Positions 1 to 38,890 of a stretch of 38,890 nt of DNA are shown piece by piece. Position numbers and translations under genes: made by a program. Under the pieces are notes generated by a model. It worked only from the letters and a program-made list of their open reading frames with translations, was not told the origin of the DNA and searched no databases. The first letter of the stretch is position 1. Each line of letters starts with the position of its first letter. Source of the DNA: a virus; IMG/VR virus record IMGVR_UViG_3300031111_000019, positions 1-38,890 of that record; one strand, 5' to 3'.

Positions 1-490
1 ACCATATGCCGAGCCCGACGGCGTCCGCGATGTCCCACTGAGACCGCTTGTGCGCAGCCGCCAAGGCCCCCATATAGATCTTGTCATCGGCATACGTCAA
101 TGCCTTGCGCGTGCGCTTGTGGATCACATAGTCCTCGAGGGACTTGGTCTTGGGGATCGTACCCTTCCAGGCGCGAGGCTCAACCTCCGCGACATCCCGC
201 AGGGAAAAGACCCCCTCGATGCGGCCCACGAGCATTGCCAATCGGAGGATTGCCTGGGGATTGACCTCCTTACGTCCGCGTAGTGACGGCGTCTCTATGA
301 CAAGCTCATCTACTACAAGTACACTCAGTATATCGCAGACAACCCGACTGCGAGCAATGTCGTCATCCCCCGCATTTGTCCGGATGGCCCCACATTGCTC
401 TAGCCTCCACCCGACACAATCGCCGCACGGCACACGGAAAACCGCATAGCCCGTAGAGACAAGACCGGGATCTATTGCTAGCAGTCGCAT
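1..490 (-). CDS. RuvC-like Holliday junction resolvase (3' end cut by window edge)
   Basis: Last gene of the minus-strand early operon; it runs off the left edge, so its C-terminus is missing. Translating from the ATG at 490 gives about 163 residues starting MRLLAIDPGLVSTGYAV. This is the RuvC/RNase H-fold first strand with catalytic Asp7 in the DPG motif. Further acidic motifs follow: Glu66 in VIETP and Asp153/Asp156 in DIADAVGLG, as expected for the later catalytic acids. The stretch EPRAWKGTIPK resembles phage RuvC relatives. The enzyme should cut branched recombination or replication intermediates so that DNA can be packaged. Its start overlaps the end of the polymerase gene by 13 nt, which suggests translational coupling. 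RuvC-like fold is well supported; the exact substrate is inferred. Confidence 0.85.
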   Translation of the reverse strand, partial: MRLLAIDPGLVSTGYAVFRVPCGDCVGWRLEQCGAIRTNAGDDDIARSRVVCDILSVLVVDELVIETPSLRGRKEVNPQAILRLAMLVGRIEGVFSLRDVAEVEPRAWKGTIPKTKSLEDYVIHKRTRKALTYADDKIYMGALAAAHKRSQWDIADAVGLGIW

Positions 491-2388
491 GCATCCTCCC
501 ATGGAATAAGTCTACCCTGCTTGTCGTATGTTGGCTTCGCTTCCTTCGACCACCGCCGCATCAGCACAGCTTCGGCCGATACCGGGCACCGGGGCACCCA
601 GCGATTGTAAGCCTTGACCATCACCTCTTGCAATCGTCGCGCTGCTGCGTCCGCTTTGTCTAGATGATCTGGCACTTCGACGATCAGCTCATCGTGAACG
701 AAATTGACCGTGCGACAACCCCACAGCGGCGAGGACGGCACGGTGTATTGCTCGCGCGCTACCTCATAGAGAGCCGTCTTAGCCGCGTCGGCAGTCAGCC
801 CTTGAAACATTGTATTGGCCGCTTGCGTGTAGCGGCATCCGCCTCGGATGCGATCGGAGTACAATTGCTTGACGGTGCACGTTTGCGACCGGCCCAACAA
901 CGAGTTGACCCACTTGAAATATTCTCGCATCTCTGGCCAGACGTTGAAATATTCTGAATGTAATTCTCGAGCCTCTTGCTCAGAGAAGCGCACACGGTAT
1001 TGATCCCACGCAAAACTCCTGAGCGCAGATGGGCCCAGTCCACCCGGTACCCCAAAGTTGATCGGTTTGCCGGCGCTTCTGGCCTTCTTGACTTTCAGAA
1101 CGTGGAGATTGGCCGCCATCTCGTCGTATGTCATCGACTCCATCTCACGCGCTAGCACCTTGCGACCCATGTCAATATGTGGATCAAACCCGTCGTTGAG
1201 CCTATCCCCCAAACGTGAGTGCCCAAACAAGTGATAGCAAACCTCGGCCAATGAGTGCAGCTCGGCCTTGTCAAAGTCGCAAGCAGCGAACAAGAAACCG
1301 GGCCGCGGGACAAAACATTCCCGAGCCCCCGGCTCGCGGCGCACATTCTGGATGTTCTGCTTAGAACTCGAGACGCGGCCAGTCCTCAGCAGCGTGTTGA
1401 ACCTCGTGTGGATGGGCACATTGATGCCCCTTTCTAAATGCACAATACCACCAGTCAACAGGGAGCTAGCTGTCTGATACCCCAACAAGGCCTGCAACGA
1501 TTCGTCCGTGGATAGTCCGAGCACTTCTTTCGAGGTCTTAGGTTTGCCTTTCTCCGTCATAGGCCATGTCGGATCGTCCAGTGACTTGATCTTGTCGTAG
1601 ATGGCCTTCATGTTCTTTGACCCGTTCGACCGGATCAGGCCCTCTCTCTTCAATAGACTGTCGTACTTGGCTAATTCCTGTTCGGTCTTCTTCCGCAGGA
1701 AAGCCACACCTGCCTTGTCCGTCCGGATCCCCCAGTAGGCAATTAACCGGAGCACCCACATGGCCCTGGTTTGTCGGTACTGATCAACCAACGCTTCGGG
1801 CCGGCGTGTCTTTTCTTGAGAACAGAAAACGCCATGGGTAGCCATACCGTCCAGTGTAGCATAATCAACGGCCTCGGCAGGCCACTCGGAAACGGGAACG
1901 TCCCACAGCTCGCCGTACCTCAAGCGCCACGTATCGGCACCTTTAGCCATGTCGATATCGAGATGGCGCTTGGCCAGTGCGGCTAGGCTGTATTTGATCT
2001 TGTGGCTGTTGCCTGCCTTGTCCCGGTAAACCCCGCTGTAATTGCCCGCCGCATTGTCTAAAAGCTGCTGCCTGACCCCTACGTCAAGCACCCCGTTATT
2101 GTCAAGTGCTTCGAAGATCAGCGGGAGCATCGGGTCGTCGGGCGCCCACTCGGCCAAGCAGGCTAGGTCGTAGGGGACGTTGAGACCCACCAAGACCAGT
2201 CCCCCACGACTGGCCTCGGTGAGCCTATCATATGCGCTATCCCATCCTACCTTAGTGATGGCTGGGTTCAGGTGTTCCAGCGATTCTATCTCCGACCCAC
2301 ACCACGCAACCGAGACCGGCCGGGGGACCTGCCGTCCGGGACGGATAGGGTAGGTCTCCAGGTCAAACGCGATGTGGGGGCGGTCCAT
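478..2388 (-). CDS. Family A DNA polymerase with 3'-5' exonuclease domain
   Basis: 636 residues, the replicative polymerase. The N-terminus carries the proofreading exonuclease motifs: FDLETYP (Exo I, about residues 8-14), GLNVPYDLAC (Exo II, about 68-77) and DYATLDGMA (Exo III, about 177-185). The polymerase part shows motif A (DFDKAELHSLA, about 368-378), motif B (RSAGKPINFG, about 436-446) and motif C (VHDELIVEVP, about 562-571). There is no 5'-3' nuclease domain, as in T7-type phage polymerases. The start at 2388 has a GGGAG ribosome site 5 nt upstream. A 90-nt gap (2389-2478) separates it from the preceding gene and holds nothing I recognise. The family assignment is firm. Confidence 0.96.
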   Translation of the reverse strand: MDRPHIAFDLETYPIRPGRQVPRPVSVAWCGSEIESLEHLNPAITKVGWDSAYDRLTEASRGGLVLVGLNVPYDLACLAEWAPDDPMLPLIFEALDNNGVLDVGVRQQLLDNAAGNYSGVYRDKAGNSHKIKYSLAALAKRHLDIDMAKGADTWRLRYGELWDVPVSEWPAEAVDYATLDGMATHGVFCSQEKTRRPEALVDQYRQTRAMWVLRLIAYWGIRTDKAGVAFLRKKTEQELAKYDSLLKREGLIRSNGSKNMKAIYDKIKSLDDPTWPMTEKGKPKTSKEVLGLSTDESLQALLGYQTASSLLTGGIVHLERGINVPIHTRFNTLLRTGRVSSSKQNIQNVRREPGARECFVPRPGFLFAACDFDKAELHSLAEVCYHLFGHSRLGDRLNDGFDPHIDMGRKVLAREMESMTYDEMAANLHVLKVKKARSAGKPINFGVPGGLGPSALRSFAWDQYRVRFSEQEARELHSEYFNVWPEMREYFKWVNSLLGRSQTCTVKQLYSDRIRGGCRYTQAANTMFQGLTADAAKTALYEVAREQYTVPSSPLWGCRTVNFVHDELIVEVPDHLDKADAAARRLQEVMVKAYNRWVPRCPVSAEAVLMRRWSKEAKPTYDKQGRLIPWEDACDC

Positions 2389-2478
2389 GTCTACTCCCGA
2401 TTCGCCACAAGGGTCCCTACAATGACAACAACCAAAAACTAGACCAGAAAACTAATCAAGTGGATCTCCCAGCCCATG

Positions 2479-2958
2479 TCAGTCCTCGTTAGGGTACCAG
2501 TCGTGGCGGGTGAAGTCGTCTCCGCTCTTGAGCTCGATATTGACAGTCTCGAGACCCAACACAACACCGGTCATCGGCTGGTCAGACCCTACACTTTCTA
2601 TGCAATAGCTTTCCGTCAAGTCCTTTCCGTCTTCTATGAATACCCCATCCATAGCCTCCTTGTCCCCTGGAATGACCCCAAGACAGGCAGCGATGAAAGC
2701 CTTGACATTCTTTTTGCCAATGCTGAAGGGGCCAGGCATCCCGTTGAACCACGCTCTCTTTGCCCCCGCCGGAACGTCGGGGTGGTTGCTTTCCAACACC
2801 TCGAACTCGACCACGTATAGATGGCCCCCTTTCATGCTGGGCTGAATTACACAACGGGTCACCCTCACTTTGAACACTCCGCCGGGGGGTAGGTACCCGC
2901 GCCCCTTGGAAATTTCAAGGTCACCCATCCCGGAAAACAAACCTTCAACGTCTACCAT
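2479..2958 (-). CDS. DUF669-like / putative ssDNA-binding protein
   Basis: 159 residues. The layout (N-terminal acidic segment, then a beta-rich domain with FKVRVTRC and YVVEFEVLES strands, then a charged tail) resembles the DUF669/single-strand-binding-like proteins that phages encode beside RecB-like nucleases and helicases. The family name is by resemblance and context, not by a diagnostic motif. It sits 13 nt downstream of the helicase and upstream of the polymerase in the same operon, which fits a role coating or delivering single-stranded DNA in replication or annealing. An AAAGG ribosome site precedes the ATG at 2958. It could instead be a recombination mediator. Confidence 0.55.
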   Translation of the reverse strand: MVDVEGLFSGMGDLEISKGRGYLPPGGVFKVRVTRCVIQPSMKGGHLYVVEFEVLESNHPDVPAGAKRAWFNGMPGPFSIGKKNVKAFIAACLGVIPGDKEAMDGVFIEDGKDLTESYCIESVGSDQPMTGVVLGLETVNIELKSGDDFTRHDWYPNED

Positions 2959-2971
2959 GCTCTCTACCTTT

Positions 2972-4696
2972 CTAGGCCCACAAAGGGCCCGTCCTGTTTG
3001 CTACTTCATCCGCAGATGGCAATGTGACATCAGCGGTTAGAATCTTCTGCTCCATGCCCTGAGTATCGTGAGTATACCGTGCATCCGCTAACACTTGCAT
3101 CATCCCAGCGTATAGCTCACGGCATCCAATCAAAACCTCGTACGACACCTCGTCAGCCCCTTGCCCGCTCCGGTGCGTGCGGCCTAGCAATTGCTCCCAC
3201 AAACTGCCCTTGGGTGCGGCAGAAATCACTAGGGACTTGCTCCACCCGTGTTGAAGATTGCGCCCCTCGCTGTTGGACCCGACGGACAGAATAGCAGGTC
3301 CGCGGTGATCTTCGATGTATGTATCCCCGCACATTCCCCCTTGAGCAAAATACGGCATGCCAGTTACCTCGGCTAACCGCTGACCGAACGCGCGGTGCTC
3401 TGTCCACACCAGCCCCTTCTCCCGCTCTAGCCACTTGGCAGCAAACTCGATCGTCGCATCGTGCACCCATCGTGGCACCGAGTTGGGTTTGAAAGTATCT
3501 TTCACGGCTAGCCACGCTTGCAAGGCATCGTCGGGCAACCTGCCATCGATGCACGCTGACTTGACTTGCATCTCAGTGTCAATGCCTTTTCGATTTGACC
3601 CGAGTATGGACCGAACGAAAGCGCACCACTCTCGCCTTGGACCAAGCCAAGACTCTGGAGGACGGGGATCCCACACGTAGTAGAACCCCGCCACAAGCTC
3701 CCGTGCGTGTCGCCAAAGATCTGCTGACTCTGTAAAGGGGTGGCCATCAGGTGTCTCCCAGCACTCACGCAAGCGCCTAAAATGCTCATCTAGGCTATCT
3801 GGTAGACTAACACGGCCCTCTGACACAATCAGTGAGCACCCCAGATCTTCGTCTTTACCCTGGACCACGACGCCGGGGGTCGCCATAAAGCGCCGGCGAT
3901 AGGCCCGTCGGACCACATGAATCGCGCCGTCGGGGTCCGCGGCCACGAGACCTAGTTCGTCATCAGTGCAAAGTTTGAGCAGGGCTCCCGGAGGTATCCG
4001 GTAAATAGGATCTACTTTTTCGTCAAGGGCCGCGGCCCATTCCGCGAGCACATCCCCGCGCAACGGCAAGGGTGACAGAGTGCGCAGTGCCCACGATAAG
4101 CGGTGCGCGCATTCATTGCTAGACCGCGAGGCCATGGTCCCGGACATGTCTACATACTTGGTGCCTGGGTTTTCCTTGAACCACCGATGGACTTTGCGAG
4201 TGCACCCCGCCTTCCTGTTTTTGAGGTGGTGACTTTCGTCTGCGACAATCAAGTCTGGATTAACGCTGGTCAGACGATCCCACCCTGCATCGCGAGAGAT
4301 CTCCTGGTACGAATGGATGATCATCTTAGGGTGGCCTATCCAGTGCTTGGCCAATGCTTTGAAGTCGCGATACGTCTTACCCCGCAGCTTTCCTGGTACC
4401 AACAACAGAGGGCGCTTCGCCCCAACCACGACCGGGGCCAGGTAAGACAGGAGCGTTTTTCCTTGTCCAACTTTGACCGGGGTAACAACCCCGCCGAAGT
4501 CGTGAAGCTCCTCAAGGGCCTTGGCCTGTACTGGACGCAATGCCATGTTGCCTTGAGGTGTCTTGAGCCAGTCAGTCATGGCTTCACATACCGCTTCTAG
4601 GTCCGGGTCTTCTTCCCAGACACGGTGGGGCAGGGATAGGATCCGAGTTAGCTCGGCACTATCCCGAACCCCGCCTATGTGAGGGTGCCTGATCAA
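2972..4696 (-). CDS. SNF2/DEAD-like superfamily II helicase
   Basis: 574 residues. Helicase motifs are in order: a Q-like LRPVQ (53-57), motif I GQGKT (78-82), motif II DESH (153-156), motif III SGTMA (185-189), and C-terminal motifs V/VI near residue 500 including QLLGRTHRSGQ, which is typical of SNF2-type translocases. It should be an ATP-dependent DNA translocase or helicase used in replication or recombination. The start codon is TTG at 4696, which forms a TTGA overlap with the stop of the nuclease gene. An AAGGAG site 8 nt upstream supports this start, and no ATG fits better. The overlap with the nuclease gene suggests the two proteins are made, and perhaps act, together. Confidence 0.9.
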   Translation of the reverse strand: MIRHPHIGGVRDSAELTRILSLPHRVWEEDPDLEAVCEAMTDWLKTPQGNMALRPVQAKALEELHDFGGVVTPVKVGQGKTLLSYLAPVVVGAKRPLLLVPGKLRGKTYRDFKALAKHWIGHPKMIIHSYQEISRDAGWDRLTSVNPDLIVADESHHLKNRKAGCTRKVHRWFKENPGTKYVDMSGTMASRSSNECAHRLSWALRTLSPLPLRGDVLAEWAAALDEKVDPIYRIPPGALLKLCTDDELGLVAADPDGAIHVVRRAYRRRFMATPGVVVQGKDEDLGCSLIVSEGRVSLPDSLDEHFRRLRECWETPDGHPFTESADLWRHARELVAGFYYVWDPRPPESWLGPRREWCAFVRSILGSNRKGIDTEMQVKSACIDGRLPDDALQAWLAVKDTFKPNSVPRWVHDATIEFAAKWLEREKGLVWTEHRAFGQRLAEVTGMPYFAQGGMCGDTYIEDHRGPAILSVGSNSEGRNLQHGWSKSLVISAAPKGSLWEQLLGRTHRSGQGADEVSYEVLIGCRELYAGMMQVLADARYTHDTQGMEQKILTADVTLPSADEVANRTGPLWA

Positions 4697-5688
4697 CCCT
4701 TCAACTCCTTCGCCACCGACAAGATCGAATTACCGAGGGCCTCTAAGACTCGAATAGTCATGAGCTCTGTGGCAGCTCCCGGACTTGCGCATGCGCCTGA
4801 GCATGTCTTGGGGGCTGGCGCAGGTTCAACGTCAACCACAATCTCCGACTCTGGTGGATTGATCGGAGCTTTCTCAGCAGGCTCAGTCGCCTCCTGTACT
4901 GACCCCTTCTGTGCAGCCTTCTCCTGTGCTGCTTTCACTCTTGCCATAAGTTTTTCTTTCATTGATACTGGTGCCATGAGTGCTAACATCCTTTCTTTTG
5001 GTGATAGATTACACTGAGTAGCATACGGGCAACCCCCGTACTTACCACACGCTTCTACGTCATAGTCGAGGTCTAGGACATCCGGCTCAAGGGCAAGGAT
5101 GCCTGCCATTTGTCTAGCCAAGATCACGATCGGTCCCATCTTCTCGAGGATCTCTTCACGCGAAAATGCAAAGTCCACTGCCCTGGCTTGAGGTCGGGTG
5201 CCCATGAGGTAATAAACCCAACGACCCTCTACCCGCTGCGCATTGTACTTGCCTAGTACATAGGCGGAGTAGATGATCGCGGGGATGTCCTTGCGCAATT
5301 GGTCTACCGTCTTAGCCCACTTGAGATCTCCCGTCGACTTGTGGTCGCCAACGCGTGGGATGTCCGGCTCGATCCAATCCATGCGACCGGTAAAGCCAAA
5401 CACTTCGCCGTCCGGGAACCATCGAAAGTTTTCACCACCTCCTTCCACGATACACTGACCCGGGGCTGGTAGATGCTTCAACCCGGCCCGAAAACAGCGT
5501 CCGATCTCGGTGTCGGGTGGCGGGGTCCCATCCTTGAGAAAGGCCTCGGCGATATCATGCAGCACCAACCCACGCTCCGCATACTTGTTTGGTGGGGCCG
5601 GTATCTTAGCCAATTTCCTCCACGCCCATTTCCGTGGGCAATCCACGTACGTGGAAATAGACGAGGGGCTAATCAGAGGTTTGTCCAT
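4693..5688 (-). CDS. RecB/Cas4-like PD-(D/E)XK nuclease with probable Fe-S cluster
   Basis: 331 residues. The nuclease core is visible: His44 in GLVLHDIAE, Asp104 in GRMDWIE, Asp115 and Lys117 in GDHKST, and a Q..Y motif (Gln130 to Tyr140). One cysteine lies near the N-terminus (Cys17, DCPRKW) and three cluster after the core (Cys214, Cys220, Cys226), the arrangement that holds a 4Fe-4S cluster in Cas4 and AddB-type nucleases. Residues about 235-331 form an Ala/Glu/Pro-rich tail not needed for the fold. Expected role: exonuclease in phage recombination or end processing, with the adjoining helicase and SSB-like protein. No cas genes are near, so a CRISPR role is not supported. Confidence 0.88.
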   Translation of the reverse strand: MDKPLISPSSISTYVDCPRKWAWRKLAKIPAPPNKYAERGLVLHDIAEAFLKDGTPPPDTEIGRCFRAGLKHLPAPGQCIVEGGGENFRWFPDGEVFGFTGRMDWIEPDIPRVGDHKSTGDLKWAKTVDQLRKDIPAIIYSAYVLGKYNAQRVEGRWVYYLMGTRPQARAVDFAFSREEILEKMGPIVILARQMAGILALEPDVLDLDYDVEACGKYGGCPYATQCNLSPKERMLALMAPVSMKEKLMARVKAAQEKAAQKGSVQEATEPAEKAPINPPESEIVVDVEPAPAPKTCSGACASPGAATELMTIRVLEALGNSILSVAKELKG

Positions 5689-6032
5689 CAGTTTAAATCC
5701 TTGGGCATATCAGTTCCCGGGGGAGCCGGCGGAATTTTTTTCAACCCCATGGCGTAATCTGGCAGATCTTCGAAATCCGGATGCCAAGCGAAAATGGTGT
5801 ACTTCCCACACCGTACCCTTACATACCCAAACCCCTTGCTCTCGAAAGTATCAAATAGATAAAGAATATCCCCGATGGGCACGGATGCAAGATTAGCATG
5901 AAGAATCTCTCGTATGTCCTCAATGGAAACGCCCCCGGCATTGTGCCCCTCATACATGGCATCAATCACCGAAGCTATTGCAGCGGAAGTCGTATACAGT
6001 TCCCTGATATAGACTTGATCTTCTCTTTTCAT
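5688..6032 (-). CDS. Unknown 114-residue early protein
   Basis: I do not recognise this protein. I start it at the ATG at 6032 (MKREDQVYIRELY) because GAGGAG lies just upstream; a longer in-frame reading to 6128 only extends over the small upstream gene in another frame. The first 70 residues look alpha-helical (TTSAAIASVIDAMYEG, SIEDIREILHANL); the middle FGYVRVRCGKYTIFAWHP looks like beta strands, giving the feel of a small winged-helix or helix-plus-sheet domain. Its TGA overlaps the nuclease ATG by one base, and its own ATG overlaps the upstream stop (ATGA), so it is embedded in the operon. Confidence 0.75.
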   Translation of the reverse strand: MKREDQVYIRELYTTSAAIASVIDAMYEGHNAGGVSIEDIREILHANLASVPIGDILYLFDTFESKGFGYVRVRCGKYTIFAWHPDFEDLPDYAMGLKKIPPAPPGTDMPKDLN

Positions 6033-6205
6033 TGTCTCTCCTCTAGCGCATCGGATGCTAGCGAACACAGAAGGCGGCCGAGTTTCATGGCCTTTTTTGG
6101 AGACAGCACAGCGACGGATCTGTCCCACGCGTCTTGCACTTCTACCGTCACAGTGCCATCCTGATACCTGTACGCTTTAATGGTGGTATACTTCTGGGCT
6201 TTCAT
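6029..6205 (-). CDS. Small 58-residue early protein
   Basis: A short open frame starting with the ATG at 6205 (MKAQKYTTIKAYRYQDGTVT) and ending LASDALEERQ at 6029. It overlaps both neighbours with ATGA junctions: its ATG lies in the methyltransferase stop, and its stop lies in the ATG of the 114-residue gene. This arrangement, and the fact that it fills an otherwise uncoded gap in the operon, is the evidence that it is real. The N-terminal half looks like a beta hairpin (KAYRYQDGTVTVEVQD) and the C-terminal half like a helix. No function can be assigned. Confidence 0.65.
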   Translation of the reverse strand: MKAQKYTTIKAYRYQDGTVTVEVQDAWDRSVAVLSPKKAMKLGRLLCSLASDALEERQ

Positions 6206-6669
6206 GAGGCCCCCACGTCTAAAGACTTCACACTGAAGCCCGGAACACTGCAGAAAAAAACAACTATGGTATCTCGATTCATTCCATCAGTGGATGTCCC
6301 GTCCGGAGTATCAAAGGATATGCGGCGGTTTGGGCAAAGAACTTCCACCCCATAGCCTTCTCCCCTCAACACACGATCTTGATACCATCGTTGTGAACAC
6401 CCAACAGGCAAAATCATGGTTACAGATTCACACGTGCCCGACTGTATAGACCTTGCCGCTTTATCCACCCACAAACCGGCTTGCCTAAACGGAGGATTGC
6501 AAAATACTTTACCCCGCCAGGGTTGAGAAAGCCCATCCATAGATTCTGTGTAGTAGGTCCTGCACAAAGCATTCGTGCCTGACGCAGCTACGTCTAGGTC
6601 AAATGGCCCGAACATACCGTCGAGAAGATCGAAGTACCACCGTGGCGTACGCATGCATTGTGTGTTCAT
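6202..6669 (-). CDS. Phage DNA N6-adenine methyltransferase
   Basis: 155 residues, the usual length of the phage DNA_N6_adenine_MTase family. The N-terminal pattern of a TP residue pair, FD.L, then GPFDLDVAAS (about 21-30), NALC and DGL, followed by the catalytic CNPPF motif (57-61), is characteristic of that family. The Asp-rich FDLDVAAS segment should bind S-adenosylmethionine, and NPPF is the catalytic motif for exocyclic amino methylation. The likely role is methylation of phage DNA against host restriction. It is early-expressed, whereas the second adenine methyltransferase (16902) lies among the structural genes. Its ATG overlaps the stop of the upstream zinc-ribbon gene. Confidence 0.88.
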   Translation of the reverse strand: MNTQCMRTPRWYFDLLDGMFGPFDLDVAASGTNALCRTYYTESMDGLSQPWRGKVFCNPPFRQAGLWVDKAARSIQSGTCESVTMILPVGCSQRWYQDRVLRGEGYGVEVLCPNRRISFDTPDGTSTDGMNRDTIVVFFCSVPGFSVKSLDVGAS

Positions 6670-6869
6670 GGTAGCACCATAGGACTTTCACACTCGGCAC
6701 AAAGCTTTGCTCCCGGCACCAAGCAGCTATCCTTTAGGTGCAGCCACGCGTCTTCTGTGTACCGTTCGCCACAGTATTCGCATGCATAGTCGTCCGCCTC
6801 GACATCCAAAGGGTCTATGGGTGGCTCTGCAAAATCCGCAGCATACGACGTATACCTGTAGAGTGACAT
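6666..6869 (-). CDS. Small zinc-ribbon-like protein
   Basis: 67 residues with two CxxC knuckles: Cys30/Cys33 (CEYCGERY) and Cys57/Cys60 (CAEC), plus a lone Cys49 and His44, so one zinc site is likely. An AAGGAG site sits 5 nt before the ATG at 6869. The stop overlaps the methyltransferase start as ATGA, so the two are translationally coupled. Small CxxC proteins in phages often bind nucleic acid or host proteins, but nothing specific can be assigned here. Confidence 0.72.
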   Translation of the reverse strand: MSLYRYTSYAADFAEPPIDPLDVEADDYACEYCGERYTEDAWLHLKDSCLVPGAKLCAECESPMVLP

Positions 6870-6888
6870 GATTACTCCTTTTCCCTTT

Positions 6889-7674
6889 TCATTGCTCTTG
6901 CTCCAGACACGCAGGCATCCTTACCTTCATCCACTCCGCAGCTACATCGATCAGATATCGGTATTCAGCTATGTCTTCATCAGTGTATCCGTTGGCCTTG
7001 CCTATCTCTTCATAGCGCTCCAGCCAGTGCTCTACTGAGTGTACTTCACATCCGATCGCGATTTCCGTCGGTGAGCACACACAAAGAGTGTGACGTGTTC
7101 CTTTTATCATCAATGGAACTTCGGACCAGATACCCCCGTGAATACTGACCTGGCCCGAAACCCGGACCTGGCCTAAAACAATGGCCGTTCCATAGATTCT
7201 GGCCCGGCCTAAAACAATGGCCACTCCGTAGACTTCGGCCTGGCCGTAGACGCGGGCCTGGTCGTAGACCTGGGCCGTGCCGCAGACCTGGGCATGGCCG
7301 GAGACCCTGGCCTGGCCGTAGACCTGGGCATGGCCGGAGACCCTGGCCTGGCCGTAGACTTGGGCCTGGCCGTAGACGCGGGCCTGGTCGTAGACCTGGG
7401 CCGTGCCGCAGACCTGGGCCTGGTCGTAGACTTCGGCACGTCCACGGACTTGGGCCTGGCCGTAGATTTCGGCACGTCCACGGACTTGGGCATGCCAATA
7501 GATCTCAGCCTGGTCATAGACCCCAGCCTGGTCACATACCAAAGCATCAGGGCCTACATAGGCCGTATCTGCAACGGTGGCGGTGTTTTCAATCCAGCCA
7601 CCACCGTTTGAATGTCGATGCCACGTGTCGGAGGTGGCGTGGGGGAACATCCGTTTCAGATCTTTGAAGTCCAT
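6889..7674 (-). CDS. Hexapeptide-repeat left-handed beta-helix protein
   Basis: 261 residues. Residues about 30-185 are built of six-residue repeats with a hydrophobic residue then a small residue (for example QVYGQARVSGHA, VYDQAQVCGTAQ), the pattern of left-handed beta-helix (hexapeptide transferase/YdcK-like) proteins, where 18 residues make one coil. The C-terminal about 75 residues (SVEHWLERYEEIGKANGY and on) are alpha-helical. No acyltransferase catalytic histidine or CoA-binding part is evident, so it is more likely a structural or binding scaffold than an enzyme. GAGGAG precedes the ATG at 7674, and its own promoter lies at 7695-7723. The coding DNA is highly repetitive (see the repeat entry). 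Function unknown. Confidence 0.82.
   Translation of the reverse strand: MDFKDLKRMFPHATSDTWHRHSNGGGWIENTATVADTAYVGPDALVCDQAGVYDQAEIYWHAQVRGRAEIYGQAQVRGRAEVYDQAQVCGTAQVYDQARVYGQAQVYGQARVSGHAQVYGQARVSGHAQVCGTAQVYDQARVYGQAEVYGVAIVLGRARIYGTAIVLGQVRVSGQVSIHGGIWSEVPLMIKGTRHTLCVCSPTEIAIGCEVHSVEHWLERYEEIGKANGYTDEDIAEYRYLIDVAAEWMKVRMPACLEQEQ
7237..7419 (-). repeat. 18-nt-period repeats inside the beta-helix gene
   Basis: The beta-helix gene contains repeats in multiples of 18 nt (six codons). A perfect 57-bp direct repeat occupies 7237-7293 and 7363-7419 (offset 126 = 7 x 18), with a 36-bp tandem duplication between them (about 7285-7320 and 7321-7356). Because the unit is a multiple of three, gain or loss of units by slippage or recombination keeps the frame, so coil number can vary. 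The same periodicity keeps other frames open over this stretch. Confidence 0.9.
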
Positions 7675-7694
7675 GTGTCGCTCTCCTCTATTAC

Positions 7695-7723
7695 TTTTTA
7701 CACCCCCATCCCGCAGGTGTCAA
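7695..7723 (-). promoter_or_regulatory. Sigma70-like promoter for the downstream early genes
   Basis: On the minus strand, TTGACA (7723-7718) is followed by a 17-nt spacer and TAAAAA (7700-7695), then GAGGAG and the ATG of the beta-helix gene at 7674. The -35 is a full consensus match and the spacing is ideal; the -10 matches 4 of 6. It lies in the only sizeable gap of the early operon and would give the genes from 7674 to the left extra transcription independent of the primase promoter. Confidence 0.6.
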
Positions 7724-7743
7724 TAGTGTTTTGTGTCCGAGAT

Positions 7744-10116
7744 TTACCTTTGTAGGAGCGCCGCAATATCATCCTCCCCCAAGCCTCCGAATTTTTCGGC
7801 CCACCTCACAAGCTTGTGAACGTCTATCTCGTGGCACTTTTTTTGTGCCCCTACCGGCCCTCGACGCCTGCTCCTGTCAGTCGATAACTTGGACAGCGTC
7901 CGCCCCGCGCTCATAGCGGTCGGTGGGAAAGTGTTGGTTTGGTACGTATCCCACCGCTCGACCAGAGTACTGGCATTGAGCCACAAGGATCCACCCTCGA
8001 CGAAAATGCCGTGAAGATCGCCGTGCAGCCTCGTCGGGTTTTGCAGATAGCTAACGCACCAGTGACATACCGCCGACACATCCTCTCGAGACAAAAGCAA
8101 GTCGATTGCGAAGTCGCCGCTATTGCCCTCGACAAGAAACCGCGACGTTGACTTGGGCATGGGTCTGGTTTCTTTTAGCCAAAGAATGTGCTTCGCAAAC
8201 AAATCGTCATCCACCAGGGACCGGCCGTCGCGGCCTCCGGACCAAAACGCGCTAGCAGCCTCCGGAACTCGTAAGAACAAAAAACGCTCGGCGACCGCGG
8301 CTTCGTCGTCCTTGGTAAGATTGGTCCCGAAGGAAAGCATGTCAGGGTTGTTGGAGGCGAAAACATAGCGCAAGCATCCGCTGAGGTAGAGCTCGGCCAC
8401 GTACTTCTTGTTGATGCGATGAGTACGCTCCACAATCATCTCTCGCAAACGCTCCGTCCCTCCCGGCTTCTTGAGCTCGGGGGGCAGTGTTTCATCGCAG
8501 AACACCAACGGAGCCCTCTCAAGGGTTTGGTTGAATGGGCCCACAACATCCTTGAGCTTAGCGGGACCTTGCACCGTCCACAGTCGGGAAATGCCGTCAG
8601 CAAACAGGCTTTTGCCCATGTTCTTTTGGCCTTGGAAGTAGATCGCCGCACACGGACGGGACAGATCAAACAACGACACGAGCCAGTCAAGCACCCTCTC
8701 GTAATTGACCCCCGTCAACAGTCTTAGCCATTCATCTACAAGGGGGATCTGTTCGGCCTCCAACTGTCGCAGTCGATAGAAAGGTAATCGGAGCGCCGAG
8801 TTCGCGAAGTCTATCTTGGTCTCGTAAGTAGTCATGTCATAGACGCAAGACGAAATGACCGTGCCGCAATCCTTCACGAGCTCGCGCGCTGACTTGAGAG
8901 TAGGCTCTCCCTTGTCGTTGAGCTTGTATGCAGACACATCCGCCACGGGTGCAAGGTACCGTTCGGCAACAGTCTCAACGTTTAGATGTGGAAATGGTTT
9001 CGAGTACTCCCCGTCACGCAAGAAGCGGTAGTGCCCCTCCTGTTGCAGGATCCAGACACGGTTCAGCGACTCACGCGGGACGCCCAAGGTTTCGGCGAAG
9101 TACGCCAACTCCTCTTCTGTGTATGGCGTGTCACGCTCGGACCCAAAGGCCAAGCGTATGAGTTGTTTCTTTCGGTCTTGTCTTTCCTGTTCGAGTTGTT
9201 GTTGCTTCTCTGCACGTTCGCGTTGGCGGGCTTGTACCTTGTCAGCGATCTTGACTATGTCGATCTGGTCTTCTTTCGCCCCGTGCATGACTGCGAGGGA
9301 TGGAGCAAAAATGGCGGCGACACTATCAGGATCGGCGTCTGGCCATCGGTTGACAATGTGACGAGAAAGCCAATACATCGTCTCATCCCTGTCACCGTAC
9401 TGGGCGAAACGCCGCCCCTCGAGGACAGCACTCAGTGTCTCCACCAACCGATGGGTGTCCTTTTCCTTGCGCCGCCGTCCGTCCTTGAGCTCAGCCAGCC
9501 AATCCTCAAACGCGCGTTGAGGCACTTTCACTTTTGTCTCGGGGGCCACCGGCGCAGGCGGAGTCTTGGCCAGGAGGGCATCGACGTCTAGCGGATCTGC
9601 GGCCTGCCACAAAAGGGACCCCTCCTCGCCTTGCAACGGGACCGCTGGGGCAAAATACCCCCGGCCGACGTCCGTGCACTTTTGATCGATCACCCCACAC
9701 CATGCCACGAGGTTGTAGAGATGGGGCCAGAAGCGGGGCCATTCGTCGGGTGTCAGCGGCCGTGAGATCTCGAAAAACAGGCGTGCATAAAGGCCCGGTT
9801 TTTGATCGTTGGAATACGTAGTATAAAGGATGTAAGAGTATCCGCACGAGCCCAAAAAATCACCCAGCTCATCGATCTTGCTGTCGGGGACCCCGTCCAG
9901 ATCTATGGCGCCAAACCAAATCTTGACCACCCCCTCGGCGCTTTTGCTCGGCCAACCGTCCGCCCATTCGGCGGGAGAGAGGACGGTTCGCTGCCTTTTG
10001 TCCGAAACTCTTTTATAGGTAAAAAGATCGGATGTCGCAAAATCGGACCAGGAGTCAAAAACGCCGACTGTTTTTTCGGGGGAAAAGGCGTGGGGAAAGG
10101 TGGTTACTTGTAGCAT
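7744..10116 (-). CDS. AEP primase fused to SF3 helicase (DUF5906-type)
   Basis: 790 residues. The N-terminal half is an archaeo-eukaryotic-type primase/polymerase: catalytic Asp72 and Asp74 in FGAIDLDG, a strand-helix unit ILYTTYSND, then LYARLFFEISRPL with Arg112. The C-terminal half is a superfamily 3 helicase of the DUF5906 type: Walker A FQGQKNMGKSLF near residue 497, Walker B APLVFCDE, and a motif C region YVFASNNPDML ending in the sensor Asn. A Glu/Gln/Arg-rich coiled linker (about 290-320) joins the halves. It should prime and unwind phage DNA. It is the first gene of the minus operon; AGGGA lies upstream of the ATG at 10116 and the leader comes from the promoter at 10209-10237. Confidence 0.93.
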   Translation of the reverse strand: MLQVTTFPHAFSPEKTVGVFDSWSDFATSDLFTYKRVSDKRQRTVLSPAEWADGWPSKSAEGVVKIWFGAIDLDGVPDSKIDELGDFLGSCGYSYILYTTYSNDQKPGLYARLFFEISRPLTPDEWPRFWPHLYNLVAWCGVIDQKCTDVGRGYFAPAVPLQGEEGSLLWQAADPLDVDALLAKTPPAPVAPETKVKVPQRAFEDWLAELKDGRRRKEKDTHRLVETLSAVLEGRRFAQYGDRDETMYWLSRHIVNRWPDADPDSVAAIFAPSLAVMHGAKEDQIDIVKIADKVQARQRERAEKQQQLEQERQDRKKQLIRLAFGSERDTPYTEEELAYFAETLGVPRESLNRVWILQQEGHYRFLRDGEYSKPFPHLNVETVAERYLAPVADVSAYKLNDKGEPTLKSARELVKDCGTVISSCVYDMTTYETKIDFANSALRLPFYRLRQLEAEQIPLVDEWLRLLTGVNYERVLDWLVSLFDLSRPCAAIYFQGQKNMGKSLFADGISRLWTVQGPAKLKDVVGPFNQTLERAPLVFCDETLPPELKKPGGTERLREMIVERTHRINKKYVAELYLSGCLRYVFASNNPDMLSFGTNLTKDDEAAVAERFLFLRVPEAASAFWSGGRDGRSLVDDDLFAKHILWLKETRPMPKSTSRFLVEGNSGDFAIDLLLSREDVSAVCHWCVSYLQNPTRLHGDLHGIFVEGGSLWLNASTLVERWDTYQTNTFPPTAMSAGRTLSKLSTDRSRRRGPVGAQKKCHEIDVHKLVRWAEKFGGLGEDDIAALLQR

Positions 10117-10208
10117 GTATTTTCCCTTGGGGTGTCTTACAATGTGGGATAGATCTTATGTATGACTATGTAGGCACAGTGTGTGTTAGGTGTCCGGAGC
10201 ACTCTTTG

Positions 10209-10237
10209 ACGATAGACGCTGGCGTCGTGGCCGTCAA
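10209..10237 (-). promoter_or_regulatory. Early promoter with overlapping operator-like dyads
   Basis: Minus-strand TTGACG (10237-10232), a 17-nt spacer, and TATCGT (10214-10209) form a good sigma70-like promoter pointing at the primase gene, with a predicted leader of about 85 nt. Two nearly concentric dyads lie over it: TTGACG at 10206-10211 paired with CGTCAA at 10232-10237, and GACGC-TG-GCGTC at 10215-10226, inside the spacer. Such placement is what a repressor operator would look like. No repressor gene was identified. Confidence 0.55.
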
Positions 10238-10601
10238 GGGGTATCCGCGTATGGCGGCTATTCGTCCGATAGTCATTCTAGGAAACCTCTCGAGCGCCGC
10301 GAAAACATTGATGATAGTAGTATAGTAGACTTTTTATCTCTGATAGTATAAAGGGAGGTATATAGGTAGGGGGGAGAAGTATAAAGAAAGAGTAGAGAGA
10401 GAGTAGGGCCGTTGGAGGGGGTTGTATATGTAGATGTGAATGAAATCAGGTAGTTACGGAGGCCGCCCTCGGCCGCGGTTTCGCCGCCGAATCGCCGGCC
10501 GACCTAGGATCAAGGACTTAGCGGAGGTGTGCTTACGGATTGTGTAAGCACTTTGGCCCGATTTGCTTAGGATTCATTAAGCGCTCTCAATGATTCCGCG
10601 G
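10238..10601. other. Non-coding part of the divergent intergenic region; purine-rich tract and 8-bp hairpin
   Basis: No credible gene is present. From about 10345 to 10425 the plus strand is strongly purine-rich (GGGAGG, GGGGGGAGAAG, AAGAAAGAG, AGAGAGAGAG) and contains AGTATAAAG twice (10345-10353 and 10378-10386). A perfect hairpin GTGCTTAC/GTAAGCAC with a 7-nt loop lies at 10529-10551. Between divergently transcribed arms, such a region is a reasonable place for a replication origin or further regulator sites, but neither is demonstrated. Confidence 0.4.
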
Positions 10602-10661
10602 GTTTATGCGTCCTGGGGCTTGTGCTATGTCTTTTTTGCCGGTTTGGCTTTTGTTTTTTGC

Positions 10662-10689
10662 TTGCATGTTCCGCGCGGCGGCGTATACT
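10662..10689 (+). promoter_or_regulatory. Possible plus-strand promoter (TATACT) for the orphan membrane gene
   Basis: TATACT at 10684-10689 matches the -10 consensus 5 of 6; TTGCAT at 10662-10667 with a 16-nt spacer is a weak -35. The -10 lies within the 13-mer GGCGTATACTCAA (10680-10692), which recurs exactly at 11249-11261 ahead of the next gene; repetition of the same element ahead of two genes is the main support. Confidence 0.4.
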
Positions 10690-10701
10690 CAAAAATGCGG
10701 A

Positions 10702-10795
10702 ACGCCCAGAATTGATTCTGAGGCGATTACACGAGAGGGCTGGGTATACGGTATGGGATTTCGTAGCAAAGGCTTCAGAAGCCAATTCTGGGCGT
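10702..10795. repeat. Long inverted repeat around the start of the orphan gene
   Basis: ACGCCCAGAATTG (10702-10714) and CAATTCTGGGCGT (10783-10795) are a perfect 13-bp inverted repeat. The pairing continues inwards with TTCTGAGGC (10716-10724) against GCTTCAGAA (10772-10780), 8 of 9 complementary. The 47-nt middle contains the ATG at 10753. As RNA it would place the ribosome site and start codon in the loop of a stem of about 22 bp; as DNA it could be a binding or recombination site. Confidence 0.7.
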
Positions 10796-11238
10796 CTGGT
10801 GGGGTGTTTGTCTTGGTATGTGGGGGTGCGGTTTGTTCGGGTTTTGGCGTGGGGTATCTGTCAATGCATTGGCATGTCGAAGCCGAGGGCCCTCAGGTAG
10901 TACAAGGGGCGCCTATGCATGTGGATGTGTGTGCTTCTGGTGGCATTGTCGTGATGCCCACGGATGAGTCGGATCTGATGGCCGTCGATGCGCCCGTTGT
11001 GCTGCTTTGGCTGGTGGAGGATCGCAAGCCATCCGGACCTGAGGCGTGCGAGATCGGGACTCGGCTCGTTGATATGGGTCAGGGGTGTCTGCCTATTTGG
11101 CTGATGGATGTCACGGCTAGCTGTGCTGTGTACCCGGAGGTGATGCGGGGTAAAGTCGAGGCTTTTTTGGACAGCGTTACCGGTCAAGATATACCGGATA
11201 GACTAGGGGATGGGGATGGCATAGGCATAGGTCTATAG
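10753..11238 (+). CDS. Orphan protein with one N-terminal membrane segment
   Basis: Unrecognised. The open frame extends upstream to 10606, but I prefer the ATG at 10753 because a plausible -10 (10684-10689) lies downstream of 10606; the ribosome site is weak (GAGAGGG), so the start is uncertain. This gives 161 residues: a basic start (MGFRSKGFRSQFW), one hydrophobic segment (about 14-34, GGVFVLVCGGAVC), then an exported-looking domain rich in Val and Met with several cysteines, ending in a Gly/Asp-rich tail (GDGDGIGIGL). It looks like a membrane-anchored protein facing the periplasm. It lies between the two main operons, typical of accessory phage genes. Confidence 0.55.
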   Translation: MGFRSKGFRSQFWASGGVFVLVCGGAVCSGFGVGYLSMHWHVEAEGPQVVQGAPMHVDVCASGGIVVMPTDESDLMAVDAPVVLLWLVEDRKPSGPEACEIGTRLVDMGQGCLPIWLMDVTASCAVYPEVMRGKVEAFLDSVTGQDIPDRLGDGDGIGIGL

Positions 11239-11274
11239 CCTTACCTAAGGCGTATACTCAAGGTATTGTTCAAA

Positions 11275-11384
11275 GTTTGAATCGGGTAAGCCTCGTTTGA
11301 ATCGGGTATATAGCGGGTATCTGGGGTGCTCAAACGGGTAAGAGTCTGTACCACCTTGAAAACAGTAAGGATTCGAATCGGGTA
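11275..11384 (+). repeat. Array of five CGGGTA motifs with helical spacing
   Basis: GTTTGAATCGGGTA occurs at 11275-11288 and 11295-11308; TTCGAATCGGGTA at 11372-11384; shorter CGGGTA copies end at 11319 and 11340. The copies end at 11288, 11308, 11319, 11340 and 11384, giving steps of 20, 11, 21 and 44 nt, close to 2, 1, 2 and 4 turns of B-DNA. The last copy abuts TATACT (11388-11393). This looks like a multi-site operator for a DNA-binding regulator of the gene at 11407. Confidence 0.6.
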
Positions 11385-11387
11385 ACT

Positions 11388-11393
11388 TATACT
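11388..11393 (+). promoter_or_regulatory. -10-like TATACT without a -35, next to the CGGGTA array
   Basis: TATACT matches the -10 consensus 5 of 6, but no acceptable -35 exists at 16-18 nt. If it is a promoter it would need an activator, and the adjacent motif array would be the natural binding site. If it is used, the leader to the ATG at 11407 is very short, so an alternative start at the TATACT of 11253-11258 is equally possible. Confidence 0.3.
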
Positions 11394-11406
11394 GGAAGGA
11401 GAGACA

Positions 11407-11787
11407 ATGACAAAGTACACACTGAAACACTCATCAGAGACCCCCTCGCCGATGGCGGATTGCATTGACCTATTGTCGGTGCTTGTCCAAGCCGCCGTCC
11501 ACTGTTACCGGTATTCGATCGAAGGTAAGACCGGTGTCCGCGGCCGGAGGCCTACATGGTTGGCTCCGGCGGGTGATCTGGTACTGGTGTCGTGGGGTCC
11601 GGGTGAAGTCGTATTTGGGGCTCGTACCGATGAGGCCGACAAGGGGGTAAAGTTTTTTATCGATGTCCTTGAGGCTCGCGCATCATCCGAGATGATTGCG
11701 GCCACGGAAGATTTGGCTGAGGGATACCGCGACTTAGTCCTTGACCTTTTCGGCTCGCCTGCTATTATACCTAATGTAGAGGTATGA
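11407..11787 (+). CDS. Orphan 126-residue protein downstream of an operator array
   Basis: Unrecognised. A strong GGAAGGAG site is 6 nt before the ATG. The sequence is mixed alpha/beta: a helix (DCIDLLSVLVQAAVHCYRY), a basic turn (GKTGVRGRRPTW), strands (GDLVLVSWGPGEVVFGART), and two C-terminal helices (KFFIDVLEARASSEMIAATE; YRDLVLDLFGS). No signal peptide, membrane segment or cysteine motif. It stands alone between the divergent regulatory region and the packaging genes and has its own regulatory array, so regulation or host takeover is plausible, but nothing in the sequence identifies the job. Confidence 0.7.
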   Translation: MTKYTLKHSSETPSPMADCIDLLSVLVQAAVHCYRYSIEGKTGVRGRRPTWLAPAGDLVLVSWGPGEVVFGARTDEADKGVKFFIDVLEARASSEMIAATEDLAEGYRDLVLDLFGSPAIIPNVEV

Positions 11788-11791
11788 TGAT

Positions 11792-12055
11792 TTCGCCGGC
11801 GCTAGACCGCATACAAGCTCTCCTCTCTTGTCTCATGGTATCAGTTCTAGCGCCGGCGAATGATTGAGAGCAATCAATGCGTCAGTCGACACCGAAGCAG
11901 ATAGAATATGGTGAGGTCTTAGGGTCTCATCGTCGGGGTGGGCGGAGTGCCTCCTAAGCCCCCAAGCCGTCCACCCCACCCTTTCGTCGCCGGTAATTCT
12001 GCCGGCCAAGGGGCGGCTCGTCGCTTCACGGTTATTTTTGTGGGCGGGCCGCCCC
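11792..12055. other. Cluster of inverted repeats upstream of the terminase genes; packaging-site candidate
   Basis: This gene-free stretch holds, in order: a perfect 15-bp inverted repeat (11792-11806 and 11846-11860, core CGCCGGCG, 39-nt gap); directly beside it a TGATTG-AGAG-CAATCA hairpin (11861-11876); an 11-bp near-perfect stem (11935-11945 with 11967-11977, one G-U pair); and GGGCGG-G-CCGCCC (12042-12054), whose right arm can also pair as GCCGCCCC (12048-12055) with GGGGCGGC (12010-12017). No T-run follows them, so they are not ordinary terminators. Lying just before the small terminase gene, they fit a pac or cos recognition site, which is an inference from position. Confidence 0.45.
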
Positions 12056-12064
12056 ATACACGCT

Positions 12065-12568
12065 ATGGCTAGGCGATGCACAGTATGTGATCACCCCAAG
12101 CTCGCTGACATCGATTGCGATCTTGTCGGCCGTGCTCAGGTGTCGTGGGTAGCTCGCAAGTATGGGCTAACACAGTCCGCGGTGGATCGGCACAAGCAGC
12201 ACCACATTACAAGGATCATGTCGCGAGCCCCCGATGTTGAAGACGCAGTCAGGGCCGAGAGTTTGCTAGCCAAGACTCAGGCACTCTATCAGTCTGCCGT
12301 AGATATCCTGAGAGATTCTCAAGTGACAGGGAAGCAGAATACCGCATTGCGGGCAATCCGTGAGATCAGATCCACAATCGAGCTGTTGGCTAAGCTTGCG
12401 GGGGAGCTCGACGAGTCTACCAGAGTGGGTGTTGTTGTAGGTGCAGCTATTCAGACGAACGTAGATGGAAGCAAGCCGGACTTGAGCCGGCTGAGTGAGA
12501 ATGAGCTACTCGCCTACCGCGCGCTCGTAGCCAAAATGGAAGACGGTGGAGGCCATGAAGATGGATGA
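12065..12568 (+). CDS. terS: Terminase small subunit-like DNA-binding protein
   Basis: 167 residues from the ATG at 12065 (MARRCTVCDHPKLADID); an in-frame TTG at 12038 would add nine residues but lies in a hairpin, and neither has a clear ribosome site. The N-terminus has a zinc-knuckle-like CTVCDHP (Cys5, Cys8, His10), then a helix-turn-helix (SWVARKYGLTQSAVDRHKQHH, about 27-47). A long helical middle (RAESLLAKTQALYQSAVDIL) could oligomerise. Proteins of this build are commonly found directly ahead of phage large terminases and are taken as the DNA-recognising small subunit. The position upstream of the large subunit supports this; a different DNA-binding role remains possible. Confidence 0.65.
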   Translation: MARRCTVCDHPKLADIDCDLVGRAQVSWVARKYGLTQSAVDRHKQHHITRIMSRAPDVEDAVRAESLLAKTQALYQSAVDILRDSQVTGKQNTALRAIREIRSTIELLAKLAGELDESTRVGVVVGAAIQTNVDGSKPDLSRLSENELLAYRALVAKMEDGGGHEDG

Positions 12569-12833
12569 CAGAGATGAACAGGACCTCGATATTTCGAGTG
12601 ATGACTGTCATGAATTTGTTATGGGGCTAGAGCATCAGATACACGTTGAAGAGTCTCGCATAGAGGCCGAGGTCTTAGTGACCAATCCACATTGGTATGG
12701 CGACCAATATGGCGGCTTGCTCCATCTGTCTTTACCTGGCCCGCTTTCCGACGGATGGGTTGTGATGACAAAAGCCGAAGTCGAGCACTTGATTGAGGGT
12801 CTGCAAGGGCTGGTCTCATGCATGGGGGAGTAA
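12561..12833 (+). CDS. Unknown 90-residue protein
   Basis: Unrecognised. The ATG at 12561 is preferred because GGAGG lies 8 nt before it; a GTG at 12546 and an ATG at 12555 are in frame but too close to, or upstream of, that site. The protein is strongly acidic at the N-terminus (MDDRDEQDLDISSDD), with a beta-rich middle (GGLLHLSLPGPLSDGWVV) and a C-terminal helix (KAEVEHLIEGLQGLVS). It overlaps the small terminase gene by 8 nt and the next gene by 16 nt, so it belongs to the packaging operon. Confidence 0.7.
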   Translation: MDDRDEQDLDISSDDCHEFVMGLEHQIHVEESRIEAEVLVTNPHWYGDQYGGLLHLSLPGPLSDGWVVMTKAEVEHLIEGLQGLVSCMGE

Positions 12834-13234
12834 AGTACGACCAAGGCAAGCCGGCTCTCGAGCTATTGCCACCAAGCTACTGGTCATTGGTCTACTCAAA
12901 ATATTCTTGGTTGTTGGCGTTGTGGTATTACTACAACGAGTGGCCATCTGAATTGATACTTGACTATGATCCTATCCCGGTGCTCGTGTTTGGCAAAGAG
13001 AAGTATGGTGCATTCAACTGGTTCAAAGGGATGCGATGGGGTCGGCTAGTTGGTGCGTTCCATCGGCATTGCAATGTACTGGTTGATGGGGTTTGGCGTC
13101 CTCGGGACTTGTGCGAGGTGGATGATGAAACCGGCTTGATGCATGGCCAGCATGCAGAGTGCTGCCGTTTGTTTCTCGCCGAGTATAGGTGTCGCAATCT
13201 CGGAGATAATGATTGCCCTTGGGCTCAGGGTTGA
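12818..13234 (+). CDS. dATP/dGTP diphosphohydrolase-like protein (DUF5664 / MazZ N-terminal family)
   Basis: 138 residues. It matches the shape of the phage dATP/dGTP diphosphohydrolase N-terminal family: GGVKYDQGKPALELLPP at the start, FGKEKYGAFNWFKGMRWGRL in the middle, then a helical part ending DDETGLMHGQHAECC..FLAEY. The all-alpha, Glu/Asp/His-bearing helices are those of MazG-like NTP pyrophosphatases, which would convert dATP or dGTP to the monophosphate plus pyrophosphate. In phages this family adjusts nucleotide pools and, with PurZ, supports 2-aminoadenine DNA; no PurZ-like gene is in this window. Its location between the terminase genes is unusual for an enzyme of nucleotide metabolism. 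Confidence 0.78.
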   Translation: MHGGVKYDQGKPALELLPPSYWSLVYSKYSWLLALWYYYNEWPSELILDYDPIPVLVFGKEKYGAFNWFKGMRWGRLVGAFHRHCNVLVDGVWRPRDLCEVDDETGLMHGQHAECCRLFLAEYRCRNLGDNDCPWAQG

Positions 13235-13235
13235 C

Positions 13236-14762
13236 ATGCCAGAAGTAATGCACAAGCTGAGCGAAATTGATGCAGAGCTCGCTCGGCGCCGATTGTCGTT
13301 TTTTGTCCAACAGGCTTGGCATGTACTGGAGCCGGCTACTCCTTTGATTTGGAGCTGGCACATGGATGCCATTTGTGAACACCTAGAGGCCGCTACCGAT
13401 GGGCGCATCACCAGGCTGCTGATTGCAATCCCCCCGGGGCATTGTAAGTCGCTTCTTGTGTCCGTGTTCTGGCCCGCATGGGTTTGGCTCAAAAGGCCAT
13501 CTTGGCGTGGGTTGTTTTCGTCCTACTCTGGGGATCTGTCCGTTAGGGACTCTGTTAGATGTCGGACGGTTATTCAGTCCGATTGGTACCAGGACACATT
13601 CGCGCCCGAGTGGAAGATGACATCGGATCAGAACGTTAAAAGCCGATTCGAGAACACGGCGCGCGGCGTGAGGCAATCTCTATCTGTCGGCGGCTTGGGG
13701 TCGGGTTTTCGTGGGGATTGTGTTGTCGTAGACGACCCATCCAACGTTGAAGAGTTCCCATCTGACATAGCATTGGCGGATGTTGTGTCTTGGTGGGACA
13801 AGCGCATGTCCTCTCGCTTCGACGATATGCGCACAGGTGTCCGCGTTTGCGTCATGCAACGGATTCATGAGCGGGACTTGATTGGCAGAATGTTGGAGAG
13901 GGGCGGATATGATTACCTGTGTCTACCGACGGAGTTTGATCCTGCCCGTCGTTGTGAGACATCTATCGGATTCAGAGATCCTAGGACGGAAGACGGTGAG
14001 CTCCTATTCCCCCAGCTATTCAACGAAGCCGTGATCGAGGAGGCTAAGAGAGACCTGGGAGATTACGCTTTTGCCGCACAACACAATCAAACGGCGGCGC
14101 CGGCAACCGGTGGAATCATCAAGCGCAATTGGATCCGGTTTTGGTGGGAGGGCAGTGAGCCTGAGCATTACGAGACAATGCAGGAGGATGGGGCGCTGTT
14201 TCGTCATGAGCAGATCCGGCTTGATAGAAACGCATTGCACAACCATATCCAGTCCTGGGATATGACTTTCAAGGGTGGACAAACTGCACAGGAGAAAGCC
14301 AGGGGCAAGCGGGTGGAGAGGGACTATGTGTGTGGGCAGGCATGGGCGGCGTGCGGGCAACGGCGTTTCTTGTTGGATCAATTGATCGGTCAGTTGTCCT
14401 TCACCCAAACCGTCGACGCTGTGCAGAGTTTTTCTGCGACGCATAGGAGGCACACCCTAAAGCTTGTCGAGGAGAAAGCGAACGGCGCGGCTGTGATGGA
14501 TCAGCTCACCGCTACCGTCGGTGGGTTTGAGCCTATCACACCGAAAGAATCAAAAGAGGCAAGGGCGCACGCAGTGTCGCATGACATAAGAGCGGGTTAC
14601 GTTTACTTGCCACATCCAAAACAACACCCGTGGGTGGAGGCCTTGATTCACGAGGTCTGCACATTCCCACGAGCAAAACACGATGATCAGTTGGATTCAC
14701 TCACACAAGCCTTGAAGTGGTATCGCGAGGCAGACATCAATCAGGTGTACGTGATACCCTAG
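13236..14762 (+). CDS. terL: Terminase large subunit (ATPase and nuclease)
   Basis: 508 residues from the ATG at 13236 (MPEVMHKLSEIDAEL), two bases after the preceding stop and 5 nt after AGGG; the frame is open further upstream to 13143 but that only covers the previous gene. The ATPase domain has a Walker A-like AIPPGHCKSLL (about 64-74) and Walker B VVVDDP (about 163-168). The C-terminal RNase H-fold nuclease shows Asp in SWDMTFKG (about 339), EEKANG, and DDQLDSLTQAL (about 483-493). It drives DNA into the prohead and makes the packaging cuts. The PPGH.KS Walker A variant is common in one branch of phage terminases. Confidence 0.95.
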   Translation: MPEVMHKLSEIDAELARRRLSFFVQQAWHVLEPATPLIWSWHMDAICEHLEAATDGRITRLLIAIPPGHCKSLLVSVFWPAWVWLKRPSWRGLFSSYSGDLSVRDSVRCRTVIQSDWYQDTFAPEWKMTSDQNVKSRFENTARGVRQSLSVGGLGSGFRGDCVVVDDPSNVEEFPSDIALADVVSWWDKRMSSRFDDMRTGVRVCVMQRIHERDLIGRMLERGGYDYLCLPTEFDPARRCETSIGFRDPRTEDGELLFPQLFNEAVIEEAKRDLGDYAFAAQHNQTAAPATGGIIKRNWIRFWWEGSEPEHYETMQEDGALFRHEQIRLDRNALHNHIQSWDMTFKGGQTAQEKARGKRVERDYVCGQAWAACGQRRFLLDQLIGQLSFTQTVDAVQSFSATHRRHTLKLVEEKANGAAVMDQLTATVGGFEPITPKESKEARAHAVSHDIRAGYVYLPHPKQHPWVEALIHEVCTFPRAKHDDQLDSLTQALKWYREADINQVYVIP

Positions 14763-14781
14763 CGAAGCGAGGAAAAACACA

Positions 14782-16905
14782 ATGGGATTTTGGTCCAAGA
14801 TAAATCCGTTCAGCAAGGCCCCAGATGGGCAATCAATTTCCGCTGCCACCGTTGACGTGATAGCCGGTTCTTTGCGGAAGCGGCACAATAGGCGGAGTGT
14901 CCAGGAAGTGCTCGCAGCGATGGAAACCTCGCCGTGGTTTCGATCGGTTGTGTGGCGCATTTCGTACGCTGCGGCCATAGTGCCTTGGCGTATCTTTGCA
15001 GTCAAGTCGGCTAGAGGCACTCGAGACTTTGACCTCGGCCACGAGTACTGCAAGCACGTGGCGTTGCAGTCCGGGGAATCCCTCGAAGTGAGGTCTAGAA
15101 TCAAGGGCGCCTTGCAACAAGACGGACGACTTGTCGAGATTACAGACCACGTGTTCCTTGACCTGATGGCGGACCCGTGCAAGTCCTTGACCGGGGTTGA
15201 TTCAAGACTGCTTACGTTTGCTATGCTCAACGCGGTCGGGGAGGTCGGATGGGCGCTCGAGAAGAATGGGCAAGGAGCCCCCGTAGGGTATTGGCCCGTT
15301 CCGCCTCATTGGATTGTTGAAGTTCCGACGAACAACGATCCACACTACACGATCCAGATCCGCGGGGGGCGGAGAAAGATACCCGAGGACGAGTTTGTCC
15401 TGTACAAGAACCCAACCCTCGTGAATCCTTATGGTAGAGGCAGTGGCTTGGGGATGTCACTTGCGGATGAGCTTGAGACGGACGAGTACATTTCGAAATT
15501 CCAAAACACCTGGTTTCATAGCCGCGGGAAGCCCGACCTTGTCGTCACGGTTAAAGGCGCGACGGGGGGCGATCCGTCGCAGCTAGCGCGGGCCAAGGAG
15601 CAATTTGAAAACCAGTATCGTGATAGCACTCGCGGTGGCCGGTCCATGTGGGTACACGGTGACGTGTCTGTCAAGGAGCTGTCACAGAAACTTGTTGATC
15701 TCGATCTGGCTGCACAGCGGACTTGGATCAAGGATCTTGCTCGCGAGGTTTTCGGTGCGCCACCCGAAGTGATGGGCGACGTGAAGGATTCGAATCGAGC
15801 GACAGTGCAGGAGGCAATGGCTATCTTGGCTATGCTGTCCACGATCCCTCAGCTCGAGAGGATGCGGGCGCAGATCCAGCAGAAGCTGATCCCGTTGTAT
15901 GATGATAGGCTTGTGGTTGACTATTGGTCACCTCTTCCAGACAATAAAGAGTTCGCGCTTCGCGCACTCCAGGCTATGCCGTGGGCAGCAACACGGGGGG
16001 AGATCCGGCGTATGCAGGGGCTTGAAGACAGGGGCCAGTATGACAATGTGCATATGCTTCCGATGAACCTGATCGAGGTTGAAGGGCCGGCCCTACCTAA
16101 AGAGCACAAGGGCGTAACCATCCACAAGCTTGTGCAAAAGACGCCCTTGACTGAGCTCGAAATCGAAGAAGTGCTTGCCTCCCTGGTGCCGGATCACCTG
16201 GACTATGAGCTTACTCCCGAGGTCAAGCGAATCATCGAAGCTTGGGGGGCTAAGACATCCGCTGAGCTCGGGCTTGCGCCGTCGTTTGATTTGCTCAACC
16301 CGAGAGTCGTCGAATACATCGACGGATTCAGTGGGCAAAAAGTCGTCGGTATCAATGACACCAGCAAGCGTCTATTGCGAAGCACGCTTAGGGCTGGTGT
16401 GATAGGTGGGGAGGGAGCAGAGGACATTGCTAGGCGAGTGTCTAACGCGTTTGATTCGTTTGCGGATACTCGCGCCCTGGCCATAGCCAGGACCGAGGTT
16501 ACATCTGCAGCTAACTTTGGCACGTACATGGCGCACTCCGCAAGCGGCGTGGTGGAGGAGCGGGAGTGGATCGCGACTATGGACGGACTAGCAAGGGATA
16601 CTCACGCCGGGCTTGATGGGGCCAAGGTGGGGATAGATGAATCCTTTACAAGCTCCAGTGGAGCTAGGACCAGATATCCAGGGGGTTTCGGAATAGCTGC
16701 GGAAGATGTCAATTGTCGATGCATCACTGTGGCCGTCATCAAAGACCCTGAGAAGTCAATGACCCATGAGGATAGACTGGCTGTGTGGAAATCCTTTGTT
16801 GCAGAGACAGACAAGGATGAAGAGCGCGTGGCTTCCGCAGCACGGCGCGCGTTTCGGGCGCAGGAGGAGAAAGTGCTTGCGAAGCTGCGCGAGGTGATGG
16901 GATGA
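14782..16905 (+). CDS. Portal protein with C-terminal MuF (SPP1 gp7-like) domain
   Basis: 707 residues, much longer than a usual HK97-type portal (about 400-500). Residues about 1-470 are the portal, the dodecameric ring at the packaging vertex (SPWFRSVVWRISYAAAIVPW, ANAL-type dimer region, GAPPEVMGDVKDSNRATVQEAM split as two motifs). Residues about 560-650 match the Phage_Mu_F/SPP1 gp7 minor head domain: ARTEV near 564, EWIATMDGLARDTHAGLDG, then NCRC near 643-646. MuF is normally a separate gene just downstream; here it is fused in frame with no stop. GAGGA lies upstream of the ATG. The stop overlaps the next ATG. Confidence 0.9.
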   Translation: MGFWSKINPFSKAPDGQSISAATVDVIAGSLRKRHNRRSVQEVLAAMETSPWFRSVVWRISYAAAIVPWRIFAVKSARGTRDFDLGHEYCKHVALQSGESLEVRSRIKGALQQDGRLVEITDHVFLDLMADPCKSLTGVDSRLLTFAMLNAVGEVGWALEKNGQGAPVGYWPVPPHWIVEVPTNNDPHYTIQIRGGRRKIPEDEFVLYKNPTLVNPYGRGSGLGMSLADELETDEYISKFQNTWFHSRGKPDLVVTVKGATGGDPSQLARAKEQFENQYRDSTRGGRSMWVHGDVSVKELSQKLVDLDLAAQRTWIKDLAREVFGAPPEVMGDVKDSNRATVQEAMAILAMLSTIPQLERMRAQIQQKLIPLYDDRLVVDYWSPLPDNKEFALRALQAMPWAATRGEIRRMQGLEDRGQYDNVHMLPMNLIEVEGPALPKEHKGVTIHKLVQKTPLTELEIEEVLASLVPDHLDYELTPEVKRIIEAWGAKTSAELGLAPSFDLLNPRVVEYIDGFSGQKVVGINDTSKRLLRSTLRAGVIGGEGAEDIARRVSNAFDSFADTRALAIARTEVTSAANFGTYMAHSASGVVEEREWIATMDGLARDTHAGLDGAKVGIDESFTSSSGARTRYPGGFGIAAEDVNCRCITVAVIKDPEKSMTHEDRLAVWKSFVAETDKDEERVASAARRAFRAQEEKVLAKLREVMG

Positions 16906-17654
16906 AATACCTCGGAGGTAAGTTCTACACAGCAAAACATATCCTTCCGGTTATTTTGAAAGACCGAAAACCGGATCAATACTACGTTGAACCGTTTGCC
17001 GGGGGTATGAATGTCATCTGCAACGTTGATGGGCCGAGGATAGCAAATGATGTACTCGAGCCTGTTATCGAATGTTGGAAAGCACTGGTTAACGGATGGA
17101 AGCCGAGGAAGTATACGAAAGAAGAATACAAACACATCAGGGAGAATCGCGACCTATACCCACTGCATGTGGTGGGCTGGGTCGGTGTCGCGTGTAGTTT
17201 TAGGGGGTGTTATTTTGAGGGGTTTTCTGGTATCCGGTTATCGGGTATTAAGAGGGGAGTTGACGAACAACAACAAAGTATGAACGCCGCGGCTAGGCAA
17301 GCCAAGAAATTGCAAGGTGTGGAATTCCGTAGTGGAGACTATGCCGATCTTGATATACCTCCGGATAGCGTTGTCTACTGCGACCCACCTTATCGAGATA
17401 GCTACCACTGGACTCGTTACAAGCTAAAGAGCTACGGCCTCCATGGTTTCGACCATGATCGTTTTTGGCAGTGGTGTCGCGAGACATCTCAAAAGCATAC
17501 CGTGTTCATATCAGAGTTAGACGCCCCCGACGACTTCGATTGTGTTTGGTCTAGGGAGAAGGCATATTGGGTTGGGACGGGTCTCCGTAAAGACGGTAAA
17601 GAAGATGGAGGAAAACGGACGGTGATCGAGAAGATGTGGAGGTATAGAGGGTGA
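16902..17654 (+). CDS. D12-class DNA N6-adenine methyltransferase (Dam-like)
   Basis: 250 residues. It has the D12 methyltransferase signatures: N-terminal KYLGGK (2-7), the S-adenosylmethionine loop EPFAGG (29-34), and the catalytic DPPY near residues 161-164. A full-length enzyme by family standards. It would methylate adenine in a short target and protect phage DNA. Its ATG overlaps the portal stop (ATGA), so it is made late with structural proteins, unlike the early methyltransferase at 6202. The target recognition part lies between about 60 and 130; its specificity cannot be read by eye. Confidence 0.9.
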   Translation: MKYLGGKFYTAKHILPVILKDRKPDQYYVEPFAGGMNVICNVDGPRIANDVLEPVIECWKALVNGWKPRKYTKEEYKHIRENRDLYPLHVVGWVGVACSFRGCYFEGFSGIRLSGIKRGVDEQQQSMNAAARQAKKLQGVEFRSGDYADLDIPPDSVVYCDPPYRDSYHWTRYKLKSYGLHGFDHDRFWQWCRETSQKHTVFISELDAPDDFDCVWSREKAYWVGTGLRKDGKEDGGKRTVIEKMWRYRG

Positions 17655-17827
17655 AATACATGAACAGAAGCATGGATAGTTCCGGTCGTAAACGATCTGT
17701 TTTGGACATGCGTCCACGCTGCCAGGGCCCGAAGTGCGGAGGGCGCGGCAAGGTACTGGCTGAGAGTTTGACTCGTCCATGGGTTGTCAAGTGCCCGCGT
17801 TGCGGTTTTGTTAATACCAAGGACTAG
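17651..17827 (+). CDS. Com-like small zinc-ribbon protein coupled to the methyltransferase
   Basis: 58 residues from the GTG at 17651, which has GGAGG exactly 8 nt upstream and forms a GTGA overlap with the methyltransferase stop; the ATG at 17660 (55 residues) is an alternative. The sequence has two cysteine pairs, Cys24-x4-Cys29 (RCQGPKCGG) and Cys48-x2-Cys51 (KCPRCGFVN), with a basic N-terminus. The C-terminal CPRC knuckle and size resemble Mu Com, the zinc-ribbon RNA-binding protein that controls translation of the Mom DNA-modification gene. Here it follows a DNA methyltransferase instead. Com-like role is an inference from size, motif and neighbour. Confidence 0.62.
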   Translation: MKYMNRSMDSSGRKRSVLDMRPRCQGPKCGGRGKVLAESLTRPWVVKCPRCGFVNTKD

Positions 17828-17873
17828 GGATAGATTGATTCTGGTGTGATACCTCATACCTATCAAAAAAGAC

Positions 17874-17901
17874 TTGACATATAGCCTATTCAGTGTACTG
17901 T
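17874..17901 (+). promoter_or_regulatory. Sigma70-like promoter before the prohead protease
   Basis: TTGACA (17874-17879) is a perfect -35. With a 16-nt spacer the -10 would be TACTGT (17896-17901), a 3-of-6 match; the next TATAGT (17903-17908) is a better hexamer but sits 23 nt away. The AT-rich segment around the -10 is an imperfect palindrome. It lies in the only sizeable gap between the methyltransferase/Com pair and the capsid genes, so it probably drives the capsid-protein genes. Confidence 0.5.
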
Positions 17902-17923
17902 ATATAGTATACGTATTGTTGGT

Positions 17924-17956
17924 GGCCTCCCGGATGTGCCCGAACCGGTGGAGGCC
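17924..17956 (+). promoter_or_regulatory. Hairpin that hides the ribosome binding site of the prohead protease
   Basis: GGCCTCC (17924-17930) pairs with GGAGGCC (17950-17956), and inside it CGG (17931-17933) pairs with CCG (17945-17947), leaving an 11-nt loop and a 2-nt bulge. The right arm is the ribosome site GGAGG (17950-17954), 4 nt before the ATG at 17959. When folded, the stem would block initiation, so translation of the protease could be regulated or delayed. Confidence 0.6.
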
Positions 17957-17958
17957 CC

Positions 17959-19071
17959 ATGTCCGTACGAATCCGAAAAGACATTCTTGACGCACTATCT
18001 GCCGCTCGCAAGGGTGATACCGTTGATCTTTCCGGCTTTGTGATCCCATACAAGAGTGCAGGCTCTTTGATTCAAACGAAAGAGCCTCGCACGGACCGCA
18101 TCAGATCTTTCATGTGGTCGGATCACTCTGTCGACAGAGACAACGACACGATTGACCCTTTGGGTTGGAAGCTAGATAGATTTTATAAAAACGGCGCCAT
18201 CCTATGGGCCCACAACCCCACGTTGCCGACTATCGGTACACCGCGAAATTTCCGCGTGGAACGTACTGCTGATACTGGTCAGCTGAAGGGTGACATTGAA
18301 TTCTCATCCGTTAATCCCTTTGCCGAAATGCTGCTTGGTCTCGTCGATGAGGGTGCGTTGAAGAATGTCAGTGTTGGTTTTCTTCCGGTCAAATGGACTA
18401 TCAATCAGGAGCGCGGCGGCATTGACTTCCTCGAGCAGGAGCTGATGGAGGGGTCTCTAGTCCCTGTGGGCTCCAATGCAAACGCAATGCTAGAGGCGTC
18501 TAATCAAAAGGGCATTGACCTGCAGCCCATGCAAGAATGGGCTGAGAAATGGCTAGATGAAGACGAGACTGTTGTGTCTTGTGTGGCCGATCCAGACGAA
18601 GTCCTGGTCATCCACAAAGCATTAAAAGGCTGGACTAAGAGCGATGCTGGTGTCGTGCTCCCGGATCCAGTCGCTGAGTCGGTTACTGAGGGATCTGAGG
18701 TAGCTGCAGTTGAACCGACTGAGCCCGAGATTGTAACGGTAGCTGAGGCTGAATTGCCTACGGCTGACGAGCTAGACGGCACCAGCATCATCGAGAATAT
18801 GGTATCGGCTATCGAAGGTGGGACCCTTGATGTGGAAGATGTCGAGAAAGCACTGTCTACATTCAAGATACCGGAAAAGCCGGAACCGGAACCGGATTAT
18901 GAAATCACAGAAGAGGACCTGCGAAAGATGGTCAGAGACATGCTTGTGGATCCGAAGGAGACTTCAGATCCCGATGCTGTCGACGAGTCTTTTGTGCGTC
19001 GGACCCTAACGGACGAATTGCGGAAGGTTCGTTCGGATTTTCTTCGGGAGTCTGGACGACTACCCAACTAA
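17959..19071 (+). CDS. HK97-family prohead protease with acidic scaffold-like C-terminus
   Basis: 370 residues. Residues about 20-200 are the caudovirus prohead protease: SDHSVDRDND (54-63), the catalytic His in LWAHNP (His85), and the catalytic Ser in NVSVGF (Ser138). It processes capsid and scaffold proteins during prohead maturation. Residues about 230-370 are acidic and helical (long Glu/Asp/Pro stretches, then EDLRKMVRDML), resembling a fused scaffolding domain; no separate scaffold gene lies between it and the capsid gene. The ATG is reached only past the hairpin described at 17924-17956. Protease assignment is firm, scaffold role is inferred. Confidence 0.9.
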   Translation: MSVRIRKDILDALSAARKGDTVDLSGFVIPYKSAGSLIQTKEPRTDRIRSFMWSDHSVDRDNDTIDPLGWKLDRFYKNGAILWAHNPTLPTIGTPRNFRVERTADTGQLKGDIEFSSVNPFAEMLLGLVDEGALKNVSVGFLPVKWTINQERGGIDFLEQELMEGSLVPVGSNANAMLEASNQKGIDLQPMQEWAEKWLDEDETVVSCVADPDEVLVIHKALKGWTKSDAGVVLPDPVAESVTEGSEVAAVEPTEPEIVTVAEAELPTADELDGTSIIENMVSAIEGGTLDVEDVEKALSTFKIPEKPEPEPDYEITEEDLRKMVRDMLVDPKETSDPDAVDESFVRRTLTDELRKVRSDFLRESGRLPN

Positions 19072-19082
19072 GGAGATACCCA

Positions 19083-20363
19083 ATGTCACTGAGTGGAAAT
19101 GATAACAGAAGCCCGAGGACCGGGCCCCTCACCCGTGAAGACGTGCTTGACATTGTCAAGGATGTCGTGGGCGAAGTGCGGCGAGATATGGCGGAGGAGT
19201 CGCAAAAGCGGGCGGCTGAAGCGCAAGCAAAAGCCCCGATCCCTGCACCCAAGCAGGGAAACGTTTTTAATCGAAAGAAGATCCTCGACCCCCTGGCCAC
19301 TAAAGCCCCTGAGGATATGACCAGTATGGAGCTTGCCACCATGCACGCTCGCTGGCTCAAGTGTCTATTCCATGCGCGCAACGTCGGCGGCGGCGTGCCA
19401 GAGATGCTGTCCTACGCTAAAGAGCACGGACAGGAAACGCTGGTCAAGGCCATGGGCGCGTCTGATTTTGACGATGGTGGTTTTTTGGTTGAGCCCGCTT
19501 TTGCCAGTGGCGTGATCATGGAGCTAGAGGCCCGCGTGCAGTACATCAAGGCTGGTCCCCAGATCTTGACCCTCCCCCAAGGTGGGATGGTGCTGCCCTA
19601 CGAGTCCGATGGAGCTGATGCACAGTGGGGCGCTGAGAATACTGAGGTTAGCGCCGAGGAAATCAAAGGCGGCCAGATCCACTTGCAGCCCAAAAAGCTT
19701 TTGACTGTCGTTGGCGTGTCTAACGACCTCCTGCGTGCTCCTCCTGGAGTGGCTGATAGCTTTGTGGTCGAGTCGATGCTACGCGGAATGCGCGTCAAGC
19801 TCGACGCAACCCTGTTGCGCGGTGTTGGTGCGTCCAGCGAGCCCATGGGGCTTGGCGGACTGGTACCCTCTGCACATGAGCACAACGTCACTGCCGAGGT
19901 GTCCCTCACCCAGGCTCAGCTGATTGAGGAGCTGCTGCTTTGTCAAACCGATGTCGAAACCGATAACATCGACCTGGCCCTTGACAGACCTCATTACTTC
20001 ATGTCCCCACGGACAAAGAACTACCTCCGTGCGCAGCGCGCCACGGACGGTGTGCTTCTGCCAGAGATGGCGCAAGGTCAGTTGCTTGGTGCAGGGTATA
20101 GCGCCACGAGCAATATTCCCAACAACGTTTCGGCTTCATACTCGGAGATCTACTTCGTGGCAATGGCCCACATGATTCTTGGCCAGAGCCAAGACATGCG
20201 CGTCGACGTTTTCCCGGGAGGCACCTACAACAACAGCTCCGGCACCAAGGTATCAGGCATCAGTGCCGATCAGACCGTGGTCCGGACCATCGGTGCATGG
20301 GACCACGCTGCGGGTCAGCGCGGCAACGAAATTTCCAGACTCAACAACGTTGACTGGACCTAA
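19083..20363 (+). CDS. HK97-like major capsid protein
   Basis: 426 residues with a strong AAGGAG upstream of the ATG. The N-terminal about 105 residues are charged and helical, the delta-domain-like part expected to be removed by the protease. The mature part begins near residue 115-130 (ASDFDDGGFLVEPAFA), a typical HK97 start. Core signatures include a long helix with RMRVKLDATLL-type residues, GVGASSEPMGLGGLV (P-domain region), and YFVAMAHMILGQSQDMRVDV near the C-terminus. It forms the icosahedral shell. Position straight after the protease supports this. Confidence 0.92.
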   Translation: MSLSGNDNRSPRTGPLTREDVLDIVKDVVGEVRRDMAEESQKRAAEAQAKAPIPAPKQGNVFNRKKILDPLATKAPEDMTSMELATMHARWLKCLFHARNVGGGVPEMLSYAKEHGQETLVKAMGASDFDDGGFLVEPAFASGVIMELEARVQYIKAGPQILTLPQGGMVLPYESDGADAQWGAENTEVSAEEIKGGQIHLQPKKLLTVVGVSNDLLRAPPGVADSFVVESMLRGMRVKLDATLLRGVGASSEPMGLGGLVPSAHEHNVTAEVSLTQAQLIEELLLCQTDVETDNIDLALDRPHYFMSPRTKNYLRAQRATDGVLLPEMAQGQLLGAGYSATSNIPNNVSASYSEIYFVAMAHMILGQSQDMRVDVFPGGTYNNSSGTKVSGISADQTVVRTIGAWDHAAGQRGNEISRLNNVDWT

Positions 20364-20376
20364 TTCTACAGCAAGC

Positions 20377-20405
20377 CCCGGCCTGCATAGCGCGGGCCGG
20401 GTTTT
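20377..20405 (+). terminator. Rho-independent terminator after the major capsid gene
   Basis: CCCGGCCTGC (20377-20386) pairs with GCGGGCCGGG (20392-20401) as a 10-bp stem with one G-U pair and a 5-nt loop ATAGC, followed by TTTT (20402-20405). It lies 14 nt after the capsid stop. The T-run is short, so it may attenuate rather than stop transcription, which would make capsid protein in excess over the downstream genes. Confidence 0.75.
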
Positions 20406-20420
20406 AGGAGATACGAGATC

Positions 20421-20900
20421 ATGACTTTCCCCCTTAACAGTATTGGACAATACGTCAAAAACGTGGACCTTTGTTCTTCGGAAAGCAGCAGCGCCCCATC
20501 CGTTATCACGGCTGCTGGCGGGCTGGACAATGTCAAAGTGACCGGTCAGACGATTGATCGGAAACAATCTGACGGCGCAATGGCGGGGAGCGTGGCAATT
20601 GCTACTTCCTACTTGGCCGCATTGACCGACACCAAAACCGTGAGTCTTGCGCACGAGATTCAATATTCCTCGGACGGCTCTACTTGGGACACGGCCGTGG
20701 AGATTGAGGAGCTTACCGTGAAGGCTACGTCGGATGGCGGTACCAACGAGCGCGGTTGTGATGAGCACGCCGTTGATCTCATGGCGCAGAAGCAATACTT
20801 CCGCGTCAATGTGACTTTGGACCTTAGTCATAGTGGCACGGACACCGCTACTTTCCACTCGGTCGGTACGCTTGGCGGATTCAGCATTATTCCTCAGTAG
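20421..20900 (+). CDS. Putative head decoration or structural protein
   Basis: 159 residues, with TTTAGGAG upstream of the ATG. The sequence is rich in Thr, Ser and Gly with alternating beta-strand patterns (TKTVSLAHEIQYSSDG, YFRVNVTLDLSHSG), as in small beta-sandwich capsid-decoration or virion proteins. It has no signal peptide. Its place directly after the capsid gene and its terminator is the usual place for a decoration protein; no diagnostic motif confirms it. Confidence 0.55.
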   Translation: MTFPLNSIGQYVKNVDLCSSESSSAPSVITAAGGLDNVKVTGQTIDRKQSDGAMAGSVAIATSYLAALTDTKTVSLAHEIQYSSDGSTWDTAVEIEELTVKATSDGGTNERGCDEHAVDLMAQKQYFRVNVTLDLSHSGTDTATFHSVGTLGGFSIIPQ

Positions 20901-20908
20901 GTTGATGG

Positions 20909-21226
20909 ATGAGTGCCAAAGAGCAACTCTTGGGTATGGAACGCGCTCGGGCTTCTCTTCGTAGTGAGGCCCGTGCGCGCATCCACAAGAAGCCGTCGAC
21001 TACAAGGGGCGTTATTTTCTTGCGGTCGTGGAGAATGTATTTTCCGGATTGCAAAGTCTATTCGTTCCCCCTTGAGGTAGCTGCAAAGCTCGTCAAGGCG
21101 GGGACCGCTAGGTATGATGTCCCGAAGATACCCCCGGTTGCGGCCGGCGTGGACAAGGTTTCACACACCGAAGCGAAGGCGTTGTCGAAGCGCAAGCGTC
21201 GGCGAAAATTCGGAAAGGCTCGGTGA
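20909..21226 (+). CDS. Unknown basic 105-residue protein
   Basis: Unrecognised. Very basic (Arg/Lys-rich throughout, ending KRKRRRKFGKAR), with a short beta-like core (GVIFLRSWRMYFPDCKVYSF) and a helix (PLEVAAKLVKAGTARYDV). The ribosome site is weak. The last codons overlap the start of the next gene. Its position between decoration and connector genes suggests a head-assembly or DNA-contact role, but this is a guess from charge and location. Confidence 0.6.
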   Translation: MSAKEQLLGMERARASLRSEARARIHKKPSTTRGVIFLRSWRMYFPDCKVYSFPLEVAAKLVKAGTARYDVPKIPPVAAGVDKVSHTEAKALSKRKRRRKFGKAR

Positions 21227-21921
21227 TGGCGCTTTCCCACAATGCCTTGTGCCTTATGGATGGTACGGGTATCGGGCTGAAAGACGAGCTCGGTTTGAGT
21301 GGTACGTCTGAAGATACTCGACTTGAGCGCCTGATCGAATCAGTGTCTAGGTACATTGCGCGTTGGTGCCGGGTTCCGAGCTTCCACTATGAGGAAGATC
21401 GTGAAGATACGATGCGAGGCTATGGCTATCCGGCCATATACGTGCCTAAGACACCGCTGATCAGCATTGGATCTGTTGTGTACGATCCAGATGATAGCGC
21501 GGAGACTGTAGATTCCTCTGAGTATTTTGTGGACAACGGCGACGCAGGGCGCATCTACCGTGAGAACGGTTGGTTGTGGACTGTGGCCTACGGGGAACAG
21601 ATTGTCGGACATCCCCTACCAGGGACCGAGCAAACCCTTTACAAAGTCACTTACGAATGCGGCTACAAGACGCGGAATCAAGTGGATAATCTGAGTGTAT
21701 CAGGGGATATGACTCTACCACAAGATATCGAAGATGCGGCTATCCAGCTGTGCGCGATGAGGTATCGGTGGAAGGCGAGGCAGATCGGCGTTCAGTCCGA
21801 GAGGCTGGGCGACTGGTCCGTGCAGTATGTCAACGCGGGAACTGAGGCATTTCCTCGGCCCGCCATGCCACCCGAGATTCGTGAAATGCTGGCCCCCTTT
21901 CGTCGTGTGGTGTTTGCATGA
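21226..21921 (+). CDS. Head-tail connector protein (HK97 gp6-like)
   Basis: 231 residues from the ATG at 21226 (GGAAAGG 7 nt upstream; an in-frame GTG at 21223 adds one residue). The early part is helical with ERLIESVSRYIARWCRVPSF, as in gp6-type adaptors; a beta domain (YVPKTPLISIGSVVYDP) and a C-terminal helix pair (DIEDAAIQLCAMRYRWKARQ) follow. It joins the portal to the neck. Longer than the HK97 protein but in the expected place, with stopper and tail-completion genes next. Confidence 0.75.
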   Translation: MALSHNALCLMDGTGIGLKDELGLSGTSEDTRLERLIESVSRYIARWCRVPSFHYEEDREDTMRGYGYPAIYVPKTPLISIGSVVYDPDDSAETVDSSEYFVDNGDAGRIYRENGWLWTVAYGEQIVGHPLPGTEQTLYKVTYECGYKTRNQVDNLSVSGDMTLPQDIEDAAIQLCAMRYRWKARQIGVQSERLGDWSVQYVNAGTEAFPRPAMPPEIREMLAPFRRVVFA

Positions 21922-22241
21922 GCAGGTTGGATCACTTGTTGTCGGATACTGTGACCTACGCTACGTGGTCATCCGTCAACAACTATGGTGATCCGACTTG
22001 GGGGTCGCAGTCGACGGCGGCTGCAAGGGTGGAGTATACGACGACACGGATCATTGACAGTTCCGGGGAAGAAAGGGACGCACAAGCGAAAGTTTATACC
22101 GAGACGGATATTTCGGACAAGGCGCGCATTTGGTTGCCGGGGGATAACACAAACGACGCAAACTCCGGCCGCCTCGTGATGCGGCGCAAAGAATCTTCAA
22201 CCCCCAACGGCGGCACGACGCTGTATGTACTCTACTTATGA
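21918..22241 (+). CDS. Head closure / stopper-like protein
   Basis: 107 residues starting MSRLDHLLSDTVTYATWSS, overlapping the connector stop (ATGA). The start (helical turn then a beta-rich small barrel, TVTYATW, RVEYTTTRI, ARIWLPGD) and size match head-tail stopper proteins (SPP1 gp16/HK97 gp7-type). The next gene also overlaps (ATGA). Assignment rests on size, fold pattern and order rather than on a strict motif. Confidence 0.7.
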   Translation: MSRLDHLLSDTVTYATWSSVNNYGDPTWGSQSTAAARVEYTTTRIIDSSGEERDAQAKVYTETDISDKARIWLPGDNTNDANSGRLVMRRKESSTPNGGTTLYVLYL

Positions 22242-22678
22242 TCAAAGTCAAGGCGGAAGTGACTGGGCTAAAGCGGGTCCAGAACAAGTTGAAGAGGGCC
22301 GGCCAGGGGTATCGTGATGCGCTCTCCGCAGCCCTTTACCAGAAGGGCCTGCAGATCTTGGCTGAGTCGGTAAAGGAAACCCCTGTCAAGTATGGGTTCC
22401 TGCGTCAATCCGGTTACGTCTCTCCACCACAACACGCCGGGAATATGCCTATTGTTGAGGTAGGTTTCGGTAAAGAGTATGCCCCCTACGTGCACAATCG
22501 GCGAGAGCTACACCATAATGTTGGTAAGAGCCACTTTTTGATTGATCCGGTCAATCGACACAGAAACGGTTATAAGACTTGGATCGCGAAGAAAGCCCAG
22601 CAAAACTATGAGCGTGGCATAGGAATTCGTGCCGTGAACAGGTCCGCACCTACCCGGCCGCCCAAGGAGAAGAAGTAG
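22238..22678 (+). CDS. HK97 gp10-like tail completion / minor head protein
   Basis: 146 residues. The N-terminal VTGLKRVQNKLKRAG, the central YQKGLQILAESVKETPVKYGFLR and the strand VEVGFGKEYAPYVHNRR are the recognisable pattern of HK97 gp10-like proteins, which sit at the head-tail interface. The C-terminus is basic and proline-rich (TRPPKEKK). The gene overlaps the stopper gene and is followed immediately by the tail-terminator gene, whose GTG overlaps the TAG. Confidence 0.85.
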   Translation: MIKVKAEVTGLKRVQNKLKRAGQGYRDALSAALYQKGLQILAESVKETPVKYGFLRQSGYVSPPQHAGNMPIVEVGFGKEYAPYVHNRRELHHNVGKSHFLIDPVNRHRNGYKTWIAKKAQQNYERGIGIRAVNRSAPTRPPKEKK

Positions 22679-23079
22679 TGGCGGATCCTGCCCTCGACTT
22701 GGCCACTTTTATCGGGGCCAATCTCGCTACTGCGACGCTCGGCACAAACGCGTTTGCTGGACCTGTGCGGCCCCCCGAAGATGGTTATGCTACAAAAGCC
22801 GTGTTTTGCATTGAGGGAGGGGGCCCACCCCTTGAGCCGATGAACGGGACAAGTGATCTTCTGTGCCGTGGCATTGTCGAGGTACGGGCCCGTGGAGAGA
22901 AAGACGCGTATGGGGCGGGCAAGACTTGGGCGGATTCTATTTTCGATGAAGTGCAACACGCGGCCATGGCCGGGTATGTAAATGTTAGAAACCTACAGGC
23001 GGCCCCCGTCTATATCGGCACCGACAAAGGAGGTCGGCCTGAGTGGACGTGGGACGTTGAGCTTATCTACGAGGTGTGA
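22678..23079 (+). CDS. Tail terminator-like protein
   Basis: 133 residues starting with GTG at 22678, overlapping the previous TAG, with AAGGAG about 8 nt upstream. The build (helix DLATFIGANLATATL, strands, a middle helix AYGAGKTWADSIFDEVQHAAM, and a late strand ending WTWDVELIYEV) fits phage minor tail/tail terminator proteins that cap the tail tube. Assigned by pattern and order. Confidence 0.7.
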   Translation: MADPALDLATFIGANLATATLGTNAFAGPVRPPEDGYATKAVFCIEGGGPPLEPMNGTSDLLCRGIVEVRARGEKDAYGAGKTWADSIFDEVQHAAMAGYVNVRNLQAAPVYIGTDKGGRPEWTWDVELIYEV

Positions 23080-23081
23080 CC

Positions 23082-23339
23082 ATGAAAGTATATTTGAAAG
23101 CGCGGCAACGCGAAGAACTACCGGGGGGCGGCGCCAGGGAACGACGGGGGCCCGGATTCTTTAACGTCCCATCAGAGCTGGCGGCGGAATGGGTGGAGGC
23201 GGGTCTTGCCTACTACGCGACGAAAGACAACGAGATAATCTATCCGGAGCCAGAGCCGGAGTTGCCCCCGTCTTTCGAATCTGCTCTCGATGATATGATC
23301 GACGACGAGGAAAAGGAGCTAGAAGATGGCGAGATCTGA
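23082..23339 (+). CDS. Small unknown acidic-tailed protein
   Basis: 85 residues from the ATG at 23082 with GAGG 5 nt or so upstream; a GTG at 23076 in frame is less likely. The protein has a basic N-terminal part (MKVYLKARQREELPGGG) and a very acidic C-terminus (EPEPELPP, then DDMIDDEEKELEDGEI). The same build (short beta part plus a charged tail) occurs in the 105-residue gene at 20909, both ending with a hydrophobic segment around AAK/AAE..V.AG..xY. No function assigned. Confidence 0.65.
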   Translation: MKVYLKARQREELPGGGARERRGPGFFNVPSELAAEWVEAGLAYYATKDNEIIYPEPEPELPPSFESALDDMIDDEEKELEDGEI

Positions 23340-23691
23340 TTTGACTGTGACTACGGTCCCCGCTTGGGGGGATGGTTTAGCCGATGCTGGGTTTGAAGCA
23401 GTAGACCAGCCGAACGGTGACGCTTTTGTGATCGAGAAACCAACGGTAGTGTTGTTTAACAACGGCAGCGGCGGATCCCTTACTGTGACTCTAAACCTCC
23501 CGGCGTCTAGGCATACAGCGAACGACGCCGTCACGAAAACTTTCGCAGTAGCAAATGGAGACATAGGGGTCGCTGTTTTGGATCCAGCCTTGTATATCCA
23601 ATCAGATGGTAAGGCATGGTTAGACTACTCGACCGGGTCGAGTGTGACTGTTGCTGTGTGCGAAATAACTGCAACGCCCGGTATCGGGTAA
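23326..23691 (+). CDS. Unknown beta-rich virion-like protein
   Basis: 121 residues. AGGAG lies 7 nt before the ATG, which overlaps the previous gene. It is almost all beta: LTVTTVPAW, VVLFNNGSGGSLTVTLNLP, TKTFAVANGDIGVAVLDP, SVTVAVCEITATPG. The small beta-sandwich pattern is like virion decoration or tail accessory proteins. It lies directly before the tail tube gene, so tail or neck decoration is plausible; nothing specific is identified. Confidence 0.65.
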   Translation: MARSDLTVTTVPAWGDGLADAGFEAVDQPNGDAFVIEKPTVVLFNNGSGGSLTVTLNLPASRHTANDAVTKTFAVANGDIGVAVLDPALYIQSDGKAWLDYSTGSSVTVAVCEITATPGIG

Positions 23692-23701
23692 GAGGTAAGT
23701 A

Positions 23702-24100
23702 ATGGCTATTATTCACGGTAGATTGAGCAACGTCACCTTCAGCGGTTCGGCTGTTGGTGGGATCATTGATGCATCCTTTTCCGGGAGCCGCGCGGAACTA
23801 GACTCCACGGAGCATGATGATGCTGCTCGGACGTATATTTCCGGCCGCATGGATGCGACGGTTGACTTGTCCTTGCATTGGGACGAGGCCGATTCGGGAC
23901 AGGGCGCGTTGGCGGATAACTGGTTCAACAACACGGGAGCAGAAGCACTGGTGTTTCGGATGCAAACCGCAGGCGGCGCACATTCGTACACCGCAAACGC
24001 TTTTGTAACGTCATGGAATCCGAGCGGCCCGAATGACGACACGGGTAAGGTTTCATGTACGCTTCGCATCTCCGGAGCTGTGACTCAGGCTACGCAGTAG
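23702..24100 (+). CDS. Major tail tube protein
   Basis: 132 residues with a compact beta fold: SNVTFSGSAVGGIIDASFSG, then AELDSTEHDDAARTYISGR, ATVDLSLHWDEAD and a last strand GKVSCTLRISGAV. The motif of a short loop with EHDDAA, a TYISG-type turn and final 'gkvs.tl...G' strand is that of TP901-type/HK97-like tail tube subunits. It polymerises into the tail tube around the tape measure. It is just upstream of the chaperone and tape measure genes, the standard place. Confidence 0.82.
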   Translation: MAIIHGRLSNVTFSGSAVGGIIDASFSGSRAELDSTEHDDAARTYISGRMDATVDLSLHWDEADSGQGALADNWFNNTGAEALVFRMQTAGGAHSYTANAFVTSWNPSGPNDDTGKVSCTLRISGAVTQATQ

Positions 24101-24346
24101 ATGATTGTTTCTGCGGTAAAGGGTTGGCGGGGCCTATACTCGCTAGATACCGATAGGCTTGAGACTAGAGAGATCGCTTTTTGGTCTCAAGTCGACGACT
24201 ATGTGTATGGTGTAGTGACAGATGATAGGGGTCAGCTCACCCCCGCTCCAGAGATATTGGGGTTCATGGGGTATCTTGATCCAGATGATAACCCGATTGG
24301 CGTTGCCAGTAAGATAATGGCAAGCCGGGAGAAATATGATGGCTAA
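24101..24346 (+). CDS. Unknown 81-residue tail-region protein
   Basis: Unrecognised. The ATG follows the tail tube stop directly (TAG-ATG) with no ribosome site, so translation is probably by reinitiation. The content (GWRGLYSLDTDRL, DYVYGVVTDDRGQLTPAPEI, MGYLDPDDNP) looks like a short beta-rich protein. Its stop overlaps the next gene. Possibly part of the tail tube/chaperone set. Confidence 0.65.
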   Translation: MIVSAVKGWRGLYSLDTDRLETREIAFWSQVDDYVYGVVTDDRGQLTPAPEILGFMGYLDPDDNPIGVASKIMASREKYDG

Positions 24347-24803
24347 TAGAAAACGCGGTGAAGTTGAAATAGTCTTGGACGGGTGCGAACGTGTTTTGGT
24401 TTTTGACTGGAATGCGATCAGCGATCTAGAGCAACAGTTCGGCGGAAAGTCCGTTGAAGAGATTTTTCTTTCAGGCTCCGGTATCTCGAGACTCGCTTTG
24501 CGGGAGGCCGTGCGCGTGGGCTTGATTCGTAAGTACAAGCCCCTACCCTCGAAGAAGGTTGGCCAGATGCTGTCAAAAACGATCCAGTGTCCGGAGGACT
24601 TGCAGAATCTCATCAAGGCAGTTTTGTCCGGCGTATTAGCGGCATCCGGCCATTCGGATGATGCGATCGAAAGCCTTGAGAAGGAGCTGTCCCCCGACGA
24701 GGATTCAGACGAAGAAGAGCCCGCCGTGTTGCTCGACGAAAGGAGCGATGTCCTAAAAGACGCGGACCCTCAGAGGCGGGAACAAGAGACTGGCGAAAGC
24801 TAA
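24339..24803 (+). CDS. Tail assembly chaperone (gpG-like)
   Basis: 154 residues from the ATG at 24339 (GGGAG 7 nt upstream); the adjacent ATG at 24336 is an alternative. A helical body (LQNLIKAVLSGVLAASG) is followed by a very acidic tail (LSPDEDSDEEEPAVLLDERSD), typical of tail assembly chaperones that bind the tape measure. The neighbouring frame is open from 24680 to 25084, see the next gene. Assignment rests on position between tail tube and tape measure and on the acidic tail. Confidence 0.72.
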   Translation: MANRKRGEVEIVLDGCERVLVFDWNAISDLEQQFGGKSVEEIFLSGSGISRLALREAVRVGLIRKYKPLPSKKVGQMLSKTIQCPEDLQNLIKAVLSGVLAASGHSDDAIESLEKELSPDEDSDEEEPAVLLDERSDVLKDADPQRREQETGES

Positions 24804-24808
24804 TCTCA

Positions 24809-25084
24809 ATGCATGCCGAGGTTGGGATCACGCCGGAGGAATTTTGGAGCATGACCCCATTCGAATCGGCTGCATTTTTCGATGGACGGGCAAACGCAAT
24901 TGACAGGGACTTGTGCATGCAATCCAGGTTTGTTGCGAGTCTCATGAATTGCTGGGTGACGAAAGGGCACAAGGTACAACCAGAGGATCTGTACAGGCCG
25001 AAGGACTATAGGGAGAAGCCCAATTTTGTAAGCAAGGACGACTTTGTGGAGTACATGAGAAAGCGGGGCGGGGAAGATGGGTAG
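24809..25084 (+). CDS. Second tail assembly chaperone (gpT-like), possible frameshift partner
   Basis: 91 residues starting at the ATG at 24809, five bases after the gpG-like stop. There is no ribosome site, yet the frame, which is -1 relative to the gpG-like gene, is open back to 24680. This is the gpG/gpGT layout of tailed phages, in which a fraction of ribosomes shift back one base to make a fused product. No canonical slippery heptamer is present in 24680-24803; CTAAAAG at 24753-24759 is the nearest weak candidate. The protein (GITPEEFWSMTPFESAAFFDG; FVEYMRKRGGEDG) is small and helical. It overlaps the tape measure start by 8 nt. Confidence 0.65.
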   Translation: MHAEVGITPEEFWSMTPFESAAFFDGRANAIDRDLCMQSRFVASLMNCWVTKGHKVQPEDLYRPKDYREKPNFVSKDDFVEYMRKRGGEDG

Positions 25085-27854
25085 TCAGTTACTGGGCACA
25101 CTCGGCGTCAAGCTGTCGGCGGACTCCACAGAATTCAACCAACGCATTGACGCTGCCAAGGAAAAGCTGCACAGCGTGTCGGCCACCGCACGATCGGTTG
25201 CCGTGAAGTCAGCTGTTGCTTTCGCAGGTATTGCTGGGATCGGGGGTATCTTTGCCAAGACAGCCAGTGACGCAATTGAAAACCTCAATGTTATTGAAAC
25301 AACGTTTGGAAAAAAGCTAACCCCCGTTGTTTTGGATTGGTCCAAAAAGTCCGCAGAAGCGATGGGCAGATCCGAGCTTCAAATGGCCACTTTTGCCGGC
25401 CGTTTACAATCTGTGATACGCCCAATGGTTGGATCAAAAGAGGCGGCTTCGGGTATGTCAACGGCCCTTTCTGGACTGGCTGTTGACCTTGGGAGTTTCT
25501 ATAACGTCGCGGATGATGACGCATTAATAGCACTGAGAGCTGGCTTGGTTGGTGAGATGGAGCCGATGAAACGGTTCGGTGTTGTTATGACAGAAGCCGC
25601 CCTAAAAATGTTTGCGCTTAAACAAGGGATTCAAAAGTCTGTGGCCGAGATGTCGATTGCCGAAAAGACTGCGTTGAGATACCAGTTCATCATGGCGCAT
25701 ACAACCGATGCGCAGGGAGATGCGGCAAAAACACACAATACCTTTGCCAATGTGTTGAAAAGTCTAGGCGGCCTCTTCACGGATATATCACAATCGATAG
25801 GTCAGGCGATGCTCCCAGCCTTGACAGACATGGCTATAACTATACGGGATGCAATGAAGTGGTTCAAAAAACTGTCACCAGCCACGTATGAATTCATAGG
25901 CTATGCAATTCTTGCTGCCGGGGCCGTTACCGGTTTGATCACGATTTTTGCTGGGGCGGTTGCCGTGGTAGCAATGTTAGCCGCCTCCATGAGTGCAGTC
26001 GTTTTGGTAGCTCAGGGGTTGGTTGTTGTAGCCCTAGCAGCCGGCGCAGCGTTCCTGTTTTTGAGCAATTCCGCCAAGCCTGGCGAGACGATGTTGCAGC
26101 GCATATCCAGAGCCTTTACGGAGATAGGAGATGCGGTACATGCGGTATGGTCACAGTATATCGAACCATTCATTTCTGGGATCGTGGAGGGTTTCTCCCC
26201 TGTCATACAAGTACTGTCGGAGGTATGGCACAGTGTAAAGGCGTCTGTAATTGATGCCATGACAACCATTAGAGAGGCCCTGGGGACATCCGCTGAGAGC
26301 GCGAAGGTAGATTGGTTTTCTGTTGGCGAGGCTGTTGGGTCAGCCATTGCGTTTGTTGTTGGGGGTGTTGCATCTTTGATAGAGGCTTTGGCGGGGCTTG
26401 CTGCATGGGCCGCCCCTGCTGTTGTGCCCGTTGGCAAAGCTCTGTATAAGTTGGTGGCCACACCGTTGAGAATAATCCACGAAGCGCTTGGGTTGGTATA
26501 CGACGGATTCAAAGATTTGTTTTCCGGGGATATCCTAAGCGGTCTGAAGAAGATAGGGCTAGGTCTAGCAGACGGCATCCTCTGGCCTGTGCGTACAGTG
26601 CTTGGGATTCTAACCGATCTGTTTAACGATTTCATTGAATACATCCCGAAAAAACTGAAGAGGTTTCTTCCAGAATCTTTTGAAGAATCCGTTGGGAAGT
26701 TTACCGCAACCCTCAAGAAATTTGCAGACAAGGGCGTGTCGGGTTTGCTTGGGGTTGGGCCCAAACCAGAACAAGGGGCGGACGACAGCAAACGCCGCCG
26801 CAAAAAACTGTCTTTTGATCTTCCTGATTTTTCTGGGTTTCAATTGGCTGGAAACAAAAACACGTCTGCCGGTCTTGAAGGTGGCGGCAGAAGCGCCCTA
26901 ATAGATGATATCAAGGTGAAATTAGACCAAGAGATTGCCGGTATTGGCTCTGAACTGGCTGAGCAGATTAATGGGGCCGCTACGGAAATAGGGCCCACAA
27001 TCGCGGACGGGATGAAGTACGCCGGGGAGACGTTGACATCGGCTTTTGTTTCCAACGTGGAAGGCCTAGGCGATGTCATTGAAGGGGCCAAGGCAGGCAT
27101 GGAAGCGGGGGGTCCGTGGGGCGCTGTGATAGGCGCCATCGTAGCTTTGCTACAAAGGACCGAGGCGTTCAGCACAGTGATAGACCTCGCGAATACAGGG
27201 CTTGAATTTGTGGTCAAATCACTAGACGAATTCATCAAGCCACTTATGCCCCTTGTCCATATCTTCCACAAGTCAATTATGATTGGCATGCAACTAGCCA
27301 AGACTACCCATATGTTTGGGATCACAACTGAGATTCTGGCAAAAGCCTTTGAATGGGTTGCTGGGTTATTCAACACCATACAAGGCTCTATCATCAACGC
27401 GTTCAATTGGGTCATAGAGAAGCTCGCTAAATGGGTCGGAAAAATCAAAGGCAGTTGGGGGGATTCCCTACGAAAGCTCAAGATCAAGTTTGAGGACCCT
27501 GACGCAACAAACGGTATTGATGTATTGGGGGATAAACTCGGAGGCTTGGGCGACATCGTAATGGACACGGAAGACAACATGAGCAAGCTAAACGAAAGTC
27601 TGCTCAATGCTCCGGAGGGGTTCAAGGTTGCGGCCGCCGCGTATCAAGCTATTGATGCGTCAGGGGATGCTCCTACTTTTGTCGGCGACACGGCATCACA
27701 GGGGGCCACGACAATAAACATTCAAGTTGATAGCTCCGAGGAGGCGGCGGACATAATCATCGATAGGCTTGAGCAGCGCGGATATTCCGAGACCGGGAAT
27801 ATTTTTGGTGACTTCGGCCCGAAGCGGTACGCCGTGAGCACAGGAGGTGCATAG
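25077..27854 (+). CDS. Tape measure protein
   Basis: 925 residues, by far the longest of the mid-tail genes, directly after the chaperones as usual. The N-terminus is typical (LGVKLSADSTEFNQRIDAAKEKL), with Ala/Gly hydrophobic stretches at about 42-60 and 275-330 (ILAAGAVTGLITIFAGAVAV; VVLVAQGLVVVALAAGAAFL) that can enter host membranes. Long helical stretches alternate with them, and the end (ATTINIQVDSSEEAADIIID) is also family-typical. It sets tail length; at about 0.15 nm per residue this implies roughly 140 nm, an inference. Its stop is followed by an overlapping GTG. Confidence 0.93.
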   Translation: MGSQLLGTLGVKLSADSTEFNQRIDAAKEKLHSVSATARSVAVKSAVAFAGIAGIGGIFAKTASDAIENLNVIETTFGKKLTPVVLDWSKKSAEAMGRSELQMATFAGRLQSVIRPMVGSKEAASGMSTALSGLAVDLGSFYNVADDDALIALRAGLVGEMEPMKRFGVVMTEAALKMFALKQGIQKSVAEMSIAEKTALRYQFIMAHTTDAQGDAAKTHNTFANVLKSLGGLFTDISQSIGQAMLPALTDMAITIRDAMKWFKKLSPATYEFIGYAILAAGAVTGLITIFAGAVAVVAMLAASMSAVVLVAQGLVVVALAAGAAFLFLSNSAKPGETMLQRISRAFTEIGDAVHAVWSQYIEPFISGIVEGFSPVIQVLSEVWHSVKASVIDAMTTIREALGTSAESAKVDWFSVGEAVGSAIAFVVGGVASLIEALAGLAAWAAPAVVPVGKALYKLVATPLRIIHEALGLVYDGFKDLFSGDILSGLKKIGLGLADGILWPVRTVLGILTDLFNDFIEYIPKKLKRFLPESFEESVGKFTATLKKFADKGVSGLLGVGPKPEQGADDSKRRRKKLSFDLPDFSGFQLAGNKNTSAGLEGGGRSALIDDIKVKLDQEIAGIGSELAEQINGAATEIGPTIADGMKYAGETLTSAFVSNVEGLGDVIEGAKAGMEAGGPWGAVIGAIVALLQRTEAFSTVIDLANTGLEFVVKSLDEFIKPLMPLVHIFHKSIMIGMQLAKTTHMFGITTEILAKAFEWVAGLFNTIQGSIINAFNWVIEKLAKWVGKIKGSWGDSLRKLKIKFEDPDATNGIDVLGDKLGGLGDIVMDTEDNMSKLNESLLNAPEGFKVAAAAYQAIDASGDAPTFVGDTASQGATTINIQVDSSEEAADIIIDRLEQRGYSETGNIFGDFGPKRYAVSTGGA

Positions 27855-29509
27855 TGGCTTTTCTCGAGATCAACGGGTGGACCATCCCGGTTGCGTCTTG
27901 CAAGCAAAAGCATCAGCTATTGGGCGGGCGTGGTCGCGCATATGACGGCACGCCACAGATGCAAGACAGGGGTCGCAAGCGGATATTCGAGTGCAAGACG
28001 CCACCCCTGACAGAGCAGGCGAGGGAAGCAATCATCGGTTTGATCAACGGAGACGGCTACGTTTTCCCCTACTCGGCGGACTTGTATTCGCACAAGGGAT
28101 GGGGGCCTAAGACCGCTGCCGTGACCGCTACCGTGACCGAATCAACCGCAGCAGACGGAGATCGCGTTGCGGCTATGGATTATCGATTCTCCGCAACCCC
28201 GGCCGCTCCTCAGCCCTACTCCCCTACCAGATCTGGACAGCTGGAAGTAAACCCGGCTACGACGAATCTGTTGGGGGCAGATTCCAGGGACGCCGAAAAC
28301 GCGACGACGGGGTACTCGACGGTCGGTGGATCGTCTCTAGCTGCAGACACTACCAACTATTGGCAAGGTACGAAATCCGTTAAAGTGACCACATCGAGTT
28401 CAGGGCAAGGGGTCCAAACCACGGCTATCGATCCCGGTGCGGGGTCCGCAAACAAAGTCTACGTGGGGTCTGTTTACGTCAAGCCCCTGGATAGCATGCC
28501 GTTTAAAGATCTTCGCATCACCATGGTAGACGGGACGAATGCTGCCACCAATACCGTCAAGACAGCAATGTCAGGATATGACGGGACGTGGGTAAGGCTT
28601 ACGGGGTATATCACGATAGGTGGGGTTGATTGTCGATCCCTCACAATGCAGGTAGTCACTGACGACGCATCCACGCCGGATTTTTGTTGTGATGGATTCC
28701 AGATCGAGGAGAGTGTCTATACGGATCATCCGGAAGCGCGTTTTGCAACGGCATGGGTTGACGGCACGCGGGCAGCTGGCGACCTGGCCTATGACCTGTC
28801 TTTTTGCAATACCGTGGTTGACTGGTCTATAGGGGCGTGGTTCTACGTTGGCCCACAGTGGTTGAGCGAGTTGAACCCGACAACGCTTATCAAATGCGTT
28901 GGTACGGATGATACGGAAATTCACATAGAGAGATCTACGGGGGTGAACGATAGGCTTAGTTTCACAATACAAGACGGGGACGGGACCTCCTACACCCTGT
29001 CAAGTGACATAGTTTTTGGCGGCTACAAGTGGAACTTCATCGGTGTAAGCTACCGTCGAGATCCTGAAACAGGCGAGGACCATATGGCCCTTGTGCAAGC
29101 GTCCGCCGACGATGAAGAATATGTAACAGAAGCTGCATCTAGTGTTGACTTTGCTTTTGATGCATTAGATACTATGTATGTAGGGCATAATAACGAATCG
29201 GAATACTGGCTAGGCCCAATCGGCAATTTAATGTTTTTCCCATTCGCGGTACCTGAAGATATGTGGACCGGTATCTGGTCAGACCTTGCGGGCGAGGGCA
29301 CCGGGGGGTCGGATGACAGGGACTTGCCCCAATGGCCCAGAAAGTATGTTAGGGGCGACGCCATGATCAATTATTCGTCGGGGGATAACCTTGCATACGC
29401 TGCCCTGTTTGAAGGGCAAGTTACCGGCGTTGACATGATGGTAGGGCGGGTTAGTGGTGCTATGCGTACTAACCTGGGGGCTGTAAGCTTCACGCTCGAG
29501 GAAGTATGA
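27854..29509 (+). CDS. Distal tail protein with inserted carbohydrate-binding/LamG-like region
   Basis: 551 residues starting at GTG, four bases after AGGAGGTG, overlapping the tape measure stop. Residues about 1-90 (MAFLEINGWTIPVASCKQ; RKRIFECKTPPLTEQA) and the end (YAALFEGQVTGVDMMVGRVSG) look like one tail protein, the kind placed right after the tape measure. Between them are two beta-sandwich-like parts: one about 130-300 (ADTTNYWQGTKSVKVTTSSS; CCDGFQIEES, typical of carbohydrate-binding modules) and one about 310-460 (SIGAWFYVG; YVGHNNESEYWLGPIGNLMFF, LamG-like). It may bind host surface sugars. Its stop overlaps the next ATG. Confidence 0.72.
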   Translation: MAFLEINGWTIPVASCKQKHQLLGGRGRAYDGTPQMQDRGRKRIFECKTPPLTEQAREAIIGLINGDGYVFPYSADLYSHKGWGPKTAAVTATVTESTAADGDRVAAMDYRFSATPAAPQPYSPTRSGQLEVNPATTNLLGADSRDAENATTGYSTVGGSSLAADTTNYWQGTKSVKVTTSSSGQGVQTTAIDPGAGSANKVYVGSVYVKPLDSMPFKDLRITMVDGTNAATNTVKTAMSGYDGTWVRLTGYITIGGVDCRSLTMQVVTDDASTPDFCCDGFQIEESVYTDHPEARFATAWVDGTRAAGDLAYDLSFCNTVVDWSIGAWFYVGPQWLSELNPTTLIKCVGTDDTEIHIERSTGVNDRLSFTIQDGDGTSYTLSSDIVFGGYKWNFIGVSYRRDPETGEDHMALVQASADDEEYVTEAASSVDFAFDALDTMYVGHNNESEYWLGPIGNLMFFPFAVPEDMWTGIWSDLAGEGTGGSDDRDLPQWPRKYVRGDAMINYSSGDNLAYAALFEGQVTGVDMMVGRVSGAMRTNLGAVSFTLEEV

Positions 29510-32226
29510 GATCCACGACGACCCAGAGCCAAGCCGCTGCGCTTGCTAGCCTCAAGGATTTGGCTACTCACGTGCGTGTCAGCGTGGATGACGGCACGGG
29601 CTCGTACACTGATTTGACGGACCTAGAGGGGTACAACTGGATCCATAGTGTGACCTACAACGAAAAGGCGGGGCAACCCACGGTCACTGCAACCGTCAAG
29701 CTGACTCGGGAGAATCACAAGCTAAGTCTCTCCCCCTTTGTGGATGGATCGAAGTTAAACGCTTCGGGGACTGTTGTAGACATAGGTCGAAAGATCAAAA
29801 TCGAAACGGCCGTGCTCCCGGCGGGTAAAGGCCCAGCAACGAATGAATGGGAGGAAATATTCCGCGGATACATTGAAGATATTGAGTGGGAACGTAACCC
29901 CATGGTCCTCAAGTGCCAGGACTTGGGGTCAGAACTTGTGGCATGGTTCATTGAAAACCAGTATGTCTATGCTACCACTGATAATGCTTTGGATGAAGTT
30001 GTTCAAGACATCGTCGATGACAACAATCCCTCGGTCCAGGTTGTGGCGGCGGAGTTTACATGGAATGGTAATACAACGGTTACGGCTACCGGTGGAGACA
30101 CAAGCGAGCTATCAGTCGATGACTACATAGGGTACACACAAGGGCCCTATTTCCAGATTGACTCCATCAATCCGAATGTGTCTGTAACTATCCTGAATCC
30201 GTTTAGCCGAACGATACCATCAGGGGATGGGGCGGGGTCAACTTTATTGATAGAGGAAGATGATAGAATCTCATTACAGATAGATGGCGCCGCCCCCGCA
30301 TGGGCCATACACGAGTACTACCAGACAAAGGATCGACTCCTTCCCGCTATCCGACGCATAGCCCAACAGATAGGCTATGAGATCAATTACAGGTGGAACA
30401 GTAGCACAGAAGCCTTTGAGCTTACACTGTGGGAGCCGGATAGGTCAGCATCCACGCCGGATGTGACGATAGGCCCGGGGCAGTATAAGGACGTCAAAAA
30501 ACTGAACATGAGCCGCAGCAAGATTCGGAACAAGATCCGAGTGACGGCTGAGGTTTCCGGGGTTGTCAAATCCGTAGTGAGAGAAGACGCCGCGAGTCAA
30601 GCGAAGTATGGTGTAAGATACATGGAGGCCACACGAAAGTCGACAGACCAGATCGATACGCAGGCCGAGCTCCAGGATTTTGGTGACATCATATTGGCAG
30701 ATCTCAAGGACCCCGGCGCGGATTTGAGTGTCACCATCCCGTACCGATGGGACCTAGAAATCGGGGACTATGTCCGCTTCTCGGCGGACAACGTGCGGTT
30801 TGATACGGATCAGGATTTTGGGGTTGTGTCTCTATCTCACACCCTACCGAATAGGGGCGAACCTACCACTACAATAGGGGTGCGCGGGAAGCCCTCCGGC
30901 GGCGTTAATCGTTGGCTTGAGCTCGAAGGCATGCCAGGCGTTGCCCCTCCCGTAGACCTGAAATCAGATAATGCGGCGGAGAACGTTGCGGCATCTGCAG
31001 GGGCTAGCAGTGTCACCATTACATATGATGATCCCAGATCTATGTCCCCTCCAATAAATGACTGGGCCACTACTTTGTGTTATTTGCGGTACGATGCAGA
31101 CCCGGGAGACCCGCCGGGTGCTTCGTACTTGGTTGCTGCCGGGAAACAAACGCGATTCGAAATAGGTGGATTGATCCCCGGTGGGGAGTATCAAGGGCGG
31201 CTTGTTATCATGGACGAAGGTGGAAACATTGCAGCGACATCCACCGTTGTTGTTCAAGCCACACAAAAAGTCACAGCATACCATATGGACGAGGACAGCA
31301 CAAGAGCGGTACGACTACCAAACGGTGATTTTGGAACCCAGACACTCGATGTAACCACAAACCCGCCGGATTCATGGAGTATGGGGACTGCCGGGTGGGG
31401 CGCAGCGGACGATGTCTATATAGACACAACGGAGCATCAGACGGGGTCTAGATCGATTGTGTTCCAGGACGCGGGCGGAGATATGTGGTCAGACTATTTT
31501 CCCGTCAATGAGGGAGAGATACTGGCCTTTGAAATGGTTCTCAAGCTGAGTGCAAATTCGGTAGGGGGGACATTCCGAAATTACGTTAGGTATTACACAA
31601 ACGCAAGGCCAACAATACTAACCACAACAAGTCTCCAGAATTTAGATCTCAGTGCACTTTCCACAGGTACGTGGCTGCGGTATGTTGATAGGTTGTGTGT
31701 TCCGACAAACGCACGTTACGCCAAGATCAGATTGTCTCACGTGAAAGGTGCAACAACCCACGATGTTTTTGTAGATCGGCACAACGTAGTTAAAGATTCA
31801 GATGCGGTAAATGTCGAACGCAATTCAACACAGAGTATCAACAGTGGTACATGGACCACAATCCTATTCAATAACGTCATACAGGACTACTCGAGTTCTT
31901 ACAACTCAGGGACTGGGTACTATTATGGCCCAGCAATAGGGGCTGCAACGTGGCTCTTTTCTGCCAGCTCTGAGATAGCCTCACTTGGGGCCGGAAAAGA
32001 AGTGCAGCTCAGGATTGCTGTTACTCAAAAGGGATCGACTCGATACTATTATGGGACAGTGTCAACACCTTCGAGCATAGGCAATACCTGTGTGCATGCA
32101 ACAACGGGCCCCATAGATATTGTTGCCGCGGATGCAATTGTTGTTCAAATAAAACATAATCATGGATCGGCTTTGAATATTCCTGCCAATGGTGCATTTT
32201 TTCGGGGTGTTCAAGGTGGATGGTAG
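29506..32226 (+). CDS. Tail hub/baseplate protein with fibronectin III-like and sugar-binding-like parts
   Basis: 906 residues. The first about 470 residues (MRSTTTQSQAAALASLKDLA; YNEKAGQPTVTATVKLTREN; YIEDIEWERNPMVLKCQDLG; then YQTKDRLLPAIRRIAQQIGY) look like a phage tail hub. Residues about 478-583 resemble a fibronectin III domain (SSVTITYDDPRS; RFEIGGLIPGGEYQGRLVI). Residues about 595-765 (GDFGTQTLDVTTNPPDSW; SRSIVFQDAGGDMWSDYFPV) resemble a carbohydrate-binding sandwich. The last about 140 residues are Tyr/Ser-rich (SSSYNSGTGYYYGPAIG). Likely at the tail tip, contacting the host; the domain names are by eye. Confidence 0.72.
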   Translation: MRSTTTQSQAAALASLKDLATHVRVSVDDGTGSYTDLTDLEGYNWIHSVTYNEKAGQPTVTATVKLTRENHKLSLSPFVDGSKLNASGTVVDIGRKIKIETAVLPAGKGPATNEWEEIFRGYIEDIEWERNPMVLKCQDLGSELVAWFIENQYVYATTDNALDEVVQDIVDDNNPSVQVVAAEFTWNGNTTVTATGGDTSELSVDDYIGYTQGPYFQIDSINPNVSVTILNPFSRTIPSGDGAGSTLLIEEDDRISLQIDGAAPAWAIHEYYQTKDRLLPAIRRIAQQIGYEINYRWNSSTEAFELTLWEPDRSASTPDVTIGPGQYKDVKKLNMSRSKIRNKIRVTAEVSGVVKSVVREDAASQAKYGVRYMEATRKSTDQIDTQAELQDFGDIILADLKDPGADLSVTIPYRWDLEIGDYVRFSADNVRFDTDQDFGVVSLSHTLPNRGEPTTTIGVRGKPSGGVNRWLELEGMPGVAPPVDLKSDNAAENVAASAGASSVTITYDDPRSMSPPINDWATTLCYLRYDADPGDPPGASYLVAAGKQTRFEIGGLIPGGEYQGRLVIMDEGGNIAATSTVVVQATQKVTAYHMDEDSTRAVRLPNGDFGTQTLDVTTNPPDSWSMGTAGWGAADDVYIDTTEHQTGSRSIVFQDAGGDMWSDYFPVNEGEILAFEMVLKLSANSVGGTFRNYVRYYTNARPTILTTTSLQNLDLSALSTGTWLRYVDRLCVPTNARYAKIRLSHVKGATTHDVFVDRHNVVKDSDAVNVERNSTQSINSGTWTTILFNNVIQDYSSSYNSGTGYYYGPAIGAATWLFSASSEIASLGAGKEVQLRIAVTQKGSTRYYYGTVSTPSSIGNTCVHATTGPIDIVAADAIVVQIKHNHGSALNIPANGAFFRGVQGGW

Positions 32227-32268
32227 CAGAGGAATGCTAACAAAGGGGTCAACCCCAAGGAGAAAGAC

Positions 32269-33906
32269 ATGAAGAAGACTAGAAACATTTTGGCCCTGGC
32301 GGCCGTCACATTCATCGGGATGTTGTTGGGGGGTATCGTAATCGACAACGACGCATGGGCGATCCCCAAGTCGATGCGGAACTACATGTTCAAGGTTCTG
32401 CGTGGTGAGAATGGGGGGACGATTGAGAATGCGACCGACGGTGTATTCACGATTTCTGACGCCAGCGAAGATCTATCCGTCACCATTACCTCAAACGACA
32501 TCGCGTTGTCCTCTTCTACAGGGGTCACGGAACTAGACCTAGGTACTATCAACCTAGAAACGGACGAGATTGACGCCAACGGAACCGGGACGTTGACCTT
32601 GTTGGTGAATGGGGAAAGCCTGGTTTTCACTGGCAGCACCGATGACATGGCTGTTACATCAGGTACAGGTGTAACAGAAATCGATTTCGGAACGATCAAT
32701 ATCGAGACAGATGAAATTGACGCGAATAGTACTGGTACCCTGACCCTTTTGGTGAATGGTGAAAGCCTGGTTTTCACGGGCAGTACTGACGACATGGCCC
32801 TCAGCTCCGGGACAGGTGTTGCGGAACTAGACCTAGGTACTATCAATCTAGAAACGGACGAGATTGATGCTAGCGGGACAGGTACGTTGACCGTTCTTGT
32901 GAACGGCGAAAGCTTGATCTTCACGGGCAGCACCAACGACATGGCTGTTACATCCGGTACGGGAGTCACGGAGGTAGACTTCGGAGAGATCAACCTGGAA
33001 ACAGATGAGATTGACGCCAACGGGACTGGGACGTTGACCCTGCTAGTAAACAGTGAAGACCTTGTTTTCACGGGGGCTACCGATGACATGGCTATTAGCT
33101 CTAGCACGGGAGTTGCCGAGATAGACTTCGGAGAGATCAACCTTGAAACGGATGAGATTGATGCTAACGGGACCGGGACGTTGACCCTGCTAGTAAACAG
33201 TGAAGACCTTGTTTTCACGGGGGCTACCGATGACATGGCTATTAGCTCTAGCACTGGCGTTTCCGAAATAGACTTTGGAACAATCAACCTTGAAACGGAT
33301 GAGATAGACGCTAGTGGGACTGGGACGTTGACTGTTTTGGTGAATGGCGAAGATGTGGTGTATACGGGCAGCACGAACAAGCTTAGTCTATCTTCCGGCA
33401 CAGGTGTTGTAACCCACGACTATGGGTCCATCGGCGTGAAGACAGCGACCCCGTTGTTCCTCCTGGAAAAGCAACACTTCTGTGGCCAGGGCGCCAACGG
33501 CTCTACGACTTCCTATATCGGCCCGGTCCTGAAGTCTGCTGCTGCTGACGAGACAACCTACGTATTCGGCGCGGCCGGTTGTGATGGACTAGACAGCACC
33601 ACAGAAGCAACGGCAGATGCACCTTTGGACACACGAGGTGATCTCAAGGTTGTCGGTATGGCGTGCGTCATCGACGATGGCGGGACGGATGATACATACG
33701 TGTTCCAGCTTCGCTCGGCGGAGGCCGATGTCAACGGGGTAACGTGCAGCATCGTGCTTGACGGATCTGGCGACGATACTTGCACCGTTATCCTTGACGC
33801 CCCGCAAACGGTGTCCAGTGGTGCTACCCTAGCCGTTAGCCAAGCTGGCACCGATGACGACTGCTCGGGTTGCGACACCGAGTGCTTTGTATATTACACC
33901 CGATAG
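32269..33906 (+). CDS. Repeat protein with N-terminal signal peptide
   Basis: 545 residues with AAGGAG before the ATG. Residues 1-31 are a Sec-type signal: basic MKKTRN, hydrophobic stretch 7-24, and a cleavage-like AWA after residue 31. From about residue 70 to 365, a 49-residue unit is repeated about six and a half times (core TLTLLVNGESLVFTGSTDD, then GTGV.E.D.G.INLETDEID). The C-terminal about 150 residues form a cysteine-containing domain (DDDCSGCDTECFVYYTR at the end). The repeat pattern, strands alternating with turns, is adhesin/fibre-like. Placed among tail genes, it could be a fibre, but the export signal argues it is secreted or envelope-displayed. Confidence 0.78.
   Translation: MKKTRNILALAAVTFIGMLLGGIVIDNDAWAIPKSMRNYMFKVLRGENGGTIENATDGVFTISDASEDLSVTITSNDIALSSSTGVTELDLGTINLETDEIDANGTGTLTLLVNGESLVFTGSTDDMAVTSGTGVTEIDFGTINIETDEIDANSTGTLTLLVNGESLVFTGSTDDMALSSGTGVAELDLGTINLETDEIDASGTGTLTVLVNGESLIFTGSTNDMAVTSGTGVTEVDFGEINLETDEIDANGTGTLTLLVNSEDLVFTGATDDMAISSSTGVAEIDFGEINLETDEIDANGTGTLTLLVNSEDLVFTGATDDMAISSSTGVSEIDFGTINLETDEIDASGTGTLTVLVNGEDVVYTGSTNKLSLSSGTGVVTHDYGSIGVKTATPLFLLEKQHFCGQGANGSTTSYIGPVLKSAAADETTYVFGAAGCDGLDSTTEATADAPLDTRGDLKVVGMACVIDDGGTDDTYVFQLRSAEADVNGVTCSIVLDGSGDDTCTVILDAPQTVSSGATLAVSQAGTDDDCSGCDTECFVYYTR
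33028..33254 (+). repeat. 147-bp tandem repeats in the signal-peptide repeat gene
   Basis: The 49-residue protein repeats are encoded by 147-bp DNA repeats. Two neighbouring copies share a perfect 80-bp segment: 33028-33107 and 33175-33254. The other copies are more diverged. The identity points to recent duplication or gene conversion, and copy number may vary between relatives. Confidence 0.9.
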
Positions 33907-33915
33907 GAGGAGAAA

Positions 33916-34437
33916 ATGTCTAGCACCTTTAAAGCGGTCTTGATTAGTGGGCTGGTGTTAGGTCTGGGCGGCACTGCCCGGGCCGCAGCGCCCAGTGATA
34001 GTCAAATTCGTAGATGCGAATCGGTGCCCGTTGTATTCGATAAGGTAGCTCTAGATGGGGCGGCCGGTACACGTACCAAAACTATTTCAAATTTGTCTGG
34101 CTATGATCTGCTGCGTATCACGGCAAAATACACGTGGGTAGATGACGGTGATTTGACATTCACGATTACCGTCTTATCCGCACAAAGCAGTGACACGGCA
34201 ACAGAAGCGTTGACCGGATATTCAACTCCAACATACGCCACGTGCACGGGATCTGTGTGCACGTTGGCGGATCGTGGTACGTACAAGTATACCGGTTTGA
34301 CTGCGGCTAAAACTTTTGATATGAGCTTTCGGTTACAGGGTGAGACAACCATCAAAATCGTTGCCGAGGAATCCACCGCGGCATCTGGTGAGTTTCTTAC
34401 CCTTACCGCCGAGAAGTGTGTGGCGGGGGGTAACTAA
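33916..34437 (+). CDS. Small secreted-type protein
   Basis: 173 residues with a strong AGGAGG site. Residues 1-23 form a signal peptide: MSSTFK, hydrophobic VLISGLVLGLGG, and ARA cleavage site before AAPSD. The mature part is a compact beta-rich domain (GYDLLRITAKYTWVDDGDLT; TFDMSFRLQGETTIKIVAEE) with Cys pairs that could form disulfides. It looks like an exported or surface protein. It lies between the repeat protein and the beta-helix protein, in the same direction, all three with export-like N-termini. Function unknown. Confidence 0.72.
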   Translation: MSSTFKAVLISGLVLGLGGTARAAAPSDSQIRRCESVPVVFDKVALDGAAGTRTKTISNLSGYDLLRITAKYTWVDDGDLTFTITVLSAQSSDTATEALTGYSTPTYATCTGSVCTLADRGTYKYTGLTAAKTFDMSFRLQGETTIKIVAEESTAASGEFLTLTAEKCVAGGN

Positions 34438-34438
34438 A

Positions 34439-36688
34439 ATGTTTGCGTGCATCGGGCTTGTGTCGTTGTTAGGTTTCGCACCGCTGAACGAATATGCTGG
34501 TGTAGAAGCTACCTTTGAGATCTATGTCAACCCAACCACCGGCAATGACGCTAACCCGGGCACGGAAGCGTCCCCGGTGGCTACTCTCGGCAAGGCAGGT
34601 TTGTTGATTCCGTCAGAGGGGTCTGGTATTATCCACCTCTCTGCAGGCAACCACGCTTTGACGGATTACGCAAGCGAATCAATCTCCCAGCGAACAGTGT
34701 TAAAGGCCAAGGGGTATTTGATTGTACAGGGCACAACGTCGGTAGAGGATACCTTCACCATAGACTCTGTAAGCGAGAATGTTTTGACGGCTTCCGGATC
34801 TCCTGGGTGGAGTGTTGATGAGCACGTCGGCCGCTTTGTGAGGCAAGTTGTTTCGGCAACCGTAACGAGATACCATTGGATCTTGTCCAATACCTCTGAC
34901 ACACTGACAGTCTCGAAAACGCCTGCATCCCTCGGCGGGTCCGGGGAGCTTCCGGGGTCCGGGGACATGGACATTGAATCGATCCAGTCCTGGATTATTC
35001 CATCTGCAACTAACCCGACAAAAATATTCAACCGGCTGTACGTCGGCGGAAACATGCGTTTCCTCGAAGTGGGGTTTGATGGGACCACCGGAAACACCGG
35101 CCCAACATCCATCGATGGCGGCGGGGTTATCTCCTTCTACGCTTGCAAGTTCCAGGACTGGTCTTCGAGGGCCATTTCGCTGTCCAATTGCGAGACATCT
35201 GTCAACTACACGCTGTTCGATACGGTAGGCACGGCTATTGAATCCTACAACGGCCGCCTCACCTACGGGATAGACAACGTGCTCAAGGATGTAACCACAG
35301 GTGTAATCTTATACAACGGGTATATGTCGTCCACATCCGTATCATCCGTGTGGGCGGACACGGTAACGACCGTTTTCCATCTCCGAGATCATGCAACGTT
35401 TTGGGAATCCCACAAGCGCGTCCATTTAACATCTGTCACAACGTATGCCCAACTGGAGTTCGGCGGTAATTTTGCCAGGAATGATAACGCCGCCGTTTTG
35501 ATTTGGTCGGGGACAGAGCAGCCCGACACGGTAATCTCAATGGTAGAAGGGGACAACAGCGCGATCCTCTACGACACAGCTAACAGCACAATGACAGGGA
35601 CATCAGAATATGTGGACATGGGTGGTGTGACGACTTCGCATACTGACTACGTCGCATCCCCATCCTTGATGGACGCCCATTTCAACAAGATTGCGGACGT
35701 ATCGGCCGCGGCCATTTCTGTTAGTGGACGTTTGAGTAATGCCCCCGACGAAGATACCATTGCAGATAGCGGTGACGGGAACCCGGCAACTCATACACTC
35801 ACACCGACATCGAGCGTTGTAGAGTTGACCTGTAGTGACTCCGACACGTGTGACATCACGATGGGGGAGTCGGGAATTTCACAAGGGACGACCGTTGCCA
35901 TCTTCAACGTTGGCAGTAACGTGATCGACTTTGCAGATTCTGCTGGGGTTCTCGAACTCAACAACGGAAAAGCCTATGCGATGGGCGCGGAAGAATACCT
36001 GTCCCTGTACTACAACGGATCTGCATGGGTTGAGAAGGGAAGGAGTGTGGAGGTATTTGCGGCGGATGGCAAGGCGTTGAAAGCAATAGACTTGGCAAAT
36101 AGTTATATTACAGATTCGGTTACCAGTGCATATGTATACCAAATTAGTCTGGATTCGGATGGGTTGAGACTGAGAAATACAAATAAAATTTCGTTCTATG
36201 GGTACGGCAGACTAGCTATGCCAGACGCTAATGGTGTATTCTACCTACAAAATGCTGGCAATACTAGGCATCTCTGCATAGACTTCACGGCAGACGGCGT
36301 CACCGAGTTCAAATCCGGAAGCACGTGCACGGCTATCACAGCCCTGAAGTGGGGGGGCTTGGCCATCAATGCTCCGGATTCTGACACCATTGCAGATACC
36401 GGAACAGGCGACCCTGCAACGCATACCCTCACACCGACATCAAGCGTGGTGCAATTGACCTGCAATGACGCTGACACGTGTGACATCACGATGGGTGAGA
36501 CCGGAATGGTTGCGGGGACTCGTGTACTCATTGTCAGCATGGGGTCCAATACTATTGACTTTGCAGATTCAGCAGGGGTCCTCGAGCTCGACGGTGGAGC
36601 AGCGTTTGCCATGACTGACCAGGATTCGTTGGAGCTGTACTACACGGGTGCAGAGTGGATTGAATTGCGACGAATGGATATAGACTAG
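34439..36688 (+). CDS. Parallel beta-helix, tail-spike-like protein with duplicated C-terminal module
   Basis: 749 residues from the ATG at 34439, two bases after the preceding stop; the frame is open upstream to 34340 but that covers the end of the previous gene. The N-terminus MFACIGLVSLLGFAPL is hydrophobic, signal-like but without basic residues. Then FEIYVNPTTGNDANPGTEAS with TLGKAG matches the DUF1565/pectate-lyase-like start of beta-helix spikes; residues about 45-420 are beta-helix-like. Two copies of an about 105-residue module (about 433-536 and 643-749; ATHTLTPTSSVV and DTCDITMGE) end the protein. It may degrade or bind host surface glycans. No catalytic residues were identified. 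Confidence 0.72.
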   Translation: MFACIGLVSLLGFAPLNEYAGVEATFEIYVNPTTGNDANPGTEASPVATLGKAGLLIPSEGSGIIHLSAGNHALTDYASESISQRTVLKAKGYLIVQGTTSVEDTFTIDSVSENVLTASGSPGWSVDEHVGRFVRQVVSATVTRYHWILSNTSDTLTVSKTPASLGGSGELPGSGDMDIESIQSWIIPSATNPTKIFNRLYVGGNMRFLEVGFDGTTGNTGPTSIDGGGVISFYACKFQDWSSRAISLSNCETSVNYTLFDTVGTAIESYNGRLTYGIDNVLKDVTTGVILYNGYMSSTSVSSVWADTVTTVFHLRDHATFWESHKRVHLTSVTTYAQLEFGGNFARNDNAAVLIWSGTEQPDTVISMVEGDNSAILYDTANSTMTGTSEYVDMGGVTTSHTDYVASPSLMDAHFNKIADVSAAAISVSGRLSNAPDEDTIADSGDGNPATHTLTPTSSVVELTCSDSDTCDITMGESGISQGTTVAIFNVGSNVIDFADSAGVLELNNGKAYAMGAEEYLSLYYNGSAWVEKGRSVEVFAADGKALKAIDLANSYITDSVTSAYVYQISLDSDGLRLRNTNKISFYGYGRLAMPDANGVFYLQNAGNTRHLCIDFTADGVTEFKSGSTCTAITALKWGGLAINAPDSDTIADTGTGDPATHTLTPTSSVVQLTCNDADTCDITMGETGMVAGTRVLIVSMGSNTIDFADSAGVLELDGGAAFAMTDQDSLELYYTGAEWIELRRMDID

Positions 36689-36697
36689 GAGCATGAT

Positions 36698-36988
36698 ATG
36701 CCCCCCGCAGACGGATGGCAAGAACATCAGTTGCTCGTATTGAGCACGATCCAGAGCCTAGACAAAAAGACTGACAAGCTGGTAGACAGTCACAACGACC
36801 TGCGCGCCGAGGTAGCCAGTCTACGCGAAGCATCATCCACTACACAGCGGGAGGTAACGGACCTCCGGAGATCCGTTGTGGATGTCAAAGAAAAGAATGC
36901 CGGCCTTTCGGTAAAGGCGGGTGTTTGGACTTTGCTAGCCGGGGCCATCCCCACTGCGGGGGCCGCACTCTACCTGCTGTTGAGGTAG
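36698..36988 (+). CDS. Coiled-coil protein with C-terminal membrane anchor, lysis cassette
   Basis: 96 residues; GGAG 7 nt upstream. Residues about 15-75 are heptad-like (STIQSLDKKTDKLVDSHNDL; RREVTDLRRSVVDVKEK), and residues about 76-96 form a C-terminal TM segment (VWTLLAGAIPTAGAALYLLL). The build resembles XhlA-type hemolysin/lysis proteins that sit next to holin and endolysin. It is first in the lysis cluster, 4 nt ahead of the amidase. Confidence 0.7.
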   Translation: MPPADGWQEHQLLVLSTIQSLDKKTDKLVDSHNDLRAEVASLREASSTTQREVTDLRRSVVDVKEKNAGLSVKAGVWTLLAGAIPTAGAALYLLLR

Positions 36989-36992
36989 TCAA

Positions 36993-37586
36993 ATGATTAT
37001 TGGCACCGATGCCGGACACGGGGGGTCCAATTTTGGGACTTTCGACCCCCCGTTATCCACTCAAGAGGCTAGGCTCGTAGAAAAAAACATTACCCTTATC
37101 TTGGACAAACTCCTGGCAGCCGCGCTCTCAGACGCCCCCTTTGAGCATATCAGGACGCGTCGCTCCGATGTCTACCTGAGCCAGCGGAGCAGATCAATTC
37201 TGACAAAAATTCAAGGTTGCAATTTTGTGCTTTCCATGCACGTGAATCACAACCCAGATCCACAATGTCAAGGGGCGGAAGTATATTACAACCCGTCCAA
37301 CCCCAGGACATCCGAGATCAGCAAGGGTATTTTCCAACCGGCTCTTGCAAAAGTCTTCAGGAAGTGTAGACTAGTATCTGTAGATCTATCGAGAGGAGAG
37401 TGGATTCGGAACGCAAGAAACATCGTCATGATCCACGACGCGGACACCGTGTTGCTCGAGCTCGGGTATAGACAAAACCCCCGTGACCGAGCGCTTTTGA
37501 TGTCCAGAGAAGGGCAAGACAAAATCGTAACCGCAATGAAAGAGTCACTGCTACGTGTAGCAGATTACTATGGAGACCAACCATGA
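36993..37586 (+). CDS. N-acetylmuramoyl-L-alanine amidase endolysin (Amidase_3)
   Basis: 197 residues. The zinc-amidase motifs are visible: DAGHGG with His9, Glu30 in VEKNITL, His83 in SMHVNHN, and a catalytic Glu near 156 in LLELGY. It cuts the amide bond between N-acetylmuramic acid and L-alanine of peptidoglycan. There is no separate cell-wall-binding domain and no signal peptide, so release needs the holin. GAGG lies before the ATG; the stop overlaps the holin start. Confidence 0.93.
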   Translation: MIIGTDAGHGGSNFGTFDPPLSTQEARLVEKNITLILDKLLAAALSDAPFEHIRTRRSDVYLSQRSRSILTKIQGCNFVLSMHVNHNPDPQCQGAEVYYNPSNPRTSEISKGIFQPALAKVFRKCRLVSVDLSRGEWIRNARNIVMIHDADTVLLELGYRQNPRDRALLMSREGQDKIVTAMKESLLRVADYYGDQP

Positions 37587-37861
37587 GTGACATCCTCCCC
37601 GAAGAACCCATTCTGTTGACCGAAAAGAAGGGCCGCTTTGGCCGCAACCAACGGATTGCTTGTGCAGGTTACGCAAGCCCGTTGTTGGTGACGCTTGGCT
37701 TGTGTGTCTGGGCCATGGCTAAGGCCCCCGATTTTGGGGGCATGTTATCCGTGGTTGACAAATGGATGTCTCATGCGTTGGTGTATACGCCGTTGGCGAT
37801 GGGCACTATCCTCGTTGTGTCGGGGGCGCTGAAAGCCGTTGACTCCGTGGTAAAGAAGTAA
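37583..37861 (+). CDS. Putative holin with two membrane segments
   Basis: 92 residues. After a charged start (LPEEPILLTEKKGRFGRNQR) come two hydrophobic segments, about 26-46 (ACAGYASPLLVTLGLCVWAM) and 66-85 (LVYTPLAMGTILVVSGALKA), then a basic end (VDSVVKK), the build of class II holins. It overlaps the amidase stop and has GGAG upstream. It would form the membrane lesion that releases the endolysin. Confidence 0.75.
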   Translation: MSDILPEEPILLTEKKGRFGRNQRIACAGYASPLLVTLGLCVWAMAKAPDFGGMLSVVDKWMSHALVYTPLAMGTILVVSGALKAVDSVVKK

Positions 37862-37865
37862 ACCC

Positions 37866-38207
37866 ATGGTCACGTTGTATGTCGTATCCCTCATTGCGTG
37901 TGCAGTGGCAGCGGCCTCCATTATGATCGCAGTCCACTACTACCGCGCAAAGCATATTGGTATAGCCAGGGTGCATCAAGACATGGCTGATGCATTGTTC
38001 GAAAAGGCCCAGGAGGCCAAGTGGGCTAGGATAGTCATGGCCAAGAAAGCGGCTGAACAGCTACAGGCGACGCGCAAAGTCCAACTAGAGGAGATGTTAA
38101 ATGCTAGCACTGAGAGTGATCTTGATTACCTTCGCGCCCGTCTCGGCGCCGCCGACCAAAGCATCACTGCCCACCAAGTCGATCCAGATATCGACAAGCC
38201 AGAGTGA
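37866..38207 (+). CDS. Rz-like i-spanin candidate
   Basis: 113 residues. One N-terminal TM (about 4-24, YVVSLIACAVAAASIMIAVH) and a long Ala/Glu/Lys-rich coiled coil (about 30-80, MADALFEKAQEAKWARIVMA) with a charged C-terminal end. This is the build of an inner-membrane spanin. The next gene starts inside it in another frame (38101), the usual Rz/Rz1 style of overlap. Ribosome site is weak. Confidence 0.65.
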   Translation: MVTLYVVSLIACAVAAASIMIAVHYYRAKHIGIARVHQDMADALFEKAQEAKWARIVMAKKAAEQLQATRKVQLEEMLNASTESDLDYLRARLGAADQSITAHQVDPDIDKPE

Positions 38208-38574
38208 CATTGTCACCCCATTGCCACCTCCGTGGCAAAAGAAACTACCTCCACCAACCATGTATCCGAACGGGATATTTTTCCCCATGGACACATGGCA
38301 CCATGTCAGATGGCGCCTCGAATATCTTGACGAGGTCTACCCGCAGCTGTGCCAAGACGCTATCGATGCACAGCAAAGCGTTTTTGATGTGGGCCTTGCG
38401 GAGGCTATCAAGGTCAAAGATGCCGAATGCACAATCAAACAAAGCGATATGCACGTCGACAATGTACGACGCCACTCTACGTGGCAAGTCATATTGTGGG
38501 TAGGCAGTAGCATCACGGTCGGGGTGGGGGCCGGCCTAGTCATTGGGTTTCTAGTATCGGAGGCCAGGAGATGA
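38101..38574 (+). CDS. Signal-plus-C-terminal-TM protein overlapping the Rz-like gene
   Basis: 157 residues; GAGGAG lies 8 nt before the ATG. The first 16 residues (MLALRVILITFAPVSA) look like a signal peptide; then a Pro-rich part (VTPLPPPWQKKLPPPTMYPN), a helical middle (YLDEVYPQLCQDAIDAQQSV), and a C-terminal TM (about 126-152, WQVILWVGSSITVGVGAGLV). It overlaps the Rz-like gene by 107 nt. A signal plus terminal TM is the layout of a unimolecular spanin, but there is no lipobox cysteine near the start, so it is not an ordinary lipoprotein spanin. It likely helps disrupt the envelope at lysis. Confidence 0.6.
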   Translation: MLALRVILITFAPVSAPPTKASLPTKSIQISTSQSDIVTPLPPPWQKKLPPPTMYPNGIFFPMDTWHHVRWRLEYLDEVYPQLCQDAIDAQQSVFDVGLAEAIKVKDAECTIKQSDMHVDNVRRHSTWQVILWVGSSITVGVGAGLVIGFLVSEARR

Positions 38575-38890
38575 TCAGAGCTCGGCGCGATTTTATCACC
38601 AAGATTAGAAGACGGGTGAAGCGCGAAGGATTCAGATTTCAGATTGCACCCAAAAAACTGTACCTCAATGGGTTTGAGGTCGGCGGATATTTCGATGAGG
38701 GTGACGGGTTGTTCGTCAACACAAAAAAAGAAGAATCTGCATGGTTAATGATTTTGATTCATGAATACTGCCATTTTCTCCAGTATATGGAAGGGGCTTT
38801 CACCGGGGGCATTGCGAACAACTATTTTGAAAGGCTTGGCTTGTGGCTAGAAAAGGACATTGAACTGACAGCAGAAGAGGCTCTTGAATG
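38571..38890 (+). CDS. HExxH zinc metallopeptidase-like protein (3' end cut by window edge)
   Basis: Starts at the ATG at 38571, overlapping the previous stop (ATGA), with GGAGGCCAGGAG upstream. The 106 visible residues begin MIRARRDFITKIRRRVKREG and contain IHEYCHFLQYM: the HExxH zinc-binding and catalytic motif (His64, Glu65, His68). The N-terminal part is basic. It is probably a small zinc protease or a metallopeptidase-fold protein. Next to the lysis cluster it may act on host proteins or peptidoglycan peptides; the third zinc ligand should lie downstream and cannot be seen. Confidence 0.7.
   Translation, partial: MIRARRDFITKIRRRVKREGFRFQIAPKKLYLNGFEVGGYFDEGDGLFVNTKKEESAWLMILIHEYCHFLQYMEGAFTGGIANNYFERLGLWLEKDIELTAEEALE

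Follow-up and report, generated by a model that had tools for sequence, protein, structure and literature searches.

Tail fibres and tailspikes are assumed to be cytoplasmic proteins that are assembled before lysis. The window analysed here is the whole 38,890-nucleotide stretch of virus record IMGVR_UViG_3300031111_000019, and in its tail region lie three successive genes, P1, P2 and P3, whose products had been predicted to begin with signal-like stretches. The locus raises the question of whether a phage exports fibre-like proteins, and what these would do outside the cytoplasm. A literature search, with most subscription journals outside its reach, found no account of tail fibres that carry signal peptides. 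The following features were considered, all on the plus strand:

29506..32226, +: tail hub-type protein preceding P1, without signal peptide; weak matches to tail families (phrog_1887, YQBQ-like)
32269..33906, +: P1, 545 aa; predicted signal peptide, about six 49-aa repeats, C-terminal domain containing Cys; Shine-Dalgarno aaggag
32269..32361, +: 31-aa signal peptide predicted for P1, ...DAWA^IPK, score 5.62
32518..33353, +: tandem repeat of P1, 5.7 copies of a 147-nt unit
33916..34437, +: P2, 173 aa; predicted signal peptide and beta-rich domain with 4 Cys
33916..33984, +: 23-aa signal peptide predicted for P2, TARA^AAP, score 4.97; Shine-Dalgarno ggagg
34439..36688, +: P3, 749 aa from ATG; weak signal peptide, N-terminal part resembling DUF1565 (beta-helix type), Phage_depo_C domain in two copies
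34439..34510, +: 24-aa signal peptide predicted for P3 with the ATG start, GVEA^TFE, score 3.67
35738..36046, +: first Phage_depo_C-like domain of P3, approximately residues 434-536, with the Cys pair CSDSDTC
36368..36688, +: second Phage_depo_C-like domain of P3, approximately residues 644-749, with the Cys pair CNDADTC; a beta-sandwich in the model
36698..37586, +: coiled-coil/TM protein, then N-acetylmuramoyl-L-alanine amidase (PF01520, 7.8e-25), the lysis genes after P3

Re-examination of the open reading frames confirmed the coordinates and lengths given originally for all three genes; the mechanical frame of P3 opens at GTG 34340, and its 749 residues are counted from the ATG. P1, P2 and P3 are real contiguous genes of a late operon, with the tail hub on one side and the amidase (36993-37586, without signal peptide) on the other. 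The gaps from the hub through P1, P2 and P3 to the next gene are 42, 9, 1 and 9 nt. A sequence scan found no promoter or terminator signals above chance around P1-P3. Since a promoter and terminator of their own, as in a classical moron, were not seen, we refer to P1-P3 as moron-like only.

Signal peptides were scored by a simple home-made rule for n-, h- and c-regions, under which 15 of 15 well-known E. coli signal peptides pass with scores of 4.45-5.78. The N-termini of P1, MKKTRNILALAAVTFIGMLLGGIVIDNDAWA^IPK, and P2, MSSTFKAVLISGLVLGLGGTARA^AAP, score within this range (5.62 and 4.97), with predicted cleavage at the AWA and ARA sites proposed originally. Both have a charged n-region, an h-region and an AxA-type site at the true start, which has a good Shine-Dalgarno sequence in each case. 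P3 is borderline. From the ATG, MFACIGLVSLLGFAPLNEYAGVEA^TFE is without positive charge and reaches 3.67, while from the in-frame GTG at 34418, MWRGVTKMFACIG..., an Arg and a Lys are gained and the score is 4.47. Whole-protein shuffles reached the observed score in 0 of 5,000 cases for P1, 14 of 5,000 for P2 and 152 of 5,000 for P3 (19 of 5,000 for its GTG-start version). When 119 further phage loci with 1,134 genes were scored, ten genes (0.9%) came out as high, and no two of them are adjacent; from this background an adjacent pair is expected at about 0.3% in 45 genes. P1 and P2 thus carry strong predicted Sec-type signal peptides, supported by their Shine-Dalgarno sequences, and that of P3 is weaker, so that the claim of three successive signal-like N-termini stands firmly for two proteins and weakly for the third.

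P1 is indeed a repeat protein, as the 147-nt unit shows, and its C-terminal domain holds 8 Cys within residues 405-539. Its weak Pfam matches (Sarcoglycan_1 and others) fell below cut-off and were ignored. For P2 an all-beta model of low confidence (pLDDT 59) was obtained; its matches to carbohydrate-binding modules were not relied on, as structure predictions were too poor for use except for the last domain of P3. No relatives of P1, P2 or the tail hub were found in IMG/VR searches, nor of P1, P3 or the hub in INPHARED searches. High Cys content was considered as proof of export and rejected, because other genes of the window are equally rich; since P1-P3 are overall no richer in Cys than other phage genes, any disulphide argument rests on a conserved Cys pair in the C-terminal domain of P3.

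This domain gives the link to glycans. It matches Phage_depo_C (PF25692, tailspike depolymerase) in two stretches, at 1.1e-8 and 35.9 bits against a curated cut-off of 25. A Cys pair of the TCNDADTC type is invariant in alignment A1 and present in the related viral locus L005; in a chromosomal Nitrospirota relative it has one extra residue. The latter protein combines a signal peptide, a pectate-lyase-like beta-helix and the C-terminal domain of P3 (pairwise E 1e-18), and its gene adjoins those for GDP-mannose dehydratase, an epimerase and a glycosyltransferase. In wider searches the domain was not found in a GTDB contig scan, a profile search placed it in 1 of 396 Nitrospirota genomes, and a search run without a positive control returned 0 of 395 Desulfobacterota-type genomes. 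At the start of P3, DUF1565 stays under its curated cut-off (E = 0.01) and the structure model has low confidence (pLDDT 39). The related prophage protein G004_3, with a Beta_helix match just under cut-off (E 2.9e-5), aligns to the P3 N-terminus across 33 residues. Of the description of P3 as a 749-residue beta-helix protein the size is thus correct, and the beta-helix is likely but unproven. The proposed glycan activity gains support for P3, through Phage_depo_C and the secreted chromosomal relative, and we infer it from these domains.

The arrangement recurs elsewhere. All three viral contigs that share only the C-terminal domain of P3 have consecutive signal-peptide genes inside structural modules: two in G001/L002, two to three in G002/L003, and three in G003/L005, which has in addition two lipoproteins between portal and scaffold. 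Several relatives carry a lipobox Cys (L005 7286, G003 14008, G003 14941). Among seven prophages with one capsid gene in common, from Brocadia-class planctomycetes and Nitrospirota, five have signal-peptide genes. In G004, a prophage that also occurs within a Brocadia-class genome on a chromosomal contig of 1.9 Mb, four consecutive ones lie between the capsid and head-completion genes; L148 and L150 have two each, L149 has 1+2 and L145 one, and L146 and L147 have none. Around this capsid family the signal-peptide genes stand before the capsid gene, directly behind it or one gene further on, and some of the prophages have none. Such shifting among conserved flanks is as expected for accessory cassettes; it was observed on these related prophages, no close kin of the window having been found. 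L149 also encodes a receptor-binding protein of the ordinary Mtd type, which has no signal peptide. A faecal record with signal-peptide beta-helix genes (L162) was left out of account, being unverified and similar in appearance to bacterial chromosome. That unrelated viruses and environmental bacterial prophages show the same arrangement suggests that some phages export tail-like, sugar-targeting proteins apart from the usual particle assembly.

We favour the reading, with a probability of about 0.5, that P1-P3 form a late-expressed, accessory (moron-like), exchangeable cassette of Sec-exported, glycan-targeting fibre-like proteins that act outside the cytoplasm. Translation would begin at the signal peptides, as the sequence shows for P1 and P2. 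Via the host Sec machinery the products would pass through the inner membrane and be cut at the AxA sites; folding would then take place outside the cytoplasm, in a setting that could allow disulphides between the paired cysteines. Judged by its domains, P3 would be a secreted tailspike-like protein, glycan-binding or glycan-degrading, with P1 and P2 as putative repeat and beta-rich adhesin-like companions. Because they would be made together with virion and lysis proteins, their targets are most likely glycans in the envelopes of the dying host cell and of neighbouring cells. The effect may be a loosening of polysaccharide for release and spread, and possibly a masking of receptors. In at least some such phages these proteins would supplement ordinary cytoplasmic receptor-binding proteins, not substitute for them.

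The best-surviving alternative, rather unlikely in our estimate, is that they are true tail spikes or fibres whose maturation takes place in the periplasm and which join virions at lysis. The spike of L005 has a canonical virion head-binding domain directly after its signal peptide (PHROG tail spike, 1.3e-21), and its gene lies where a tailspike is normally encoded, behind the ejection proteins, an order also seen in Pam1, PBR31 and Pan3. In L065 a signal peptide is joined to a tail-fibre protein (5.8e-40). These are the 2 clear cases in 120 loci of a head-binding domain preceded by a signal peptide; a DNA pattern was used here, as the head-binding alignment was too diverse for scanning. Both share the YEAGTxTP domain with podovirus tailspikes (Pam1, PBR31, Shewanella X14, Thalassomonas BA3), but these ordinary proteins begin with the domain at the initiator Met, whereas L005 and L065 carry about 20 extra residues, i.e., the signal peptide. 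Tailspikes of P22 are able to join particles in vitro. The original prediction had held that ordinary fibres lack signal peptides and that P1-P3 are unconventional, which agrees with these starts and with the recurring runs of signal-peptide fibre-like genes; its assumption that they are not on the virion is not established, given the domain kept in L005. Against mounting speaks that Pfam and PHROGs revealed no recognisable virion-attachment domain in P1-P3, the YEAGTxTP domain included, that the prophage cassette lies between head genes and outside the fibre slot, and that L149 has its separate Mtd-type protein. That some phages route genuine spikes or fibres through Sec, with periplasmic folding and cross-linking and mounting at or after lysis, as a second, extracytoplasmic assembly route, is likewise tentative and a shade less probable.

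Lom and Bor of lambda are exported accessory envelope proteins of a phage. Superinfection exclusion, in which exported receptor binders would block the host surface like such lambda-type surface morons or the lipoprotein Llp encoded by T5 (PMC9586334), would fit the signal peptides or lipoboxes and the adhesin-like folds, but we regard it as improbable. The tight late-operon position, where promoter and terminator signals do not exceed chance, points to expression alongside virion and lysis genes, late for exclusion. Furthermore, P1-P3 are large multi-domain fibre-like proteins and no relative of a known exclusion protein (Llp, Lom or Cor type) was found, whereas Llp, Lom and Bor are small lipoproteins or proteins of the outer membrane that do not resemble tail fibres and do not form gene runs within a virion operon. 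Equally improbable is that the hydrophobic N-termini are uncleaved anchors or docking segments kept in the particle. The uncharged n-region of P3 from the ATG would suit this, but P1, P2 and most relatives have a charged n-region, h-region and AxA site, several relatives have the lipobox Cys, and the homologous domains of ordinary phages attach to virions with no such segment. Mis-called starts, host contamination or assembly chimeras are a very remote explanation. In their favour, many records are MAG or viral contigs and the P3 start is ambiguous; against them, the starts of P1 and P2 have Shine-Dalgarno support and the arrangement recurs across various phage types in some ten records, one of them chromosomally integrated.

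If the cassette reading is true, recurrent signal-peptide, fibre-like and probably glycan-targeting genes would mean a late remodelling of the host exterior, or, on the mounting alternative, a tail part assembled extracytoplasmically, in phages of poorly cultured bacteria. Such cassette genes would also be an obvious place to look for secreted proteins that bind or degrade polysaccharides. Among known systems, the tailspike depolymerases share with P3 the C-terminal beta-sandwich domain, present twice in P3, and gp83 of Acinetobacter phage Solidus (PDB 24qj) was the top structural match to its low-confidence model; P3 differs in its N-terminal signal peptide and in having no recognised virion-binding domain. 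Signal-peptide and SAR endolysins are late phage proteins on the Sec route (PMC6116005), but unlike P1-P3 they are cell-wall hydrolases for lysis. By description P3 may also be likened to WceF of Pantoea stewartii, a secreted enzyme with a tailspike-like beta-helix that acts on extracellular polysaccharide (PMC7949094), although WceF is bacterial, has a Tat signal and belongs to a biofilm cluster.

The window, a virus record of 38,890 bases, carries genes for DNA polymerase A, helicase-like and nuclease proteins on the minus strand, followed on the plus strand by those for terminase, portal/minor head, capsid and tail. P1, P2 and P3 sit between a tail hub-type gene and the lysis genes, with gaps of 42, 9, 1 and 9 nt:

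29506-32226, plus strand, tail hub-type gene preceding P1
32269-33906, plus strand, P1, 545 aa
33916-34437, plus strand, P2, 173 aa
34439-36688, plus strand, P3, 749 aa from ATG
36698, plus strand, coiled-coil/TM gene of the lysis group, after P3
36993, plus strand, amidase_3 gene of the lysis group

Since the gaps are small and a scan of the window sequence gave no promoter- or terminator-like signals above chance around P1-P3, the three genes are expected to be co-transcribed with the virion and lysis genes. Elsewhere in the window, a 707-aa protein (14782-16905) matches both the portal and the minor capsid/head morphogenesis proteins of Pseudoalteromonas phage Pq0, and is possibly a portal-minor head fusion. 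A 210-aa ORF of uncertain start (10606-11238) scored 4.75 for an N-terminal signal peptide and had no family matches.

Signal peptides were scored by a custom rule (n-region charge, h-region and AxA site), which gave 4.45-5.78 for 15 E. coli signal peptides. The original prediction placed signal-like starts on all three proteins, clear ones on the first two. This held for P1 and P2, which scored 5.62 and 4.97, have clear ribosome sites upstream, and carry clear predicted signal peptides. That of P3 is plausible, with 3.67 from the ATG at 34439, which has a G-run, and 4.47 from a GTG at 34418. When each whole protein was shuffled, the observed score was matched in 0, 14 and 152 of 5,000 shuffles for P1, P2 and P3, respectively. 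The background set was 1,134 genes, each 100 aa or longer, drawn from 119 further phage loci; 10 of them (0.9%) reached the threshold of 4.4, and no two of these were neighbours. By these values, the predicted run is not due to chance. A further tail-fibre-like phage protein, which came up in the background survey alone (L120:4022-5731), has the signal peptide MTNRMVGSVLTLVTLLFSAEA^AVAQTYTQMQWGMNKG; its best named-phage matches are tail fibre proteins.

P1 contains a 49-residue repeat, and all eight of its cysteines are in the C-terminal region. The low-confidence model of P2, a small protein, is rich in beta structure. P3 has a DUF1565-like start, YVxPxTGNDxNPGT, directly behind the predicted cleavage, and a domain that matches Phage_depo_C over the curated cut-off is present in it twice. 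The closest solved structure to its modelled part is the tailspike depolymerase 24qj (E 6e-6), the overall model being poor.

The C-terminal domain of P3, used alone as query, was found in three IMG/VR contigs. In all three, whose signal peptides are a non-random sample because the contigs were fetched via that domain and are to be compared with the 0.9% background, the protein that bears the domain has an N-terminus of the signal-peptide type and is encoded within structural genes, beside at least one neighbouring signal-peptide protein. These N-termini are MVKKILSLIVSIFLICSFAFA and MLKKCLLVICILLLCAGFVFA in locus L002, and MKNLKLITIIVGILLIVFSMSVSA (by eye; the gene caller put the start later) and MNKKLIIAIITPLLFLGAYYYSNA in L003. 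In L005 the run comprises a tailspike, a lipoprotein and the domain protein, and two more lipoproteins lie between the portal and scaffold genes of the same contig. The genes of these two (L144:14008-15795, same podovirus-like contig) are lipoprotein-type with similar N-termini, the lipoboxes being FGGC and FIAC. Close to the end of the contig is an extremely Gly/Ser/Tyr-rich repeat protein (L005:12486-12956; GSGYGDGSGSGYG), with further copies apparently at the opposite end (L144:1-847). Radical-SAM-like and glycosyltransferase-like genes, recognized by eye only, lie between capsid and tail genes at L002:2152-4314.

The L005 tailspike carries the common podovirus head-binding domain, which begins at the initiator Met in ten domains from nine named phage records. 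Among 120 IMG/VR loci retrieved by a pattern search for its motif, many from near-identical phages and thus representing fewer independent lineages, a clear signal peptide preceded the motif in two (the L005 contig and L065). One locus (L106) was borderline and one other truncated; the remainder start about 20-32 residues ahead of the motif, with no convincing signal peptide. An N-terminal domain of P3's type also starts at Met without a signal peptide, in MW202608. Judged from these N-termini, then, such proteins normally lack a signal peptide, and its addition is rare.

A pattern for the P3 N-terminal start led to a provirus (L136) with four successive signal-peptide genes between capsid and head-completion genes. 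Two of the four have Beta_helix-type matches, another is fibre-like with ADGTSQTTA, and the remaining one is small. The same prophage occurs in a 1.9 Mb contig, in a genome from the class of Candidatus Brocadia sapporoensis. Its capsid protein, whose homologue in L150 matches the PHROG major head protein, retrieved six further prophages. Signal-peptide genes numbered one in Brocadia sapporoensis and two, three and two in three Nitrospirota prophages; the two Desulfobacterota-type prophages of the family had none. The position of the signal-peptide genes varies in the manner of accessory cassettes: ahead of the capsid gene, immediately behind it, or one gene further on. Neighbouring genes in L149 encode, among others, a reverse transcriptase and an Mtd-type protein that lacks a signal peptide, so the signal-peptide genes there are additional to a normal receptor-binding protein. 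This adjoining pair (RVT_1 and mtd_2nd, L149:11916-14795, Nitrospirota prophage) is probably a diversity-generating retroelement.

Sequence establishes the export-type N-termini, late-operon position, tailspike-type domain and recurrence. P1-P3 would then be exported, fold outside the cytoplasm with involvement of a conserved cysteine pair, and act on envelope glycans around lysis. After export they may act freely, bind the host surface or join virions once the cell has lysed; the spikes of L005 and L065 argue that some proteins of this kind, at least, could still end up on virions. P1-P3 may also have a part in superinfection exclusion, a role that nothing found here specifically supports. 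Exported phage proteins are already known, e.g., the T5 lipoprotein Llp (PMC9586334) and signal-peptide and SAR endolysins (PMC6116005), as are tailspikes. No description of a signal-peptide fibre cassette within a virion operon was found in the literature searched.

One Nitrospirota genome encodes a chromosomal protein (L166:8129-9787) combining a signal peptide, a pectate-lyase-like beta-helix and the P3 C-terminal domain (pairwise E 1e-18). It adjoins GDP-mannose dehydratase, epimerase and glycosyltransferase genes, and resembles WceF, a secreted tailspike-like enzyme from a biofilm cluster of Pantoea stewartii (PMC7949094). This relative and its resemblance to WceF suggest an exchange between the fibres of phages and the glycan enzymes that hosts secrete.
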